A stretch of DNA of 64,000 nucleotides, taken from contig NC_018025.1 of the NCBI RefSeq assembly GCF_000266945.1, forward strand, positions 5,770,001 through 5,834,000, in the 5' to 3' direction. A program made the translations under genes and the position numbers. The notes below the pieces were generated by a model, which made no database searches, had not been told where the DNA came from, and saw only the letters and a list, made by a program, of their open reading frames with translations. Shown piece after piece: positions 1-64,000 of this stretch; the stretch's first letter is position 1, and the number at the start of each line of letters is the position of its first letter. Origin of the DNA: Desulfomonile tiedjei DSM 6799. GTDB taxonomy: Bacteria; Desulfobacterota; Desulfomonilia; Desulfomonilales; Desulfomonilaceae.

Positions 1-722
1 ATCCAGGTCAAAGTTTCTCTTGTTCCGGAAATGTCTCCAGGCAGGATGAGGTGTCTCAGAATCATTCCTCGGATCGCCCGACCGTCCGAATCCAATTGCA
101 AATCGCCTACCTGAGCGTACATCTTGAGTATCGCTTCGCGAGCAACACGAGGATATTCCGATGCATCGGAATACCTTCCGGCCAATTTCTCGGAAGCATA
201 CTTCAGGTCGGGCAGGTACACGTCGATGACTCCTTCGAGCAAGTCGAGAATATCCGGGGCTTCATACCCGTTGGTATTGTACACAATGGGCAGGTCAAGG
301 CCTCGGTCGAATGCTATGGACAGTGCTTCCAGCAGTCCGGGCAGGTGATGGTTCGGTGAGACGAATTCAATATTCGCACAGCCCTGTTCCTGTAAATGGA
401 GCATTGCGGTCGCAAGCGCTTCAGGATGGATCGGCGATCCGATATTACCCTGGCTGATTTGAAAATTCTGACAATACATGCATCTGAGATTGCATCTGGA
501 GAAAAAGACCGTTCCCGCTCCACCGTTGACAACGAGCGGCGGCTCCTCGCCGAAATGCGGGACAATGGAAGCCACTTCGGGTATCGGGCCTGCACCGCAA
601 TACCCGCGCTGCCCCCCGACACGATCCACTCCGCACGCGCGCGGACACAATCGGCAGGGGGACAATAATCGGTATACCTCCGGAACGCGAGTTCGACAGA
701 GATTTCCTTTATGTTGGGTCAT
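1..722 (-). CDS. Radical SAM protein, PflA/PflX-like (COG1313 type), 3' end beyond window
   Basis: The reading frame opens at ATG 722 (MTQHKGNLCRTRV) and stays open to the left edge, so the C-terminus is missing. An in-frame TAG lies just upstream, which fixes the start. The N-terminal part carries a Cys-rich stretch (LSPCRLCPRACGV, then GYCGAG), followed by the radical SAM signature CNLRCMYCQ, whose CxxxCxxC ligates the SAM-cleaving [4Fe-4S] cluster. Downstream are NTNGYE and DVYLPDLKY, typical of the pyruvate-formate-lyase-activase-like family COG1313. Members are cytosolic glycyl-radical-activase-like enzymes whose substrates are mostly unknown. No partner glycyl-radical enzyme is visible. 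The family call is solid; the substrate is not known. Confidence 0.85.
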   Translation of the reverse strand, partial: MTQHKGNLCRTRVPEVYRLLSPCRLCPRACGVDRVGGQRGYCGAGPIPEVASIVPHFGEEPPLVVNGGAGTVFFSRCNLRCMYCQNFQISQGNIGSPIHPEALATAMLHLQEQGCANIEFVSPNHHLPGLLEALSIAFDRGLDLPIVYNTNGYEAPDILDLLEGVIDVYLPDLKYASEKLAGRYSDASEYPRVAREAILKMYAQVGDLQLDSDGRAIRGMILRHLILPGDISGTRETLTW

Positions 723-1047
723 GTGATCGATCTATTCAGGGTGAAATATCAGAACAGTGTAGCGCACGACCTGACATTTGCAATCTCTTCGAACGAACGC
801 CAGATTTTGTGCGAGATCAACACCAAGCCCTTCAAAGCTAACATACAATAAAGTCCTGCTGTTATTGCTCGAGAGATACCAAAATAACGAGTTCCCATCG
901 TTAAAGCCGCCTCTATTCCTCAAAATGCTTCGGCTTCTTGACTCTTCCTGTTCCCTCAAGCACAGATGTAGTATAAACCTTACTTATGGAGATCAAATCG
1001 AACAGTGCTCCATGCAAGAGCATCGAACAATAGAGGTGAAATCGTTT
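723..1047. other. Intergenic region upstream of proS
   Basis: This is the gap between the divergent radical SAM gene and proS. The proS frame stays open through much of it (from 778), but the extension has no ribosome binding site and does not resemble prolyl-tRNA synthetase. I see no T-box-like specifier hairpin, tRNA or repeat. It should hold the two divergent promoters. Confidence 0.5.
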
Positions 1048-2766
1048 ATGAGAATGTCACAGCTTTTTGTGCCGACCCTGAAAGAAGATCCCGCGGACGC
1101 GGAGGTCATCAGCCATCGTTTGATGCTCAGGGCGGGCATGATACGGAAACTTACTGCCGGTATATATTCATACCTCCCTCTGGGATATCGTTCGCTGAGG
1201 AAGCTCGAACAGATCGTACGGGAAGAAATGGACGCTGCGGGTGCTCAGGAGGTCTTCCTTCCCATGGTGCAGCCGGCGGAACTCTGGATCGAATCAGGCA
1301 GATGGAACCTGTACGGAACCGAGCTCCTGAGATTCAGTGACAGACATAAGCGGGAATTTTGCCTCGGGCCCACACACGAAGAAGTGATAACAGACCTCGT
1401 GAGACGCGATGTTCGCTCCTATCGCGATCTCCCCCTGAATCTTTATCAGATCCAGACCAAGTTTCGAGATGAGATCCGTCCGCGCTTCGGCCTAATGCGA
1501 GGCCGCGAATTCATGATGAAAGACGGGTACTCCTTTGATGCCACAGAGCAAGGGGCTGAAGAATCATATAGACGCATGCAGGAAGCGTATTCCCGGATCT
1601 TCTCACGATGCGGACTCCGTTTCAGAGCCGTAGAAGCTGACAGTGGCCCTATCGGCGGCAGTTTTTCCCATGAATTCATGGTGCTGGCTGATACCGGTGA
1701 GGATACCGTGGTTTCTTGCGATTCCTGTCAATATGCGGCAAATATGGAAAAAGCGGAAGTGCGACCCTGCGAACCCGTGACACCTGCAGTAAAGGGATCT
1801 TTGACGAAAGTATCGACTCCCGGCATGAGGACGATAGAGGAAGTGTCGCAATTTCTCAAAGTGCGCCCGGAAGAGTTGATCAAAACACTCATTCTGAAGA
1901 CCGAGAAAAGCGTGGTAGCAGTTCTGATCCGAGGCGATCACGAACTGAATGATGTGAAAGTGAAGAATTTTCTGAATGTGGCGGAACTGGAGCTTGCTGA
2001 CGAGCGGACAATTCAGGAGGTTACAGGCGGTCCACTGGGATTTTCCGGTCCGGTGAATCTGCGAGGAATCACTATTCTTGCGGACAACGATATCCGTTGC
2101 ATGGGCTCGGCAGTTGTTGGAGCAAACGAAAAAGATGCTCACCTCATCAACGTGAATCCGCAAGCTGATTTTCATGTGGACAATTTCGGTGATTTTCGCG
2201 CTGCCCAGGCAGGAGATGCGTGTCCCCGATGTGACGGCACGTTGGTTTTGTCACGAGGAATCGAAGTCGGTCACGTTTTCAAGCTTGGAACCAAGTATTC
2301 AGATGCAATGGCAGCGACATTTCTGGATGCCGACGGCAAAGAGCGGCCTATGATCATGGGATGCTACGGTATCGGCGTGAGCAGGACAGTTGCAGCAGCA
2401 ATCGAACAGAACCATGACGAGAACGGTATTATCTTTCCTCCCCCTATTGCTCCTTTTACCGTTCTTATTACTCCTGTGGGCGCAAAGAGCTCTGACATCG
2501 AATCCGCCGCAGAACAAGTTTATCAGGCACTCTGGGAAAACGGCATAGATGTGCTCCTGGACGATCGCGACGAGCGGCCCGGAGTCAAATTCAAAGATGC
2601 AGACCTTATGGGCATTCCCTTCAGGGTTACCATCGGGAAAAAAGCGCTTGGCGAGAGGAAGGTCGAGCTGAAAAACAGACGCACCGGAGATGTCACACTC
2701 GTCGCACTGGAAGAAATTGTGGACGCGGTAAAACGCGGACTCATGAGCTGGTCTGAAGAGAACTGA
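1048..2766 (+). CDS. proS: Prolyl-tRNA synthetase (bacterial ProS type, 572 aa)
   Basis: The enzyme charges tRNA-Pro with proline in the cytosol. Translation from ATG 1048 gives 572 residues, the usual length of the long bacterial ProRS. The start [19 protein letters not shown] matches the canonical N-terminus, and GAGGTGAA lies eight bases upstream; the longer open frame from 778 has no such support. Class II motifs are visible: motif 2 around [17 protein letters not shown], and motif 3 in the [17 protein letters not shown] segment. Between motifs 2 and 3 lies the YbaK-like editing insertion (about residues 220-390, with [10 protein letters not shown] and [10 protein letters not shown]). The C-terminal anticodon-binding domain follows ([19 protein letters not shown]). 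The gene appears monocistronic. Confidence 0.97.
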
Positions 2767-2773
2767 GAAATTC

Positions 2774-3037
2774 TCAATATCCGTAATAACCGTGATACGG
2801 ATTTCCCGAAAATCCCTGGTAACCTGACGGATACTGTCCCCATGTTCCATAACCGTATCCATATCCCGCAGGGTACTGGTATCCGTACGGATTCTGCTGA
2901 GGAGGCGGTGCCGTGGGATACCATTGCGTGGGGTATTCGTTCATAGGCGCTGACCACCTGATGGGGTCGGCATTCGAAACGACTACGGATGACAGCAGCA
3001 CCAGCAGGATGACTGTATAACGAACGACTCTATCCAT
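2774..3037 (-). CDS. Small secreted Tyr/Gly/Pro-rich protein (87 aa)
   Basis: Residues 1-23 form a classical signal peptide (charged MDRVVRY, hydrophobic ILLVLLSSVVV, cleavage near SNA-DP). The mature part is low-complexity and rich in Tyr, Gly, Pro and Gln, with motifs such as YGYQYPAGYGYGYGTWG. No enzymatic domain is recognisable. Similar short YG-rich secreted proteins occur in many delta-proteobacteria without known function; a role at the envelope surface is inference. It ends eight bases from the convergent proS stop. The sequence upstream of ATG 3037 contains gaggag, a plausible ribosome binding site. Confidence 0.7.
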   Translation of the reverse strand: MDRVVRYTVILLVLLSSVVVSNADPIRWSAPMNEYPTQWYPTAPPPQQNPYGYQYPAGYGYGYGTWGQYPSGYQGFSGNPYHGYYGY

Positions 3038-3108
3038 GGCTTCTCCTCAAGAATGCAGTACTGAGTATCCCCGCAGCCGGAGGCAACTCGTCTGCGAATT
3101 CGTTCTTG

Positions 3109-3199
3109 TATCAATTTGCATTCAAAATCCCCCCATTCCCCCCTTTAATAAAGGGGGGGTAGAGGGGATTTACGTCTGACTTTGAAAGCAAATTGGTAT
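3109..3199. repeat. Repeat family A, copy 1
   Basis: A ~90-bp element bounded by inverted ends (tatcaatttgc at 3109 and gcaaattggtat at 3188). Its core has a C-run/G-run palindrome, ccccctttaataaaggggg. Related copies lie at 14842-14925 (opposite orientation), 43115-43382 (interrupted) and, as a core only, 42837-42918. It looks like a MITE or REP-type element. The rest of the gap 3038-3426 shows nothing else. Confidence 0.75.
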
Positions 3200-3426
3200 T
3201 GCACAACATTATTGTCCTAATAGCGTCCTATTATTACTGAATCCAAACAAAAATTCAAGATTATGGTGAAGCTGAAATCCCCGGAGGAAACGTGGCGGTA
3301 AAGTAATTCTTTGAAGCTGAAAGGCAGCATCACCCAAAAACTTCTGAAAAGTTTCTCCTCGATTTTCTTTCTCTGATTTTGAAAATTGTATTACAACGGA
3401 TATTAGTTGATCGGGGAGTCGCTCCT

Positions 3427-4404
3427 ATGGAAAATAAACAGAAAATCAATGCAAAGAAGTTTGTAGCGGACGTACGAGCGGGAAAAACCGATGTGGAGCT
3501 CATGCATCTCCATGATTTAAGCCCCAAAACGTTGAAGAAAGTCTTCAGTGTTCTCGTGCAAAAAAAGATTCTTGAACAATCTGAGCTGGACCTGCGCTCC
3601 AGTCCGTCCGATCCTGAGCCTGGTCCGCAACCGCCTCTTGAAACTTCTCATTTCGAGAAACTTAATGCGTGGGGAAATGCCCAGATAACCCAATCCCTTT
3701 GTGCGCAATGCGGAGCGCAGGTATCCAAGAACATGCTTACCTGTCCTGAGTGCGGTCATGCCCTTGCAGGTGAGGAGCGCTGGGAAAAAGCCGAACCTGA
3801 AAGAGGAATCCTGGATCGTCTGTCTCCGAAGACCATCGGATGCATCCTCGCAATACCTGTCGCAATTGCCTTATACCTTTTCTTTACCCACATCATAATT
3901 CCCATGGCTGACGTAACGGGGAAGAAACGAGCCGATGCAGTCCGGAAGGAGCTACCTCGAGGCAAAACTCCAATGGAAGCTGCAAAAGACCTGCGGAAAG
4001 AACTCCAAAATCGAACTATCAATGCAGAAGTCAATCGCTTTGTAGGCGAAGAAGTATTGTCTGGAGTCAAAGCCGATTATTCCACATTCACTGTAGGTCC
4101 GCGCTGGGAGATGCTTTCCCTGGAGGATAAACAGATCTGTATTCAGGAGTTGTCGCTGGCCCTGGAAGGATCGGGTTTGCCCAGGAGCTTTCGTCTTGCC
4201 AATTCCGCGGGTCAAACCCTGGCCAAGGTCGTCGATGGCTCAGTCATTTGGCACGAACGGTCCGGCGTCAGTGTTCCTTTCGTGCCACCACCGCCCAGAG
4301 AAGAAGCTTCGGACGTAGAACGATCGGTAGCTCCGAACCAGATTGAACGCGCTTTAGAAGGATTGCCCGGCGGCCGGGACATCATGAGGAATCTTCCTCG
4401 TTAA
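3427..4404 (+). CDS. Zinc-ribbon membrane protein with N-terminal HTH-like domain (325 aa)
   Basis: Residues 1-55 form a predicted helical domain (INAKKFVADVRAGKTDVELM ... LSPKTLKKVFSVLV). Similar domains recur in many delta-proteobacterial proteins and look helix-turn-helix-like. A zinc ribbon follows at about 95-115 (CAQCGAQVSKNM...CPECGHAL), then one transmembrane helix (IGCILAIPVAIALYLFF), then about 190 residues of soluble sequence of unknown fold. The start at ATG 3427 is chosen over TTG 3379 because GGGGAG sits eight bases upstream. No enzymatic residues are recognised. A membrane-anchored sensor or regulator is possible, but this is inference. Confidence 0.75.
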   Translation: MENKQKINAKKFVADVRAGKTDVELMHLHDLSPKTLKKVFSVLVQKKILEQSELDLRSSPSDPEPGPQPPLETSHFEKLNAWGNAQITQSLCAQCGAQVSKNMLTCPECGHALAGEERWEKAEPERGILDRLSPKTIGCILAIPVAIALYLFFTHIIIPMADVTGKKRADAVRKELPRGKTPMEAAKDLRKELQNRTINAEVNRFVGEEVLSGVKADYSTFTVGPRWEMLSLEDKQICIQELSLALEGSGLPRSFRLANSAGQTLAKVVDGSVIWHERSGVSVPFVPPPPREEASDVERSVAPNQIERALEGLPGGRDIMRNLPR

Positions 4405-4430
4405 CGGCTTATGGAGAAAAGGGATTTTTT

Positions 4431-4571
4431 AGAGCGATTGCCAAAAACTCTGACGTTTATCTCATGCTCCAATACAAGATACTGGTGGGGACCGGCGTCC
4501 CTGCCGGTCCATTCCATCGATATCATTGATCATATTGAAGATGTGCCGGCACGGAGGCATGGCACCCACCA
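4431..4571. repeat. Repeat family E, copy 1
   Basis: Nearly the same sequence occurs at 32083-32219: gattgccaaaaactctgacg, then tactggtggggaccggcgtc, then gccggcacggaggcatggca. Short GC-rich palindromes (ggaccggcg...cgccggtcc type, and gtgccggcacggaggcatggcac) suggest a folded or REP-like element. A shorter partial copy lies at 40961-41012. Confidence 0.7.
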
Positions 4572-4645
4572 ATATTCCTATTTTGAATCGGACACTAATG
4601 TTGACAATTGTCAGAGATCTGATGGTCAGCCAAGACAAAATCGGT

Positions 4646-7600
4646 CTACTGTTCGGACCTGAACTGTTCGAAGGGTTCCAGTCTTACATCGGGAGAATCG
4701 GAGAGTCCCCGTACTCGAAATGTGGTGGTAAGGATCTTTCCATTCTTCGTGATTAAATTGCCAAATAATCCTGAAACGATTGTGTCAAATCCCACGAGAG
4801 GGGAAACATCCACTTTGAAGTCAACTCGGCCCTGATCGCCGAAATACATGCCGGAAGACTCGATGCGAGCCGCGTCCGATCGCAGCTTGAGGTCCTTTAT
4901 TTTCCACTTGCTGTCGAAGACTTCCATGTTCCAGGTCATACGCTGAAACGGCAATCCCTCAGAGATCAAGTCCGGAAAACGGCCCCTCACGAGAGAACCC
5001 AAATTGATGAGGGAGAAGATTTTTGAGAGCACCTGAAATCTGTGAATTGTTCCGTCCAGGACACGAACTTCCGTGCTTCCGGTCTTGTAAACACCGCCGT
5101 TTTCCCGTTTCGGCCCCAATGTCCAGGCCAATTTTCCTTCCAGGCTTGTTTCTCCTTCGATCCGAAGCCCCTCACCCTCTGCCGGCATGAGTCGTTCAGC
5201 TCTGAGTCGGTCTCCCTGAAACTCCAGACGAAAAGGAACCTGTGCCGATTCCCGTAAATCAAAAATCGCGGTTCCTCTGAGAGTACCCTCTCCGAAATTG
5301 GTCGACCAACTCGTTGCCCGGATAATCGCCCCATTTCCTTCCAGGGAAGCGCTAAAATCTGAAAAAACTTGGCTCGACGTTTTTCCTTTCGCGATCTTAA
5401 CTACTGCAGAGCCTCTGCTGCGCGCCAGAAAGCGTATGAAACGGTTTGTTTTCAGCCATTCACCCCACGTACTCCGGACTATGTATCCGGGTGGAGCAGT
5501 GAAATCAGTTGTATCAAAAAACGAGCTTTCGAGGTTTACATCGAGCTTGGGAGTATCCAAGTCATTTATGGCGAAAGTACCTGAAATGGCAGAATTGCCG
5601 ATCTTCACGCGTTCTATAGCAAAACTGGTACTTTTCCCTTTTCGTCGAATAGTAGCTGTCAACCCCTCAGTGCGTTTATAGAAGAAAGGCAGGTGCAAAG
5701 AAACATGATTTAAAACCAGATTGCCTTCAACAGCATAGTCCTTTGCCCTATCCGGGCTCCGGACGGTCAAATCGCCTTCTATCCTGCCACCGGGTTGGAG
5801 TTCCAATGAAGGATGGACCACCGTCATCAAAGCATTCGTGGGAACCCCTTTTGGCGGGAGATTCAGAGATGCTGAAAAACTTCCGTCTTCGCGAAAAAAG
5901 CCTTTGCCTGAAATACGGCAATTTTCCAGGATGAGATAGAACTCTTCAGCACTGATTCCCTCTGAATTCCAAACACCGGAAGCTTCAAGATTCATGGGTA
6001 TGCCGGAGCGCTTCTTGATCTGTGTGCCTATGACGACAACATTCTGTTTGAGATCTACCTGGCCGGAATAGTTGATCGCTGCGGCCTTTCCCTTTAGGGA
6101 CATGCTCAGGGGAACGGTTCCGCTCACCGACCATTCCGAAGGTAGAAGATTGAGTTTTTTCAGGTCTGATTGAGCAAGTTTGCAATCGCCGTTGACCGCC
6201 ATACCTTCCGGAGAGAGGTTGCCAGTGAGATCGACAGGACTGTCGCCGATGGAACCCTTGAGAGACGTGAAGCTCGCTCCCGTGCTCCTGAAACGTACTG
6301 CCCCCGTCACTTTGCGAACAGGCAGGTTGAATCCGGGAACACGGAACTGGAAATCATCAAGATTGAGCCTTCCCTGTAATTCAGGTTTACTGAGTTTTCC
6401 CTTCACATCCAAATCGATCTTGATGCCGCCCCGAATATCGGAAACACGGGAAAGCCACTGAGGTAGGCGGGAAACCACCGGTCTGCATTCCAGGAGGGGC
6501 TTGAGATCGTCTCCTTGAGCAATCATGGACAAAAAGAGATCGCTTCTGGGAGACCCGCGCAAATCGGTCACAAATCCGTTGAGCACAATAGGCGAAGCGC
6601 CGAGGGTCAGGCTGATTCCTTCAAATCGCATTTCATCATTGCTGATCTTGACACGACCCGTTGCGTCGGAGAGAGGGAGACTCAGCCCTGGAACAAAACC
6701 CGAAATGTTATCCATGTATGCATCCAGGAGAAGTCCGCTTTCGATTGCGCGCCAATCGCGTAAATCAGAGAGTCGACCCGACCATGCTCCGCTGAGGACA
6801 GCGAGATGACCCGAGAGTCCTGCTTCCTTAAGACGATCCCGATCTTCCTCCTGTAACAGGCCCTGAGGAAGAAACGGAAACAACTTCTGAAGGTCCAAGT
6901 CAGCTTTTTTCAAGGAAATGCTGATGGACGGCTTCTCTGAAGAGAGATCGCCGATTTTGATCTCTATTCCGACATTCATCCCAGGAATACTGATGTCAGA
7001 GAGATCCACTGTCAGGTTTTCACCTTCTCTTATAGCCGTTAACTTTGCTGAAGCTTTCATAATGGGGGCGGGTTGTCTGTAGAGATGACCAGGTAGAATC
7101 ATCCCATTCAAAAGGACCACTTCCCCGTTCGCATAAAAATCCGTCGTCCTACCGTTTATCTCAACAGATAAGTTTATGCTCCCTTCGGCTATCGGGAGAT
7201 CCAGTTGGAGATCTGACAGTACGCCGACCACGGCCGAAACAGGCAGGTCTCTTATGTCGGCATTTACTTTTCCTTTGAATTCACCACCAAATGCGGGTGT
7301 TTCATCCACCTGTCCGGATACGGTAAACGTACCGGTCTTGTTCTGGGCAGGAATTTTACCTACCGCGGCAAAAGTCTTCACTCCACGAGGAGAGGCATCC
7401 AATGCGGAGATCTGTATGTCCGATAAGACAGTTCTCTCCGAGCCGGCCATGTCCGCACGTGCATCTTTAATTTCCAGCCGTTTTACTACGGGATAAAGCA
7501 TTGGTGCGTGAAGCTCGGCCGGAGTCTGTTTTTGCTCCGGCTGCGGAGAAGGGGGTGTCGATTTGTCTTTGCCACCGAACAACCTCGGGGGCTCGATCAT

Positions 7601-7993
7601 AATGACCGGTTTATCTACGAGAATTTCATCGAAATAAAGCCTGCCCGACAGGACCGGTAAGAGCGACACGGACACATGAAGATCGCCGACATGCCCCAGA
7701 GGTTTGTTTTCGACCTTGTCTCGAATATCCAGGTTTGAAACGCGAATCCGTGCGGAATCCCATGAAGTCCATACCAAATCTGCGGAAGAGAAGGTGATGT
7801 GCTTTCCCGTAGCAATTTCTATCCTGTGATTGACAAATGCTACGAGTTGGCTCCCTTCGAGGCCGAATCGTACAAAAAGCAGGATCCCCGTAACAGCCAG
7901 TACAAGAAGCACTACAAGAGAAATTACTGCTATTACAACCCGCCTCGGCAGCCTTGATTTGTTTGCAGGGGATCGAGCGATATGATTATCCAT
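4646..7993 (-). CDS. AsmA/TamB-like inner-membrane-anchored protein (1115 aa)
   Basis: One N-terminal transmembrane anchor (about residues 18-43, VVIAVISLVVLLVLAVTGIL) is followed by a very long periplasmic region rich in beta-strand repeats, as in AsmA-family bridge proteins. Near the start, GKHITFSSADLVWTSWDSAR fits the AsmA N-terminal signature (conserved residues turning to 'strands with nearby basic patch'). The C-terminus (FRVRGLSDSPDVRLEPFEQF) fits the AsmA_2/DUF3971-like end. AsmA-clan proteins are thought to carry phospholipids across the periplasm or to influence outer-membrane assembly; that role is known for relatives and inferred here. It follows the Rho_N gene on the same strand. 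A GC-rich hairpin at 8014-8033 separates them. Confidence 0.8.
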   Translation of the reverse strand: MDNHIARSPANKSRLPRRVVIAVISLVVLLVLAVTGILLFVRFGLEGSQLVAFVNHRIEIATGKHITFSSADLVWTSWDSARIRVSNLDIRDKVENKPLGHVGDLHVSVSLLPVLSGRLYFDEILVDKPVIMIEPPRLFGGKDKSTPPSPQPEQKQTPAELHAPMLYPVVKRLEIKDARADMAGSERTVLSDIQISALDASPRGVKTFAAVGKIPAQNKTGTFTVSGQVDETPAFGGEFKGKVNADIRDLPVSAVVGVLSDLQLDLPIAEGSINLSVEINGRTTDFYANGEVVLLNGMILPGHLYRQPAPIMKASAKLTAIREGENLTVDLSDISIPGMNVGIEIKIGDLSSEKPSISISLKKADLDLQKLFPFLPQGLLQEEDRDRLKEAGLSGHLAVLSGAWSGRLSDLRDWRAIESGLLLDAYMDNISGFVPGLSLPLSDATGRVKISNDEMRFEGISLTLGASPIVLNGFVTDLRGSPRSDLFLSMIAQGDDLKPLLECRPVVSRLPQWLSRVSDIRGGIKIDLDVKGKLSKPELQGRLNLDDFQFRVPGFNLPVRKVTGAVRFRSTGASFTSLKGSIGDSPVDLTGNLSPEGMAVNGDCKLAQSDLKKLNLLPSEWSVSGTVPLSMSLKGKAAAINYSGQVDLKQNVVVIGTQIKKRSGIPMNLEASGVWNSEGISAEEFYLILENCRISGKGFFREDGSFSASLNLPPKGVPTNALMTVVHPSLELQPGGRIEGDLTVRSPDRAKDYAVEGNLVLNHVSLHLPFFYKRTEGLTATIRRKGKSTSFAIERVKIGNSAISGTFAINDLDTPKLDVNLESSFFDTTDFTAPPGYIVRSTWGEWLKTNRFIRFLARSRGSAVVKIAKGKTSSQVFSDFSASLEGNGAIIRATSWSTNFGEGTLRGTAIFDLRESAQVPFRLEFQGDRLRAERLMPAEGEGLRIEGETSLEGKLAWTLGPKRENGGVYKTGSTEVRVLDGTIHRFQVLSKIFSLINLGSLVRGRFPDLISEGLPFQRMTWNMEVFDSKWKIKDLKLRSDAARIESSGMYFGDQGRVDFKVDVSPLVGFDTIVSGLFGNLITKNGKILTTTFRVRGLSDSPDVRLEPFEQFRSEQ

Positions 7994-7999
7994 GAAGAA

Positions 8000-8033
8000 G
8001 CCAAAATAAAGAACGGTCGCGCGGCAGCGACCG
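8000..8033 (-). terminator. Probable Rho-independent terminator after the Rho_N-domain gene
   Basis: On the minus strand a perfect seven-base stem (cggtcgc/gcgaccg, six-base loop) is followed by ttctttattttgg. It lies between the stop of the gene at 8120 and the AsmA-like start at 7993, so AsmA probably has its own promoter or is partly insulated. Confidence 0.55.
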
Positions 8034-8119
8034 GCCTGTATTATTCAGTGGATGTCTGGTTGATACGTGATGAGATCTTTTGCTTAATTCAGCAATCGAT
8101 ACACCCGCGAATAACGTAT

Positions 8120-8449
8120 TTAGCTTGTCCTCGTCTGTCTTTTTACTTTCGCTATTTTCTTTCTCAACACGTTAAGCCTGGATCTCGATGCGCCCTCTTC
8201 CCGTTCCTGATCCCGCTTGCTTCTCATTTCTTGAACTTTAGCTTTCAACTCCCGAATGCCTTCTGATTTCTTGGTTTCCGGTTCGGGAATTCCCTTTATC
8301 TCTCGAACTGCACTCAAGAGTTCCTCTTTGTTCATTCCGTGAGCGCCTCGGATTTCACCGCTCTTGAGTGCTTCCTCTCGGAGCTCTTTGACTGTCCATG
8401 TTTCCAAGGGACGATCTTTTTTTTCTTTTTGTTCTTTCTTTCCAGCCAT
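8120..8449 (-). CDS. Small basic Rho N-terminal-domain (SAP-like) protein (109 aa)
   Basis: Residues 15-55 (TWTVKELREEALKSGEIRG, then HGMNKEELLSAVREI) match the Rho_N/SAP helix-extended-loop-helix fold, found in transcription factor Rho and in nucleic-acid-binding proteins. The rest is highly charged, with a probable coiled coil (ELKAKVQEMRSKRDQ) and a basic tail (LRKKIAKVKRQTR) suited to nucleic acid binding. In several annotated genomes such short proteins are called hypothetical or Rho-termination-factor-like. A single start ATG at 8449 is preceded by GGAGG. It sits upstream of the AsmA-like gene on the same strand. Confidence 0.75.
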   Translation of the reverse strand: MAGKKEQKEKKDRPLETWTVKELREEALKSGEIRGAHGMNKEELLSAVREIKGIPEPETKKSEGIRELKAKVQEMRSKRDQEREEGASRSRLNVLRKKIAKVKRQTRTS

Positions 8450-8543
8450 TTTTCCTCCTGCTGGAGCATCGTATTTCTATTCGAGGATTATCGCCAAAAT
8501 AAGCCTAAACTTCAACCCGTTTTTGGCGGGAGGTGACATCGGT

Positions 8544-9911
8544 CTATTCATCTGAGATGGTATCGGAAGTCATCTCTGCCAACATCTGCAGATCGAAGCC
8601 CTCTTTCCGATTTCTCACGTCATAATAGAATACAACCATGCAAACAGCAGCGAACACTGTGGCAATCAGACTACCGATAGTGCCGAGCAGTTGTGTGAGC
8701 ACAGTTTTCGCAAACTCAGGCAGAGGTAGGAATGCCGTGAGCAAGGCGGCTGGAGTTTGAAATACCCAACTGATAGTTGCAGCTATCAACATGAATAAAA
8801 GAGTAAGCAGAAAAAGTCGCAGAGCGTACCCTCGCGGCCATGAACCGGCAGCTTTTCCGGAGAGCAAATTCCAGCTACGTGAAAGAGCACCCATGTAAGC
8901 AACGTTTTCAACAATGACGATCTTGTCGAACAGCAATAATTTCAGAATCACATAGAACGGAATTATCATAAGTGGCAGCCAGCTAAATGCAGACCACCAA
9001 CCGGAGGATGTGAATGCTTGAAATACGAAAAACAAAACGATGCCAATCGTTACCGCTAAGGCCAATGAGAGGAGGATCATTATTGTGAATAGTAAAGACG
9101 TTAGGATAAATTTAGCCAATCTCGCGAAAACGAAATTGTACGATTCTCGCACGCTGATTTGCTTTCCAAGATAACTGACGGAGACTGCGAAAATTAAGGC
9201 GCCTTGAGACGAATAAAACAGAGCGATAAAAAGCACCAGAGCAGTGGGAATCAGGAAAATCCCGGCTATCAGGAGAGCAGGCGTGAAATCGTCAATGAAG
9301 CTCATATCCGTTAATCCAAAGATCAAAGCTATAATTCCCGCAAGAATAATCAGAGCTATCATAATGCAATATGGTATCGCCGCAATTGCAAGGAGCTTCC
9401 AAAAACGATTTCTGCAGATCTGAAACGTTTGATCCAGTATTCCGGCGAGAGAAAGCGGTTCCAGGACAGTGGTCGGTTTTTCGTCCTGTTTTGGCGGTTC
9501 CGTAGGCGGAGGTGGAGGAGGAGTCTCCTCGGAAGTGGCTTCAGCTCGTTCTGTTTGTTCCGGTACGGGTACGAACTGAGTCGAGGAGATCACCTGACTC
9601 TCGGTCAACAGGGACGTCTGGGGTAATATCTGCGTCTCGCCCACGTCATCTGAGATGGGAATTTCGAGAGGGGGAACTACTTGTACATCACATCCGATCT
9701 TCTGAAGATACTTCGAGAGTCTTTCGGCATTTTTCCGAGAGGCTTTTCGCGTCATTGTCCAGGGTAAGGCATCCAGTTTCCTGAGCACTCTCGCCGCGTC
9801 CATATTCTTCACGATGCGAGCAATTCCGTCTGCAATGGACGCTTTGTTTGCACCCGATCTCAATCCGGTTATGATGACCGTGTACAGGGTTGGGGAACTT
9901 TCAGAATTCAT
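8544..9911 (-). CDS. Polytopic membrane protein with N-terminal soluble domain (455 aa)
   Basis: Residues 1-85 form a soluble alpha/beta domain (TLYTVIITGLRSGANKASI ... LSKYLQKIGCDVQVVPP). A proline-rich linker follows (TPPPPPPTEPPKQD, about 130-145), then a C-terminal region with six or so hydrophobic segments (e.g. LLAIAAIPYCIMIALIILAG, GIFLIPTALVLFIALFY). I do not recognise a named family; the membrane part loosely resembles glycerophosphoryl-diester-phosphodiesterase membrane domains. It lies 29 bases downstream of the RDD-family gene on the same strand, so the two are probably co-transcribed and may act together in the inner membrane. Confidence 0.75.
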   Translation of the reverse strand: MNSESSPTLYTVIITGLRSGANKASIADGIARIVKNMDAARVLRKLDALPWTMTRKASRKNAERLSKYLQKIGCDVQVVPPLEIPISDDVGETQILPQTSLLTESQVISSTQFVPVPEQTERAEATSEETPPPPPPTEPPKQDEKPTTVLEPLSLAGILDQTFQICRNRFWKLLAIAAIPYCIMIALIILAGIIALIFGLTDMSFIDDFTPALLIAGIFLIPTALVLFIALFYSSQGALIFAVSVSYLGKQISVRESYNFVFARLAKFILTSLLFTIMILLSLALAVTIGIVLFFVFQAFTSSGWWSAFSWLPLMIIPFYVILKLLLFDKIVIVENVAYMGALSRSWNLLSGKAAGSWPRGYALRLFLLTLLFMLIAATISWVFQTPAALLTAFLPLPEFAKTVLTQLLGTIGSLIATVFAAVCMVVFYYDVRNRKEGFDLQMLAEMTSDTISDE

Positions 9912-9940
9912 AGAATCTCCTTATGAAACACACAATCATG

Positions 9941-10738
9941 CTAGAGCTCTCTCGTACGTTCTCTGTACATCACTTCGATTTTTTCGAGAAAAGCTTCATG
10001 ATCGAAATCCTCTCCAAAAGCCATGGTTCGCTTGAGAATTCTTCTGGAAATATTCATTGCCAATTGGGTTCTGTGCCGAACATCCAATTCATCCCTTCGG
10101 GAAAGGAATCTCGCAACAAGAACGTAGTCTTCAGCGTTCATACGTGCAACAAGAGAATTCACTTCAAAGATTTCCAAGGTCTCCGCGGGTATTTTCGACA
10201 CGGGCAGAGCAGATGTTCCGTCATCGTCTATAACGAGAGTCCCTGCCGCCAAATCACCCAACCGCCTGTTTCGGAAATCGCAAAACATCACAATGAGACC
10301 TACCGGATACAGTTCACCAATAATATCAACTATTCTTAGGGCATTCCTTACTACAGAATCTCCAAAGGACATCGGGCGTCCGTCTTTTCGAATGACTCTG
10401 GTCTTCTGAAACTTTTTCCCGGGGGTGGCACCGTTCCAGAAATACTCGAAGAACAAGAAATATCCGATCGTCACCATCTCGTAGAAGAGAATTGCTATCG
10501 CGATCGACCATAAGCCCAAGGATTGTCCCGCCTCAGAAAGAAGTTCGACAAACCGGTCCATTTGTCCGACCAAAAATAGCACTATGGCCAGAATCAAGAC
10601 GATTCCCAGGAGGGCACCGATTTGGATAAACTTATCTACGAGATACGCGATCATTCGCGTACCGATGCCTGCCAACTGAAATCGAAGCTCCCCACGATCG
10701 GGAGTATCGATCACTACTGTTTTGACCTTTTCTTTCAC
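9941..10738 (-). CDS. RDD family membrane protein (265 aa)
   Basis: The RDD domain is clear. GTRMIAYLVDKFI gives the Arg and Asp of the first signature, and two hydrophobic helices follow (IGALLGIVLILAIVLFLV and LWSIAIAILFYEMVTIG). Then come NGATPGKKFQKTRV and FGDSVVRNALRIVD, ending at FCDFRNRRLGDLAAGTLVID. The last ~85 residues are soluble (EDYVLVARFLSRRDEL ...). RDD proteins are inner-membrane proteins; some are implicated in Na+/H+ exchange, most are uncharacterised. The start GTG 10738 gives a normal family N-terminus; the frame is open to a TTG at 10900 but that extension looks non-coding. It probably forms an operon with the gene at 8544-9911. Confidence 0.85.
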   Translation of the reverse strand: MKEKVKTVVIDTPDRGELRFQLAGIGTRMIAYLVDKFIQIGALLGIVLILAIVLFLVGQMDRFVELLSEAGQSLGLWSIAIAILFYEMVTIGYFLFFEYFWNGATPGKKFQKTRVIRKDGRPMSFGDSVVRNALRIVDIIGELYPVGLIVMFCDFRNRRLGDLAAGTLVIDDDGTSALPVSKIPAETLEIFEVNSLVARMNAEDYVLVARFLSRRDELDVRHRTQLAMNISRRILKRTMAFGEDFDHEAFLEKIEVMYRERTREL

Positions 10739-11184
10739 AGCCGATTCCGAGCGTGATATGATTGTTTGAACATGTTGCGCAGACCCGGCTGCTGACCGCA
10801 ATTGATCGGATGACGTCTCAGGGAGACTTGATTGACTATAAATGAGTTCGTAAACGAACGCAAAACGGAATAGGAAAATCCTGCTGAATTGAAGGCGCAA
10901 ACACTCATTTCCAGATCGACTATAACCGATTATAACCTTGACCCCGGGAATTACGGGTATGAAATTCCTGCCGAACGATGCAGGGAAGCAGGTGACCCAA
11001 TCGTAAAGCGTATCCTATTCTCATTTCTCAACGGAATCATCATATTTTTGTTATTGTTTCTACAGCTATGCAGTCGAGTTGTAGACGCTGTTCTCAGCAA
11101 TTGTCTTATCTTCTTGCGCCATACATTAATGGTAGGAGCCAAAGCAACCGGCTTCCGAAGATGTGTCGAGGACGGGTATGAATT
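10739..11184. other. Intergenic region between divergent genes
   Basis: This ~450-bp gap separates the RDD gene from the ATPase-GNAT gene. A 108-codon open frame (10889-11215) overlaps the start of the next gene and has no recognisable domain or good ribosome binding site. I regard it as chance. No repeat is seen. Confidence 0.4.
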
Positions 11185-12660
11185 ATGGAAAACCGATGTG
11201 ACTATTCAGTGCTGACTATTCCCAACGAGCTTCCGTACGTAACTGTTGCCGCAACATATGTGGACGCTGTAGCCCGAAAAATGGGGTATGGGAAAAAATA
11301 CAGAGACGACATCGGTACTGCAGTGCGCGAGACCGTGTCAAACGTGATCAATTACGCATTCGATCCGGACGAGCGGGCCACCTTCACAATAAGCTGCGAA
11401 CGGGTACCTCTTGGGTTGAAAATCACTGTCAACGATCGAGGCATTCCTTTCTTCCCGAAAACCGATGAGCGGGGAGTGGGAACGCCGCTCATGCGAGAAT
11501 TGATGGATGAGGTAGCATTTCACAATTTGGGCCGGAAAGGAAAAGAGACCGTTCTTATCAAGTATGCTCCGGAAAACGCGATTACCGATTTTTCGGAAGC
11601 CTGCAATCTCGAACCGTACAGTCATCCGAAAAGTCCCAAAACCGCGCCTTCAAGACATATCGGATATACCGTTCGGAAAATGAAGCCGGAAGAGGCCATC
11701 GAAATATCCCGGACAGTGTACCGGGCGTATGGCTATTCGTATCCGGTCCCTCACGTGTACTATCCGGAAAGAATGGCAAAACTCATAACCAGTGGCGTCA
11801 TGTACTCCGCGGTAGCAGAGACTGACACGGGCGATCTGGCCGGACACTGCGCTCTATTCAGGTGGGAGCGAGATTTGCCGTTGGGAGAACTCGGATTGGG
11901 GGTAGTGAAACCCGAATACCGGGGTCAAGGAATGTTTCTTGACCTTACGTCTCATCTTATCGAGGTTGCGAAATCCGAAAAGCTCATGGGTATATTCGGT
12001 CAAGCCGTGACGAATCATACGTTTTCTCAACAGGTCGGCCATAAATGTGGATTAAAAGATTGTGGCATCATTCTGGGACTGCTTCCTGAAACAGAACAAT
12101 TCCGAGGAATCACCGAACGATTACCCCAGCGTGAGAGCCTGGTGATCCATTTCTCATATCTGAACAAACCTGATGAAGGAGAAATTTACCCACCCTTGCA
12201 TCATCACGATGTTATCAGGAAATTGTATCGTAACATAGGAGCAGAACCCTCGTTCGGACCGCTACCAGTACTGTCGCACCTGACGGAAGAAGCCGTTGTC
12301 CGAATGGAGTCAATCGGACCGAAAGGAGCCGCTCGAATAAGCATCGATCGATACGGAAAGAACGTTGTGGCAGAAGTAAAGAAACGATTGAAGGACCTGT
12401 GCTTGAACCACTTCAGCGCAATCCAATTGTACCTGGACCTCAGTGACCCATTGACAGGTGTCTACACCGAACTGTTCGAGAGACTCGGATTCTTCTTTGC
12501 AGGAATACTCCCGGGAGCATGCCGCGGTGACGGACTCATCCTCCAATATCTGAATAACGTCCCCCTCGACTACGACAAAATTAAAGTCGAATCCAATATC
12601 GCCAAAGAATTACTCCAATACATTCGACACCACGATCCTTCTGAAACCATTTCGCAATGA
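11185..12660 (+). CDS. Anti-sigma-type ATP-binding domain fused to a GNAT acetyltransferase (491 aa)
   Basis: Residues 1-130 form a HATPase_c_2 domain of the RsbW/SpoIIAB type. The N-box is in GTAVRETVSNVINYAF (Glu49, Asn53), a G1-like box is VNDRGIPF (Asp84, Gly86), and GVGTPLMRELMDEV forms the G2-like lid. Residues 160-320 are a GNAT domain with the acetyl-CoA loop VKPEYRGQGMF. The remaining ~170 residues are a second, degenerate acetyltransferase-like module (LSDPLTGVYTELFERLGFFF resembles a GNAT C-terminal strand-helix). Anti-sigma kinases bind sigma or anti-anti-sigma factors, and GNATs acetylate small molecules or proteins; the joint role is inferred to be regulatory. The gene stands alone and is followed by a multi-hairpin repeat. 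Confidence 0.85.
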   Translation: MENRCDYSVLTIPNELPYVTVAATYVDAVARKMGYGKKYRDDIGTAVRETVSNVINYAFDPDERATFTISCERVPLGLKITVNDRGIPFFPKTDERGVGTPLMRELMDEVAFHNLGRKGKETVLIKYAPENAITDFSEACNLEPYSHPKSPKTAPSRHIGYTVRKMKPEEAIEISRTVYRAYGYSYPVPHVYYPERMAKLITSGVMYSAVAETDTGDLAGHCALFRWERDLPLGELGLGVVKPEYRGQGMFLDLTSHLIEVAKSEKLMGIFGQAVTNHTFSQQVGHKCGLKDCGIILGLLPETEQFRGITERLPQRESLVIHFSYLNKPDEGEIYPPLHHHDVIRKLYRNIGAEPSFGPLPVLSHLTEEAVVRMESIGPKGAARISIDRYGKNVVAEVKKRLKDLCLNHFSAIQLYLDLSDPLTGVYTELFERLGFFFAGILPGACRGDGLILQYLNNVPLDYDKIKVESNIAKELLQYIRHHDPSETISQ

Positions 12661-12669
12661 AGAGAGGAG

Positions 12670-12838
12670 AATCGGGGAGGAACTTCTTGTAAGAAGTTCC
12701 TCCCCGAACCCCACCTCAAGAACTTCTAACACTCGCCGGAAACTGCAATTTCTCACAGGAAATTGCAGTTTCCGGCGAATACTAAAAGTTTCTTGGAGGG
12801 GGCTTGGGGGGACATTCTTTACAAAGAAGGTCCCCCAA
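12670..12838. repeat. Repeat family C, copy 1: three-hairpin palindromic element
   Basis: Three strong hairpins lie in series: 12673-12706 (cggggaggaacttctt paired with its complement), 12734-12777 (cgccggaaactgcaatttc paired) and 12806-12836 (gggggacattctttac paired). The spacers between them are also mutually complementary (cctcaagaacttct and aaaagtttcttggagg), so the whole element is one large imperfect palindrome. A second copy in opposite orientation lies at 44690-44858. It may also terminate transcription of the upstream gene. Confidence 0.8.
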
Positions 12839-12850
12839 TGCTCATCTGCA

Positions 12851-13052
12851 CTAACTCAAAGTATTTTTTGGCTTGTTGTTCCAGAGGAACAACTGGAAAT
12901 AGACCGGCGATTCATCGCCGGTTAAGGAAAGATGTAATGATTCTCGAGTCCCGGAGGGACGGCTGATGCATATACTCCCGGCAATGAATTACCGGGCTAT
13001 TTTCTTTAGTCCCTTTGGGACAAAGAATTGGAACAAAGTTAGCGCCTATGCC
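12851..13052. repeat. Repeat family B, copy 1: five-hairpin element
   Basis: A ~200-bp element containing small hairpins in a row: ccagaggaacaactgg, ccggcgattcatcgccgg, gtcccggagggac, cccggcaatgaattaccggg and gtccctttgggac. It ends with aaagttagcgcctatg. A close copy lies at 42638-42832. Open frames crossing it are artefacts of the repeat. Confidence 0.8.
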
Positions 13053-13117
13053 CCCCAATGCTACTCTCTCGCTTGCGAAATGGTTCCAGAAGGGGGGGGC
13101 GATATAGGTGGAATCGC

Positions 13118-13525
13118 TCAGTGTTTCTGGAGTGGAGCTTGTATTGTCACCAGGTATTTTCTTGTCTTGGCAGGATTCTTCTCCCATCTTCTGGCATATT
13201 GGAGTTCTATCATTGTTCTACCTGCTTTGACGGGACGGAACACATATGTCTGCTTGCCTCCCCTGCCGGGGATTTGTTGCTCCGGCCTGGTATACGCGGA
13301 CTTTTCGAGCTTTAACATCTTCTTGTCAAAAACAGGTTGCCACGTGTAGCCAGTGGAAGGATTCGAGTCTAATACAATCTTGAAGGTTTCGTTAAGTCGG
13401 GCTTCGATCTTCTCTTCGACAGTATCCCGAGGTACCTGAGTATCCTCGGCGAATGCAATTGGAACGGTGAACAGGATCCAAATCAGAAAGATGAGTCCCT
13501 TTCTCATAGACGTAAGGAATCCCAT
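13118..13525 (-). CDS. Chagasin-like cysteine protease inhibitor, MEROPS I42, secreted (135 aa)
   Basis: The start at ATG 13525 is chosen because AGGAGAG lies at good spacing; an in-frame ATG at 13507 is the alternative. A signal peptide (LIFLIWILFTVPIAFA) precedes the mature domain. The three chagasin loops are visible: NPSTGYTW (NPTTGY loop), GRGGKQTYVFRPVKAG (GxG loop), and ARRWEKN (RPW-like loop). Family members inhibit papain-like C1 cysteine peptidases with high affinity. Export to the periplasm or beyond is predicted. No C1 peptidase gene is seen nearby, so the target is unknown. Confidence 0.85.
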   Translation of the reverse strand: MGFLTSMRKGLIFLIWILFTVPIAFAEDTQVPRDTVEEKIEARLNETFKIVLDSNPSTGYTWQPVFDKKMLKLEKSAYTRPEQQIPGRGGKQTYVFRPVKAGRTMIELQYARRWEKNPAKTRKYLVTIQAPLQKH

Positions 13526-13697
13526 TCCCGTTCTCTCCTGTGACTGCAGGAACAAGAGGATCGAACAAATTTTCCCGGTCGCCAGGTTTTCGACCCTCTC
13601 ATTGAAGTATATTTTGTCGGATCGTCACATCCGTGATGCTTTTAGAGTTAAAAAATACTCATGTATTCGAGCGGTTATCTCGACTAGCGTCTCAGAA

Positions 13698-14408
13698 TCA
13701 GGCTTCATCGGCAATAGCCACGAGACTGTCACAAATCTTTCCAAGATATTCATTTGTTCCTGTGAGTGAGTCCAGAATATCAAGATAAAGCGACGAGGCT
13801 TGAGGAGCGCAAAAACCTGCTTCGAGGCGCTCCCAGTGTGCAAAGCGAGCTTCCAGGAGCATGTGCGAAAGTTTATCTCTCTGACTTTTTACATGTCCCA
13901 GAAGGGTCTTATTCCGGATCATAAGAGCATCTCGCACATTCGTCAGCATTTCCAGAACGATGGCAAAGATTGCCGACAGCTCTTCCAGGCCTTTGTCACT
14001 AAAGGGAATGCCGTCTCTGGCTTTCAGCCTTGCACAGGTCAGGATATTCTGAAACATATCTCCGATTCGTTCGAGTCTGACCGGAAAACGCACTACAAGT
14101 CTGAAAAGGTTTTGGCCGATCGTGGATTGGGCAGCCATAAGATTCTTTGTGACCGCACCTTCCCATTTGTGGACCTCTTCAGCTAGACGGTCGCATTGAG
14201 CGAGCTTTTCCTCGTCCGGAGCAGCAAAACTGGGGGATAATATCTTGCACATTTCCACCAGCTTGCTGATCATGATCAGCATTCCTTCCTCAGGTGTATG
14301 GTCTTCCGAAACCGAAACTTCATGAAGATCCTTGAAGCGATCCGCTTCAGCATCCAATCTTGGGCTCATCATCCGAAATGGGCTCGCGAAAATGCGTTGA
14401 TCTTTCAT
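13698..14408 (-). CDS. PhoU-like helical protein (236 aa)
   Basis: The protein is almost all helical and resembles the PhoU-type domain found at the C-terminus of Na+/phosphate cotransporters. Matching segments are KLVEMCKILSPSF, VRLERIGDMFQNIL and GLEELSAIFAIVLEMLTNVRDAL, with metal-binding-like acidic/His positions. The start ATG 14408 follows an excellent ribosome binding site (GGAGGTGAT). PhoU proteins regulate phosphate uptake and signalling. No pst or Na/Pi transporter gene is adjacent; the ~720 bp upstream hold only a repeat palindrome and an IS, so a partner may have been lost or may lie elsewhere. Confidence 0.7.
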   Translation of the reverse strand: MKDQRIFASPFRMMSPRLDAEADRFKDLHEVSVSEDHTPEEGMLIMISKLVEMCKILSPSFAAPDEEKLAQCDRLAEEVHKWEGAVTKNLMAAQSTIGQNLFRLVVRFPVRLERIGDMFQNILTCARLKARDGIPFSDKGLEELSAIFAIVLEMLTNVRDALMIRNKTLLGHVKSQRDKLSHMLLEARFAHWERLEAGFCAPQASSLYLDILDSLTGTNEYLGKICDSLVAIADEA

Positions 14409-14751
14409 TGTGTATCACCTCCAACTATTTGTTCTCTTGAGGAGCAAAACATGTGCCAGTCACTGATGCTCTGACGGTGCTTCGCAAAGTACCAGTGGCC
14501 GGTACGAAATTGCTCCCGATACTCGCTCTGAATATGAAACAAAAACAAGCATTCTGCAATCTTGGTTATTGCCGGGGAGGACCTTCCTGCCTATAAGAGT
14601 TAATTGTCAGCATTTTTGACAGAATGTAAAGGAAGAAACGCAGGCCGCTCGTCTATTTCAGTGTAAGGAGAAGTTTAACTCACCGTGAAGATTGTCCCCG
14701 CACAAAGTGCCACATGATTCTTCAGTTATTCAGGGGTAAACAGCCATCAGT
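14409..14751. other. Gene-free stretch upstream of the PhoU-like gene
   Basis: About 340 bp with no convincing gene and no repeat recognised. It should contain the promoter for the PhoU-like gene. Confidence 0.4.
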
Positions 14752-15033
14752 CTGATACCGATCCGTTTTTCTTCTCATGATCTGGGGGCTAGCGGGTAAC
14801 CTTCGTTCCGGACGACGCAAAGCCGTCTGGTCACTCCGCTCATACCGATTTGCTTTCAAAGTTAGACGAAAATCCCCTCTTACCCCCCTTTATTAAAGGG
14901 GGGAATGGGGGGATTTTGATGCACATTCCCATGAAAGTCCCGAGCGCGGAGTGACCAGACGGCTTTGCGTCGTCCGGAACGAAGGTTACCCGCTAGCAAA
15001 CAGATCATGAGAAGAAAAACGGCTCGGTATCAG
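14752..15033. repeat. Long palindrome: two inverted family D arms around a family A core
   Basis: Left arm (14752-14841, including ttttcttctcatgatctg and ttccggacgacgcaaagccg) is repeated as its reverse complement in the right arm (14944-15032) with few mismatches. The ~90-bp arms enclose a family A element (14842-14925, core ccccctttattaaaggggg). Parts of the arm recur at 29395-29529. As RNA or as single-stranded DNA this would fold into one long hairpin. Confidence 0.85.
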
Positions 15034-16548
15034 CTTGAAGGCTGTCCAACACTGTGTTGTGGCAGACTGCTGTTGGTCATGTTGGTATTCGAGCTCACGG
15101 CTTCAGTTTGCGTTTCGACTTTGATGCGCTTCTAAGTGAATATAGGTGCTTGGGCTGTTGCTGCCGGTTGATCCAGGGGTACGAGTTCGTACCCAATGAG
15201 AGACGCTTGCCAGGTAAGGTATTTTATCTTGGCCTCTCGGTTTCTTTCGAGCAGGTAAGTCTCTCCGAGATCTTTGAAATGTACTCCGTATTTGAGTACA
15301 TGGTAAATGGTTTTAAGGATTTTGTGGGCTACTGCGATTATGGCCTTTTTGGCCCCCAAGCGCGCTTTCAGGGCGTAATATTTGGCCCGGTAGTAGGATC
15401 CTCGTGCCTTGATTGCCGGCCAGGCTACTTCAACCATGATGGTTTTTAGGTGGTTCTTTTTGACAGGGCTCTTGCCACTGAATCGCTTGCCACCGCTTTG
15501 GTTGTTTCCGGGAGAGAGGCCACACCAGGAAGCGAGGGCATGGGCGGTGGGGAACTCAGTCAGGGTTGGGCCTATCTCGGCCAATATGGCATGGGAGGAA
15601 ACCGCGCCTACACCGGGAATCTCTTCGAGCCGCCGGATCGCTTCCTGAGCGTCTCTCATTACTTCCTTGATACGGGATTCAAGGATAGAGATTTGGGTCT
15701 CTAGGTTTTCGATCGTGTTGAGCAAAAGAGACAACAGGAACCGGTGATGGGCCTCGAAGAAGCCTTGGACAGAGCGATGGAGCTCCGCTGCCTTGTCTTG
15801 CAGCGATCCTCTCAGACAATTTTCAACCTCGGAAATCGTAGGGGAATTGTCGCCTGAGATTAAGAGTTTCATGAGGTTGCGGCCCGTTGCGCCGAACAGG
15901 TCGGATACCACGGAATCGATTTTAATGTTTGACTGTTGAAAGAGCTTGTGAACGCGGCGTTGGAAATCCCCGAGGTCTTCTTTGTAGTTTCTTCTCATTC
16001 GGGTCAAATCACGCCACTGTCTTTGATGTTTCGGAGGAATAAAGGCGGCCTTGAGCAGGCCGTGACGCAAGAGTCCGGCTAGCCATCTGCTGTCGCTGAT
16101 GTCGGTCTTATGGCCTGGAACATTTCTCATGTGTCGGGCATTCACCAAGATAACCTTGACGGAATCTTCAAGGACGTTATGAACAGGAGTCCAATATGGT
16201 CCTGTACTCTCCATCGCAATTACAGGACACTCTCGTTCCAGGAGCCATTCCTTGAGTTTGATAAGGTCATCTGTGAATGTTTGGAACTCACGCATTTCGG
16301 ATTGCTCTGTACCGGAACTGTCTGAATACAACAGACACGCTGACACGGAATTTTTGTGGACGTCCAATCCGCACGATATCTCGTGCACGACTGATATGGT
16401 AGTGTTATTCTGGTTTCTTGAGGGCATGACACGCCTCCTAGTGTTGTTTGATTTCATCTCATACTAGGCAGGTAGCCATGCTCTCATCTCAGTTCAAGGG
16501 ACTTTCATCCTTCGTTGTGGCGCTCTTCGCCATGGGAGTTGGTATAAT
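15034..16548 (-). mobile_element. IS110-family insertion sequence (ends approximate)
   Basis: The extent is inferred. It runs from the end of the long palindrome to the point where sequence shared with the repeat at 29469 resumes (actccgctcagaacacctca at about 16549). IS110 elements lack terminal inverted repeats, so the ends cannot be read with certainty. The ~120 bp upstream of the transposase start and ~100 bp downstream are non-coding; in characterised members one such end encodes the bridge RNA. Confidence 0.5.
15132..16427 (-). CDS. IS110 family transposase (DEDD recombinase, 431 aa)
   Basis: The N-terminal DEDD RuvC-like domain shows CGLDVHKNSVSACLL (first Asp), VIAMESTGPYW (Glu) and HKTDISDSRWLAGLL (third acidic cluster). 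The C-terminal Tnp_20 domain shows EEIPGVGAVSSHAILAEIG and ASWCGLSPGNNQSGGK, which supplies the catalytic Ser region. Start ATG 16427 follows TAGGAGG at seven bases; the upstream in-frame ATG 16457 lacks this. Full length and without stops, so it is probably functional. It cuts and joins DNA guided, in studied members, by an element-encoded RNA. It sits between two dispersed-repeat copies. Confidence 0.93.
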   Translation of the reverse strand: MPSRNQNNTTISVVHEISCGLDVHKNSVSACLLYSDSSGTEQSEMREFQTFTDDLIKLKEWLLERECPVIAMESTGPYWTPVHNVLEDSVKVILVNARHMRNVPGHKTDISDSRWLAGLLRHGLLKAAFIPPKHQRQWRDLTRMRRNYKEDLGDFQRRVHKLFQQSNIKIDSVVSDLFGATGRNLMKLLISGDNSPTISEVENCLRGSLQDKAAELHRSVQGFFEAHHRFLLSLLLNTIENLETQISILESRIKEVMRDAQEAIRRLEEIPGVGAVSSHAILAEIGPTLTEFPTAHALASWCGLSPGNNQSGGKRFSGKSPVKKNHLKTIMVEVAWPAIKARGSYYRAKYYALKARLGAKKAIIAVAHKILKTIYHVLKYGVHFKDLGETYLLERNREAKIKYLTWQASLIGYELVPLDQPAATAQAPIFT

Positions 16549-16608
16549 GACTCCGCTCAGAACACCTCAGTCTTCGCCATCTTATATGCACAATTGCGAA
16601 ATGGTATA
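16549..16608. repeat. Repeat family D, partial copy
   Basis: actccgctcagaacacctca, then atcttatatgca and cgaaatggtat. The same order is found at 29469-29529. This copy abuts the presumed right end of the IS110 element. Confidence 0.7.
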
Positions 16609-16720
16609 AGTTGGGAAATACGTAAACCTCCTTGCCTTGGGCTGAAAAAACTGAGATATTTTGCCGTGCCTAACTGATTCCTTTCTTCTTATATCCCTTG
16701 AATTTCTAGGAGCGTTAGAT

Positions 16721-17548
16721 ATGACCGAACAGCAGAGCAGTAACCTCGTCATCTATGAACGAGACGGATACGTTGGGATGATTACTCTCAGTAGACCCGA
16801 ACGACGAAATGCATTAAACCTGCAACTCTGGAACGATCTCGGCCGTGCTGTTGCCGCTGCCGAGGAAGATACCGAGGTTAGAGTCATCCTGCTGCGCGGG
16901 GCAGGCAAATCGTTCTGCGCGGGGCTCGATTTGAGTCCCGATAACGAGATTATTTCCATCATCACAGGCGTGCCCAATGCTGCGCAAAAAACGAGGTTCT
17001 ACAAGACTGTAAGGCGCATCCAGCAAATCCATAACCGGTTTGAAAATATTCCCGTTCCGGTCATTGGAGTCCTTCACGGACACTGCCTTGGAGCCGGTCT
17101 TGAATTGGCCCTGTGCTGTGATTTTCGGCTCTGTTCCGCTGATACCGTGTTTTCCCTTCCTGAAGCCACACTGGCGATCATCACCGACGTGGGGGGGTTG
17201 CAGCGTTTGCCGCGAGTTGTGGGGCAGGGGCCTGCGCGCGAAATAGCGTACAGGGGCAATCGATTCGGGGCAGATTATGCGCTGCGTATCAATCTCGTAA
17301 ACGAATCATACCCCGATCAGGAAACCCTGAACCGCAAAGCTATGGAGATTGCACTGGAAATAGCCGGAAATCCACCGCTCGCAGTTCAGGGAGCGAAAAA
17401 TGTGCTGCTCTATTCGGATACTCTTCCCGTTGATTGTGCTCAGGACTACACAGCCGCACGATCTGCCATGCTCATGCCGTCTGACGATCTCATGGAAGCA
17501 ATGGCAGCGTACATGCAGAAACGAAAGGGTGAGTTTAAGGGAGCTTAG
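16721..17548 (+). CDS. Enoyl-CoA hydratase/isomerase family, dienoyl-CoA isomerase-like (275 aa)
   Basis: Crotonase fold. The oxyanion-hole segments are FCAGLDLS (residues 65-72) and GHCLGAGLELALCCD (120-134). In SLPEATLAIITDVGGLQRLPR the two acidic residues Glu148 and Asp156 are eight apart, as in delta(3,5)-delta(2,4)-dienoyl-CoA isomerase (ECH1), where the second Asp replaces the usual Pro/Gly. This suggests double-bond isomerisation rather than hydration; the reaction is inferred. Start ATG 16721 follows TAGGAG. It heads a cluster with a DUF169 protein and a dienoyl-CoA reductase-like flavoprotein on the same strand. Confidence 0.88.
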   Translation: MTEQQSSNLVIYERDGYVGMITLSRPERRNALNLQLWNDLGRAVAAAEEDTEVRVILLRGAGKSFCAGLDLSPDNEIISIITGVPNAAQKTRFYKTVRRIQQIHNRFENIPVPVIGVLHGHCLGAGLELALCCDFRLCSADTVFSLPEATLAIITDVGGLQRLPRVVGQGPAREIAYRGNRFGADYALRINLVNESYPDQETLNRKAMEIALEIAGNPPLAVQGAKNVLLYSDTLPVDCAQDYTAARSAMLMPSDDLMEAMAAYMQKRKGEFKGA

Positions 17549-17694
17549 ACGAATCGTCTGAAGCTCTCCAAATTGTTTGTACGCAATACATATTTATCTG
17601 GAAATTTGGGCTCGAAATAGTTAGCATACTAACTACGTCGGGAAGTGACGCCATATTGTTCCTGACCTGATTTCGCCTTCACTGGAGTAATGTC

Positions 17695-18489
17695 ATGGAT
17701 CAACAGGAAAGACAAAGAGCTGCGGAATTCCTTAGCAACGATCTCCGTTTAAGGACCCAACCGGTGGAGGTCAAATTTCTCGCTGAAGCTGTATTTCCGG
17801 ATAAAACCAGGAGGCCGTCCGAAGTACTCGGAAAAAAAGTGACGATCTGCCAGGGAGTTACCATGGCTCGTTCTTATGGGTGGACCGTGGGGCTCACCAA
17901 ACAGGATTTGACTTGTGTTCCGGGCATGATTTCCTTCGGAATGACGGGAACCTCACATCCAGCGAAAGTCATAGGCAAGCTCTTCTGTGAAGTAACCCTG
18001 GCAAAGGACGCAGATTCGGTTCAGAAGGAAACGGATTCCATGTCCTTCCTGGGGAAAGACGAATATCCAGGCATACTGCTTGCGCCCTTGGGTAAGCTTG
18101 CCTCCGATCCGGATACCGTGGCAGTTTACGGGAATCCGGCTCAGGTCATGCGCATGATCCAGGGATGGACGTATATTCACGGAGAACGGGTTACAGGTAA
18201 TTTCGGCGGTAAGGTCGAATGTACCGAATACTTGATCGCTCCCTTCAATTCCGGTACTGCTCGAGTAGCCATTCCGGGTAATGGAGACAGGATCTTCTCC
18301 ATGACTCAGGATGATGAAATGGTATTTTCGCTTCCAGCCGGAGGCCTCGCCGATCTGGTGGAAGGACTGAAACAGGCAGGCAAGAAATTGGGAGCACGGT
18401 ACCCAATAACATTCTATCAGAACTTTCAACCTGAATTTCCGAAGTACTATAAAGTGCTCGGCAAAGAAGTGGGCATCAGTAACGAGTGA
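17695..18489 (+). CDS. DUF169 family protein (264 aa)
   Basis: The protein matches the DUF169 pattern: an N-terminal region with PVEVKFLAEAVFP, then a conserved Cys-containing segment (KKVTICQGVTMARSYGW, LTCVPGMISFGM), a central YGNPAQVMRMIQGWTY motif, and GNFGGKVECTEYLIAPF near the C-terminus. DUF169 proteins are soluble, common in anaerobes and methanogens, and have no established function; the conserved Cys residues suggest metal or cofactor binding. Start ATG 17695 is preceded by ggagtaatgtc. Placement between a dienoyl-CoA isomerase-like crotonase and a dienoyl-CoA reductase-like enzyme hints at a role in CoA-ester metabolism; this is inference. Confidence 0.85.
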   Translation: MDQQERQRAAEFLSNDLRLRTQPVEVKFLAEAVFPDKTRRPSEVLGKKVTICQGVTMARSYGWTVGLTKQDLTCVPGMISFGMTGTSHPAKVIGKLFCEVTLAKDADSVQKETDSMSFLGKDEYPGILLAPLGKLASDPDTVAVYGNPAQVMRMIQGWTYIHGERVTGNFGGKVECTEYLIAPFNSGTARVAIPGNGDRIFSMTQDDEMVFSLPAGGLADLVEGLKQAGKKLGARYPITFYQNFQPEFPKYYKVLGKEVGISNE

Positions 18490-18565
18490 TTCCAAAGCGA
18501 TAAGGGTTTCCCCGGCAAAAAACAGTACGACATGCCTCAATGGCGGTCATAAACGGGAGGTGGCT

Positions 18566-20569
18566 GTGATAACGAAATTGTTTGAACCTATTACCATCAA
18601 TACCATGCATTTGGCTAACCGCGTGGTCATGACTGCCATGCACCTCAACTACACCCCGGGAGGCGTGATTAACGATCGGTTCATAGATTTTTACGTCGCG
18701 AGAGCGCGGGGTGGGGCAGGACTCATCATCATCGGTGGGGCGGAAATTGACGACCAGGCGTGCGGAATAGATTTCATGGTATCCATCAAGGATGACAAGT
18801 ACATACCCGGGCTGAAACGATATACTGACGCCATTCACGCCGTGGGTGGAAAAACCGCAGTCCAGTTGTACATGGCAGGGGCATACTCGTTCTGCGGATT
18901 GAAGGGATTGCCGATTTTGGCACCCTCCGAGATTAAGAGCTATTTTACCCGCCAGACCACGGTGGCCATGACCGTCGAAGATATTCAACGCGTTCAACAG
19001 GATTACGTAAGTGCCACCCGGCGAGCAAAAGAAGCCGGGTTCGATGCTGTTGAAGTGATTGCATCTGCCGGATATCTCATATCTCAATTTCTCTCACCCA
19101 AGACGAACAAGAGAACTGACGAATACGGAGGTTCCCTGGAAAATCGTATGCGTTTCGGTGTGGAGACGATCCGTCTCGTACGTCGGGAAGCTGGTTCCGA
19201 TATGGCGCTAATCGTTCGAGTTGCCGGCAATGACTTTGTACCAGGCAGTCACACGAACGTGGAAGCTCGCCAATTTGCGGCTGAAGTCGAAAAAGCCGGG
19301 GCGGATCTCATAAATGTCACCGGTGGATGGCACGAGAGCCGAGTGCCCCAGATTACCATGGATTTGCCCCAGGCAGGATTCGTGTATCTTGCCAAAGGCA
19401 TCAAGGAGGCTGTTTCGGTTCCGGTAGTCGGATGTAACCGCATCAACGACCCGTTCATTGCGGAAGAGGTCCTCAGAGAAGGCGTTGCAGATCTCGTGGG
19501 AGTCGCACGGGGACTCATTACAGATCCTGAATTCGTGAATAAGGCCAAGCAGGGGAGATCCTCGGAAATCCGACGATGTGTAGCCTGTAATCAGCGATGC
19601 TTCGATCACGTGTTTGCGCTCAAACCGGTGGGATGCATGGTGAATCCTCGGGCCGGTCGAGAGGCTCAGACGGAAATCTCTCCCACGACAAATCCCAAGA
19701 ACATCATGGTCATCGGAGCCGGTCCTGCCGGGTGCGAATTCGCGTTGATCGCTGCTCAACGGGGTCACAAAGTAACCGTATATGAGAAAGAGAACGAAAT
19801 CGGCGGTCAGGTGCGTTGGGCTGCAGATCCGACCCACAAGCACGATTTCCACTACATTTTTGATTACTACAGAGTTGCACTTCCTAAAGCCGGAGTCGAT
19901 GTGAAGCTCGGCATCGAAGTAACTAAAGATCTGGCCGCAAAAGAAAAACCCGATCTGATCGTTGCCGCAACAGGAGCTGCTCCTTTCAAACCACCCATTG
20001 ATGCGCTCAACGCACCTCACGTCTGCCAGGCATGGGATGTGCTCCAGGGGAAAGTCACCACCGGGGCAAACGTAGTCGTAGTGGGAGGGGGGTCCGTGGG
20101 ACTCGAGACCGCAATCTTGCTCGCCTCGAAAGGAACCATTTCTCCGCAGCAGCTCTATTTTCTTACATTACATAATGCTGAAGATCCCGCGGTACTGAGG
20201 CAGTTAATGGTAAAAGGCGTTAAGAAAGTCACAGTAATCGAAATGATGCCCCGCATTGCACAGGACGTCGGGCCTTCTACACGCTGGGTGCTCCTGAAGG
20301 AAATAGAACTGCGCGGCATAGACGTAATTACCGAAGCAAAAATGGAGGACCTGACCCCGGGGAAGATCGTGTACAGCAATGCCAATGGTGATAACGTGAC
20401 TATTCCGGCGGATACTGTGGTGCTTGCCATGGGTGCACGGCCGGAAAATTCTCTCGCGATTGCGTTGGAGCAAGCGGGATTCAATGTGAAAACTCTTGGC
20501 GATGCGAACAAAGTGGGCCGCATCGGGAATGCGATAGAAGACGCTTTTATGTTGGCAAGGGAAATCTAA
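18566..20569 (+). CDS. 2,4-dienoyl-CoA reductase-type NADH:flavin oxidoreductase with 4Fe-4S cluster (667 aa)
   Basis: Modular FMN/4Fe-4S/FAD enzyme. The N-terminal OYE-like TIM barrel has the catalytic Tyr in ASAGYLISQF and His in GGWHESRVP. The [4Fe-4S] cysteines are CVACNQRC followed by GCMVNP (about residues 338-357). The C-terminal half has two dinucleotide folds, VIGAGPAGCEFALIAAQRG (FAD) and VVVVGGGSVGLETAILLAS (NAD(P)H). Relatives reduce 2,4-dienoyl-CoA or related enones. GTG 18566 is preferred (GGAGG five bases upstream) over GTG 18560. Together with the crotonase at 16721 it suggests processing of polyunsaturated or alicyclic CoA esters; the exact substrate is not shown. Confidence 0.93.
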   Translation: MITKLFEPITINTMHLANRVVMTAMHLNYTPGGVINDRFIDFYVARARGGAGLIIIGGAEIDDQACGIDFMVSIKDDKYIPGLKRYTDAIHAVGGKTAVQLYMAGAYSFCGLKGLPILAPSEIKSYFTRQTTVAMTVEDIQRVQQDYVSATRRAKEAGFDAVEVIASAGYLISQFLSPKTNKRTDEYGGSLENRMRFGVETIRLVRREAGSDMALIVRVAGNDFVPGSHTNVEARQFAAEVEKAGADLINVTGGWHESRVPQITMDLPQAGFVYLAKGIKEAVSVPVVGCNRINDPFIAEEVLREGVADLVGVARGLITDPEFVNKAKQGRSSEIRRCVACNQRCFDHVFALKPVGCMVNPRAGREAQTEISPTTNPKNIMVIGAGPAGCEFALIAAQRGHKVTVYEKENEIGGQVRWAADPTHKHDFHYIFDYYRVALPKAGVDVKLGIEVTKDLAAKEKPDLIVAATGAAPFKPPIDALNAPHVCQAWDVLQGKVTTGANVVVVGGGSVGLETAILLASKGTISPQQLYFLTLHNAEDPAVLRQLMVKGVKKVTVIEMMPRIAQDVGPSTRWVLLKEIELRGIDVITEAKMEDLTPGKIVYSNANGDNVTIPADTVVLAMGARPENSLAIALEQAGFNVKTLGDANKVGRIGNAIEDAFMLAREI

Positions 20570-20607
20570 CAATCCAGTTTTTGGTTTTGGTATAGTCTTC
20601 ACCAACA

Positions 20608-20633
20608 GCACTGGCCCGTAAAACGGGTCAGTG
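20608..20633 (+). terminator. Hairpin after the dienoyl-CoA reductase-like gene
   Basis: A ten-base stem (cactggcccg paired with cgggtcagtg, small loop) lies 39 bases past the stop. No U-run follows, so it may be a processing or Rho-assisted terminator. Similar small hairpins lie at 46792-46881. Confidence 0.45.
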
Positions 20634-20844
20634 CGACAGATCATAGCCCCCTTTCTCCCAACTCTATTGTCTTGACATGACCTAAAACTTCGGTCAAAGA
20701 AGGGGTAAATGTGTGAAAATTCGCAAAATTTGTTTGACTACAGTTCTGATGTTAAGTAAGCTGTAAGTTAGTAAAATAGACCTAACTGGTTCAGTAAAGC
20801 AATCACAGGTTTTCAACGTTATCTTAACTCATGTGAGGAGGCCA

Positions 20845-21164
20845 CATTGAGGCATTTCGGGAACAAGGGGGAGTTGCCCGGCAAAAGTGCCGTCAGCCCC
20901 GAAAATGGCAAGATCTCACCATAATTCAGGAAGATAGCGTTTCGTAGAAGCATAAGCTGAATTCTGTTGACGGGGAGGCGAGGTTTTCATACAAGGCTGA
21001 AAACAGAGAGCCTGTTGTTGTCACCTGAGGCATTGCGCGGGGAGACTCCTTGTCAGGATCGGAAGCGGGGGTGAAGCCGGCAACGAGCAGATCGCGAACA
21101 ATCTGAAAGCCTTGTAATCTGTTTTAATCCGTCTTGACAATACAAGTCCAGGGGAGGCAGAGAA
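20845..21164 (+). promoter_or_regulatory. Long, possibly structured 5' leader of the Trp/Tyr-rich protein gene
   Basis: This is a ~600-bp gap (20570-21164) whose distal half looks foldable. Segment 1 pairs catttcggg with ccccgaaaatg around an inner hairpin, cggcaaaagtgccg. Segment 2 is closed by tacaaggct (20990) and agccttgta (21108), enclosing ~110 nt. No known riboswitch signature is recognised. A strong ribosome binding site (GGGGAGG) precedes ATG 21165. A role as a leader RNA is inference. Confidence 0.35.
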
Positions 21165-22220
21165 ATGTATTGCCGCGAATTCGCTTTAGAGCAATTAGAG
21201 GAGAGGATCGTTCTGGACGCTGCAGTAGTTGACACTCATGATGTTCAGGACAATGCATCTGATGGCACTCAAGTGGACAGTCTAGGCTGGGTTTATGTAA
21301 GTAACGGGTGGTGGTACAACAACGATGGAGGAGGCTGGTGGTACAACCAGTATAGCACTTGGTGGTGGAACGAATATACCGACTGGTGGTATATGAACGC
21401 GAGCGGATTCGATTGGTGGTATCACGGGACATACGAATATTTTGCAAACGAGCATAGCACCGGAGCGTGGTTTTGGTACGACGCCGCCGATGACTATACA
21501 TGGGAGCCGGTAGGAAGGTGGTTTTATTCCTCCGACGGTTACTGGGAGTGGAGTGATTTCAGTAATCACGTCTATTTATCCTATTATGATTACACTTATT
21601 TGTCCGACGACTACTACCTGTACAATGAACTCACCTATTCCAACCTGGCAACATGGTACATGTATCCGGGAAGCGACAACTGGTGGAGCGGTGGCGCATT
21701 GTGCGTGGCCGTTGCAGATAATTCGGACGACTGGATGGTGCAAGCGCTGGACTATGCCAACCTGGACGTCGTATGCATGGAATTCGATTTTGAATATGAC
21801 TCTTTTAGTGAGATTGTGAGCTCTATCGGTTGGGTCTCCTGGTTCTACGGGACTACGATTGATTATTTGGCCATTCTGGGCCATGGGTATACTTCAGGAG
21901 ACGGAATGTGCATAGGAGATTGGATTACTACCGATAATTATTGGTATTTCTATTCCGATTTCGTGGAGTTGAGCTCGTATATGGACTATTACGGGCAAAT
22001 TCAGCTCTATCACTGTTATGTCGGACAAGCATGGGACATGCTCGATGATATTGCCGATTGGACCGATACTTACATCTTCGCCAATACCGATAGCACCGTA
22101 TATCACTATCCCACCGGTTCATTCTGGATATCAGATGGAGATGACAGCACATTAACATTTGAGTACAAAAGCTATTATTACGCTAACTACGTCAACCTTT
22201 TCACATGGGATTATTACTAA
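21165..22220 (+). CDS. Trp/Tyr-rich LEPR-type protein with C-terminal DUF4347/caspase-like domain (351 aa)
   Basis: Three parts are visible. Residues 8-20 (LEQLEERIVLDAA) are a LEPR-XLL-type N-terminal motif seen at the start of many large surface proteins. Residues 40-130 are packed with aromatic motifs such as GWVYVSNGWWYNNDG and WWWNEYTDWWY, with 18 Trp between positions 42 and 129; these loosely resemble choline-binding or GW-type repeats. Residues 175-315 resemble DUF4347: LAILGHGYTSGDG puts His240 in a GHG, and QLYHCYVGQ gives Cys284, as in the His/Cys dyad of caspase-like clan CD folds. There is no ordinary signal peptide. A surface protein with a possible peptidase-like domain is inferred; function unknown. 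Confidence 0.75.
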   Translation: MYCREFALEQLEERIVLDAAVVDTHDVQDNASDGTQVDSLGWVYVSNGWWYNNDGGGWWYNQYSTWWWNEYTDWWYMNASGFDWWYHGTYEYFANEHSTGAWFWYDAADDYTWEPVGRWFYSSDGYWEWSDFSNHVYLSYYDYTYLSDDYYLYNELTYSNLATWYMYPGSDNWWSGGALCVAVADNSDDWMVQALDYANLDVVCMEFDFEYDSFSEIVSSIGWVSWFYGTTIDYLAILGHGYTSGDGMCIGDWITTDNYWYFYSDFVELSSYMDYYGQIQLYHCYVGQAWDMLDDIADWTDTYIFANTDSTVYHYPTGSFWISDGDDSTLTFEYKSYYYANYVNLFTWDYY

Positions 22221-22243
22221 TCACTCACATTCTTCAACGCGAT

Positions 22244-22265
22244 GGGGCTGCTGAAAAGCAGCCCC
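22244..22265. terminator. Hairpin between convergent genes
   Basis: Perfect nine-base stem, ggggctgct/agcagcccc, with a GAAA tetraloop, 23 bases after the stop of the Trp/Tyr-rich gene and before the convergent MoaE-like gene. There is no clear U-run on either side. Confidence 0.5.
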
Positions 22266-22292
22266 AGGTTTGAAGAATGGTACTTGCTTGTA

Positions 22293-22667
22293 TTAATCGG
22301 CATAATGTTCGGTTTTCTGCACGCCCTCGGCTTTGACACGTTCCAACGTTTCTCGCAAAACCGTGAATACATTCTCCCGGATGTCTCCGGCTACGACAAT
22401 GTAAAGCAGATCGTCACCCACGCGTAACTCACCTTCCATAGCCTGTATTGCCACAGCCACAATCCCCGGCTGCGACTCTGCCCATTTTCGGATATTTTCG
22501 ATAGAGGTATAATTCGGCGCGACTTCCATGCCGGTCACGGTTCGCCCATCGGAACGGGCAAATTCCCGTACAATTCCATTATGGCATAGGATCATGCCCG
22601 CACGACCGATATGAGGATGCGCTTTCACTTCAGCGATCAAATGCTCCAGGGATTTACGATCAGGCAC
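22293..22667 (-). CDS. MoaE-like protein (molybdopterin synthase large-subunit fold, 124 aa)
   Basis: The fold is suggested by HNGIVREFARSDGRTVTGME, equivalent to the FTGxVR segment of MoaE, and by the C-terminal helix ETLERVKAEGVQKTEHY. Lys112 and Lys118 lie where MoaE has its two active-site lysines, although the spacing is one residue shorter. The HR motifs of classical MoaE are replaced (EGEL, DIRENV). MoaE with MoaD inserts dithiolene sulfur into precursor Z to make molybdopterin. No moaD or other moa gene is nearby, so this may be a divergent paralogue. The start is GTG 22667 behind GAGAGGTGG. It is followed on the other strand by the Trp/Tyr-rich gene. Confidence 0.7.
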   Translation of the reverse strand: MPDRKSLEHLIAEVKAHPHIGRAGMILCHNGIVREFARSDGRTVTGMEVAPNYTSIENIRKWAESQPGIVAVAIQAMEGELRVGDDLLYIVVAGDIRENVFTVLRETLERVKAEGVQKTEHYAD

Positions 22668-22715
22668 AATTCCACCTCTCTTGTTGGTTCTTGGTTGAGG
22701 ATTTGCAGCGCGTAT

Positions 22716-23405
22716 TCAGGGCGTAACCGTGTCCAGGGTTTTCATGAGGAGCCGTCCATTGTCCGATAGCACCCCCATGTTCTCGTAAAAGACATCCTGG
22801 ACCGAGACGCCGGCTCCATGATACGTCTCGTTTGCCTGCTTGTCAGGCACCAGTGATGCGCCATTCAGCGACAGACCGGCAAAAAGTCCTTTGGATTGCG
22901 AATAAGAGAGGATTCCCGATTCGAAGCGCACGTTCGTTTCCGCGGACGCTTCCCTTCCAACAGGACCTGCAGCAACGGAGATATCCGCACCGAGGATGAA
23001 CCCTTCTTCCAGGAGTCGCTGCACGCTCGCTTCCGTCATGAGCAGAAGGATCAGGTCCGTTGATTGTGCACCAAGCTGAAAACCGAGACTGCCTCCCTTG
23101 ATGTAGAAGAAAGCAGGTCTGCTCCAAAGGCCGGTGTTTTCATCGCGTCGCAGGACTACACCTTGGCCGTAACTTGCGCCGACCAACAGTCCTACCTTGA
23201 TGAGTCCGGGAAAGACCGCAATTCCTCTGCTTCGCTGCAGGAGATCTCGCGGGATCCCCCGATCGGGCATCTCCAGCGCATTCTTGAGCGCCAGATTGCA
23301 TACTGCAATGCGCTCATCCAATTCCTGGAAAGAAGCAGCCGACGTTTCGGTGCCCAGGAAGAGCAACAGCGTACCTGCAAGTATCCAATTCCCGATGGTC
23401 TTCAT
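22716..23405 (-). CDS. SYLF (Ysc84) domain lipid-binding protein, exported (229 aa)
   Basis: A signal peptide (WILAGTLLLFLGTETSAA) is followed by a SYLF domain of normal size. Typical segments are RSRGIAVFPGLIKVGLLVGASYGQGV (split as separate short motifs), KGGSLGFQLGAQSTDLILLL, SVAAGPVGREASA and GLFAGLSLNGASLVPDK. Bacterial SYLF proteins are probably periplasmic or outer-membrane-associated and bind lipids or phosphoinositides in eukaryotic relatives; the bacterial role is unclear. The ATG at 23405 is used because the upstream codon at 23417 is TTG. It sits directly downstream of the purH-like gene (22-base gap), so both may be co-transcribed. Confidence 0.88.
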   Translation of the reverse strand: MKTIGNWILAGTLLLFLGTETSAASFQELDERIAVCNLALKNALEMPDRGIPRDLLQRSRGIAVFPGLIKVGLLVGASYGQGVVLRRDENTGLWSRPAFFYIKGGSLGFQLGAQSTDLILLLMTEASVQRLLEEGFILGADISVAAGPVGREASAETNVRFESGILSYSQSKGLFAGLSLNGASLVPDKQANETYHGAGVSVQDVFYENMGVLSDNGRLLMKTLDTVTP

Positions 23406-23427
23406 GAATAATCCCAAATCTCTGACT

Positions 23428-24693
23428 TTAATGCTTGAAAGCCCTCTGATTGGTAAACATCATCGTAACCTTGGGGTTTGCCTGATTGCATGCCTCGATG
23501 GATTCAAAGTCACGGTCCGATCCTCCGGGATGCACAATTGCGGAAACACCCTGTCTGATTCCCACGTCTACGCCATCTCTGAACGGGAAGAACGCGTCGG
23601 AAACCATGACCGAACCCGTAAGCCCGGCCTTGTGTTCGTTCGTTTCAGCATCCAATTCAGCTCGAATGTTCGCATCTGCCATTTCATTGTACGGTACTCC
23701 GTGCCGCTCGAAACAGAGTCGATCACGGTATTTGACATAGGCTTTGAAGACCGCTATTTCAGCAACTCCGACACGGTCCTGTTCGCCGGTTCCAATGCCC
23801 ACCGTACAGCCGTCCTTTACGTATAATACTGAATTGGAAGTTACTCCCTGTTCCACTGCCCAGCCGAATACCATGTCATCGAGCTCGCGTTGTGTGGGGG
23901 GGCGCTCTATGGTGTAGTCCGTGCCTTTGTATGTGGTCCTGGCAGGAATCAGGTCTTTTGACGAGCGAATCGCGTTTACGGCAGACTGCTGAACAATTAT
24001 GCCGCCGTCCATGAGCGATTTGAATTCCACGAAACGTCGTGAGACATAATCGTGCAGTCTGTCCATGCGAGGAACTGTCATGATGCGGAGGTTCTTTCGT
24101 TTGGCTAGAATCTCCACAATTCCTTCTTCATAATCCGGAGCCGCCACCACTTCGAGATAATTTGCTGCCACAAGCTGTGCAGTTTCTTTATCAACAGGAC
24201 GGTTGAAGACCGCGGCCCCTCCGAATGCTGCGATCCTGTCAGCAACATCAGCTTTGTGATACGCAGCGGCCAAACGCGTATCAATGGCAACTCCTGATGG
24301 ATTGTTGTGCTTCATTATGGAGCAGGCCGGAGTGGCCATCAAGAATTTCAGGATATTCAGAGCATTGTCCACATCGGTGAGATTAGTTTTGCCCGGATGT
24401 TTTCCAGCCTGGAGCATCTCTTTTTCCGTTATGGCACTGACCAGGCCGCCTCCCGGTTCTATGAACTTGCAGTCGCCGAGAAGAAGGTTGCCGCTGACCA
24501 ACTCATACAAAGCCGCCTCTTGACCGGGATTCTCTCCGTAACGCAATCCTTTCTCGACAAGATCGCCGGAGGAATCGGGGATTTTCCAGGTTTGCTTTCG
24601 ATATTCGAGTTGCTGATCTCCGAAGATGATTTTCATAGTATCCGGAAAATGGTCATCCATCACGGTCCGATATTTGCTCTTCATATCTTCCAT
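23428..24693 (-). CDS. AICAR transformylase-type protein (PurH C-terminal domain, stand-alone, 421 aa)
   Basis: This is an AICARFT domain without the N-terminal MGS/IMP cyclohydrolase domain of bifunctional PurH. Signature segments are LRYGENPGQEAALYE, TPACSIMKHNNPSGVA (with the Lys-His pair of the active site), RIAAFGGAAVFNRPVD, GGIIVQQSA, and near the end SDAFFPFRDGVDVGIRQGVSAIVHPGGS. The enzyme formylates AICAR with 10-formyl-THF in purine synthesis; stand-alone proteins of this type are annotated as IMP cyclohydrolase or AICARFT in anaerobes. ATG 24693 follows GGAGGA. The separate cyclohydrolase gene is not in this window. Confidence 0.9.
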   Translation of the reverse strand: MEDMKSKYRTVMDDHFPDTMKIIFGDQQLEYRKQTWKIPDSSGDLVEKGLRYGENPGQEAALYELVSGNLLLGDCKFIEPGGGLVSAITEKEMLQAGKHPGKTNLTDVDNALNILKFLMATPACSIMKHNNPSGVAIDTRLAAAYHKADVADRIAAFGGAAVFNRPVDKETAQLVAANYLEVVAAPDYEEGIVEILAKRKNLRIMTVPRMDRLHDYVSRRFVEFKSLMDGGIIVQQSAVNAIRSSKDLIPARTTYKGTDYTIERPPTQRELDDMVFGWAVEQGVTSNSVLYVKDGCTVGIGTGEQDRVGVAEIAVFKAYVKYRDRLCFERHGVPYNEMADANIRAELDAETNEHKAGLTGSVMVSDAFFPFRDGVDVGIRQGVSAIVHPGGSDRDFESIEACNQANPKVTMMFTNQRAFKH

Positions 24694-24890
24694 GTACTGT
24701 CCTCCTTCAGCACTGCGGAGCATTTATGCATTTATACGCAACTCTATTGTCAGGCGAGTGCAGGGGAATCTAGCACGATTTTTGTCGAGGCACAAATGAA
24801 TCGAACCTTCAGAAACCGTGGCGTTCGTCATCTTCCGTGACAGAAGGCAATGTGATAATCTCATTTAACAGGGATTAATTTACACCAATG
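24694..24890. other. Gap upstream of the purH-like gene
   Basis: No gene or repeat recognised before repeat F begins at about 24891; probable promoter region for the purH-like gene. Confidence 0.35.
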
Positions 24891-25023
24891 CGCTATCATA
24901 CGAGTAATATCCCGAAGCCGATCGATTGCCGACTCCGGCGGATCTCCTCCGCTACGGACGGCGCAGCCTGACTTCGCTTCGGAGACCCACCGGAGCCGGC
25001 TTCAGCATTGTCACTTCATAGCG
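24891..25023. repeat. Repeat family F, copy 1 (flanks TPR gene)
   Basis: Core: ctccggcggatctcctccgc, gacggcgcagcctgacttcg, then gagacccaccggagccggct. Its ends are related by inversion (cgctatcata and ttcatagcg). Direct copy at 25760-25893 on the other side of the TPR gene, and a rearranged copy at 30308-30409. Confidence 0.8.
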
Positions 25024-25079
25024 CATCGGCATTAAATGTACCATCCCGCAGTCCCGACAACTATTTCTTGGAGCATCAC

Positions 25080-25667
25080 GTGACTTCCCGTACCCTTGTT
25101 TCCTGGTTGGCTGTGTTTGTAGTCGGTTTCATTGCAGGTGTCGTTTTTTCCGCTTGGAAACTCGATGTTGCTACTCCCCCAACCCGACAACCTCCTCATG
25201 CGACCGAGCAGCCTGGCGGTGCAGAATCCGAACTGAAAGCCAGAATTTCAGGTCTGGAAAAGATGCTCGCCGTCCGACCAAACGATGCCGATGTGCTCGT
25301 GCAATTGGGGAACGACTATTTTGATCTGGGGAACCACGAGAAAGCGGTGGATTACTACCGGAGATCGCTCGAAGTGAACCCTGGCAATGCCGACGTGTGG
25401 ACGGATATGGGAATAAGCCTAAGAAAGCTTGGCAAGCCGCAGGAATCGGCAGATGCCTTCAGGAAGGCACTTGAAGTCGACCCGAACCATCCCATGGCGT
25501 TGTTCAATCTCGGCATAATCCTGAGAGACGACCTCAAAGATTATCCGGGAGCACTAAAAGCCTGGGAAACCTTTCTGGAAAAGGCAGGCGACAGTCCCCA
25601 TGCCGTCATGGTTCGACCCTGGGTGAACCAACTTAAAGAACGCCTGAAATCCCAAGGGCAGCAATAG
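25080..25667 (+). CDS. Membrane-anchored TPR protein (195 aa)
   Basis: A single N-terminal membrane anchor (TLVSWLAVFVVGFIAGVVFSA) is followed by a Pro-rich linker and at least three tetratricopeptide repeats. Examples are ADVLVQLGNDYFDLGNHEKA, DVWTDMGISLRKLGKP and HPMALFNLGIILRDDLKD. This is the layout of TPR proteins that scaffold assembly near the inner membrane, such as those in cytochrome biogenesis; no more exact role can be given. GTG 25080 follows ttggagc; the earlier open frame (from TTG 25008) lies inside repeat F and is not used. Direct copies of repeat F bracket the gene. Confidence 0.82.
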   Translation: MTSRTLVSWLAVFVVGFIAGVVFSAWKLDVATPPTRQPPHATEQPGGAESELKARISGLEKMLAVRPNDADVLVQLGNDYFDLGNHEKAVDYYRRSLEVNPGNADVWTDMGISLRKLGKPQESADAFRKALEVDPNHPMALFNLGIILRDDLKDYPGALKAWETFLEKAGDSPHAVMVRPWVNQLKERLKSQGQQ

Positions 25668-25759
25668 CTTAAGGAGTTTTGAAAAAGAAAGCCGCAACTC
25701 TTCAATGTTGTACCAGTAAATGGTTGTATCATTCGCTTCTAAGTGTGATACCACTGAGC

Positions 25760-25893
25760 CTTCATGCGAGTAATATCGGGAAGCCGATCGGTTGCCGGCT
25801 CCGGTGGATCTCCTCCGCTACGGACGGCGCAGCCTGACTTCGCTTCGGAGACCCACCGGAGCCGGCTTCAGAATTGTCACTTCTTTGATAGCG
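25760..25893. repeat. Repeat family F, copy 2 (flanks TPR gene)
   Basis: Core ctccggtggatctcctccgc, gacggcgcagcctgacttcg and gagacccaccggagccggct is nearly identical to copy 1 in the same orientation. The two copies are ~870 bp apart with the TPR gene between them. Confidence 0.8.
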
Positions 25894-25963
25894 CATTGGG
25901 ACGGAAATCAGATCGGGACGGAGCTTTCGCTCGTACAGTCAGCTTGGACGAACGAACGGACAC

Positions 25964-26653
25964 TCAATTCTCGACGAGACGGAAAATAAGAAATTCTGTG
26001 AGAGCGGCCAATCCGTGAGTCGGCATGTAATTGCTCGCGGACACATCGTATAGGATCTTGCTGAAAGGAGGAAATTCGGAGTCTTCCCTCCAATGGACCA
26101 GCGCAATCGGTAATTTGGGGAAGAATCGAAAAAAGAAAGCCTCGTCACCGAGATCTGCCGAGATTCCAGCCCATTTCATAGACCGCGCAATCTTCTCATC
26201 CCTGGGGAGTGCAAAGAAACGGCTCAGCATTTCGTCAGTAGATTTCGCAAAATGGGCTCCCATGACCGCGCCGTGCCTCAAGGTCCTGCAATCGATCCAT
26301 TCGCCCACGACGCGGACCGTTGTACCGAGATTTTTCGCGGCAGCTATCAAGTGCTGCAGTACAAGCACCTTCATGGGCAATGTGTCGAAAATCTTGTGCT
26401 GTGCCCTGATGCGATACGGAAGAAGATCCAGGACAAACCAGCTCTGGAGAAAAGGAATGACGATTTTCGGGACGCCTTCTCCGACGTACTGAGCTTCAGA
26501 TTGTTCGGCAATCGTTAAGGGATCTATACTCTTTATTTTCTGCATTAACAGCTCGTAAGCCTTATTCAACTCCTCCACATTCTTGCCGGAGACTTCTCGC
26601 TCCAACCACATGGTGTATTCATCAGGAGCCATTCCATCCTCATCAAGAAACAA
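25964..26653 (-). CDS. DUF3786-like protein (229 aa)
   Basis: The C-terminal half (FRFFPKLPIALVHWREDSEF, then KILYDVSASNYMPTHGLAAL) matches the DUF3786 pattern of a 'PKLP ... W-x-D-x-EFPP ... LFD' core and a following helix. Members are soluble proteins found mainly in anaerobic bacteria and archaea, with no proven function; some occur near corrinoid or iron-sulfur proteins. Residues 60-140 (VGEGVPKIVIPFLQSWFVLD) are the conserved N-terminal half. The gene stands alone between repeat F and an outer-membrane protein gene. Confidence 0.7.
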   Translation of the reverse strand: MFLDEDGMAPDEYTMWLEREVSGKNVEELNKAYELLMQKIKSIDPLTIAEQSEAQYVGEGVPKIVIPFLQSWFVLDLLPYRIRAQHKIFDTLPMKVLVLQHLIAAAKNLGTTVRVVGEWIDCRTLRHGAVMGAHFAKSTDEMLSRFFALPRDEKIARSMKWAGISADLGDEAFFFRFFPKLPIALVHWREDSEFPPFSKILYDVSASNYMPTHGLAALTEFLIFRLVEN

Positions 26654-26754
26654 ATCGGCGAGATATTGGAGACCGGATTGCCTGTTTGCACATATCCGTG
26701 AAAACGGATACTTCCGGAGCGCAACGCAACCCCGATTTTTATATCGAAAATATC

Positions 26755-26783
26755 ACCAAAAGAAAAGCCCTCCGTAGAGGGCT
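26755..26783 (-). terminator. Rho-independent terminator after the outer-membrane protein gene
   Basis: On the minus strand the stem agccctc/gagggct with a four-base loop is followed by a T-rich run (ttttcttttgg). It lies 70 bases downstream of the stop at 26853. Confidence 0.8.
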
Positions 26784-26852
26784 CATCCGATCAGTTGCGA
26801 AAGTGCAGACTATAGGAAAAGAAGCGGAGGATTCTGTCCGCCGCGTATTATC

Positions 26853-27812
26853 TTACATGTAGGGTATGGCGAAATTCAGTGACATTTTGCCACCAAGGGT
26901 CCATGAGGATCGATGCACTGAGACATTGTAGTCAGCCTCCAATCCACCGGGATTTGTGGTGAGGTCCAACTGGGATTTTCCCTGAGCCAAGTTGTAGCGT
27001 CCAAATACGCCGAAATCGGCCATTCCACCGACCTTCCATCCATATTCGCCAAAAAACTCGAGGAAATATCCGCCTCTCCAGTTGGAAGTGGCTTCAAGAC
27101 TGGTTCCAGCGACGTTTTCTCGGTACTTGAGAGTGCCGACGAGTGTGGGAATTCCCACAATACGGAACACCAGGTTACTGCTGACGTATTGGAGACCTAC
27201 GAGCGGAATCACGTTGTAAGTAGTAACATTGGCGGTATCTGTGGGTAAAAAGAATCCCAAGCTTCTGTCATCGAACTTGGTAGTAAACTCATCGTATCGA
27301 ACACCAGCCAACAATTGTCCATTGCCGCTTCCAAAAGCGAGTAGTCCGTCAACAAACCACCACTGGGTTTTGGTTCCCCAATTCGTATCGGCGGCAGTGG
27401 TCCCAAGCCTATACTCTTCCTGTGCGCGCTCGTTTGAGGGTATCAAATACCATCCCGAGGCCACAAGGGAGCAGTATTCACTGAAAGGAACAGTCTGAGT
27501 GAGGCCCAGCCAAAGCCCCTTCAGCGGGTACCTGTGATTTATCTCAGTAACACCCAACAGCACATTTGCAGGATTATCTGCTGTTACATTGATCCTCGCA
27601 CCGTTATGGTCTTCCATCCAGCCCACATAAAACGCGGTCCCTGCAGCTAGTGCAGGAGGATCACACACGGGCCCGCAGGACGACGGGGCCCCGCTTCCGA
27701 AAAATCCGGTAAAAGGTGCAGGCAATCCCGCCCCGAGGAACGCCTCGGCGTTTATTGCGGATAGCCCCATAATCAGTGATAAAGCAATGAAGAGAACAGC
27801 GACACGTTTCAT
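26853..27812 (-). CDS. Predicted outer-membrane beta-barrel protein (319 aa)
   Basis: A signal peptide (VAVLFIALSLIMGLSAINAEA) is followed by sequence of alternating hydrophobic strands and aromatic girdles (e.g. GLWLGLTQTVPFSEYCSLVA, GVRYDEFTTKFDDRSLGFF, WTLGGKMSLNFAIPYM), ending in a C-terminal aromatic-containing strand. This is the layout of a ~14- or 16-stranded barrel. A short Cys-rich loop (SCGPVCDPPAL) follows the signal. The family is not recognised; no pore or enzyme residues are evident. ATG 27812 has AGGAGG eight bases upstream, better than ATG 27818. A clear terminator follows the gene. Confidence 0.75.
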   Translation of the reverse strand: MKRVAVLFIALSLIMGLSAINAEAFLGAGLPAPFTGFFGSGAPSSCGPVCDPPALAAGTAFYVGWMEDHNGARINVTADNPANVLLGVTEINHRYPLKGLWLGLTQTVPFSEYCSLVASGWYLIPSNERAQEEYRLGTTAADTNWGTKTQWWFVDGLLAFGSGNGQLLAGVRYDEFTTKFDDRSLGFFLPTDTANVTTYNVIPLVGLQYVSSNLVFRIVGIPTLVGTLKYRENVAGTSLEATSNWRGGYFLEFFGEYGWKVGGMADFGVFGRYNLAQGKSQLDLTTNPGGLEADYNVSVHRSSWTLGGKMSLNFAIPYM

Positions 27813-27818
27813 ATTCAT

Positions 27819-28282
27819 ATCCTCCTGAAAACCAAGACAGAGAAGCCATCCTCCGTCTTCCAGAGAGAAGGCTCATCCTTTAACCAAAAAATATGCGAAT
27901 GTACGGTTTGTAGGATAAAAATTTCTCTCTGTCAAGTAATTAAGGCTGGAAGGCATTGTTTTTACAGAATATTGCAGCATATTAACCGCTACGCTACGCG
28001 CGTCATAGTGATGGATGGACTATTGCAGCTAACATTAGAATATAATGTAATAAAATGGACTGTATTTGAGTGCAAAAGTGAAATTCTCTCCTGACAGAAA
28101 CGTCCTGTTCCGGTGTTCGGGAAAGCAACGCGGTACCAGCGCGCACCCCATTCCTGTGGACATTTTTTCGCATTTTGATTGGATAGACTTGTGATTGCTG
28201 TCTAAAGAGTAGCTATATAAAATTGATATGTTGTAGATAAAACTTAAAGCAATTATGACAAAATTACTATAATTTTCATTGT
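27819..28282. other. AT-rich gene-free stretch
   Basis: About 460 bp with no convincing gene; a 96-codon frame on the minus strand (28035-28325) lacks a domain and overlaps the promoter below. Nothing else recognised. Confidence 0.4.
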
Positions 28283-28312
28283 TTGACAGTGATATCATCT
28301 TTATGTTACAGT
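28283..28312 (+). promoter_or_regulatory. Sigma70-like promoter upstream of the omptin-like gene
   Basis: TTGACA (28283-28288) and TACAGT (28307-28312) are separated by 18 bases, with an AT-rich tract just upstream. The predicted transcript start is near 28320, giving a ~130-nt leader with two hairpins. Confidence 0.55.
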
Positions 28313-28348
28313 CTATTTCACGCAAGCAATACTTTTGAGTCTCGTAAA

Positions 28349-28415
28349 GAAAGGCGTATATCGTTCAGGCCTTTCTCTTGAAGCTCGGGCTGCTTTCGTC
28401 AGCCATCGAGCTTTT
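28349..28415 (+). promoter_or_regulatory. Two leader hairpins, the second attenuator-like
   Basis: Hairpin one is gaaaggc/gcctttc (28349-28375). Hairpin two pairs aagctcg with cgagctt and ggctg with cagcc (28381-28413), with a two-base bulge, and is followed by TTTT. Both lie between the promoter and the start codon at 28452. The second resembles an intrinsic terminator, so it may attenuate transcription of the outer-membrane protease gene. Alternatively the hairpins act on mRNA stability. Confidence 0.5.
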
Positions 28416-28451
28416 ATGTCTCCGGATTCATCCGGTTATTAAGGATGGGGT

Positions 28452-29393
28452 ATGTTTAAACAGCGAGTCGTTCTCGTCTCTCTGACACTGTACGTGTGTC
28501 TTCTGGGTTCCGTAGCGTCATCTCAGGAAATCTATCCTCAGCCTGGCTTTTCGAGCCGTTTTGGGCTGGCCAAGCTTCTGAATAGTTTTACTTCGTATCA
28601 GTTTCCGAATCCTTTTCCGCCACAGCAGGATCCTCTGAGCAGACTGGAATTTCCTATCGATCAGTGGTTTGCGGGATTGACCAGTGTGTATGTGGCTCCA
28701 TCCTGGGAATTAAAAGGTCAGATTTGGACCAATCTCAATCGTGAAAGCAGCCTCATGATGCAGGACAGCGATTGGGATGATGATGCGGCTCCGAATCAGA
28801 AAACGATTTTCAGCGAATCGAAGTGTCGCTTGAATCGCGGTATGTTGGTAGATATATCCTGTTCACTGGGCATCTTACCGAATTCTTTTTTAGTAAGACC
28901 GATCGGTGGATACAGGTATCAACATTTCTTCTTCACGACACATGACGGGTTTCAAGCCGCGCTTTCCGGTGACGCCTTCGAGCTTCCCGGTGATGGAATC
29001 GACTTCCGACAATCTTTCCATCATGGGTACATAGGAGGCATATACCGGACAAATCTTGGTATGGTTTCTCCTTTATTGGCTCAAACGTATGCGGAATTTC
29101 AGGCGGATTATGCGCTCGTAGTTGCCAAGAACGAAGACTTGCACCTGCTCCGATCTGGTGACCACGTGACTATGGACAATACCCGCGGTCATTGTTGGCA
29201 CATCTCTGCAGCATGGGAATTCCTGTTTACCAACGACGTTCGAGGTCGTGTCACAGGGGATTTCAAAAGGCTCGTGACGGATGGAGACCATCGTCTCAAA
29301 AACAGTCTGTTTGCTCTCGATTTCTCTTTCGGTGGCTCCCACGTGTGGTCGGATCAGTTTTCACTTCTCGGTGAAGTGGTGTGCTCTTTCTGA
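28452..29393 (+). CDS. Omptin-family outer-membrane protease homologue (313 aa)
   Basis: A signal peptide (VVLVSLTLYVCLLGSVAS) is followed by a beta-barrel of omptin length. The catalytic pairs of OmpT are matched: Asp105 and Asp107 in MMQDSDWDDD (OmpT Asp83/Asp85 in QDWMD) and Asp229 and His231 in KNEDLHLL (OmpT Asp210/His212). The Ser/His pair of OmpT (ESRH) reads ESKC here, so the second pair may be altered. Omptins are surface endopeptidases cleaving between basic residues; activity is inferred. Start ATG 28452 is preceded by aaggatgggg. A promoter and attenuator-like leader lie upstream. Confidence 0.75.
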   Translation: MFKQRVVLVSLTLYVCLLGSVASSQEIYPQPGFSSRFGLAKLLNSFTSYQFPNPFPPQQDPLSRLEFPIDQWFAGLTSVYVAPSWELKGQIWTNLNRESSLMMQDSDWDDDAAPNQKTIFSESKCRLNRGMLVDISCSLGILPNSFLVRPIGGYRYQHFFFTTHDGFQAALSGDAFELPGDGIDFRQSFHHGYIGGIYRTNLGMVSPLLAQTYAEFQADYALVVAKNEDLHLLRSGDHVTMDNTRGHCWHISAAWEFLFTNDVRGRVTGDFKRLVTDGDHRLKNSLFALDFSFGGSHVWSDQFSLLGEVVCSF

Positions 29394-29710
29394 TGCCGAT
29401 TCGCTTTTCTTCTCATAATCTGGGAGGCTTGAGGCATCCTTCGCTCCGGACGACGCAAAGCCGTCTGATCACTCCGCTCAGAACACCTCAAGCCTGCGCT
29501 ATCTTATATGCATAATTTCGAAATGGTATGAGGCCACTTTCCACAGATCGACAGGGACCGCAGCTCCATCGCCACTACCGTTGGGATTTCCGGCTAACGT
29601 CTGGCACCCACCCTGATTTCGCTTTTGATAGCAGGGCTGTGCTGTTCCACAACATTTGCGGAAGACGTTCCTCGCTTCGATCTCAACGACAATGTATGTT
29701 GATCCAATAA
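29394..29710. repeat. Repeat family D copy and following gene-free sequence
   Basis: From 29395 to 29529 the sequence matches the family D arm of the palindrome at 14752 (tcttctcataatctggg, ccggacgacgcaaagccgtc) and then the tail seen at 16549 (actccgctcagaacacctca, atcttatatgca). The remainder up to 29710 shows no gene. Confidence 0.7.
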
Positions 29711-29894
29711 CTATACCGATTCTCGAAAGTAATCACGGATTGTGAAGAGCAGTTCCCAGCAATTGGTAGCGCCGGCCTCCGTGCCGGCGAACAATTCACC
29801 AAACAAAGCAATAAGTTATCGCCGGCAGGGACGCCGGCGCTACTGATTCTTCCCATTGCAGGCATTGGATTCCGTCAAGACTTTCGATAACAGC
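29711..29894. repeat. Repeat family G, copy 1
   Basis: From ataccgattctcgaaagtaa through ggtagcgccggcctccgtgc and gccggcagggacgccggcgc to ccgtcaagactttcgataac. The same sequence in opposite orientation is found at 61970-62149. Internal GC-rich palindromes flank a central spacer that differs slightly between copies. Confidence 0.8.
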
Positions 29895-30063
29895 TATAAT
29901 ATCAATTTGCCTCCTTTGCCCCAACTTGGCCGGCACGGAGAGACTGTCTCAAAGTTCCTAAACGTTTAGGATGTGGGCAAGCAGAAAAGATCGCACCAGA
30001 ACGACTCGACAGTGAACAACGAGAATCCTTTTGGTCCTCATGGTTAATGGGATCTTAACACAT

Positions 30064-30150
30064 GTCATTGCGAGCGAAGCGAAGCAATCGCCTGAAATTA
30101 GGCGCCTGAGTCCCAGGCGATTGCCACGTCGCTGCGCTCCTCGCAATGAC
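30064..30150. repeat. Repeat family H: GTCATTGCGAGCGAAGCG-type palindrome
   Basis: gtcattgcgagcgaagcgaa pairs with its near-complement cgctgcgctcctcgcaatgac, enclosing gcctgaaattaggcgcctga. This palindrome type is widespread in unrelated anaerobic genomes as a REP/MITE-like repeat; only one copy is in this window. Confidence 0.75.
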
Positions 30151-30307
30151 AACAATGAAACTGCTGAATGTACAATCCCCATACTCTTCGCGCTCACGTG
30201 CTTACGCCTATGCGCTTGCCCAAACTATCCAAGATATAACCGTTTAGGGCGCTGCTTTCTTGCGAAGGACCCTTGATCTTGTTTATCTGTAGGTAATATC
30301 AATGAGC

Positions 30308-30409
30308 GTCCAAAGAAGTGACATTGGATGAAGCCGCCCTGGCAAATCTCCTCCGCTACAAACGGCGCAGCCTGACTTCGCTTCGGAGACCTGCCAAGGC
30401 CGGCAAATG
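30308..30409. repeat. Repeat family F, rearranged copy
   Basis: It starts with caaagaagtgacattggatg, the reverse complement of the far end of copies 1 and 2, then continues with the ctcctccgctac/ggcgcagcctgacttcgctt core. Apparently an internally inverted or chimeric copy. The rest of the 29394-30529 gap is gene-free. Confidence 0.65.
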
Positions 30410-30529
30410 AACCAGCTTCTTCTCATTGGTATAACAAGAGGCGCGATTCGAAAGACGAAAAGTGTATGAAGAACGCCACATAGAAGCTATTCTGTTGTTG
30501 CGAGAGGAGAACTTGGAACTGACGAGAAA

Positions 30530-31429
30530 CTAGAAATATATTGCTACGTCAACACTGAACAATTTCCAGACGGAATTGAATTCCCAATTCTGGAATGTTT
30601 CCGGATTGGCCGTATCTATGCTCGAAACGCCTGAGAATTTCAGGTAAGCCTTTTCAAAAGAGAGTTTTGCAGAAACATCGAATCTGTAGATCTGAGGACG
30701 AAAAACGAGTGATGCCCCCAGGGAACTGTAAGAAGAGGCTTTTCGGTACGGGAGTCGGAAAAATGCTTCCACATGCATGGGGAAGCCGAGAATGTCCGGA
30801 GGCATATAGCGAAAATACGCACCCCAGTTGATCGGTCGCTCTCCCTTTATGTCGATCAACTCTATATTCGGTGGAACATATGGATGCAGTATGGCTCCAC
30901 GGAAATATGGATCGATAAAGTAAAAATCGCCGCCTAACCCGATTGAAAGCCAGTTGAACTGAACAAGGTCGAAATCTGCACCAAGATTGAGACCTGTAAA
31001 ATCGAATTTACCTGATTTAGCGAGATACGTGCGAGCATCGAAATTTTCATACGCGGCGCGTAGCCCGAGTCGCCAGAGCCTTAGTATCGCTTTTACCTGG
31101 TATTTCAGCGGGCTACCATCCAGAGTATCTTGTCCTTGGGACGCATCGGGATCGTATCTGATCAGGTCAAAGGTACCCAGGGAACTATTCAGGGTGGCTT
31201 TGTCAAATTTAGCAACCCCTACTCCAGCGCCAATCTCACTCCGAAACGAATTGCACCAACCGCCCACAGGAAAGATCGGACCTACGACACTCTCAAGGGA
31301 ATTAAGAGAGAATAGACCATTCGCCCCCCAAGTTTGGGCATGGCTCGTCGTCGAGTTCGTGCAGGCCACGAAAGCAAAGAGCAATATCAGGATTGCTTTA
31401 CCAAGCAGACGAGTGCGGAGTTGGATCAT
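30530..31429 (-). CDS. Predicted outer-membrane beta-barrel protein (299 aa)
   Basis: A signal peptide (LLGKAILILLFAFVAC, then SHAQTWG) is followed by barrel-like alternating strands (e.g. QVKAILRLWRLGLRAAYENF, GADFDLVQFNWLSIGLGGDF, VWKLFSVDVAIYF), with a C-terminal Phe as is typical of outer-membrane proteins. The family is not recognised. The ATG at 31429 is used because the upstream codon at 31441 is TTG. Three barrel-type genes lie within 5 kb here (26853, 28452, 30530), but on different strands, so they are not one operon. Confidence 0.72.
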   Translation of the reverse strand: MIQLRTRLLGKAILILLFAFVACTNSTTSHAQTWGANGLFSLNSLESVVGPIFPVGGWCNSFRSEIGAGVGVAKFDKATLNSSLGTFDLIRYDPDASQGQDTLDGSPLKYQVKAILRLWRLGLRAAYENFDARTYLAKSGKFDFTGLNLGADFDLVQFNWLSIGLGGDFYFIDPYFRGAILHPYVPPNIELIDIKGERPINWGAYFRYMPPDILGFPMHVEAFFRLPYRKASSYSSLGASLVFRPQIYRFDVSAKLSFEKAYLKFSGVSSIDTANPETFQNWEFNSVWKLFSVDVAIYF

Positions 31430-31594
31430 GCAGCCCTTCAAATACAGTCAATAAAAAATCCAGCAGTGCGTATTTAATCACAGAAAAGGTGCTAGCGTCA
31501 AGCTCTTTCCGTTATAGGAGAAAATGCATAAAACGCGGTCAAATTGAAAGCTATACTCATCATACCGCTTTGTATGCAACGCAATATGTATTGT

Positions 31595-32059
31595 TTATTC
31601 TCTTATTGCCTTACCGCGGGTTATAAATGATATGCCGAGACCAGATCTGGTTGTTATCATGACACATTCTATCATGGGAATATTCACATCTTGTGCAGCA
31701 TTCCAGCGCACTATGAAGTTGGCACCCGATCCCCCTTCCGTATTCATTTCCGGCACGATATGCTCCCACGTGGCGAGAGGCCCGAGATCGAAGGGTTTCT
31801 TAAGCGCCTTGTTGATCAGCTTTCCCTGAGAATCGAAATAATCGACGCTCGCTATGGTTACTGCTTTGTGGGGGTCGGTATTCCTCACGCTGAGTAGAGC
31901 GGTCAGGTTAATAGGTATGCTCTGGGGAGTTCCGTAGATATGTGAATACACAGGAACGTACACGGATTGTCCCGAGGACATTTCAGGCTCAGCCATCACG
32001 GGACAGGCAAAACACATTACCGCGATCGATAACACGATCAGATATGAGGCACTTTTCAT
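31595..32059 (-). CDS. DUF3124 family exported protein (154 aa)
   Basis: A signal peptide (SYLIVLSIAVMCFACPVMA) precedes a DUF3124 domain: VYVPVYSHIYGTPQSIPINL, ALLSVRNTDPHKAVTI, VDYFDSQGKLI, and GGSGANFIVRWNAAQDV leading to MIECVMI and SFITRGK. DUF3124 proteins are small periplasmic proteins of unknown function. ATG 32059 follows GGAG at six bases and gives a clean signal peptide. The gene is single; a repeat of family E lies upstream. Confidence 0.85.
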   Translation of the reverse strand: MKSASYLIVLSIAVMCFACPVMAEPEMSSGQSVYVPVYSHIYGTPQSIPINLTALLSVRNTDPHKAVTIASVDYFDSQGKLINKALKKPFDLGPLATWEHIVPEMNTEGGSGANFIVRWNAAQDVNIPMIECVMITTRSGLGISFITRGKAIRE

Positions 32060-32082
32060 CGTGAACTCCATCTCCTTCAATT

Positions 32083-32219
32083 ATAGCGATTACCAAAAAT
32101 TTTGACGTTTATCCCATGCTCCAACACAAGATACTGGTGGGGACCGGCGTCCCTGCCGGTCCATTCTATCGATATCATTGATCATATAGATGTGCCGGCA
32201 CGGAGGCACGGCACCCATT
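32083..32219. repeat. Repeat family E, copy 2
   Basis: Sequence gattaccaaaaattttgacg, tactggtggggaccggcgtc, and gccggcacggaggcacggca matches copy 1 at 4431-4571 almost throughout, in the same orientation. It lies just upstream of the DUF3124 gene, so it may contain that gene's promoter. Confidence 0.75.
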
Positions 32220-32302
32220 GATTTTCAAGAATCGGTTTTCGCAATTGGACAAAAATTCTGACATTTACTATAAGCTTCAGATACCATTTCTGTACCTGAA
32301 AA

Positions 32303-32331
32303 CAAAAAATCCCGGATTCTACCCGGGATTC
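32303..32331 (-). terminator. Rho-independent terminator of the hdr operon
   Basis: On the minus strand a GC-rich stem (aatcccggg/ccgggatt region, small loop) is followed by TTTTTTGTTTT, 26 bases past the hdrB stop. Confidence 0.85.
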
Positions 32332-32356
32332 TTTGATGAGTCTTCATGGACAGCAA

Positions 32357-33208
32357 TCAGATCAAGCCTTTCTTGGCCAATGCTGCTTCAGGAGAAACAA
32401 TATGCCGTTTGAACCATTCTCTGACTCTGGGATGCTGCAAGGCAACCCCAATGAGTTCCGTCACGTACAGGATGGGAACATGGTAGACCTGACCGGTTTC
32501 TTTCGTGATATCCGCCTGTCTGGTGTCCAGGTTCGCCTGGCACATGGGACACATGGTCACCAGCGCATCCGCTTCCAATAGCTTTGCCATGTCCAGAAGT
32601 TTACGAGAAAGCTTCAGCACGAGATCCGTACGAGTCAGCGCCAGAGAACCTCCGCAGCAGTCGGTTTTGTACGGCCAGGAAAGCACTTCCGCTCCCAGGG
32701 CCTCTAAGATGTGGTCCATCTGCATGGGATTCTCGGGGTCCTCGGGTTCCACCACTTCCACCGGCCGTACAGCTAGGCATCCGTAATAGGGTACCACGCG
32801 TAGCCCTTCCAGAGGCTTGCTTACCCTCTCTTTTAATCGGGAAAGGACTGCATCCATATGGAACAAATCCAGACCTGCGAGAATCTTGATCTCTCCCTTG
32901 AACGGGAACCGGTTCCGCAGCGCTGTTTCTTCCATCATGCGCTGGGATGCGGCTTTCATCCGAACATGGCATCCCGCGCACGGTGCCACCACATCATTGC
33001 CGAGCCGCTCGGCTGTCATGAGGTCACGCGCTGGAAGAGCCGCTTCAAGATAATGATCGACCATGTGAGCAGAAGATGCTCCGCAGCAGGTCCAATCCGG
33101 GATCTCGCGAAGCGTTACGCCCAGGCGCTCTGCGGAACTGCGGAAGGACTCGTCCAATTCCTTCGCGGACCCTGTGAGCGTGCATCCGGGATAATAGCTG
33201 AATTCCAT
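32357..33208 (-). CDS. hdrB: Heterodisulfide reductase subunit B-like protein (283 aa)
   Basis: Two CCG-type cysteine motifs are visible: WTCCGASSAHMVD with APCAGCHVR downstream, and YYGC with DCCGGSLALTRTD and MCPMCQANLD. In HdrB these ligate two noncubane [4Fe-4S] clusters at the disulfide-reduction site. The start MEFSYYPGCTLTGSAKE at ATG 33208 follows agaggac. It is the last gene of the radical SAM-hdrA-hdrC-hdrB operon. In non-methanogens HdrABC sets take part in flavin-based electron bifurcation or electron transfer to sulfur- or CoA-ester metabolism; the partner here is not shown. Confidence 0.92.
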   Translation of the reverse strand: MEFSYYPGCTLTGSAKELDESFRSSAERLGVTLREIPDWTCCGASSAHMVDHYLEAALPARDLMTAERLGNDVVAPCAGCHVRMKAASQRMMEETALRNRFPFKGEIKILAGLDLFHMDAVLSRLKERVSKPLEGLRVVPYYGCLAVRPVEVVEPEDPENPMQMDHILEALGAEVLSWPYKTDCCGGSLALTRTDLVLKLSRKLLDMAKLLEADALVTMCPMCQANLDTRQADITKETGQVYHVPILYVTELIGVALQHPRVREWFKRHIVSPEAALAKKGLI

Positions 33209-33276
33209 TGTCCGTCCTCTGGATAAGTTGACCGGGCAGTGAGTACCCGGAGAGATTTCCAATTCGATCCTGACCC

Positions 33277-33823
33277 TTATTTAAAGGAAGAAGCCTTGAA
33301 CACTTCTTTTACTTCGCTCTGATGGCCTGACCGATGGGGCAGGATATGCATCTTGCCCTTGCGGAACATCTGCCACCCAAGTTCCATATCATTGAAGTAC
33401 GTTTTGGTCTTCATCTTGTACATGCCGATGAGGGTAAGCTCGTGAACTCGGCCGAACATACGGATAGTCTTCATGAATATCTGGTGGAATATCGGAACCT
33501 GGGGTTCACGGGTGCTGATCTTCTTGCGAATAACTTCATGCCTGATCGGATCCAGAAGGGACGGGTACGTCGATGCCGTTGGGACATCTCGCGCCGCAGG
33601 TGTGGCAGGACAGGCACAGCCATATGCTCTTGGAATCCACAATGCGATCATGATTCCCCAAAACCGCAAGCCTCACCAGTTGATGGGGAAGAATATCCAT
33701 TTCCGGAGCCATAGGACATCCGGCAGAACATTTCCCGCACTGATAACACTGATTGATTACCGACAGCAGATCTCCAGCGGGACTCGATACTCGCCCCGAT
33801 TGATAGGTGCCACCTTGCTGCAT
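33277..33823 (-). pseudogene. hdrC: Heterodisulfide reductase subunit C-like protein, apparently frameshifted
   Basis: From ATG 33823 (AGGAG six bases upstream) the frame encodes both HdrC [4Fe-4S] motifs, CYQCGKCSAGCP and CLSCHTCGARCP, then runs to NGIDVPVPSGSDQA and stops. The remaining HdrC C-terminus (SLLDPIRHEVIRKKI to EVKEVFKASSF) continues in another frame to 33277. Dropping one C of the CCC at 33563-33565 restores a normal ARCPNGIDVPSLLDPIRHE junction. The gap to hdrA (90 bases) and to hdrB (68 bases) supports an intact operon. Sequencing error, real mutation, and +1 slippage on CCC are all possible; the C-terminal part is not degraded, which argues against an old pseudogene. Confidence 0.85.
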
Positions 33824-33913
33824 ATTTATCTCCTGTGAACGCTTTGCTTCCGGAGAAATCCTGCGGGCCGCCGTTCGACCTGCAGGAAATCTGAAGCACT
33901 ATTGCACGCTATT

Positions 33914-36900
33914 TTATGAGGCAGAATCCAGAAGAGCGTCGATCTCCTGGAATACCTGATCGTCTCTGAAATGCTGAAGTTCGATTGCCTTACCCGGACA
34001 TACCGAGGAGCAAATTCCGCATCCCTGACAAAGTGCGGGAACAATTTCCGCCACATGGTCTTCATTGATGCGCGGAGCCCCATACGGACACAATCTCACG
34101 CATGTGAGGCACACAGCGCATTTTGTGCCGTCCACCTTGGAGATAACGCCGGGGAAGGTCATCTCGTCCTTGCTCAGAAGGATTGCCGCCCTCTGTGCTG
34201 CGGCTGTGGCCTGGGCGATGGATTCGTCAATCGGCTTCGGATAGTGCGAAAGTCCGGCAAGAAATACGCCTTCAGTGGTAAAGTCGACCGGTCGCAGTTT
34301 CATGTGAGCTTCAACAAAATAGCCGTACGAGTTTACCGTGACTTTGAACAACTGTCCGAGCTGCTTATTGCTTTCACCAGGATCTATCGCCGCTGCGAGG
34401 ACCAGGAGATCCGCGGGAACTTTGATATCTTCATCGAGCACGGGGTCGTGGATCGTGATCTTCACGGAATCGCCCGCAGCTTCGGCTGCAGGTTTATTCT
34501 CCGGATCGTATCTCACGAAGATGGTTCCGGCTTTGCGGGATTCTGCGTAGTACTTTTCCAGCAGTCCGTATGTGCGGAGATCGCGATACAGTATGTACGT
34601 TTTGGCATTCGGGTTTATCTCTTTGAGCCGTTCTGCCAACCGTACCGAGCCTGCACAGCATATCTTCGAGCAATACGGGCGTTCATCGCAGCGCGAACCG
34701 ACACATTGGATAAAGACAGCATTCTTGACGTCCTTGAGCTTCGGATCGCCTGCCAGAATGCGCTCTTCCAACGTATGCTGAGTCACTACTGCCGGATGTT
34801 CGCCGAACAGATATTCCGTCGGTTTGGACTCCCTTGCGCCGGTTGCGATGATTGCGGCACCGAATTCCACATCCTGGGCCTGACTTCCGTTATTCACTTT
34901 CCCTTTGAAGTGGCCGACGTGACCGGACAAATCCGAGAAGTCCGAGTTCGTGAAAACCTTGATCTTGGAATGTGACTGCACCTTGGTGGCCAGTTCGTTG
35001 ACGAACGGCTGCACGGGCTCGCCGTGAATGGTCTTTTCAATCGACAGTGCGTTGCCGCCCAGCTTATCGGATTTTTCCACAAGGAAAACCTCGAAGCCCT
35101 GGTCGGCCAGATTGAGAGCCGATGTCATACCCGATACACCGCCGCCGAGGACCAGTGCATTGTGGCAGACTTCCATTTTTCCCTTTTCCAGGGGAGCAAG
35201 GAGTCGAGCACGGGCAATAGCCATTCTGGCAAGGTCCATTGCTTTGAGGGTTGCCTCTTCTTTGTGCGATGCATGCACCCAGGAACACTGGTCCCGAATG
35301 TTCGTCATGGTAAAGAGATAGGGATTCAGGCCGGACTTTTCCATGGTGAGCTGGAACATCGGTTCATGGGTCCTCGGACTGCACGCGGCAACCACGAGGC
35401 GATTCAAACGGTTTTCTTCTATGATCTTAAGGAACTGTTCCTGAGTATCCTGAGAGCAGGTAAACAGACGCTCTTCCGCGACGACTACGTTGGGTAGATT
35501 CTTGACGTGCTCCACGACTCTGGGAACATCCACGGTATTAGCGATGTTGATTCCGCAACGACAGATGAATACGCCGATGCGAGGCTCTTCTTCAGAAATG
35601 TCTCGTTGCGGCGGGAATTGAATCTTCGTGGTCATGGTGTTCCGGGCTGACGCCAGGAGTTTTGAAGACGCTCCTGCAGCAGCAGAGGCTTCCATGACGG
35701 TCTGCGGAATATCTTTCGGACCCTGGAGCATACCGGCAACGAAAACACCCGGTCTGGTGCTCTGCACGGGATCGAATGAGGTGGTCGCGCAGAATTTGGA
35801 CTCGTTCAACTCCACACCAAGTTTCTCGGCAATGATTCGGGATTTGTCGGATGTCTTGAGCCCCACTGCGAGAACTACCATGTCGAAGTTTTCCGTGTGC
35901 AGCTTCTGATTGTCGTCCAGGTACGTGATATTCAGGTTATGAGTGATGGGGTCTTCGACAACCCGGCTTATCATTGAGCGGATGAATCGGACACCACCCT
36001 CGTTCTTTGCTCTTTCGTAATAGGCATCGAAATCCTTGCCGTATGCACGGATATCCATATAGAAGATGGTCGGTTCGATGTTGGAATCGTGCTCTTTGGC
36101 TATGACGGCTTCTTTGATGGATGCCATGCAGCAGATAGAGCTGCAGTGCGGCATACCTTTTTGAGCATCTCTCGATCCGACACACTGAATCCATGCAACT
36201 TTATTTGGGTGATGACCGTCTGAAGGCCTCTTCACCTCACCGGCATTGGGACCGGAAGCCGATAGCATCCGCTCGAATTCCATATTGGTGAGCACATTCG
36301 GTGCAGTCCCGTATGAATATTCACCCCGGATCTTGTCGGGATTGATCATGTCGTAACCGGTGGAAAGAATGATCGTTCCCACATTCACTTGGAGGAGCTG
36401 ATCTTCCATTGTGTGGTCAATAGCCTCTGCAGGGCAGGCTTTCACGCATTCCATACACTCCGAACAGACGCCGCAGTTGAGGCAGCGGTTGGCCTCGCGA
36501 AGTGCTTCTTCTTCAGGGAATGCGAGTTCGACTTCGCGAAAACCCTTGCGCTCGGAAACATGGATTTCCGGGTTCTTGGCTCGGGCTTCGGGTCGGATAT
36601 TCGGAATGGGAGGATACTCGGGATTTTCCACGCCGGTCCAAGGGCGGCCTTCGAACATGTCCTTGCCCTGAATAAACCGAGCTATGGATTCCGCAGCCTG
36701 TTTGCCGGCGGCAACCGCTTCCACCACCGTTGCAGGGCCGGTTCCGGCGTCACCGCCTGAGAACACGCCTTCCATTGAAGTGGCGTAGGAGATAGGATCC
36801 ACGGCAATGGTGTTTCTCCTGGTGGTCTTGAGATCCTTCACGCTATCCCACAGTGCCGGATCGATGATCTGACCGATCGCAGGAATTATGGCATCCACGT

Positions 36901-38341
36901 CTATGACAAACTCTGATCCCTGGATGGGGACAGGTCTTCTTCGACCGGAATCATCTGGCGGGCCCAGCTCCATTTTGATGCATTTGATACCGGTCACTTT
37001 CCCTCCGGCCGAAACCACTTCGACCGGCGCACAAAGGAACTGTATCTTCACGCCTTCTTCAATGGCTGCATCCACTTCTTCCTTGAAAGCAGGCATCTCC
37101 TGCCTGGAACGTCTGTACAGGATGTGGACGTCGGCTCCGAATCGTGAAAGAGTGCGGGCTGCATCTATGGCAACGTTACCGCCGCCGATGACCGCAGCCT
37201 TCTTGATACCGTTATACGAGGTGCCAAGCGCTGCATTTCTCAGAAAATCGACTCCCTGAATTACGCCATCAGATTCTTCGCCCGGTATGGCAAGATTTGC
37301 GCCTTTCTGGCAGCCGACCGCCAGGTAAACGGCCTTGTAACCCTGGTTTTTCAGATCCTCAACGGAAAAATCTTTGCCCAGAGCGTTGTTTGTTTTGGCT
37401 TCAACACCGAGGCTCAGGATATGATTGATTTCTTTTTCGAGAACATCTCTGGGAAGTCTATACTCGGGAATGCCGACTCTCAGCCAACCACCAAGGACGG
37501 GCGCGGCTTCGAATATTGTCGTTTTATACCCTTCCAGAGCAAGATAGTACGCTGCTGAGAGACCGGCAGGTCCTGAACCGACGATTGCAACCTTTTCATC
37601 ACGAGGCGTGATCTCCGGAACGGTCAACTGTCCGTAATCGATCTGATCCGATGCAAATCGTTTCAGTTTACAGACGGAGACAGGCTGATCTTTTTCAGCC
37701 CGGCGGCAAACACTTTCGCAGGGATGCGGGCAGACTCTGCCCAGGACTCCCGGAAGAGGGAGCTGATTATAAATGAGCTCAATCGCTTGCTTGTATTTGC
37801 CCTGGCTTATAAGCTGGACATAACCCTGCACATTGATATGAGCCGGGCAAGCCATTACGCACGGTGCGCGGTCTCCCTTATCAATGACGAAGGTCTGAGG
37901 AATGGTCTGAGGAAACAGTCGGTATGTCGCCGATCTCTTGCTCAGTTCCTGGTCAAATTCGTTGGGTACCTTCACGGGGCATACGGACGCGCAGTCTCCG
38001 CAGGCTTTACATCGATCTTTTCGGATGTACCGGGATTTCTGGCGCAAGGTTACAGAAAAGTTTCCCTCACTCCCTTGCACATCTTCCAGTTCACTATAGG
38101 AGAGAAGTTCTATATTGGGGTTCTGTCCGACTGTAACGAGCTTGGGAGAAAAAATACAGGTAGAGCAATCATTCGTGGGAAACGTTTTATCGAGCTGGGC
38201 CATTCGGCCGCCGATTCCGGTCTCAGTCTCAACCAGATACACCTTGTAACCCGATTCCGCGAGGTCTAATGAGGCCTGCACTCCGGCTATTCCGCCTCCT
38301 ACGACGAGGGCGGCGCCTACCACGTCCTTCGCTTGGGCCAT
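33914..38341 (-). CDS. hdrA: HdrA-GltD-HdrA fusion flavoprotein, multi-cluster (1475 aa)
   Basis: Three FAD modules in one chain. Module 1 (1-155): GGGIAGVQASLDLAESGYKV, HdrA-type NDCSTCIFSPK and ferredoxin CKACGDCASVC. A GltD-like module (160-565) has CPHPCESVC, VGSGPAGLSAAYYLALEGY and GGGNVAIDAARTLSRFGAD. Residues 620-637 (CLNCGVCSECMECVKACP) add clusters, and the first HdrA core resumes with WIQCVGSR and CSSICC (718-737). Module 3 starts with IGVFICRCG (922-930), ACSPRTHE, GGGVSGMTSALNLADQG, IQCVGSR and CSKICC, and ends in ferredoxin CAVCLTC...CQGCGICSSVC. It would deliver electrons to HdrBC; a bifurcating NAD(P)H-linked role is inferred from the fused GltD domain. Confidence 0.93.
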   Translation of the reverse strand: MAQAKDVVGAALVVGGGIAGVQASLDLAESGYKVYLVETETGIGGRMAQLDKTFPTNDCSTCIFSPKLVTVGQNPNIELLSYSELEDVQGSEGNFSVTLRQKSRYIRKDRCKACGDCASVCPVKVPNEFDQELSKRSATYRLFPQTIPQTFVIDKGDRAPCVMACPAHINVQGYVQLISQGKYKQAIELIYNQLPLPGVLGRVCPHPCESVCRRAEKDQPVSVCKLKRFASDQIDYGQLTVPEITPRDEKVAIVGSGPAGLSAAYYLALEGYKTTIFEAAPVLGGWLRVGIPEYRLPRDVLEKEINHILSLGVEAKTNNALGKDFSVEDLKNQGYKAVYLAVGCQKGANLAIPGEESDGVIQGVDFLRNAALGTSYNGIKKAAVIGGGNVAIDAARTLSRFGADVHILYRRSRQEMPAFKEEVDAAIEEGVKIQFLCAPVEVVSAGGKVTGIKCIKMELGPPDDSGRRRPVPIQGSEFVIDVDAIIPAIGQIIDPALWDSVKDLKTTRRNTIAVDPISYATSMEGVFSGGDAGTGPATVVEAVAAGKQAAESIARFIQGKDMFEGRPWTGVENPEYPPIPNIRPEARAKNPEIHVSERKGFREVELAFPEEEALREANRCLNCGVCSECMECVKACPAEAIDHTMEDQLLQVNVGTIILSTGYDMINPDKIRGEYSYGTAPNVLTNMEFERMLSASGPNAGEVKRPSDGHHPNKVAWIQCVGSRDAQKGMPHCSSICCMASIKEAVIAKEHDSNIEPTIFYMDIRAYGKDFDAYYERAKNEGGVRFIRSMISRVVEDPITHNLNITYLDDNQKLHTENFDMVVLAVGLKTSDKSRIIAEKLGVELNESKFCATTSFDPVQSTRPGVFVAGMLQGPKDIPQTVMEASAAAGASSKLLASARNTMTTKIQFPPQRDISEEEPRIGVFICRCGINIANTVDVPRVVEHVKNLPNVVVAEERLFTCSQDTQEQFLKIIEENRLNRLVVAACSPRTHEPMFQLTMEKSGLNPYLFTMTNIRDQCSWVHASHKEEATLKAMDLARMAIARARLLAPLEKGKMEVCHNALVLGGGVSGMTSALNLADQGFEVFLVEKSDKLGGNALSIEKTIHGEPVQPFVNELATKVQSHSKIKVFTNSDFSDLSGHVGHFKGKVNNGSQAQDVEFGAAIIATGARESKPTEYLFGEHPAVVTQHTLEERILAGDPKLKDVKNAVFIQCVGSRCDERPYCSKICCAGSVRLAERLKEINPNAKTYILYRDLRTYGLLEKYYAESRKAGTIFVRYDPENKPAAEAAGDSVKITIHDPVLDEDIKVPADLLVLAAAIDPGESNKQLGQLFKVTVNSYGYFVEAHMKLRPVDFTTEGVFLAGLSHYPKPIDESIAQATAAAQRAAILLSKDEMTFPGVISKVDGTKCAVCLTCVRLCPYGAPRINEDHVAEIVPALCQGCGICSSVCPGKAIELQHFRDDQVFQEIDALLDSAS

Positions 38342-38416
38342 AGGAAATTCACCTTCCGAGAGATTTTTGAAATGCGATGGAATAGTATCTATATTTAGCA
38401 GTATCAGCGCGCTGTG

Positions 38417-39832
38417 TCAATGACTGCAGCAAGTATGTTTGAGCTCGGGTTGTGAGGAAGACGATTTGTCTTGATTCAAGTGGAGAAATGAGGAGATCTG
38501 TTTTCTTAAATCACCGATAAATTGCACACTTACGTCGGGTTCCGCCGCGGCCAGCAACGTACAGTTATGAAACAACGGCTCTTCTTCAAGAGGATATCGA
38601 CTGTTTCCAAGAGCCTGTCCCCACATAAGCGTGCCGGGAATAGGCGAAAATTCGGCCAATTTCGGATACGCTCCTGCAGTTAGGACAATCTCGACATCTT
38701 CTTCAATCTGTGCGCTTGATTGGCCGGGAACCCCAACCAGCAGGTACACTCCAATTTGTTCCCTGGAAAAACCGGCATCCCTGAGATTGGTTACTGAGGA
38801 AAAAAACGATTGGAGATCGGTTTTTTTTCCCGTTCTGGAGTGAAATTCATCAGACGAACTCTCAAGCCCTATACGAATTGTCTCAAAACCCGCTTTTTTC
38901 ATTGCCACGGCAACCCGTGAATCGATCCGCGTTGCATGCAATCCATTGGGAGCGTGAATTCTCAGTCCCGGAAGACGTTCGGCAATTTCGTCAAGAATCG
39001 GCAGCGCATGACGTTCGGCATTGATGAGAAACGCATCATCGTACAAAGCGATGTCGAGAACATCGTACTTGAGACAGGCGTCTTGGAGTTCGCTGATCAC
39101 GTCTTCTACGGGACGTTGCAAGTAATTCGAATTCAATGTTCGTGAAGCGCAGTACGTGCATCGGAGCGGACATCCGCGGGACGTGAGCAGCGGAATAAAA
39201 GTGACTTTCCTCAGAAGATCCAGTGCTGGCGTGAATTCCAGGCCAGTTGAATCAGATCCGATCTCGGGACGGATTCCGGTACATCGCTGAAGATGTTCGG
39301 CGATGGAATGCTCGGCAGGTCCGGGGAGTATCGCATCTGCTCGGATATGCATTTTCGCATGTTCCGGTAGCAGAGATGCGTATATGCCCCCCAGCAAAAT
39401 AGGCACCTTGGGAAAAACTTCCCGGAGAAGTTGCACAGTCTCGCGCACTCCTGTGTACCAGTAGGTCATGAGGCTCGTCACCAGGATTGCCGCAGGAACC
39501 GGAAGGGATTCGAGATCGCGTTTCACAATCTGCGGATCTACGCCATAGCGGGCATAGGTTCTTGGAATGGTTTCGAGGCATGACGGTTTGGCAATCAGTG
39601 TCCTGTGGAACGGGCCCCGGCCGAGGGATCGGGATTTCAGAGTGACCATTTCAGGGTGATGCCGATCGAGGCAGTCCAGGAGAGACACGTTCCATCCGAG
39701 TTTCCGAAGCCTCGTGGCGAACACGAGCAATCCCATGGGCCGAGCCCACAGATCGAAAGCCGCGAAATCATGTATCCAGGGATTCACCAGGAGGAGCGTG
39801 GGGTGTTTCATGTTCGTTTGCGTCCGGTCCAT
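38417..39832 (-). CDS. B12-binding domain radical SAM protein (471 aa)
   Basis: Residues 1-150 form a cobalamin-binding-like domain (LLLVNPWIHDFAAFDLWARP, then LLGGIYASLLPEHAKM). The radical SAM core follows with RGCPLRCTYCAS (Cys221, Cys225, Cys228). Further typical segments are DVLDIALYDDAFLINAERHA and RIGLESSSDEFHSRTGKK. Such B12-radical SAM proteins methylate or rearrange unusual substrates, including lipids and cofactors; the substrate here is unknown. It lies 75 bases upstream of hdrA on the same strand, so is probably co-transcribed. An in-frame ATG at 39811 is an alternative start; neither has a strong ribosome binding site. Upstream lies the divergent ybaB gene. Confidence 0.88.
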   Translation of the reverse strand: MDRTQTNMKHPTLLLVNPWIHDFAAFDLWARPMGLLVFATRLRKLGWNVSLLDCLDRHHPEMVTLKSRSLGRGPFHRTLIAKPSCLETIPRTYARYGVDPQIVKRDLESLPVPAAILVTSLMTYWYTGVRETVQLLREVFPKVPILLGGIYASLLPEHAKMHIRADAILPGPAEHSIAEHLQRCTGIRPEIGSDSTGLEFTPALDLLRKVTFIPLLTSRGCPLRCTYCASRTLNSNYLQRPVEDVISELQDACLKYDVLDIALYDDAFLINAERHALPILDEIAERLPGLRIHAPNGLHATRIDSRVAVAMKKAGFETIRIGLESSSDEFHSRTGKKTDLQSFFSSVTNLRDAGFSREQIGVYLLVGVPGQSSAQIEEDVEIVLTAGAYPKLAEFSPIPGTLMWGQALGNSRYPLEEEPLFHNCTLLAAAEPDVSVQFIGDLRKQISSFLHLNQDKSSSSQPELKHTCCSH

Positions 39833-39974
39833 GCATCTGCTAGTGTGAACCGGGTCGATCCCGGAATCAAGTCCCGAACGTCATGCGCTTCCAAGAAATT
39901 GTTTGAATTCGGGAATAACTATATTCAGAATAAGAGAGAGCAGAGAACCGAACAGGAGATGGAGGGACCGGAAC

Positions 39975-40286
39975 GTGTTTGGCATGAAAGATCTCATACA
40001 GCAGGCTCAGGGATTGCAGGCAAAGCTCAAGGACATACAGGACGATCTGGCTCAGAAGACCGTTACCGGGTCCGCCGGCGGAGACATGGTAATTGTCGAG
40101 GTCAGTGGGTCTCAGGAAATCATATCGATTAAGATAGAAAAAGAACTGATAGACCCGAATGAAATGGAGTTTCTCCAGGATCTGATCGTGGCCGCCACAA
40201 ACGATGCTCTGAAAAAATCCCGTGACCTTCTTGCAGAAGAAATGGCCAAAGCGACGGGCGGACTCAAAATTCCGGGACTCTTCTAA
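39975..40286 (+). CDS. ybaB: YbaB/EbfC nucleoid-associated protein (103 aa)
   Basis: A short alpha-beta-beta-alpha protein matching the YbaB family: MKDLIQQAQGLQAKLKDIQD, GDMVIVEVSGSQEIISIKI, AATNDALKKSRDLLAEEM and GGLKIPGLF. YbaB proteins form dimers that bind DNA and are encoded near recR. Start GTG 39975 follows GGAGGG at eight bases and gives VFGMKDLI, the expected N-terminus; the longer frame from 39903 is not needed. It directly precedes recR (30-base gap), the classical ybaB-recR pair; the usual upstream partner dnaX is not here. Confidence 0.93.
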   Translation: MFGMKDLIQQAQGLQAKLKDIQDDLAQKTVTGSAGGDMVIVEVSGSQEIISIKIEKELIDPNEMEFLQDLIVAATNDALKKSRDLLAEEMAKATGGLKIPGLF

Positions 40287-40316
40287 GGCTCCTGCCGAGG
40301 ATAAGGTGATCTTTCC

Positions 40317-40904
40317 GTGCGACCTCTCGAAGATTTGATCGAAGTTTTGAAACGATTCCCGGGGGTAGGCGAGAAAACTGCCACTCGGTATGCGTTTTAC
40401 GTTATGCATGCCGGTGACGCCGATATCCAGCAACTGATTCGAGCGATAAAATCCGTCAAAGAAAAGTTGCGGCTCTGTTCGAGGTGCTTTCATCTCACCG
40501 ATGTGGACCCGTGTCAGATTTGCACGGATAAACGTCGAGACCCCACGCGGCTCTGTGTCGTGGAAACTCCAATGGATCTGCTTGCAATTGAAAAGGCAGG
40601 TCAGTTCCGTGGTTTGTACCACGTCTTGCACGGGGTTCTCTCCCCTCTGGACGGGATAGGACCTGGAGACATCCGTTTCTCGGAACTCCTGGATAGGGTC
40701 CGAGATGAAGGAGTTCGGGAAGTGATCCTCGCATTCAACCCCACCGTGGAAGGCGAATCAACGTCCTCGTTTATCGCTGAACGGATCAAGAGCATGGACG
40801 TCTCGGTTTCGCGTATTGCGTACGGAATACCCGTGGGCGGTTCGCTGGAATACTCCGATCCGTTGACTTTGTCACGAGCTCTCGATAACAGAAAACCCAT
40901 GTAA
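40317..40904 (+). CDS. recR: Recombination mediator protein RecR (195 aa)
   Basis: RecR features are all present. N-terminal helix-hairpin-helix (PLEDLIEVLKRFPGVGEKTA), the Cys4 zinc finger (LCSRCFHLTDVDPCQIC), the Toprim domain (LCVVETPMDLLAIEKAG and ILAFNPTVEGESTS) and the C-terminal Walker B-like IAYGIPVGGSLEYSD. The protein works with RecO (and RecF) to load RecA at gaps. Translation starts at GTG 40317, behind aaggtga. Normal length for the family. It follows ybaB in the usual order. Confidence 0.97.
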   Translation: MRPLEDLIEVLKRFPGVGEKTATRYAFYVMHAGDADIQQLIRAIKSVKEKLRLCSRCFHLTDVDPCQICTDKRRDPTRLCVVETPMDLLAIEKAGQFRGLYHVLHGVLSPLDGIGPGDIRFSELLDRVRDEGVREVILAFNPTVEGESTSSFIAERIKSMDVSVSRIAYGIPVGGSLEYSDPLTLSRALDNRKPM

Positions 40905-40960
40905 CGGTTGAAAGACAGGGACACAGGGGCTGCCGTTCCTACCGGTTGGTTTGTCTTGAA

Positions 40961-41012
40961 AAATGTGCCGGCACGGAGGCACGGCACCCACCGGTATTCG
41001 AGAAGCACTTTT
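40961..41012. repeat. Repeat family E, short partial copy
   Basis: gtgccggcacggaggcacggcacccaccg-type segment (short palindrome gtgccggcac...gtgccgtgcc) shared with the family E copies at 4431 and 32083. It sits between the convergent recR and MocR genes and may help end transcription. Confidence 0.6.
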
Positions 41013-41063
41013 TCGAATCGGACAAACTGATATCTGCCATACGACTGTCATTGCGGACACGTT

Positions 41064-42497
41064 CTATGGTTTCATTGAGGACGCTAAATTACCGACGCGT
41101 CTCACAGCATCTTCAATTTCAGCAGACCAGAATCCTGCATTGAGACGAAGACAGTTCAGGTTCTTTCTTTTACTGGAAAAAACCGGGCCGGGTGCAATAG
41201 AGATTCCTGCCTCGAGCAACATCTCGTAAAGCTTTAATGTATTGACATAATCCGGACATTCCACCCAGAGGACGAATCCTCCGGAAGGTCGCGTTACGGT
41301 CGTGCCCTCCGGAAAACAGGTTTCTACAGTTCGAGCCATTGCTGCGGTTTGCGTTGCGTACACTTTCCGGATTCTTCGGAGAAGATGATCGTAACCTCCA
41401 TTCGTGAGAAATTCGGCAATTGCGAGCTGAGTAGGCATTGGAGTTCCTACGGTACTCAACGTTTTGAGACGTTCGACCTGACTCTGAAATCGCCCCGGAG
41501 CAACCCAACCCACCCGATAACCCGCGGCAACGGTTTTGGAAAAAGAGGAACAGAGCAACACGAGACCTTTTCTGTCGAAGGCTTTTGCCACTGTCGGACG
41601 TTCATGGCTGAAACAGATATCACCATAGATGTCGTCTTCAATAAGAGGAATATCGCGGGATGCCAATAGTTCAACCAGTTCTTTTTTTCTGTCATCGGTC
41701 ATGCAACTCCCGATGGGATTGCTGAAATTGGAAATTACCACGCACGCGCTTATCCGATGATGGTCCATGGCGTAACGAAGTGCCGAAAGACTAATTCCAT
41801 CTTCTCGGTGTGTCGGTATTTCAAGGGCCTGAAGACCGAGCACCTGGATAACCTGGTGAAAACCGAAAAAAACCGGCGATTCAATGGCTACTGTATCTCC
41901 GGGATGACAGATCGCTCGCAAACACAGATGAACCGCTTCCAGGCAGCCGTTTGTCGTAACAATTTCGTCAGGCGTCAACAAGCAACCGGCAGTCATCGCG
42001 CGTCGGGCAATCTGCGTTCTCAGAGGTTTGTATCCTGGAAGAAAATCATACGATATGCTCTGATACTTGTGGCGGCGTGTTGCCACAGAAAGCGCCCTCG
42101 TCAAGCGATCCACCGGAAGGAGCTCCGGGTTCGGCAAAGCTCCACCTAAGGGCACAAGATCCCGGTTCCGCGGCGATCCCATGAGCATTACGCAAATTTC
42201 GCCGACACTGAGACTTTTGGGGACAGCCGCCCGTGAGGGAATTCGAGAATTTTCCGGACCGGAAGTGTTTTTCAATTGAGCCCGCACATAGTACCCCGAC
42301 TGGGGCCTCGCTTCTATTACTCCCTGATTTTCAAGGTGAGCGTACGCGGCCATTACCGTGCTCAGACTGACTCCAAGTTGACGGCTCAATCCTCGTACTG
42401 AAGGTATTCGTTCCCCTGTTCTAAAAGTACCTTCCTCGATGAGTCGGGCGACTCGCGCTGCTACTTTTTCGTAGAGATTGATTCGTTCCCATTCCAT
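41064..42497 (-). CDS. MocR/GntR-family PLP-dependent transcriptional regulator (477 aa)
   Basis: An N-terminal winged-helix GntR domain (INLYEKVAARVARLIEEGTF, RIPSVRGLSRQLGVSLSTV, AHLENQGVIEARPQSGYYV) is followed by a class I aminotransferase-like domain. The PLP Schiff-base Lys lies in LCSSFSKTVAAGYRVGWV. Other conserved pieces are TNGCLEAVHLCLRAICHPGD and EDDIYGDICF. Such regulators sense PLP or amino-acid-derived ligands and repress or activate nearby genes; no obvious target operon is adjacent, since the upstream 940 bp hold only repeats. Start ATG 42497. Confidence 0.92.
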   Translation of the reverse strand: MEWERINLYEKVAARVARLIEEGTFRTGERIPSVRGLSRQLGVSLSTVMAAYAHLENQGVIEARPQSGYYVRAQLKNTSGPENSRIPSRAAVPKSLSVGEICVMLMGSPRNRDLVPLGGALPNPELLPVDRLTRALSVATRRHKYQSISYDFLPGYKPLRTQIARRAMTAGCLLTPDEIVTTNGCLEAVHLCLRAICHPGDTVAIESPVFFGFHQVIQVLGLQALEIPTHREDGISLSALRYAMDHHRISACVVISNFSNPIGSCMTDDRKKELVELLASRDIPLIEDDIYGDICFSHERPTVAKAFDRKGLVLLCSSFSKTVAAGYRVGWVAPGRFQSQVERLKTLSTVGTPMPTQLAIAEFLTNGGYDHLLRRIRKVYATQTAAMARTVETCFPEGTTVTRPSGGFVLWVECPDYVNTLKLYEMLLEAGISIAPGPVFSSKRKNLNCLRLNAGFWSAEIEDAVRRVGNLASSMKP

Positions 42498-42637
42498 TTC
42501 AAATCACTTTTCCTCTGGTTACGAGCTTGTATGAACCCTCTCAAACAGCGGCTTTCATATTGTATAAGTCATTGCCAAATAAATGACTGAAACTCAGCGC
42601 AGATGTTAGTCGAAAAATCCCCGTATTCCTATAGGCG

Positions 42638-42832
42638 CTAACTTATGGCGTTTTCGGTCGTTTGTTCCGGAGGAACAACTGACAATAGGCCGGCGATTCA
42701 TCGCCGGATAAGGAAAAACCTAATGATTTTAGAGTCCCGGAGGGACGGCTGATACACAAAATCCCGGCAATGAATTACCGGGCTATTTTCTTTGGTCCCT
42801 GCGGGACAAAGAATTGAAGAAAAGTTAGCGCC
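42638..42832. repeat. Repeat family B, copy 2
   Basis: ataggcgctaacttatggcg, gttccggaggaacaactgac, ccggcgattcatcgccgg, gtcccggagggac, cccggcaatgaattaccggg and gtccctgcgggac, then aaagttagcgcct. The ends are inverted (ataggcgctaactt against aagttagcgcctnt). Copy 1 lies at 12851-13052. Confidence 0.8.
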
Positions 42833-42836
42833 TCTG

Positions 42837-42918
42837 CTCCCTATCCCCCTTTAATAAAGGGGGAATTAAGACGTTGCTCTTTCCCCCTTTTTGTAAAAGG
42901 GGGCTGGGGGATTTGAAT
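42837..42918. repeat. Repeat family A-like core, degenerate copy
   Basis: Two C-run/G-run palindromes in tandem (atccccctttaataaagggg, then cccccttttt...gtaaaaggggg). The outer family A ends are absent. It adjoins repeat B copy 2; the rest of the gap up to 43114 shows no gene. Confidence 0.6.
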
Positions 42919-43114
42919 CGGACAGGACATTTGACAAACACTATACACATATTCTGATTGCAGCCATCCATCTATTTGAAACGTCCAGCATAACAGATGA
43001 GCGTATTTGCATCCGGTACAGTCGAGGAATTCATGCAACTGTTACGGTTACAGAAGTGCAGGACTGAGTCTACGATTCTTCCGAGCTACGTTCCATAATG
43101 AAATTGCGGTCGGT

Positions 43115-43382
43115 AATGCCAATTTGCATTCAAAATCCCCCCATTCCCCCCTTTATAAAGGGGGGGTAGAGGCATAGGCGTTAAAATAACGTGCTTGATT
43201 CACCAAAATCCCCCTAACCCCCTTTAGAAAAGGGGGCGGAAAGCCAACTTCTGCTCCCCCCTTTGGTAAAGGGGGGCGAGGGGGGATTTTTCTAACCCAT
43301 TGATTTTGATATGGCTCCATTCTTATTTTAACGCCTATGGGGTTAGAGGGGATTTTCGTCCAACTTTGAAAGCAAATTGGTA
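43115..43382. repeat. Repeat family A, copy interrupted by a second element
   Basis: Left half (aatgccaatttgcattcaaa, ccccctttataaaggggggg) and right half (gggttagaggggattttcgt, aactttgaaagcaaattggt) correspond to the intact copy at 3109-3199, but 167 bp are inserted at 43173. The bases next to the junctions, gggtagagg and gggttagagg, look like an imperfect target duplication. Confidence 0.75.
43173..43339. mobile_element. MITE-like element, 167 bp, with perfect 17-bp inverted ends
   Basis: It starts cataggcgttaaaataa and ends ttattttaacgcctatg, an exact inverted pair. The interior holds two C-run/G-run palindromes (ccccctttagaaaaggggg and cccccctttggtaaagggg). It encodes nothing and interrupts a family A repeat. 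The outer bases of its ends (cataggcg) recur at the ends of repeat B. Confidence 0.75.
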
Positions 43383-43439
43383 TAACGCACGATCCTCTCC
43401 TGGCGCGATCTGGAATTCCTCTGAAAGGAGGCGAAGAGT

Positions 43440-44627
43440 ATGAGAATCTTTCTTTCAGCATTGACAATTTGTTTGATGGTTGCATGCCGGGTATCGACTC
43501 TCGAGAGTATTTCTATAGGGATTTGCTTGCCGATAACCGGTCATTTCAGCACGAGGGGACAGTCAGCCTGGGAAGGCATCAAGGTTGCTCACGCTATGGA
43601 ACCGCATGTCCTGGGAAAACCAGTGCAATTGAGACTGATAAATACAGGCTCCGATCCCGCGGGAGCTACGAATACCGCTCTCGCGGCCATTGAGAAAAAT
43701 GCCGCTGTCGCACTTATCGGAGACATTTTTTCAGTCAACAGGGTTTCGATTTCACACTGCACGGAAAAGCGCGGAATTCCCGTTGTCACGATTCCCGACC
43801 CGCGGATGCCTCAGTCAACAGGAAATCATGCATTGAAGCCGTGCTCGAGCGATATGGAGCAAGCTAGTGTTGCTGCAAACCTTGCGATTCGTCATTTCAG
43901 TGTACGAACCGCTGCGGTTATCTATGACATATCTCAGGAGCACAGTATTTGCCTTGCTGCTCATTTTGCCAAAGAATTCCGGCAGGCCGGAGGCCGAATA
44001 GTCGCTGAGATCAGGTGCAGAATCGGAGACAGAGATTTCGCGGGACAGATAAATCGCATCAAGCTTGCAAACCCTGACATTCTGTATCTGCCCATCTATC
44101 ATGTTGAATGTGCGCTTCTCATCAGACAGGCGAGAGAGAGCGCGATAAGCGTACCCGTAATGGCTACGGATGCAGTACAGGTTCCTGAATTTCTGGAATT
44201 GGGCGGTAAAGCAATGGAAAGTGTTGTTTTCACGCCTTATTTTCGTGAGGATTTCTTCAAAACGGAATCAGGGAAGCGATTTCCCGTTTGTTACGAAAAC
44301 AGGAAAGGGAATAAACCTCAGCCTTGTGAGGCTCTGGCGGCGGAATCGTATTTTCTCGTACTTGATGCAATCAAAAGAGCACGTTCGTGCGATCCGCGGA
44401 ACATTCGTGAGGCACTGGCAACCGGACCGAATGATAAGCCCTGCGTGTCAGAAAATGGGCAGTCTTCGAAACCCGCGCACCCATTGGTGGGCATAGTAAG
44501 GCGGGGAACATTCACTCATTTTTCAAACGCTCATGCTTGGGTTGGAACTGCAAAAGACACCCGGAATCCGGAGTCCATAACGGAAAGCAGCAGATTGCAG
44601 GATGGAAGTCGAGTATCAACTGATTGA
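43440..44627 (+). CDS. Leu/Ile/Val-type periplasmic binding protein (Peripla_BP_6, 395 aa)
   Basis: The signal peptide has a possible lipobox (ICLMVACR); residues 28-370 form a type I periplasmic binding fold with SIGICLPITGHFSTRGQSAW, ALAAIEKNAAVALIGDIFSV, NPDILYLPIYHVECALLIRQ and VMATDAVQVPEFLELG. Related proteins feed branched-chain amino acids, amides or aromatic acids to ABC transporters. No livHMGF partner genes are nearby, so this is an orphan binding protein. Start ATG 43440, preceded by aaaggaggcg. Downstream lies a copy of repeat C. Confidence 0.85.
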   Translation: MRIFLSALTICLMVACRVSTLESISIGICLPITGHFSTRGQSAWEGIKVAHAMEPHVLGKPVQLRLINTGSDPAGATNTALAAIEKNAAVALIGDIFSVNRVSISHCTEKRGIPVVTIPDPRMPQSTGNHALKPCSSDMEQASVAANLAIRHFSVRTAAVIYDISQEHSICLAAHFAKEFRQAGGRIVAEIRCRIGDRDFAGQINRIKLANPDILYLPIYHVECALLIRQARESAISVPVMATDAVQVPEFLELGGKAMESVVFTPYFREDFFKTESGKRFPVCYENRKGNKPQPCEALAAESYFLVLDAIKRARSCDPRNIREALATGPNDKPCVSENGQSSKPAHPLVGIVRRGTFTHFSNAHAWVGTAKDTRNPESITESSRLQDGSRVSTD

Positions 44628-44689
44628 CAGCGAGTTCCGATGGTTCTTTGGAAGAGGGCACGACACACCATTTTGCATTCAAAAAGTGA

Positions 44690-44858
44690 ATATTGTGGGA
44701 GCCTTCTTGTGAAGAATGTCCTCCCGAACCATCTCCAAGAAACTTTATCATTCGCCGGAACCTGGATTTCCTGGAAGGAAATTCGGGTTCTGGCGAGTGC
44801 CAAAAGTTCTTGAGGTGGGGTTCGGGGAGGAACTTCTTACAAGAAGTTCCTCCCCGAT
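44690..44858. repeat. Repeat family C, copy 2 (opposite orientation)
   Basis: Three hairpins in reverse order to copy 1: gggagccttcttgtgaagaa region, cgccggaacctggatttc/ggaaattcgggttctggcg, and cggggaggaacttcttacaa paired with its complement at 44823-44856. The first two stems have drifted, the last is perfect. Copy 1 is at 12670-12838. Confidence 0.8.
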
Positions 44859-44884
44859 TTTGCTTCTTTGACTGCGAATCGATG

Positions 44885-46051
44885 TCAGTCCTGGCGCAGG
44901 GAATCCACGATTTTCAGTCGAGCGGCTCTCCATGCGGGGAACAGGCCGCCCATGAACCCCATGATCAATGCAAAAGCCAGAGTATATCCGGCGATTGCAG
45001 GAGTTAATCTGAATCCGAATGCCAACTCTGAAAAGGTTTCCCAGTTCACGGTGGAAATCGTCAAGAATTGAAGTACCGAACTGCAGACGATCCCCACCAG
45101 TCCGCCGATGAGCCCAAGTAAAAGGGATTCCGCCAGGAATGCCACAAGAATACTCGCCCGGCTGAAACCAATGGCTCGCAAAGTGCCGATCTCACGAATC
45201 CTGTTGGCGACCGCGGAGTACATAGTCACCATCGCGCCGAGAATTGCCCCGAAACTGAAAAACGTTGTCATGGCGATCCCGAGTATCCGGATGAATTTTG
45301 ACATGACTTCGGACTGTTCTTTGTAGAAATCCATTTCACGTTTGACTTGGACCGTCAGACGAGGATCGTTTTCCAGCCGCTGTTTTAGTGATTCGAAGGC
45401 ATGTCTACCGGGAACTCTTGCGATAAGGCTGGAATACGCATCTCGTCGAAAAGCTTGCATCAATTGATCCGCATCTGTCCATACTTCAGAACTGAAAGCA
45501 GTCTGCCCCGCGTCAAAGGTCCCAACTACAACCCAGTCCGACATGGCAAAATGGAGCGACCCTCCCAGGTGAGCGCCCTTCATGTTCTCAGCGAGCCCCT
45601 TACCTACAATAATCTCCCGCGACCCCGGTCTGAAAAGCCGACCGGCAATCAACTTCACTTGGGGACGCAGTTCCAGGGAATGCGGACCTACACCGCGCAC
45701 GATGACGTTCGTCGGCTTACCTGTGGATCTCTTGGGAAGAGTTACGAGAACCAGGGCCTCCTTTGCAGCGATAGTTTCTCCAAGACCGTTTTGAGCAATT
45801 TCAGGCTGCACCTCGATAATAGATCCGGAAGATCGCTCTATGACACTGGCTACCTCAGTTTCCGCAGCGCCTCGCAGTACGATTGCATTTTCGGGCGAGC
45901 CGGTCTCCACAAGGGTTTGCTCGAGTCCTTCAGCAAGCATTAAAACCGCGGCGAAGACAAACGCGACTAAAGCCATTCCACCCGCTGTGAGCATAGTGGT
46001 GAGTTTTCTTGTCCAGAGATTTCGCACGCTGTAGGAAAAAGGTACAGGCAT
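44885..46051 (-). CDS. ABC transporter permease, FtsX/MacB type (388 aa)
   Basis: Layout is one transmembrane helix near the N-terminus (TMLTAGGMALVAFVFAAVLML), a periplasmic MacB-PCD-like domain (about 45-270), then three C-terminal helices in the FtsX domain (ILGIAMTTFFSFGAILGAMV, EIGTLRAIGFSRASILVAFL, LTPAIAGYTLAFALIMGFMG). Such permeases act with a MacB-type ATPase, in lipoprotein release, cell-division or peptide export. No ATPase gene is adjacent, which is unusual. It lies three bases after lipB on the same strand, so lipB and this gene are one operon. Confidence 0.9.
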   Translation of the reverse strand: MPVPFSYSVRNLWTRKLTTMLTAGGMALVAFVFAAVLMLAEGLEQTLVETGSPENAIVLRGAAETEVASVIERSSGSIIEVQPEIAQNGLGETIAAKEALVLVTLPKRSTGKPTNVIVRGVGPHSLELRPQVKLIAGRLFRPGSREIIVGKGLAENMKGAHLGGSLHFAMSDWVVVGTFDAGQTAFSSEVWTDADQLMQAFRRDAYSSLIARVPGRHAFESLKQRLENDPRLTVQVKREMDFYKEQSEVMSKFIRILGIAMTTFFSFGAILGAMVTMYSAVANRIREIGTLRAIGFSRASILVAFLAESLLLGLIGGLVGIVCSSVLQFLTISTVNWETFSELAFGFRLTPAIAGYTLAFALIMGFMGGLFPAWRAARLKIVDSLRQD

Positions 46052-46054
46052 GAG

Positions 46055-46732
46055 TCAGCAACACACTCGCTCGAGGAATTCCCGGCCTGGACACGGCTCA
46101 AGCCGAACCTGGAATTCTGTTGAAAAAGATTCGGCCAATGAGGCTCTTACAGATTCCATGGAAACGGTGTCGGATAAAACGTCACTGATGCTTACCATTC
46201 GAGCCTGAGGCATCCCGCAGGAAACCATGAATTCGGACGGATCAAGCTCGAGATCCACATTGAGGCTGAATCCGTGGTACGTGACGCGGCGCATGATCCT
46301 GATGCCGATTGACGCTATCTTCCGGTCAGGGCCGGTCCAGACCCCTGTCTTGCGATCTTCTTTGAACGCGTGAACCCCCAATCGTGCGAGACCGCCGATG
46401 ATAGTCCGTTCAAGCCGTCTGACGTAGTCCTTCACTGTTATCCGTAACGAGCGCAAATCCATAATGGGATAGCATACCACCTGGCCCGGTCCGTGATACG
46501 TTGCTTCTCCGCCCCGGTCCGAGTAGTAGAGCGCAATTCCTTTATTCAAGAGACATCGATCGGAAACAAGGATGTCCGAAGGGTTACCTCGTACTCCCAG
46601 AGTGATGGTGTGCGGATGCTCCAGGATGAGAATGACATCCGGGCAAGATTGTGACAGTCGCGCGGCTACAACGGCTTTCTGCAATTCAAGCGCACGGCCG
46701 TAATCCAATGTGGGAAGATTTACCAGCAACAT
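46055..46732 (-). CDS. lipB: Octanoyl-[ACP]:protein N-octanoyltransferase LipB (225 aa)
   Basis: LipB transfers octanoate from acyl carrier protein to lipoyl domains, the first step of de novo lipoylation. Visible motifs are SDRGGEATYHGPGQVVCYPI (oxyanion/His loop), RKIASIGIRIMRRVTYHGFS with active-site Lys138, and VSCGMPQAR with catalytic Cys172. Start ATG 46732. The gene is followed immediately by an ABC permease, which is not a usual lipB neighbour. No lipA is in this window. Downstream-facing hairpins at 46792-46881 lie between this gene and the upstream thiolase gene. Confidence 0.95.
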   Translation of the reverse strand: MLLVNLPTLDYGRALELQKAVVAARLSQSCPDVILILEHPHTITLGVRGNPSDILVSDRCLLNKGIALYYSDRGGEATYHGPGQVVCYPIMDLRSLRITVKDYVRRLERTIIGGLARLGVHAFKEDRKTGVWTGPDRKIASIGIRIMRRVTYHGFSLNVDLELDPSEFMVSCGMPQARMVSISDVLSDTVSMESVRASLAESFSTEFQVRLEPCPGREFLERVCC

Positions 46733-46791
46733 CGGTGCACCGCATGTCTTATACGGACTTGCAGTTAAAATAGTTCCTTTCGATGCGGTAA

Positions 46792-46881
46792 CACGGACCT
46801 ACAGGGCAGGTCCGTGGCACCCAAGATTGAGATTGGGTCCGGATACAGGGGGTGCCACTGACCTGGCTTCGCAGGTCAGTG
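46792..46881 (-). terminator. Pair of hairpins after the thiolase gene
   Basis: Hairpin one pairs cacggacct with aggtccgtg (46792-46816); hairpin two pairs cactgacctg with caggtcagtg (46856-46881). Each has a short loop and no strong U-run. They lie between the thiolase stop (46991) and the lipB start (46732). The second resembles the hairpin at 20608. Confidence 0.5.
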
Positions 46882-46990
46882 CGGTTAGCATCTTGAATGC
46901 AGCATCGTATTATCACATCAGGCCGGTGCCCTGATTTGGATTCACGCGCGGACCGTCTTGTATCCAATCGGTCCACGCGGCTTAAAATCA

Positions 46991-48175
46991 TCACACTTTT
47001 TCTACAATAAGCGCGGCACCCATGCCGCCGCCCACACACAAAGTGGCAAGACCTCGCTTCACGTTCTCTCTTTTCATCATTTCGTGGAGAAGCGAGGTGA
47101 AAATGCGAGCCCCGGAAGCTCCAATGGGATGTCCGAGAGCAACCGCTCCACCGTTTACGTTCACTTTCTCGGAATCGAATCCGAGGTCCGCGGCAACTGC
47201 CAGAGTCTGCGCTGCAAAGGCTTCATTCGCTTCGATAAGGTCGATATCCTCAAGCTTGAGACCGGCTTTCTCGAGTGCTTTCCGGGTGGCCGGCACCGGC
47301 CCGATTCCCATGATCTTAGGATCTACTCCTGCCGACGCGTAGGATACGACTTTCACTTTTGGTTTTAGCCCCAATTCTTTCGCCTTCTCCGCGGACATAA
47401 CGAGCACTGCCGCCGCGCCGTCATTTATTCCTGACGCATTACCGGCTGTTACGGTTCCCTGTTTTGTAAAAGCCGGTTTCAGTTTGCTTAAAGCTTCTTT
47501 CGTCGTTCCGAAACGCGGATGTTCGTCGGTATCGAATACTTTGGGATCGCCCTTTCGCTGAGGAATGACCACGGGGACGATTTCATCCTTGAATCGTCCT
47601 TCTTTAATCGCGCGTTCCGCACGTTGCTGACTCCCGGCACTGAACTCATCCTGTTGTTCGCGGGTAATTCCGTATTTCTCCGCCACGTTCTCCGCGGTCA
47701 TGCCCATGTGGTAATTATTAAAGGCTTCCCAGAGACCGTCATGGATCATGAGGTCCACCATGGAGTCATCATTCATGCGTGCACCCCACCGGGCCTTGGT
47801 AAGAGCGTACGGCGCATTGGACATGTTTTCGGTGCCGCCTGCAATAACCACATCGGCATCACCTGCCTTGATCATCTGAGCGGCGAGAGAGACAGACCTC
47901 AAACCCGAGGCACATACTTTGTTGATTGTCAGAGCCGGGACATTCTCTGGAATCCCAGATCGAATCAAGACTTGCCGGGCCACATTCTGGCCCTGGCCTC
48001 CCTGAAGTACGCAGCCAAACACCATCTCGTCAATCTGAGCCGGGTCTATACCTGTTCTCTTTATAAGTTCCTTTACAACTATCGTTCCGAGTTCCACCGC
48101 AGGCACGCCTGTTAGGGCCCCACCGAAAGACGCTACGGGAGTGCGCACGGCATCTATAATGACAACTTCCTTCAT
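46991..48175 (-). CDS. Acetyl-CoA C-acetyltransferase (thiolase, 394 aa)
   Basis: Condenses or cleaves acetoacetyl-CoA (or longer 3-ketoacyl-CoA) in the cytosol. Catalytic residues are visible: Cys88 in [18 protein letters not shown], the His in [17 protein letters not shown], and the second Cys in [13 protein letters not shown]. Start ATG 48175 follows AGGAGG; the upstream open frame from 48262 is not used. Length is typical of AtoB/PhaA. It may serve butyrate, polyhydroxybutyrate or fatty-acid beta-oxidation; no other step of those pathways is adjacent. Confidence 0.95.
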
Positions 48176-48285
48176 AAAAACCTCCTGGTATCGTATACGC
48201 GAAGTCTGGCGCTCGGCTTTTTGGTATGCTCGATTGCCGATACGTTTACGGGCGGGTAGCACTCATGGAATATAAGCTCTCAGGT

Positions 48286-49335
48286 TCATTGGATCAAGCG
48301 TTCCGGCACTTTGATCTTTTTTTCCTTGTAATATCGAACCGAGCCTCTGTGCAATGGAACGTTTACTCCGTCAAGAGCTTTCTCCAGGGACATAGTCCTG
48401 CATGCAGGATGAACCTTCATAAGATATTCCAAATTCTCGTACAGAGTTTTCGTGAGAAGATACACGATTTCAGGACTCAAAGAGGCGGTTACGGCGAGCA
48501 GGTTGGCATGTCCGACGGTGTGTATCGCTTTATCCTGTCCGGGATAGGATCCTGCAGGGACGACTGTTGGGAAAACATTCTTCCAGCCTTCCTCTCTGGC
48601 TGCCTCCATCTGTGCCCCGGATATTTCAAGGAATCCCAGAGAGATTTTGCCGTCCTGAAGCAAAGAAGATAAAAGGGGGACGGGAACGCCTCCTGTAACA
48701 TCTATTCCATCTACCAACCCCTTCTTGAGCGCTTCTACCGCCGCCTGGTTACTCATAGGACGAAATCTGACTTTGGGTTTTTCGTTTTTCATGGATTTCA
48801 GGAGCAATTCCAGAATGTATTTGTTTCCACTGTCCGGCAACCCTGTGGCAAGTGCAATGCCATCCAGATCTTGAAGAGTGCCCTTGTGCATTTTGTCGGA
48901 TCGAATCACTATCTGAAGAACGTCCGGCCACAATGCTGTGATGCTGCGCAATTCCGGTAGTGGCTTTCCTTTGAAAAGCCCGTTTCCTGCCGCTGCCATC
49001 GAACAGAACAAATCTTCGGCAATGATCATGTCTGCATCTGCTATTCGAATGGCTTCTATGTTTTCCATGGAGCCTTCTGAAGAAGCCGCGGAAACCCGTA
49101 TCCCTGCATCACGAAGCCGCGTGGTCCAGAGCGAAGCCATTGCGAGACCCACATGATAGTACGTGCTTCCATGCATTCCAGTGGCCAAGAGTATAGACAC
49201 CCGCGCACGGTTCTTATCCTGACAAACCGCGTCGGTAATCCAAATGCATGCTGCACAGGCGAGTACAACAAACCAGAGCAATTTTCCGATCCCCAACAAG
49301 ACGATCTTTCCTGTAACATGCCTATATGTCTTCAT
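48286..49335 (-). CDS. TAXI-family TRAP transporter substrate-binding protein (349 aa)
   Basis: An N-terminal membrane anchor or signal (LLWFVVLACAACIWITDAVC) is followed by the TAXI solute-receptor fold: ILLATGMHGSTYYHVGLAMA, ADADMIIAEDLFCSMAAAGN, VLQIVIRSDKMHKGTLQDLD and ALKKGLVDGIDVTGGVPVPL. TRAP systems move organic anions with sodium or protons. The membrane subunits DctQM are not nearby, so this binding protein is an orphan, like the one at 43440. Upstream of it lies a ~300-bp gap with no gene. Start ATG 49335. Confidence 0.85.
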   Translation of the reverse strand: MKTYRHVTGKIVLLGIGKLLWFVVLACAACIWITDAVCQDKNRARVSILLATGMHGSTYYHVGLAMASLWTTRLRDAGIRVSAASSEGSMENIEAIRIADADMIIAEDLFCSMAAAGNGLFKGKPLPELRSITALWPDVLQIVIRSDKMHKGTLQDLDGIALATGLPDSGNKYILELLLKSMKNEKPKVRFRPMSNQAAVEALKKGLVDGIDVTGGVPVPLLSSLLQDGKISLGFLEISGAQMEAAREEGWKNVFPTVVPAGSYPGQDKAIHTVGHANLLAVTASLSPEIVYLLTKTLYENLEYLMKVHPACRTMSLEKALDGVNVPLHRGSVRYYKEKKIKVPERLIQ

Positions 49336-49633
49336 TCTGTAGTCACTGTCTCACAGTCCGCGTATGCTGCTGTTGCACTTTGCGATTTGTACTATTCCAC
49401 TGACACGCTTTCTTGAACGCAAATCACGAGAGGAACTGCAAAGTTTTCGAAACGACTCGGGATTATAGACTTGACTTTACCGGTCCGCAACGGAATCTTT
49501 GACTGAGTCTTACTCGAGCAATGTCTCTTTCAAGAGAGAAGACCCTCAGTGAGTGTCAATATCCGTACTCGTCTCGTTATCGAGAAAACCGGCCATGGGG
49601 GCATGGTTTGATTTTCCGGAAGGAAATTGATGG
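49336..49633. other. Gap between TAXI-binding-protein gene and CAP gene
   Basis: Divergent gap of about 300 bp with no gene or repeat recognised; should hold both promoters. Confidence 0.35.
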
Positions 49634-50209
49634 ATGATACGAATTCCTAAAGAAGAGATTCTGTTTATCGTTACAGTCGTTATCATATCTTCATTCGTAA
49701 ATCTTCTTGAATGTTCCGGTCAGGCAGCCCGGAAAAGTGCTCCACAAAAGAAGAACGAGCCGAAATCGTGGTCTGCGCGCCAGATGGAACAGATCGAGAA
49801 GAGTATCGTGCACTACACAAATCGAGAGCGTGTGAAGAAGGGTCTAAAACCACTGCAACCCAGCGATGCTCTAAAATATACAGCCGGTAAGCACACGGAA
49901 CACATGTGCGAGGCACAACTCCTGGCCCATGAGGACGAGGCTTTTCCGCAAGAATGGCGTACACTCTCTCAACGGTTGAAGATTGCGAACGTTCGGGCTG
50001 GGGCCGAAAACGTAGCTTACAGAACTATTGAAGCAAAGGGGGACACATGGGCTGAAGAGGTCGTGAAGGGATGGATGAAGAGCCCCCCTCATCGAAAAAA
50101 CATTCTCGACAAATCTCAGAAATATATCGGCGTCACTGTTCTTCCGTGTAAGAACGAGATAGGCTACACAACTCAAGTATTTTCTCCAAACCCCGGCAGC
50201 ATGCCTTGA
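49634..50209 (+). CDS. CAP (SCP/PR1) domain protein, exported (191 aa)
   Basis: A signal anchor (ILFIVTVVIISSFVNLLEC) is followed by a CAP domain: KSIVHYTNRERVKKGLKPLQ, TAGKHTEHMCEAQLLAHEDE, GAENVAYRTIEAK, EVVKGWMKSPPHRKNILD, and KYIGVTVLPCKNEIGYTTQV. The conserved His and Glu residues of CAP proteins (HTEHM, AHEDE, SPPHR) are all present. Bacterial CAP proteins are secreted and of uncertain function. Start ATG 49634. A small lipoprotein gene follows on the same strand. Confidence 0.9.
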   Translation: MIRIPKEEILFIVTVVIISSFVNLLECSGQAARKSAPQKKNEPKSWSARQMEQIEKSIVHYTNRERVKKGLKPLQPSDALKYTAGKHTEHMCEAQLLAHEDEAFPQEWRTLSQRLKIANVRAGAENVAYRTIEAKGDTWAEEVVKGWMKSPPHRKNILDKSQKYIGVTVLPCKNEIGYTTQVFSPNPGSMP

Positions 50210-50306
50210 TATTGAGCAGCAAGGTATGTTACAGCAGCTATGTGCTTATAAAGACGGGACTCCGGATCGAGAAGAAAAATCAACAGCGGGCCCAGGGGAA
50301 TTTTAC

Positions 50307-50576
50307 ATGTTTTGGAAATATGTACGGCTCGGGATAATTTGTGCAGTGCTCGCTGGAATTGCGTCATGTGCCGGTCCGAAGCCTCAAACCAGAACACCCG
50401 AAGAAAGTTCAAGAATTAAGGAAGAGGACCTGACCACTCCGCGAACTCAGCCGGAACAGTATCCTGCCGACCCGTCTCAAGTGACTCCAGTTCCTCAGGG
50501 AGGTTCGCCCCCTGCTATAGACCCCGGCTCAAGGCAGCCGCGTAAGTTCATCTTTCGTGATCGAAAAGGCGGCTGA
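50307..50576 (+). CDS. Small lipoprotein, proline-rich (89 aa)
   Basis: Residues 1-21 form a lipoprotein signal (YVRLGIICAVLAGIASC) with the lipobox residues IASC. The mature part is Pro-, Gln- and Thr-rich (e.g. PQTRTPEESSRIKEED, PVPQGGSPPAIDPGSR) and has no recognised domain. ATG 50307 follows aggggaa; the longer frame from 50226 has no signal near its start. It follows the CAP gene by ~100 bases and may be co-transcribed with it. Confidence 0.72.
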   Translation: MFWKYVRLGIICAVLAGIASCAGPKPQTRTPEESSRIKEEDLTTPRTQPEQYPADPSQVTPVPQGGSPPAIDPGSRQPRKFIFRDRKGG

Positions 50577-50782
50577 AACGAGGGTGACCTTCGGTAAATT
50601 CCGCAAGGGGAACATTGAAGGTTTGAGGCTGTCAGTATTGATAATTATACCTTGATGTACATGAGGCAAATTTTGTTTTATTGGGCTGACCGGAAAATTG
50701 TGAAAATTGTTTGTAAGATTACGTCAGATTTTACGATTTCTTCCAATTATGTACTGAGATACTGACGGAGTTTTTCCTTCTA

Positions 50783-51976
50783 ATGGCGAATTTATTATGT
50801 AATACTCAATTCTTGTTGATTGCCGCGACTAATCTGTGTTTGTTCCTCGTGGTTTCCACCTGGAGTTTTCTTCCCATAGTTATTGTGGAATTAGGAGGAA
50901 ACAGTATCGACGTGGGCCTTGTGATGGGCTCAATCGGCGTCACCTCGCTTGCAGCTTTACCCTTTATTGCTCCACTTATCGATTCCTGGGGACGAAAGAC
51001 TTTCATTGTTGGCGGTATCCTGGTCATCGGATTGACCAATGCGCTTTTCATGCTCTTCGATTCCTATTCACCGCTCATGATTTTCATTCGATTGCTGCAA
51101 GGAGCAGCCTTTGCGGCATGCTTCAACGGGTGCGCAACAGCCGTGGTGGACATTGTGCCCCCTGACCGGCGAGCACAAGGGATAGGACTCTTTGGCATTT
51201 CCGGGTCTCTTGCCGTATCGGTAGGACCGTACTTGGGTGAGTTGTTCCTGATCCACTGGGGTCGAACAGCGTATTTTTCACTTCTGATCGCTTTCGGACT
51301 TACAGGGTTTTTTACCGCTCTGCTGATGAGGAGCACGGAAAAACGTACGAGTCAGAAGAAGATCCAAGGATTTTTCCTGACAGCTTTGAATGACGGTCAC
51401 ATCGGCCCGATGCTCATGGCCGCTGTATTTGGGTCGGGATTTGCGGCAATGAATACATTTTTTCCGCTCCTGGCCAAGTCATTGGGAATACAGGCAGGTT
51501 TGTTTTTCGTTTTTTACGGCATAAGCCTGCTGAGCGTGCGAATCTTCGCAGGCCAACTCGTCGATAAAGTGAACAGAGACCGGCTCATTCTCGCCTGTCT
51601 CGTGGGGTTCGGTGTTCTGCTCGTTTCCACATCTCAACTTGCGGTGCGATATGAGACGATCCTTCTCGGTAGTTTCTTCGGCATACTCCAGGGGCTGTCA
51701 TATCCTTCCATGATGGCGAGGATGGTGGATCGCGCGGGCGAACACAATAGAGCAGTAGTTGTGTCGCTGTTCACCGGTTCTTTTGGGGTAGGACTCAACG
51801 TATCCGTTCTTGCCTGGGGAGTGATAGCGGACAGCAACGGCCTGCAGTTTATGTTCTTAATGGGTGGACTTGCAGTGTTCGCATACGCATTCATAGCTCT
51901 TTGTGCTTATATGGTATCGCCTGCGGCGGAATCGGCACTCCCGGAAAGAGCTATTCTGGAAACCGAGCGCGATTAA
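50783..51976 (+). CDS. MFS transporter, 12 transmembrane helices (397 aa)
   Basis: Two six-helix halves with the MFS loop-2 motif GSIGVTSLAALPFIAPLIDSWGRK (DSWGRKTFI part). Representative helices are NLCLFLVVSTWSFLPIVIVE, LIAFGLTGFFTALLM and LSVRIFAGQLVDKVN (the second-half repeat of the motif), with GLFGISGSLAVSVGPYLGEL in the first half. It resembles drug/metabolite efflux antiporters of the inner membrane; substrate unknown. Its stop lies 16 bases from the convergent ankyrin gene stop. Confidence 0.9.
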   Translation: MANLLCNTQFLLIAATNLCLFLVVSTWSFLPIVIVELGGNSIDVGLVMGSIGVTSLAALPFIAPLIDSWGRKTFIVGGILVIGLTNALFMLFDSYSPLMIFIRLLQGAAFAACFNGCATAVVDIVPPDRRAQGIGLFGISGSLAVSVGPYLGELFLIHWGRTAYFSLLIAFGLTGFFTALLMRSTEKRTSQKKIQGFFLTALNDGHIGPMLMAAVFGSGFAAMNTFFPLLAKSLGIQAGLFFVFYGISLLSVRIFAGQLVDKVNRDRLILACLVGFGVLLVSTSQLAVRYETILLGSFFGILQGLSYPSMMARMVDRAGEHNRAVVVSLFTGSFGVGLNVSVLAWGVIADSNGLQFMFLMGGLAVFAYAFIALCAYMVSPAAESALPERAILETERD

Positions 51977-51992
51977 CCAAGAATCGCTCGTG

Positions 51993-54266
51993 CTAAAAGA
52001 GAGTATCCACTCCGTATCGCTGCAATAGATCTATGAGGTCGTCCATATCTCTTTCCTGGGCGATGGCGAGCGGAGTCTTTCCCGACGCATCGGCAGCTTC
52101 CGCATTTGCACCCCATGCGAGAAGCAGTTCCACGATATCCAGGTGTCCTTTCTCACAGGCCCAGAGCAAAGCAGTCTTTCCTTCCTTATCCGTTAGCTCC
52201 AGATCGGGACCAGCCGCAACAATGCATTTTACAATTTCCGGCTTGCCGCTGAGGCATGCCCACATAAGTGTGGTATGCCCATAATTGTCAGTTATGTCGA
52301 TCTCTACATGCTCGTCTATCAGGAATTCGACCAAATCGGGATCTCCGTAAAGCACTGCCCAGACCAGAGCGGTTCTTCCTCCTTTGTCCTGAAGGTTCGG
52401 ATTCGCGCCTCGTGACAAAAGAAGTTGCACCACAGACAGCTTATTTTTGTAAGCTGCCCACATGAGCGGAGTCCGGCCGGCTTTATCCCGGGAGTTCACG
52501 GCAAGACCTGCCTCGATAAGCAACTCCACATCTCCGACACTGCCGTTCACGCACGCCTCTATTAGTGCCTCGGCATCAGTTTCGCGACGTTCCGTGATCA
52601 CAGTAGCCGTATTGAGAGAAGGCTCAGGATCTGATTGCGGTTCCTGAATTGGGGCCGGCTCAGGGTTCCGAATGAACGTTGAGGCCCCCGAGTTGGCCAG
52701 GAGTTGGACCACTGAGGCGTGTCCCTTGACGGAAGCCCAGGCGACGGCGGTGAGACCTGCATTGTCTTTCAACTCGGGGTTGGCTCCCCGTTCCAGAAGC
52801 AGTTGTACAATGGGTTCATTTCCCTTATAAGCCGCCCTCATGAGAGCTGTCAAACCGTGAGTATTCCTGGCATCGATTTCGGCTCCGCGATCCACCAGAT
52901 AATTCACCGTCTCGATTTGACCTGACGAGCAGGCCTTCATGAGGGCTGATTTGCCATCCTTATCCTGTTCCTGGAGGTCGGCACCACTCTCAACCAGGAG
53001 CCGTACTACAGGCATATGGCCTCGATAGGCCGCTCGCATAAGTGCAGTTAATCCATAGCGATTCTTGGCATCGACCCGAGCCCCGGATGCGATGAGAGAT
53101 CGGACAGCCTCGAGGTTCCCCTGACCGGCTGCCTCGATCAAAGACTCGTTGTCCGGTTTACCAACTGGCGCCTCTACCAGGAAGCCTCTGTCTAATGTCA
53201 ACTCCAGTGCTTCCGTTCGACCCTGATCGGTAGTATTCAGCATAGCCTCGATGGTTTTTTCCGCCTCTGCGGTAATGTTTGCTCCCCGTTCCAGGAGCAG
53301 TTCGACTACCTCTTCATGTGATTCCTGAGATGCCCAAATAAGAGCCGTAAGACCCGCTCGGTCTTCGATATCGAAATCGGCCCCAGTATCCAGAAGAAGG
53401 TTCACAATGTTAATCTTACCTGCTCTGGCTGCCCACATAAGGGCCGTCCGGCCCGCTCTGTCCTGAACATTTATTTCCGATCCGCCGTCGAGGAGACATT
53501 TGACTATAGGCAAATCTCCACGATCGCACGCCACCATCAATGCAGTCCAACCCGCATGGTCCTGAATGTTGAGATCCGCGCCTTTTTCGAGAAGCAATTC
53601 CACAGTCTCTCGCGTACCCCTTTGGACAGCTTTCATCAGTGCTGTTCGTCCTGCCTTATCGCTCAGATTCACGTTTGCGCCGCGCTTGAGCAGGAGATTG
53701 AGCATTCCCAGATGACCGTCGGAGACGGCCCGCATAAGAGGAGTCCAACCTCTGTCATCCTGAGTGTCGATATCAGCCCCTTTGTCCAAGAGCCGCGTCA
53801 TGGCCATTATCTGGCCGGTCATCATTGCCGCGAACAGTGCAGTTCGTTCTTCTTTATTCTTTATTTCGGTTCGAGCGCCCTGAGCCAAAAGCAATTCAAG
53901 GAATTTCAAACGGCCTAGCTGGGCTGCCATCATCAGGGGAGTCCGACCTTCGCCGTCCTGGCAATCCAGATTGAGTTTTCTGGTCATCAACAATCGTGCG
54001 CTCAGCAGTTGATCGGCAACACAGGCTGCCATCAAGCACGATGTACCCTTCTCGTCTTTTGCATTTACATCGGCTCGCGAATCGATCAAGAGCTTCACTA
54101 TACGAGCAGTGCCTGACCCACATGCCCGCAACAGGGGCGTGGCACCGGTTTCGTCTCTCGGGTCCGGATCCACACCTTTCTTCAAAAGCTGAGCAACTCC
54201 GTCCGTGCTCCCTTTCTGGATAGCCTCAAACAAGAGTTTTGATTTGTCCCTCATGAACAAAGCCAT
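51993..54266 (-). CDS. Large ankyrin-repeat protein, cytosolic (757 aa)
   Basis: About 21 ankyrin repeats of the ~33-residue consensus, e.g. GRTPLMMAAQLGRLKFLELL, GLTALMRAAYRGHMPVVRLL and GKTALLWACEKGHLDIVELL. A short degenerate stretch (EKTIEAMLNTTDQ) divides repeats 10 and 11, and a proline-rich linker (PEPAPIQEPQSDPEPSL) divides repeats 15 and 16. No signal peptide or other domain is seen; the start ATG 54266 follows gagg. Ankyrin arrays bind protein partners; the partner here is unknown. It is convergent with the MFS gene. Confidence 0.9.
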   Translation of the reverse strand: MALFMRDKSKLLFEAIQKGSTDGVAQLLKKGVDPDPRDETGATPLLRACGSGTARIVKLLIDSRADVNAKDEKGTSCLMAACVADQLLSARLLMTRKLNLDCQDGEGRTPLMMAAQLGRLKFLELLLAQGARTEIKNKEERTALFAAMMTGQIMAMTRLLDKGADIDTQDDRGWTPLMRAVSDGHLGMLNLLLKRGANVNLSDKAGRTALMKAVQRGTRETVELLLEKGADLNIQDHAGWTALMVACDRGDLPIVKCLLDGGSEINVQDRAGRTALMWAARAGKINIVNLLLDTGADFDIEDRAGLTALIWASQESHEEVVELLLERGANITAEAEKTIEAMLNTTDQGRTEALELTLDRGFLVEAPVGKPDNESLIEAAGQGNLEAVRSLIASGARVDAKNRYGLTALMRAAYRGHMPVVRLLVESGADLQEQDKDGKSALMKACSSGQIETVNYLVDRGAEIDARNTHGLTALMRAAYKGNEPIVQLLLERGANPELKDNAGLTAVAWASVKGHASVVQLLANSGASTFIRNPEPAPIQEPQSDPEPSLNTATVITERRETDAEALIEACVNGSVGDVELLIEAGLAVNSRDKAGRTPLMWAAYKNKLSVVQLLLSRGANPNLQDKGGRTALVWAVLYGDPDLVEFLIDEHVEIDITDNYGHTTLMWACLSGKPEIVKCIVAAGPDLELTDKEGKTALLWACEKGHLDIVELLLAWGANAEAADASGKTPLAIAQERDMDDLIDLLQRYGVDTLF

Positions 54267-54341
54267 AACATTCCTCGGTCAACCGAATCTCGGTGTTAAA
54301 CTGAAAACAAATGTTGCAGCAAGCGCCCGAGCCGATTCAAG

Positions 54342-55031
54342 TCATTGTCGATCCAGTGCTTGTGTCAACCATTTGTGAATAGGATCCATGCGCTTATAAT
54401 AGGAATAGCAGTAATCGAGCAACGATTCCGAAAAGAACTCACCGGGAATCTCGGACTGGAAAACTGCAAATAATCCATTATATAGCAGAAACTCCGAACT
54501 TCTTCCTTCTGTAGGGTAACCTCTGGGAAGCTTCTTGAAATGCCTGCCGCCTACAGAGATGCCCGATCCGGTCACCAGTTCCACTGCTTGAAGCAACTCT
54601 GGACCGAGTGCCTGGTCGATAACAGCTTCTCGATACGCTTCCATTTGCCTTTTTTGAAAACAATGCATTCCGGCGGCAAGCATTACAATTGGAGGCTCCA
54701 GGTGGAAATAATACCCCGAACACTCCATTTTCGGCCTGGTTCCCTCCCAGAAGAAGATTCCCAGATGAGTTTTGTACGGGGATTTATCCCGACTGAAGCG
54801 CGTGTCCCGGTAAGGTCGAAAGATCGACTTGTTTACGCGGGGATCGGCTATTATACGAGGTGAAATTTCTTTCAGACGAATTCCCAGAGCATAGACGAAC
54901 CCTCGAGCGGGCTCCATGACGAAGTTCTCGTACTCGTTCTTATGAGAATCGAACCAAGCTTTACTATTATTGGCAGCCAACTCGGAATAAAAGCCAACGG
55001 CCTGCTTCGGAAACCCTCTGAAAGGGCTCAT
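54342..55031 (-). CDS. DUF2461 family protein (229 aa)
   Basis: Matches the DUF2461 (TIGR02453) pattern throughout: FRGFPKQAVGFYSELAANNS, KAWFDSHKNEYENFVMEPAR, SIFRPYRDTRFSRDKSPYKT, LGIFFWEGTRPKMECSGYYF, and LAAGMHCFQKRQMEAYREAV. The Arg, Asp and Lys positions conserved in the family are present. Function unknown; proteins are cytosolic and common in bacteria. It overlaps nothing and lies 42 bases downstream of the CoA-binding protein gene on the same strand, so the two are probably one operon. Confidence 0.92.
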   Translation of the reverse strand: MSPFRGFPKQAVGFYSELAANNSKAWFDSHKNEYENFVMEPARGFVYALGIRLKEISPRIIADPRVNKSIFRPYRDTRFSRDKSPYKTHLGIFFWEGTRPKMECSGYYFHLEPPIVMLAAGMHCFQKRQMEAYREAVIDQALGPELLQAVELVTGSGISVGGRHFKKLPRGYPTEGRSSEFLLYNGLFAVFQSEIPGEFFSESLLDYCYSYYKRMDPIHKWLTQALDRQ

Positions 55032-55073
55032 TCCTTCACTCCTTTTGTCACGCTTGCAAGACCGACAGGGAGA

Positions 55074-55484
55074 TCACGCGAGTCTCGCAAGTTCCTGCAT
55101 CATGCACTTGTCTTGGACCACCGTGACACCTGCTTTTCGGGCTTCTTCGGCGGCCTCGTCGTTCACCACACCCAGTTGCAGCCACAGGACCTTTGCTCCA
55201 ACGGCAATCGCCTCCCTGACTACTTCGGGGACATGCTCGGAACGCCTGAAAACATCCACCACATCGATTTTCTCAGGTATGGAGGATAGATTCGGATAGC
55301 TCTTTTCGCCGAGCACTTCCTCAATACCGGGGTTTACCGGAATAATTTTGTAACCATGGCGCTGCAGGTACGCCGCCACTCTATAGCTGTCCTTTTCAGG
55401 ATTCGAAGATAACCCGACGACAGCTATAACCTTGTGACTTCTCAATATCTCTTTTATCATGTTTTGGTCGATAATATCATGCAT
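55074..55484 (-). CDS. CoA-binding protein, YccU-like (136 aa)
   Basis: A Rossmann fold of the CoA-binding family: VIAVVGLSSNPEKDSYRVAA (nucleotide-binding loop), LQRHGYKIIPVNPGIEEVLG, SSIPEKIDVVDVFRRSEHVP and AKVLWLQLGVVNDEAAEEAR, ending in GVTVVQDKCMMQE. Proteins of this type bind coenzyme A; the biological role is unclear. The start ATG 55484 has only a weak upstream purine stretch (aagaa). It is the first gene of a likely pair with the DUF2461 gene and is preceded by a candidate structured RNA. Confidence 0.92.
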   Translation of the reverse strand: MHDIIDQNMIKEILRSHKVIAVVGLSSNPEKDSYRVAAYLQRHGYKIIPVNPGIEEVLGEKSYPNLSSIPEKIDVVDVFRRSEHVPEVVREAIAVGAKVLWLQLGVVNDEAAEEARKAGVTVVQDKCMMQELARLA

Positions 55485-55546
55485 TTCTTCGTTTTTCTCC
55501 TCTTGAACTACTTATAGCTCAGTTTAAGCCGTAATTCTTGAACGGC

Positions 55547-55579
55547 CAAAAAAAAACCCCCAGCTTGAGTCATGGGGGC
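55547..55579 (-). terminator. Rho-independent terminator, minus strand
   Basis: ccccc (55574-55578 in complement), a 12-base loop, ggggg, then a run of nine T residues. It ends transcription arriving from the upstream intergenic region or kinase gene. Confidence 0.8.
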
Positions 55580-55690
55580 AGAGAAAATGGTTATGAGAGG
55601 CTTATATGTTGCACCGGGATCCTCTAAAGCGAGGCTCGTACCGAGGCACTCACAGTTAGAGCAATAATGGTGCCACGTCATTTCTCGGAT
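55547..55690 (-). ncRNA. Candidate structured small RNA with Rho-independent terminator
   Basis: Read on the minus strand, the segment contains hairpins ctcg-gta-cgag and cctc-gctta-gagg, a possible closing pair ggcacc/ggtgc, and then a terminator (ccccc, 12-base loop, ggggg, then nine T residues at 55548-55556). It lies in the 474-bp gap between the histidine kinase and the CoA-binding protein gene. It is a candidate for a 6S-like or other sRNA; no family signature was matched. The 55691-55958 part of the gap holds no gene. Confidence 0.35.
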
Positions 55691-55958
55691 ACCGGTACAT
55701 GAAAATTTAACACGTTATGAACATCCCCCGCGGGCTCAGCCCCTCGTTAATAGCATTCTTGCGCCTGTTTTTTGGACGAAAATCGCCCAACACCATAATA
55801 GTCTATTAAATTAATGGCTTGCAACTCTCTTGTTTGGGCGAGATTCGCCCGATAAATTGGGTTTGTCCAATTTACCGACAAGTAGCTAAATCCTTAGTCA
55901 TAATCTGCCTATTGGAATCACTGTTCAAAAAAGATTTCTAAATTAGAAATAAGTTACT

Positions 55959-58112
55959 TTATGAGGCTCTTATGACCTTATTGAGAATGTCGCTCAGTTC
56001 ACCTGCGTCGTATGGTTTGGCCACCACTCCCAGAAAACCGTATTTTCGAAAGTCAGCCATAACAGGATCGTCTGAGTATCCACTAGAAACCACCGCTTTC
56101 ACCTGTGGATCTATCTCCAGCAATTTTTGAATGGTTTCTTTCCCGCCCATGCCTCCGGGTATTGTCAAATCCATCAAAACGCAATCGAACGGCGAACCGG
56201 ATTCGCAGGCATTGCGGTATTTTTCTATGGTTTCATGACCGTCGGCAGCGAACATTACGTCGTATCCCAGCATGTCCAGCAATTCGCCTACAAAAGCCCT
56301 CAACATTTCTTCATCGTCCATGACGAGAATCCTGCCGTTTCCATATATCGGAGTCTCTCGTACCAGCTTCTTCTCGGATTCTCCTCTCATTGAGACCGGC
56401 AGATGAATGAAGAAGGTCGTTCCTCTTCCGATTTCAGATTCCACGGTAAGTAGCCCGTCATGATTTTTGAGGATGGAATAGGAAGTGGCGAGTCCCAATC
56501 CGCTGCCTCGTTTCTTGGTCGTAAAATAGGGATCGAAAATCTTCGTCAATATGTCCGAAGGTATCCCGTGACCTTCATCCCGCACGGATAGCTTTACGTA
56601 CTTGCCTTCGGCCAAGGGACTGCCGATATCTTGATCCGGCCAGACGGTTGTGTTCTCGGCCTGTACTAGTATGGTTCCGCCGGACGGCATAGCCTGGCAT
56701 GCATTAATGATCAAATTGTGCACTACCTGACTGATCTGACCTTCATCTATTTCGACAGGCCACAAAGATTTGGCGACGTCGAATACACACCGAACGTTTG
56801 AACCCCGCAAAGCAAACTTAACTGAATCTTTGAGCACGTCCGCAATTGAAGCCGTCTTTTTAACCGGAGCTCCGCCTTTGGCGAATGTCAGCAATTGTTG
56901 CGTAAGATCTTTTGCCCTGAGTGATGCTTTTTCTGCCTCATCCAGGCGCGGTATCACTTTTTCCTGATGATCGGCATACATTTTGGCCAGGCTGACGTTT
57001 CCAAGAATTGCCGTGAGAAGATTGTTAAAATCATGAGCAATGCCGCCTGCCAAAACGCCCAGAGATTCCAGTTTCTGTGCCTTGATCAGCTCTTCTTCGA
57101 TCCTCTTGTTTTCGGTGACATCGCGCAGAACAAGGACCACTCCGATTATCTTATTCGTCTTATCGAGTATCGGCGTTCCATTAACATCAACAATTTTCTC
57201 TGTGCCTCCTTTAGAAATAAGTGTTATCTGGTCTCCCACCCCAAAGAGACCTCCGCTCTTGAGAATGTTAGCCACAACGGTCTCACCGGTTTCACGGGTC
57301 TCCGTCTTTATGAGATTGCACACCCCGGTAATAGGTCTGCCGATTGCTTCTTCCTGGGTCCATCCCGTCAATTCCTCCGCCGCGCGGTTCATGAGGATTA
57401 CTTTGCCCCGCGTATCGGTGGTAATGACTCCGTCATTGATAGTCCGAAGAGTGACCCAGAGGCGTTCTTTTTCAGATGCAAGAGCTTCCTCTATTTGCTT
57501 GCGTTCTTCGATTTCCCGTTTCAATGCCTCTGTTCGCTCGGCGACGAGCTTTTCAAGCTCTTCGTTTACCATGACGAGTTTGGTCCGCATTTCACGGAGT
57601 ATCCTGTTTTGTTCCACTGCGTCCTGGTACGTGGAGAGGAGGAGATTGAGTATCTGGTCTCGGGAAGACTTGATGAGATACTTCTTTGAACCGAGAAATA
57701 TCTCCAACTCTTCTTCAGGTTTCGAGGGCGGCCGTTTGGCCATTGTCGTGAGGACGGATTCGATTCTGGAGAGGAGAGTTCGTCCGTCGTACGGCTTGCA
57801 CACGTAGCAGTCGGCTCCGGACTCCAGACCGAGGAATACATCCTCGGGACTGGACAGAGACGTCAGGAGAATGATGGGGATATTTTGGATGCTCTTATGA
57901 TCTTTTATCGCGCGACACATACGATAACCATCCATTTTCGGCATGATGATGTCGCTCACGATGAGAGTCGGTACGTGTTCCAGTGCCATGGCCAAACCTT
58001 CTTCCCCGTCATGAGCCACCAGGACACTGTACCTGTATTCCTCGAGCAGCCTCTTCAAGCGCTTCGCCTGCATGGCGCTATCTTCGACTATGAGGATTTC
58101 TCCGGTCTCCAT
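55959..58112 (-). CDS. Hybrid sensor histidine kinase with N- and C-terminal receiver domains (717 aa)
   Basis: Order of domains: receiver 1 (EILIVEDSAMQAKRL, phospho-Asp54 in TLIVSDIIMPKMDG), coiled coil (about 165-215), PAS (about 215-335, TINDGVITTDTRGKVILMNR), dimerisation with His360 (GGIAHDFNNLLTAILGN), ATPase (NACQAMPSGGTILVQ, VRDEGHGIP, GSGLGLATSYSILKNHDG), receiver 2 (VLMDLTIPGGMGG). No transmembrane segment, so a cytosolic sensor. The start at 58112 puts the receiver at the N-terminus; ATG 58169 is an alternative. It is divergent from the PAS-only protein gene at 58490. Confidence 0.92.
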   Translation of the reverse strand: METGEILIVEDSAMQAKRLKRLLEEYRYSVLVAHDGEEGLAMALEHVPTLIVSDIIMPKMDGYRMCRAIKDHKSIQNIPIILLTSLSSPEDVFLGLESGADCYVCKPYDGRTLLSRIESVLTTMAKRPPSKPEEELEIFLGSKKYLIKSSRDQILNLLLSTYQDAVEQNRILREMRTKLVMVNEELEKLVAERTEALKREIEERKQIEEALASEKERLWVTLRTINDGVITTDTRGKVILMNRAAEELTGWTQEEAIGRPITGVCNLIKTETRETGETVVANILKSGGLFGVGDQITLISKGGTEKIVDVNGTPILDKTNKIIGVVLVLRDVTENKRIEEELIKAQKLESLGVLAGGIAHDFNNLLTAILGNVSLAKMYADHQEKVIPRLDEAEKASLRAKDLTQQLLTFAKGGAPVKKTASIADVLKDSVKFALRGSNVRCVFDVAKSLWPVEIDEGQISQVVHNLIINACQAMPSGGTILVQAENTTVWPDQDIGSPLAEGKYVKLSVRDEGHGIPSDILTKIFDPYFTTKKRGSGLGLATSYSILKNHDGLLTVESEIGRGTTFFIHLPVSMRGESEKKLVRETPIYGNGRILVMDDEEMLRAFVGELLDMLGYDVMFAADGHETIEKYRNACESGSPFDCVLMDLTIPGGMGGKETIQKLLEIDPQVKAVVSSGYSDDPVMADFRKYGFLGVVAKPYDAGELSDILNKVIRAS

Positions 58113-58489
58113 AGTATTTAAATTGCCTCTCAGGGTTTCACTAAATACGTCAACTTTTAGAAGTACCATTCATACCCGAAGTCAACAGAAACACTTCGGA
58201 TTATTCATTTCTCTAATCTGCATTTAAATACCGAACCAGAATATCACCTTACACCAGAAACAGTCTCAATACAAGAATAAGTCCGATAAACGCACAATAT
58301 TCGATTTCTTGGAAGACATTTTGCCACAACAAAGAAGAGGAATGTACTTACATTGAGTGGAGACAAAACTCATGACTTTTGGCATGGAAGGCCGCAACTT
58401 GGATTGCATAAGCCGAAAAGGACGTTTATTCTGGATCGTGCACGTGCATTCTGACTAAGAAACATATCGATCGGATAACGGGAGATAGA
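58113..58489. other. Divergent gap between the hybrid kinase and PAS-only genes
   Basis: About 380 bp (320 if the kinase starts at 58169). No gene recognised; should hold divergent promoters. A minus-strand frame at 58370-58696 overlaps the PAS gene and is a shadow. Confidence 0.35.
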
Positions 58490-59590
58490 ATGCCTGATCA
58501 GACAAGGGATCAGCTTCTGACGCAACTCGAGAACATGCGCAGGCGCGTCGCGGAATTGGAAACCGCTCTCAAGAATTTGGCTTCGAGTTGCCAAGAAGCA
58601 CTGAATCCTCCGCCTCAGAGACGTGAAAAGGGCAAGATCGTCGATTTCCGATGGTTCTCCGAAAGGGCCGCTCAGCTCAAGGCATATGAGTCCCACGATC
58701 TTTCAGACCTATCGATGGAAGATGTGGAACGCTTGCTCCGAGAGCTGCAAGTGTCACAGGTTGAAGTGAAAATGCAGAATGAAGAGCTTCGCCGCGTTCA
58801 CGAACAGCTCATTGAGTCGCGCGACAAATATTCATCATTGTACGATGCTGCTCCTGTGGGCTATTTCACCTTGAACAAAGAAGGCTTTGTGCTGGAAGCC
58901 AATCTCACTGCCGCAATTCTTCTTGGAACCACCAAAGCAGGACTTGTGCACAAACCATTTTCGTCTTTTGTTTCCAAAGATTCATATAATGCATACTACT
59001 GGCACTTGGAACGTGTCTTCAGAACCCGGTCGAAACAGAGCTGCGAAATACCGCTGGTCAGAGTGGATGGATCTACATTTTACGCCAGATTTGAAAGTGT
59101 GGCCTCCCAAAATCCTGACATCACTCCGACGTACTGTCAGACTGTCATAAGCGACACCACCGATTTGAAAAAGGCTCAACAGGACCTTCTCGAATCTGAA
59201 GAGCTGCATCGAATAACTCTTTCCAGCATATCGGATACTGTTTTCATCAGTGATGATTCGGGTGGGTTCACCTACATATGTCCGAACGTTCATGTCATCT
59301 TCGGCTATACACAGGAAGAGGTGCAGGAATTCAAAAATGTCGCGCATGTTCTTGGGCCGAATCTGTTCGATCCTGCTCGATTGGACAGATGCGAGGAAAT
59401 CCCCAATATCGAACGGACGGTCAAGGACAAAGCCGGTCGGGAGCATGTATTGCTGATTAATGTGAAACGAGTCTCCATAAAAGGAGGGACAACTCTTTTC
59501 AGTTGCAGAGACATTACCGAACGGAAGCACGCGGAACTTGCCCTGCAACAATCCCTGGAAAAAACGCAGAATGAAGGGAAAGTAATCTGA
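58490..59590 (+). CDS. PAS-domain protein without output domain (366 aa)
   Basis: An N-terminal coiled coil (QLLTQLENMRRRVAELETAL) is followed by two PAS domains: SLYDAAPVGYFTLNKEGFVL, with TYCQTVISDTTDLKKAQQDL as its end, and SISDTVFISDDSGGFTYICP, with TTLFSCRDITERKHAELAL as its end. The chain stops right after the linker helix (QQSLEKTQNEGKVI), where a histidine kinase or GGDEF would normally begin. This may be a naturally short sensor or the remnant of a larger one. Start ATG 58490 follows cgggagata. ApbE begins five bases after the stop. Cytosolic; no transmembrane segment. Confidence 0.87.
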   Translation: MPDQTRDQLLTQLENMRRRVAELETALKNLASSCQEALNPPPQRREKGKIVDFRWFSERAAQLKAYESHDLSDLSMEDVERLLRELQVSQVEVKMQNEELRRVHEQLIESRDKYSSLYDAAPVGYFTLNKEGFVLEANLTAAILLGTTKAGLVHKPFSSFVSKDSYNAYYWHLERVFRTRSKQSCEIPLVRVDGSTFYARFESVASQNPDITPTYCQTVISDTTDLKKAQQDLLESEELHRITLSSISDTVFISDDSGGFTYICPNVHVIFGYTQEEVQEFKNVAHVLGPNLFDPARLDRCEEIPNIERTVKDKAGREHVLLINVKRVSIKGGTTLFSCRDITERKHAELALQQSLEKTQNEGKVI

Positions 59591-59595
59591 TATCA

Positions 59596-60651
59596 ATGCA
59601 CTTTCAGGGCAGCAAGACTTGGCGACCGTCTCACAAGAAGGATCTCTCCGGTTCCGCCAAACATTTGATAATTGCGCTTTTTGTCTCTTTGTTCCTTGTG
59701 TCCTGCCTGGATAAGGGATCGTCGCAGGTGCATAAGTCATCCAGGCTTCTCATGGGGACGTTTGTGGAAGTCTCGGTCGTCGGAAACGATCAGGAGGCCA
59801 AAAAGGCCGCTTCGGAAGTATTTGACGAACTGAAGCGCATAGAAATGCTCACATCCTTTCACGGGGATTCCGAGCTGGCAAAAATCAACGCAAATGCCGG
59901 AAAAGGCCCTGTGAAAACCGATCCGGAACTCCTCAAGATCATCGATGAAGCACTGAGAGTAGCGCGTGAGACTCATGGAGCGTTCGATCCCACTGTGGGC
60001 CCTATTGCTAAATTGTGGGGATTCAGCGGCGAAGGGGAATCCCGGCTTCCGTCAGATTCCGAAATTCAAGAAACACTGCCGTTGGTTGGCTGGGACAAAG
60101 TAAAAATCGACCACGAAGCAGGAACCGTTGAACTGCCCCAGGCCGGCATGGCGCTTGACCTCGGAGCAATCGGCAAAGGATACGCACTGAACGGAACAGC
60201 CGAGCTTCTGGCAAAAGCGGGAATACGATCGGCTCTCGTGAATATCGGAGGGGACATCCTGGCCTTGGGAGAAAAGTCTCCCGGCAAGCCGTGGGTTATC
60301 GGTGTCGAAGATCCCCGCAACAGCCGGGCGATAGTTGCAGTCGTTTCGCTAAAGGATAAAATCATTATCACATCGGGTGATTACGAGCGTTTCTTTGAAA
60401 AGGACGGAAAGCGCTATCACCACATCCTGAATCCGAGAACAGGCTATCCGGCAGACAAGCTCCGGTCGGCAACCGTGGTGGGGCCGGTGGGAAGCACGCT
60501 TCAGCCCAGCGGTACAGCAGCTTTTGTTCTGGGAGTCGATCAGGGCAGGAAGTACATAGAATCACTCAAAGATGCATATGGGCTGCTCATCGACTCGGAA
60601 GGGAATAACCACTTCACGGCAGGGGCTGAAAGCATATTTCAGTTGAAATAA
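59596..60651 (+). CDS. apbE: FAD:protein FMN transferase ApbE, lipoprotein (351 aa)
   Basis: Residues 20-38 form a lipoprotein signal with LFLVSC. The ApbE domain shows SSRLLMGTFVEVSVVGNDQE, HGAFDPTVGPIAKLWGFSGE (FAD/Mg region), GMALDLGAIGKGYALNGTAE, ALVNIGGDILALGEKSPGKP, and ITSGDYERFFEKDGKRYHHI with the DxxxxR region and final His. ApbE transfers FMN to Thr residues of proteins such as RnfG and NqrC in the periplasm; no rnf or nqr gene is in this window. The gene begins five bases after the PAS-only gene, so co-transcription is likely. Confidence 0.93.
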   Translation: MHFQGSKTWRPSHKKDLSGSAKHLIIALFVSLFLVSCLDKGSSQVHKSSRLLMGTFVEVSVVGNDQEAKKAASEVFDELKRIEMLTSFHGDSELAKINANAGKGPVKTDPELLKIIDEALRVARETHGAFDPTVGPIAKLWGFSGEGESRLPSDSEIQETLPLVGWDKVKIDHEAGTVELPQAGMALDLGAIGKGYALNGTAELLAKAGIRSALVNIGGDILALGEKSPGKPWVIGVEDPRNSRAIVAVVSLKDKIIITSGDYERFFEKDGKRYHHILNPRTGYPADKLRSATVVGPVGSTLQPSGTAAFVLGVDQGRKYIESLKDAYGLLIDSEGNNHFTAGAESIFQLK

Positions 60652-60739
60652 ACAAACAAATCCGACACAGGAATCTGGAATACGGGCTGGTCAGGTATTA
60701 AATCAGAGGCGAAAAATGTACGTTTGAGGTACGATCAAG

Positions 60740-61822
60740 ATGGAGCATTCCACCATGACCTTTGTAAGGGTTTCAAGAGAAAAACGATATCAAATTGATT
60801 TCCTGCTGATTTTGCCAGCACTACTCATCGCCATAGCGATTTTCATTTTTCCAACGAGGATTAGCGCTAACGATTCTACTGCTGCTCTTGGCGCGGGCGG
60901 GATTGAGTTGCAGAAGAGCGACGATATACGAATCCTCGAAGAAGTTTTGGAAATATCTCCTTACAATATTCGAGTAAAATACAGATTTTTGAATGAATCT
61001 GAACAGGATATTCATACCAAAGTGGCTTTTCCTCTGCCGTTGTATAATGGTGTTGCCCATTCAAATGTTTCAATTGCTGATCCCGGCGGGATTTTTTCAA
61101 GCTTTAAGGTTTCAGTAGATGGCAACCCGGTGGTATTAAAACGAGAACGTAAAGCCCTTTTGAAAAATAGAGATATTACTCGTAAATTACGTAAACTGGG
61201 TCTGTCCGATAAAGAAATATTCTTTGATGTTGCCGACAGAGAAAAAGGAGAACTGTGGAGCAAGCTGAAGGAATTATTACCCGAGATTGGTCAGTGGTGG
61301 GATATATCTTACACTGTTTATTGGGACATGAAATTTCCAACCGGAAAGGAAATCATTGTGGAGCACGAGTATGCACCCGCGGTCGGAGGAGGCTACAATG
61401 TAGTAACTGTGGGGACTATCGAAGGAAAATTCAATGAATTCCCCAAGAGTCAAGAAGAGAAAATGGATGAGCTCTGGAGATTTACTGGAACAGAGAACAT
61501 AAAGAAGGAAGCCTGTATCGACGCGATTACGAAACGGGCGATCGAGAAGAAGGCAGATAGGGCTCTTGCGGTTCTTCCCCAAGAAAAATCCGGTATGTTG
61601 GCCTCTTATGATCGTGTTGAATACATACTCGGTACCGGTCGCAATTGGAAAGGCCCCATAGGTGAATTTACCTTAAGGCTGGTTAAACAGAAGCCGGAAG
61701 ATTTCGTATCCTTGTGCTTTCCGGGCAAGCCTGAGAAGATCAGTTCTACGGTGTATGAATTCAAACAGAAGGACTTTGTGCCTCAAGACAAACTCACGGT
61801 GTATTTCTTCAAATTCAACTAG
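60740..61822 (+). CDS. DUF4424 family exported protein (360 aa)
   Basis: A signal peptide or anchor (FLLILPALLIAIAIFIFPTR) is followed by a DUF4424 domain: TAALGAGGIELQKSDDIRIL, VKYRFLNESEQDIHTKVAFP, FFDVADREKGELWSKLKELL, YTVYWDMKFPTGKEIIVEHE and PIGEFTLRLVKQKPEDFVSL. DUF4424 proteins are envelope proteins of unknown function. ATG 60740 is taken as start; an in-frame ATG lies at 60755. The gene is alone, 88 bases after apbE. Downstream is a copy of repeat G. Confidence 0.88.
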   Translation: MEHSTMTFVRVSREKRYQIDFLLILPALLIAIAIFIFPTRISANDSTAALGAGGIELQKSDDIRILEEVLEISPYNIRVKYRFLNESEQDIHTKVAFPLPLYNGVAHSNVSIADPGGIFSSFKVSVDGNPVVLKRERKALLKNRDITRKLRKLGLSDKEIFFDVADREKGELWSKLKELLPEIGQWWDISYTVYWDMKFPTGKEIIVEHEYAPAVGGGYNVVTVGTIEGKFNEFPKSQEEKMDELWRFTGTENIKKEACIDAITKRAIEKKADRALAVLPQEKSGMLASYDRVEYILGTGRNWKGPIGEFTLRLVKQKPEDFVSLCFPGKPEKISSTVYEFKQKDFVPQDKLTVYFFKFN

Positions 61823-61969
61823 GAAATCCGGAATTGAACTCAAAAAGAGCAAGAAAAAAACTCCTTCTGAAATACAATTTACCTTTTTGTGTTCTGTGGA
61901 ATGACTCTCTTGGCTGATTTTCAAACAGGCAGTACGTACGGCATATTGATCAGAGATTGTGTATTTAGC

Positions 61970-62149
61970 GGTTATCGAGAGTCTTGACGGAATCCAATGC
62001 CTGCAATGGGAAGAATCAGTAGCGCCGGCGTCCCTGCCGGCGAGAACTGATTGATTTGTTTGGTGAATTGTTCACCGGCACGGAGGCCGGTACTACTGAT
62101 TGCTGGGAGCTGCTCTTCGCAATCCGTGATTTCTTTCGAGAATCGGTAT
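61970..62149. repeat. Repeat family G, copy 2 (opposite orientation)
   Basis: gttatcgagagtcttgacgg, then cggcgtccctgccggcgaga, gccggtactactgattgctg, and ttctttcgagaatcggtatg; the reverse complement of copy 1 (29711-29894), with a similar length. It occupies most of the 340-bp gap between the DUF4424 gene and the convergent aldo/keto reductase gene. Confidence 0.8.
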
Positions 62150-62162
62150 GGGTGCGATTCCG

Positions 62163-62996
62163 CTAGGGTTTGTAGTACATCAGATCTCGCGCGTACGGCG
62201 CAGTCTGCTCCACCAGCTTGTCCATCTCCTCTTGCGTCATAGGCACGAAATTTTGTGCAAAAGTCACATTCTCCTCCAATTGGCGGAGAGTGTCGCATCC
62301 GATAACAGCGGTGCTAATGGGTTGCGAAAGCGCGTAGCGAAAGAACGGTTCCATTGAAGAGTACCATGGAAGCTGTTTGGCAAAACCACGAAAGTACACT
62401 TTCATGCCGATGACGGCGGTTCCGTTTTCCTGGGCACGAGGAATAACTTGCGAGATAAAGCTGTCGTACGTGGGTTCGGCTGGATTGACGGGAATCAACA
62501 CCGTATCGAAATCGAACAAATCCATGCATTCCAGAAGCTGCTGCGGATCCTGGTGTCCCGTGAGACCCACGAATCGTACCATTCCCTTATTTCTTGCCGC
62601 TTCGAAGGCCTCGAGGGCTCCGTCCGTACCTAAAATCTCATCTACATCTTCATTCGAACGCACGTCGTGTATCTGCCATAAATCCAAGTAGTCCGTGCGC
62701 ATATTCTTGAGAGTCTGTTCAAGATGAGCGAGAGCGCCATCTTTCTCTCTGGAATGAGACTTGCTCGTGAGAAAAATGTCCCTTCGTCTTTCCCTGAGCG
62801 CCTGTCCGTAATAGGATTCACTGCCCGAGTACGCACGCGCGGACTCAAAATAGTTGATACCCATATCGATGGCGGCATTGATTAAACTATATGCCTGTTT
62901 TTCAAAACCGTACGTTCTGAGTATCCCTTCACCACCAAGTCCCATTATGGTAACGTTTCTTCCGGTTTTCCCTAAAGGTCTTTGCTCAATTGACAT
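62163..62996 (-). CDS. Aldo/keto reductase (277 aa)
   Basis: The (beta/alpha)8 AKR fold is seen: EQRPLGKTGRNVTIMGLGGE, NAAIDMGINYFESARAYSGS, GQALRERRRDIFLTSKSHSR, and RTDYLDLWQIHDVRSNEDVD (catalytic His). The catalytic Asp usually found in the FDTAxxY segment is Glu here (YFESARAYS), which is a feature of some anaerobic AKR subfamilies and may alter rate or specificity; the Tyr, Lys and His are present. It reduces carbonyls with NAD(P)H; the substrate is unknown. Start ATG 62996. Alone, with a repeat G copy downstream. Confidence 0.9.
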   Translation of the reverse strand: MSIEQRPLGKTGRNVTIMGLGGEGILRTYGFEKQAYSLINAAIDMGINYFESARAYSGSESYYGQALRERRRDIFLTSKSHSREKDGALAHLEQTLKNMRTDYLDLWQIHDVRSNEDVDEILGTDGALEAFEAARNKGMVRFVGLTGHQDPQQLLECMDLFDFDTVLIPVNPAEPTYDSFISQVIPRAQENGTAVIGMKVYFRGFAKQLPWYSSMEPFFRYALSQPISTAVIGCDTLRQLEENVTFAQNFVPMTQEEMDKLVEQTAPYARDLMYYKP

Positions 62997-63175
62997 GCTC
63001 GACTCCCCTCGTCACCTGATCCGTCAAGTGTAATTGACGGTACATATACCTGTCCACCAATATTCTTTATGCATGCTGCTTCTGTATATATTTCATATCG
63101 ATTGTATTGAGAAGAAGTATTGCATGTAAAGAATGTCCCCCACTGTTTATTTCTTGGGAAAGAACGTCTCTCCGA

Positions 63176-64000
63176 TCAGCCGACGAAACCCCACAATTCG
63201 TCAATGTGCGCTTTCCACTGCTGAATTGACGAGATCGCCCGTTTTGCTACAGCCTCCTTCCTCAATTTCTTGGGACATCCCTTGGGGGCAGGATCTATGA
63301 TGCCAAAATTCACGTTCATCGGCTCAAATCGTTTTAAGGGGCAATTTCTCGTATGTTCGAGCAGGCCGCCTACAGCCGTGTCCGTCGGGGGAGTATCCGG
63401 TGCCAATCCTGCTCGAATCAAACCTGCCATGAGAGCAATTGCAAGACCCGAAGCGGTGGACTCAATGTATCCTTCCACCCCGGTGATCTGGCCGGCAAAA
63501 AACACGTGTGAAGCTGTTCTCGCCCTTGAGTAGGCATCCAGCAGCCTTGGTGCATCCAGATAGGTGTTCCGGTGAACCGATCCGAGTCTGATGAATTCGG
63601 CCTGCTCGAGACCCGGGATCATACGAAAAATTCTCTCTTGTTCGCCATAGGTCATTTTGGTTTGAAATCCCACAAGATTGTACATGCTTGCCTCTTTGTT
63701 TTCGGCCCTCAACTGCACGACAGCATATGGGCGTTCCCCTGTCCGGGGATCTTTCAATCCAACCGGTTTCATCGGACCGAATGCCAGAGTTTCCGGACCA
63801 CGGGAAGCCAATACCTCAACAGGGAGGCAACCTTCAAAGTGGGGAATCTGTTCAAAAGGATAAGGATCGACTTTTCGTGCAGAGACAATCTCTTTCACAA
63901 ACGCGCGATACAACGATTCATCCATAGGAGCATTCAAGTAATCTCCTTCGCTTTCGTCGTACCGGGAAGCCTTGAAAAGCTTGTCTCCATCCAGAGATTC
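63176..64000 (-). CDS. trmFO: Methylenetetrahydrofolate-tRNA-(uracil-5-)-methyltransferase TrmFO, C-terminal part
   Basis: The frame enters from the right edge (DGDKLFKASRYDESEGDYLN) and ends at 63176, so about half the protein is present. TrmFO family segments are visible: EQIPHFEGCLPVEVLASRGP, YAVVQLRAENKEASMYNLVG, FQTKMTYGEQERIFRMIPGL, HRNTYLDAPRLLDAY, and FFAGQITGVEGYIESTASGL. The enzyme uses FAD and methylene-THF to make m5U54 in tRNA. The start codon lies outside the window, where the FAD-binding N-terminus should be. Downstream (towards lower coordinates) is the aldo/keto reductase gene in the same orientation. Confidence 0.93.
   Translation of the reverse strand, partial: ESLDGDKLFKASRYDESEGDYLNAPMDESLYRAFVKEIVSARKVDPYPFEQIPHFEGCLPVEVLASRGPETLAFGPMKPVGLKDPRTGERPYAVVQLRAENKEASMYNLVGFQTKMTYGEQERIFRMIPGLEQAEFIRLGSVHRNTYLDAPRLLDAYSRARTASHVFFAGQITGVEGYIESTASGLAIALMAGLIRAGLAPDTPPTDTAVGGLLEHTRNCPLKRFEPMNVNFGIIDPAPKGCPKKLRKEAVAKRAISSIQQWKAHIDELWGFVG

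Follow-up and report, generated by a model that had tools for sequence, protein, structure and literature searches.

The P0001 locus

The window analysed here comprises 64,000 nucleotides of Desulfomonile tiedjei DSM 6799, that is, bases 5,770,001–5,834,000 of a 6,500,104-base contig in a two-contig genome of 6,527,027 bases. The gene studied, P0001, encodes a protein of extreme composition (30 W, 48 Y, 56 D+E, 1 K and 3 R in 351 aa); its features are given in Table 1. Residues 42–129, with 18 Trp, are the Trp-richest 88-aa stretch of the protein (binomial P 6e-19 against a mean of 0.96% W in the window's remaining frames of >300 aa). The first-pass annotation of this DNA had reported an ORF at 21165–22220 with these 18 Trp, a GHG motif containing His240 and an LYHC motif containing Cys284, and all of these particulars were reproduced. 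The neighbours of P0001 encode DUF169, NADH:flavin oxidoreductase, MoaE-like and Ysc84-like proteins and were judged ordinary, and by its position P0001 was judged to be a single gene among them. A transposase-like ORF, presumably of the IS110 type, lies upstream of P0001 on the minus strand (window 15132–16457).

Table 1. Features of P0001 and its ribosome-binding site, with positions in the window
Feature	Position	Strand	Remarks
Shine–Dalgarno-like GGGGAGG	21151..21157	+	7 nt upstream of the P0001 ATG; similar GGAGG-type sites at many paralogues
P0001, whole gene	21165..22220	+	ATG start, 351 aa; LEPR motif, aromatic module and DUF4347-type domain
LEPR/Planc_extracel-like motif, residues 4–21, REFALEQLEERIVLDAAV	21174..21227	+	Putative export/sorting signal, by inference
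Aromatic octamer array, residues 42–90	21288..21434	+	Aromatic triplets at 49, 58, 66, 74 and 84
~53-aa aromatic repeat unit, one copy, residues 86–143	21420..21593	+	E 3.9e-17; model iterated on the same proteins, so not independent
DUF4347-type domain, predicted caspase-like fold, residues ~170–335	21672..22169	+	Profile, alignment, predicted structure
His240, predicted catalytic His after strand β3	21882..21884	+	25/26 domains; aligns with Tce1 His186
Cys284, predicted nucleophile after strand β4	22014..22016	+	26/26 domains; aligns with Tce1 Cys240

Comparison with the rest of the genome showed that 17 other ORFs align to the N-terminal ~137 aa of P0001 with 36–56% identity, and that one paralogue, L021, is alignable over the full length with 40% identity. 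Judged by sequence, P0001 is coding, since these 17 ORFs align N-terminally and L021 aligns throughout; a lack of both homologues and coding signal, which the first-pass annotation had named as grounds for dismissing the gene, was thus not what we found. That the ORF arose by chance or has decayed, its composition only imitating domains, is barely conceivable: such a reading could point to P0001 being one very large composition outlier restricted to its lineage, and to the plus strand giving no sigma-70-type promoter match for it, but it has to contend with motif and spacing conserved across the 17 paralogues, with the full-length paralogue, with a good ribosome-binding site and with zero internal stops.

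A structured RNA leader 5′ of P0001 was considered and rejected, no Rfam match at gathering score being found in the window. Nor was any found at gathering score at 17 LEPR loci of the genome (a set leaving out L014, L016 and L019). The P0001 leader gave one chance-level match and a folding z-score of −0.42, and its sequence is unique within the genome. An upstream element common to the paralogues was likewise rejected, as BLASTN at E ≤ 0.01 among 22 upstream stretches linked only L011, L012 and L014; k-mer counts of the paralogue upstream stretches were at shuffle level or barely over it. P0001 had no PHROG match.

The N-terminal motif

The N-terminus of P0001 carries LEQLEERIVLDAA at residues 8–20. 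It had been described as LEPR-type, which was borne out as a relationship, but P0001 itself scored 15.4 bits at residues 6–26 with the LEPR-8K model NF012209, below the cut-off of 17, and in this it departs from the LEPR-XLL family definition. Six residues of the motif (E9, L11, E12, R14, V16 and L17) are invariant in 23 aligned rows. The Pfam family Planc_extracel (PF07595) gave weak matches in three of 18 family members (best E 0.0086; 15 bits for L015 against a cut-off of 25.5) and none for P0001, the N-terminus of which resembles, by eye only, the RRLxxExLExRxLLA-type Planc_extracel motif (consensus from PMC8567305). No hydrophobic signal peptide was visible by eye in P0001.

According to excerpts of PMC8567305, the Planc_extracel motif has been proposed to direct the export of surface proteins in planctomycetes; in one species of this group, proteomics detected 20 of 52 motif carriers, and eight of the 20 were seen in the SDS fraction alone. 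LEPR-XLL (NF012209) and Planc_extracel (PF07595) proteins have an N-terminal pattern of the same kind as that of P0001. They are often very large and extracellular, whereas P0001 is short, and P0001 has an aromatic module that is absent from the other LEPR-XLL/Planc_extracel proteins examined.

The aromatic module and its likeness to OCRE domains

The module consists of two repeat types, an octamer array of aromatic triplets followed by a unit of ~53 aa. Pairing of aromatic residues at a lag of 8 exceeded that in shuffled sequences in P0001 (p 0.0008) and in L009 (p 0.0002), and the values of L022 and L020 were reached by 0 of 5000 shuffles; the array is shorter in L021, L023, L024 and L025. 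Between one and three copies of the ~53-aa unit were detected in 19 of 20 scanned proteins, the exception being L027, with a model iterated on the same proteins. This unit matched no PDB sequence, and the module matched no named family above cut-off. In the full-length model of P0001, pLDDT over the module region was mostly 24–39.

When the module profile was compared with PDB sequences, the three best matches were OCRE domains of RBM10 and RBM5, with E values of 0.025–0.084 that are not significant alone. P0001 shows the layout by which OCRE domains are defined, tandem imperfect octamers with aromatic triplets (excerpts of PMC5127646). The Pfam OCRE model (PF17780), however, gave no match to P0001 at E ≤ 10, the family cut-off of 24.7 bits thus not being reached. 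Weak matches to it were found in four of 18 module-family members (best E 0.0017), and a search across the whole genome returned none at E ≤ 0.1. At that threshold the OCRE model matched in six of 99 relatives and also in two of 14 control genomes. In other genomes of the phylum it weakly matched loci L068 and L069, at what we take to be Rhs-type core motifs, which calls for caution with bacterial OCRE assignments.

An RBM10 segment scored 15.4 bits with the module profile, as against 9.2 for the reversed segment and a median of 1.2 and a maximum of 14.7 for 5000 shuffles, while rotated segments in which the octamers are kept reached up to 15.6 bits. By these sequence controls, the similarity between RBM10 and the module goes narrowly beyond composition. 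True OCRE homology was considered and left unproven, the shuffle control having been passed narrowly and the octamer-keeping rotations scoring as high as they did. We call the module OCRE-like in layout only, because membership of the OCRE family was not found and the margin over the shuffles is narrow; the likeness has probably arisen by convergence. The module shares with the OCRE domains of RBM5 and RBM10 (PF17780) the imperfect octamers with aromatic triplets, but it is Trp-rich, bacterial and apparently exported, and it is followed by a ~53-aa repeat without a PDB match.

A module family with many passengers

TBLASTN of P0001 against its own genome returned many matches, mainly over the N-terminal ~135 aa. 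An alignment of 18 module regions including P0001 (A3), used as a profile on this genome, matched 23 ORFs at E ≤ 0.01; in 21 the LEPR motif is followed by the module, and in two only the motif part matched. A motif-only profile (A8; 23 rows, 18 of them from module-bearing proteins and hence biased towards these) found 27 places, which leaves 25 ORFs when a 21-aa frame and a match at E 3 are set aside. The module thus stands directly after the motif in 21 of the 25 LEPR-motif ORFs detected in the genome. The first-pass annotation had missed this 21-ORF family because the genome was needed to see it. Two of the module-bearing ORFs, L015 (G000:C1:5109572) and L016 (G000:C1:6421788), are identical in their 426 aa and lie more than 1.3 Mb apart.

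The passengers, which lie on the C-terminal side of the module, are varied. DUF4347 is found above cut-off in L009, L020, L021 and L064 and below it in P0001; ELWxxDGT repeats above cut-off in L010, L013, L020 and L025 and below it in L022; cadherin-like, Big_9 and PKD domains, again above cut-off, in L011, L017, L018, L019 and L023; FG-GAP in L011, RTX repeats in L014 and a polysaccharide deacetylase in L017, all three above cut-off; DUF5050 in L023; and a sub-threshold CAP-like PgrA/YkwD domain in L024. The same scan gave weak matches only for L015 and none for L027 and L065, and it covered 213 aa of L012. As classified from sequence, the passengers are of extracellular types.

In the module tree, L021, L023, L024 and L025 form one clade (support 100/99) with P0001 outside it, in a run whose bootstrap had not settled. 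In the DUF4347 tree, P0001 and L021 pair as sisters (98/93); the program flagged unusual composition in precisely these two rows, and this could have helped the pairing. Since the two proteins pair by their DUF4347 domains while their modules are split by the 100/99 branch, a reshuffling of modules and passengers is probable.

At a further place in the genome (L066 and L067, G000:C1:5966662-5977261), a 445-aa LEPR ORF overlaps a longer frame, the continuation of which lies further downstream in a different frame and has DUF4347 at its end; this may be either a single frame-shifted gene or a pair of genes. Nearby are frames with ankyrin-type repeats, recognized by eye, and a further DUF4347.

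In pneumococci, proteins with unrelated passengers are anchored through aromatic choline-binding repeats. By analogy with these and similar aromatic-repeat anchors, in which one module is common to many surface proteins with unrelated passengers, the present module may serve as a shared surface address, because one module accompanies many passengers beside an export-type motif. Cell-wall-binding Pfam families gave no reported match at E ≤ 10 in 18 module-family members, in a search whose HMMER filters drop most weak matches. The best reading is that of a newly evolved surface-attachment module that would display many passengers. Aromatic arrays are also often carbohydrate or polyproline binders, and the module could instead be an outward-facing binder of a foreign polysaccharide, a partner cell or a substrate, with the hold on the surface coming from elsewhere and the passengers acting on what is captured. 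The presence of deacetylase and adhesin-like passengers is in keeping with this, as is the binding of polyproline tails by OCRE domains through exposed aromatic residues (excerpts of PMC5127646). We nevertheless consider an outward-facing binder rather unlikely, given one module on very different passengers and always beside the LEPR motif: a common address fits better than a common substrate because the module always adjoins the motif while the passengers differ.

Distribution of the module and the older LEPR–DUF4347 order

A motif pattern run on 84,980 species genomes matched 136 stretches, five of which were confirmed as relatives, and none of the five showed the module by eye; the pattern requires ExLExRIVLD, so that a module without that motif would escape it. 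The LEPR relatives retrieved include metagenome-assembled genomes labelled Desulfomonile. Among 59 relatives, the A3 profile matched five, only at model positions 2–45 (the LEPR part), and the module was found in none. In a sample of 395 genomes from across the phylum, that of D. tiedjei among them, with up to ten candidates scored per genome, three matched: the D. tiedjei genome and two relatives, the latter in the LEPR part only. No confirmed match to the module was found in viral contigs, and none in plasmids. The only other member of the genus in the set, an 86% complete draft, showed neither motif nor module.

With the motif profile, LEPR proteins were found in eight of the 59 relatives, all of the same family. 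Of 31 LEPR places in the relatives, 14 were scanned, and DUF4347 follows the motif in 12 of these and the module in none. The order LEPR then DUF4347 was also seen in L032, in two proteins of L060, in L062 and in L063, but not in L059, a place that also figures among the 14 as L091. In the D. tiedjei genome, L026 is the only one of the LEPR ORFs examined with DUF4347 directly after the motif. Its domain groups with that of a relative (99/97), and the other seven domains of this genome, including that of P0001, form a group of their own (98/94), with a program warning of long branches among these seven. These sequence comparisons suggest that the LEPR–DUF4347 order is the older one in the family and that the module came to that position later, because most of the relatives' LEPR proteins examined carry DUF4347 behind the motif and the module was seen in none of them. 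In one relative (L090, G008:C65:70531-74718), three LEPR–DUF4347 genes lie near one another and their DUF4347 domains form one clade (99/98); on sequence grounds, the older architecture has expanded locally there.

The same distribution bears on a different role for the module, that of an export or assembly part that replaced DUF4347 beside the LEPR motif and does the same job, for instance in processing or in docking at the exporter. The relatives' LEPR proteins (DUF4347 in 12 of 14, module in none of 14) and the single L026 of this genome would agree with such a replacement, but five module proteins also have a C-terminal DUF4347. Because these five have both, the two are not simply interchangeable, and we regard an export or assembly role as unlikely.

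A broader scenario, which we put forward tentatively and consider less likely than not to hold as a whole, is that a new aromatic domain arose in one Desulfomonile lineage, displaced DUF4347 beside the LEPR motif and spread to at least seven kinds of passenger as a surface-display system of its own; the octamer array would then be an OCRE-like aromatic β-sheet that evolved separately in bacteria, and the system could belong to an unusual envelope structure such as the collar. The genus has a collar-like invagination of the cell wall (PMC7773648, in part). The connection of module and collar is speculation prompted by the organism, and it is disfavoured because the module was not found in the second Desulfomonile genome of the set. 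Titles and abstract openings of the literature on LEPR-XLL, DUF4347, the D. tiedjei collar and bacterial OCRE nowhere describe the module.

The DUF4347 domain and its His/Cys pair

The C-terminal domain had been likened to DUF4347, and this relationship holds. P0001 scored 17.5 bits (E 0.0036) with PF14252, below the cut-off of 24.6, and is not among the six places that pass it; paralogues do pass, L021 for one with 39.6 bits. The P0001 domain is alignable with the DUF4347 family, including the conserved His and Cys blocks. Twenty-six domains were compared (eight from this genome, 17 from relatives and one from a viral contig), several of them only 14–30% identical to P0001. The one viral row, L079 (positions 75–614 of a contig in the viral collection), has Asn for His and is possibly inactive; some scans of viral contigs returned no further DUF4347 row, and L079 was the one found.

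Modelled in full length, P0001 gave a poor result (pLDDT 40.8), in which the C-terminal order of strands and helices puts His240 directly behind a strand that ends at 238 and Cys284 directly behind one that ends at 282. The domain of L062, modelled from seven alignment rows that include the P0001 domain, gave a pLDDT of 81.1 and a pTM of 0.81, with His71 after strand 63–69 (β3) and Cys114 after strand 103–112 (β4), the residues being counted by hand. Foldseek with the L062 model placed Tce1 (PDB 9qpe chain G) first with E 7.7e-6; ranks 2–5 were taken by a short-chain dehydrogenase (from E 2.9e-5), and legumain, caspase-3 and C11 peptidases came after them. In VIA, Tce1 reached Z 14.2 (3.0 Å over 155 residues), ahead of SAVED-CHAT (8.5), caspase-3 (8.0), C11 peptidase (7.4), TPR-CHAT (7.1) and the RTX cysteine protease domain (6.6); two type II dehydroquinases stood at 6.7 amid the caspase-like rows, and the program warns that a Z under 8 may reflect a common arrangement only. 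The low-confidence P0001 model itself gave Tce1 at Z 9.2 over 137 residues (175–325), the next row being 6.3. Its Foldseek search returned nothing at E ≤ 0.001, with dehydrogenases leading the list. The dehydrogenase matches of both models were rejected as reflecting the common α/β layout, because Tce1 stands far above the other VIA rows. Structure prediction with fold comparison, the check that the first-pass annotation had advised, thus gave a DUF4347 protein as the best match for the L062 model and, in VIA, for the P0001 model.

Sequence profiles agreed with this, 9qpe_G, annotated as a DUF4347 domain-containing protein, being matched by profile A4 at E 1e-3 and by profile A7 at 0.016; A4 also matched a designed TIM barrel, with an E value (0.003) not far from that for Tce1. 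A4 aligns the His and Cys of the family with chain positions 77 and 131 (counted by hand), which correspond to residues 186 and 240 of Tce1 if the 201-residue chain is the region 110–310 given as resolved in excerpts of PMC13323088. The same excerpts name His186/Cys240 as the putative dyad of Tce1 and report an active-site effect for Tce2 and none for Tce1; a part of PMC8262886 also holds a remark on DUF4347 in Tce1. Tce1 (PA0256) of Pseudomonas aeruginosa, a DUF4347 protein, shares with the domain described here the predicted fold and the alignment positions of His and Cys. It is a type VI cargo effector within Hcp3 rings, with 15–18% identity in the fold alignments. Profiles A4 and A7 also match strongly the solved ECT2-like protein ECT2L (PDB 11xu chain A1; A7 E 1e-12), with Asp for the His and the Cys position in a gap; the domain appears to be inactive in this protein.

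These comparisons support, at the level of models, the assignment of the C-terminal domain of P0001 to a divergent DUF4347 with a caspase-like fold and with His and Cys at the positions of a putative dyad. The arrangement that defines clan CD, His after β3 and Cys after β4, is one of predicted structure, seen in the L062 model and in the low-confidence model of P0001, and His240 and Cys284 would lie close together given the model topology and the alignment to Tce1. Of the earlier suggestion of a clan CD peptidase-like domain, the predicted fold and the placement of the two residues stood, and peptidase activity would be a further step. The domain could alternatively be a non-catalytic scaffold or binder in which His and Cys are kept for structure. 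The Asn of L079 is consistent with such a role, and for Tce1, the closest solved protein, excerpts of PMC13323088 report no activity. Set against this, all 26 domains retain the Cys and 25 of them the His, at the dyad positions of clan CD, although several are only 14–30% identical to P0001, so a purely structural role is rather unlikely.

A surface-held peptidase as the favoured explanation

Taken together, P0001 is probably a cell-surface protein that joins a Trp/Tyr module to a caspase-like cysteine peptidase domain. In the full proposal, for which we infer localisation, module ligand, catalysis and substrate, the LEPR/Planc_extracel-like motif would direct the protein into the export route of its class, export by LEPR-type motifs being itself a proposal in the literature. 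The Trp/Tyr module, by analogy with aromatic-repeat anchors, would then hold the protein non-covalently on a component of the producing cell's envelope, and the DUF4347 domain, going by its predicted fold, would act as a cysteine peptidase through His240 and Cys284, on itself, on other LEPR proteins or on extracellular proteins. We put the chance that all of this is correct at about even.

In one genome, a toolkit of surface proteins has apparently been rebuilt, the motif being kept, the neighbouring domain replaced and the module spread to unrelated passengers. The analysis also links the uncharacterized DUF4347 of LEPR proteins to a predicted caspase-like fold with a conserved His/Cys pair, a link that is directly testable in recombinant protein. 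Of the two, we judge the genome-wide and apparently young aromatic module to be more interesting than the peptidase-like domain.
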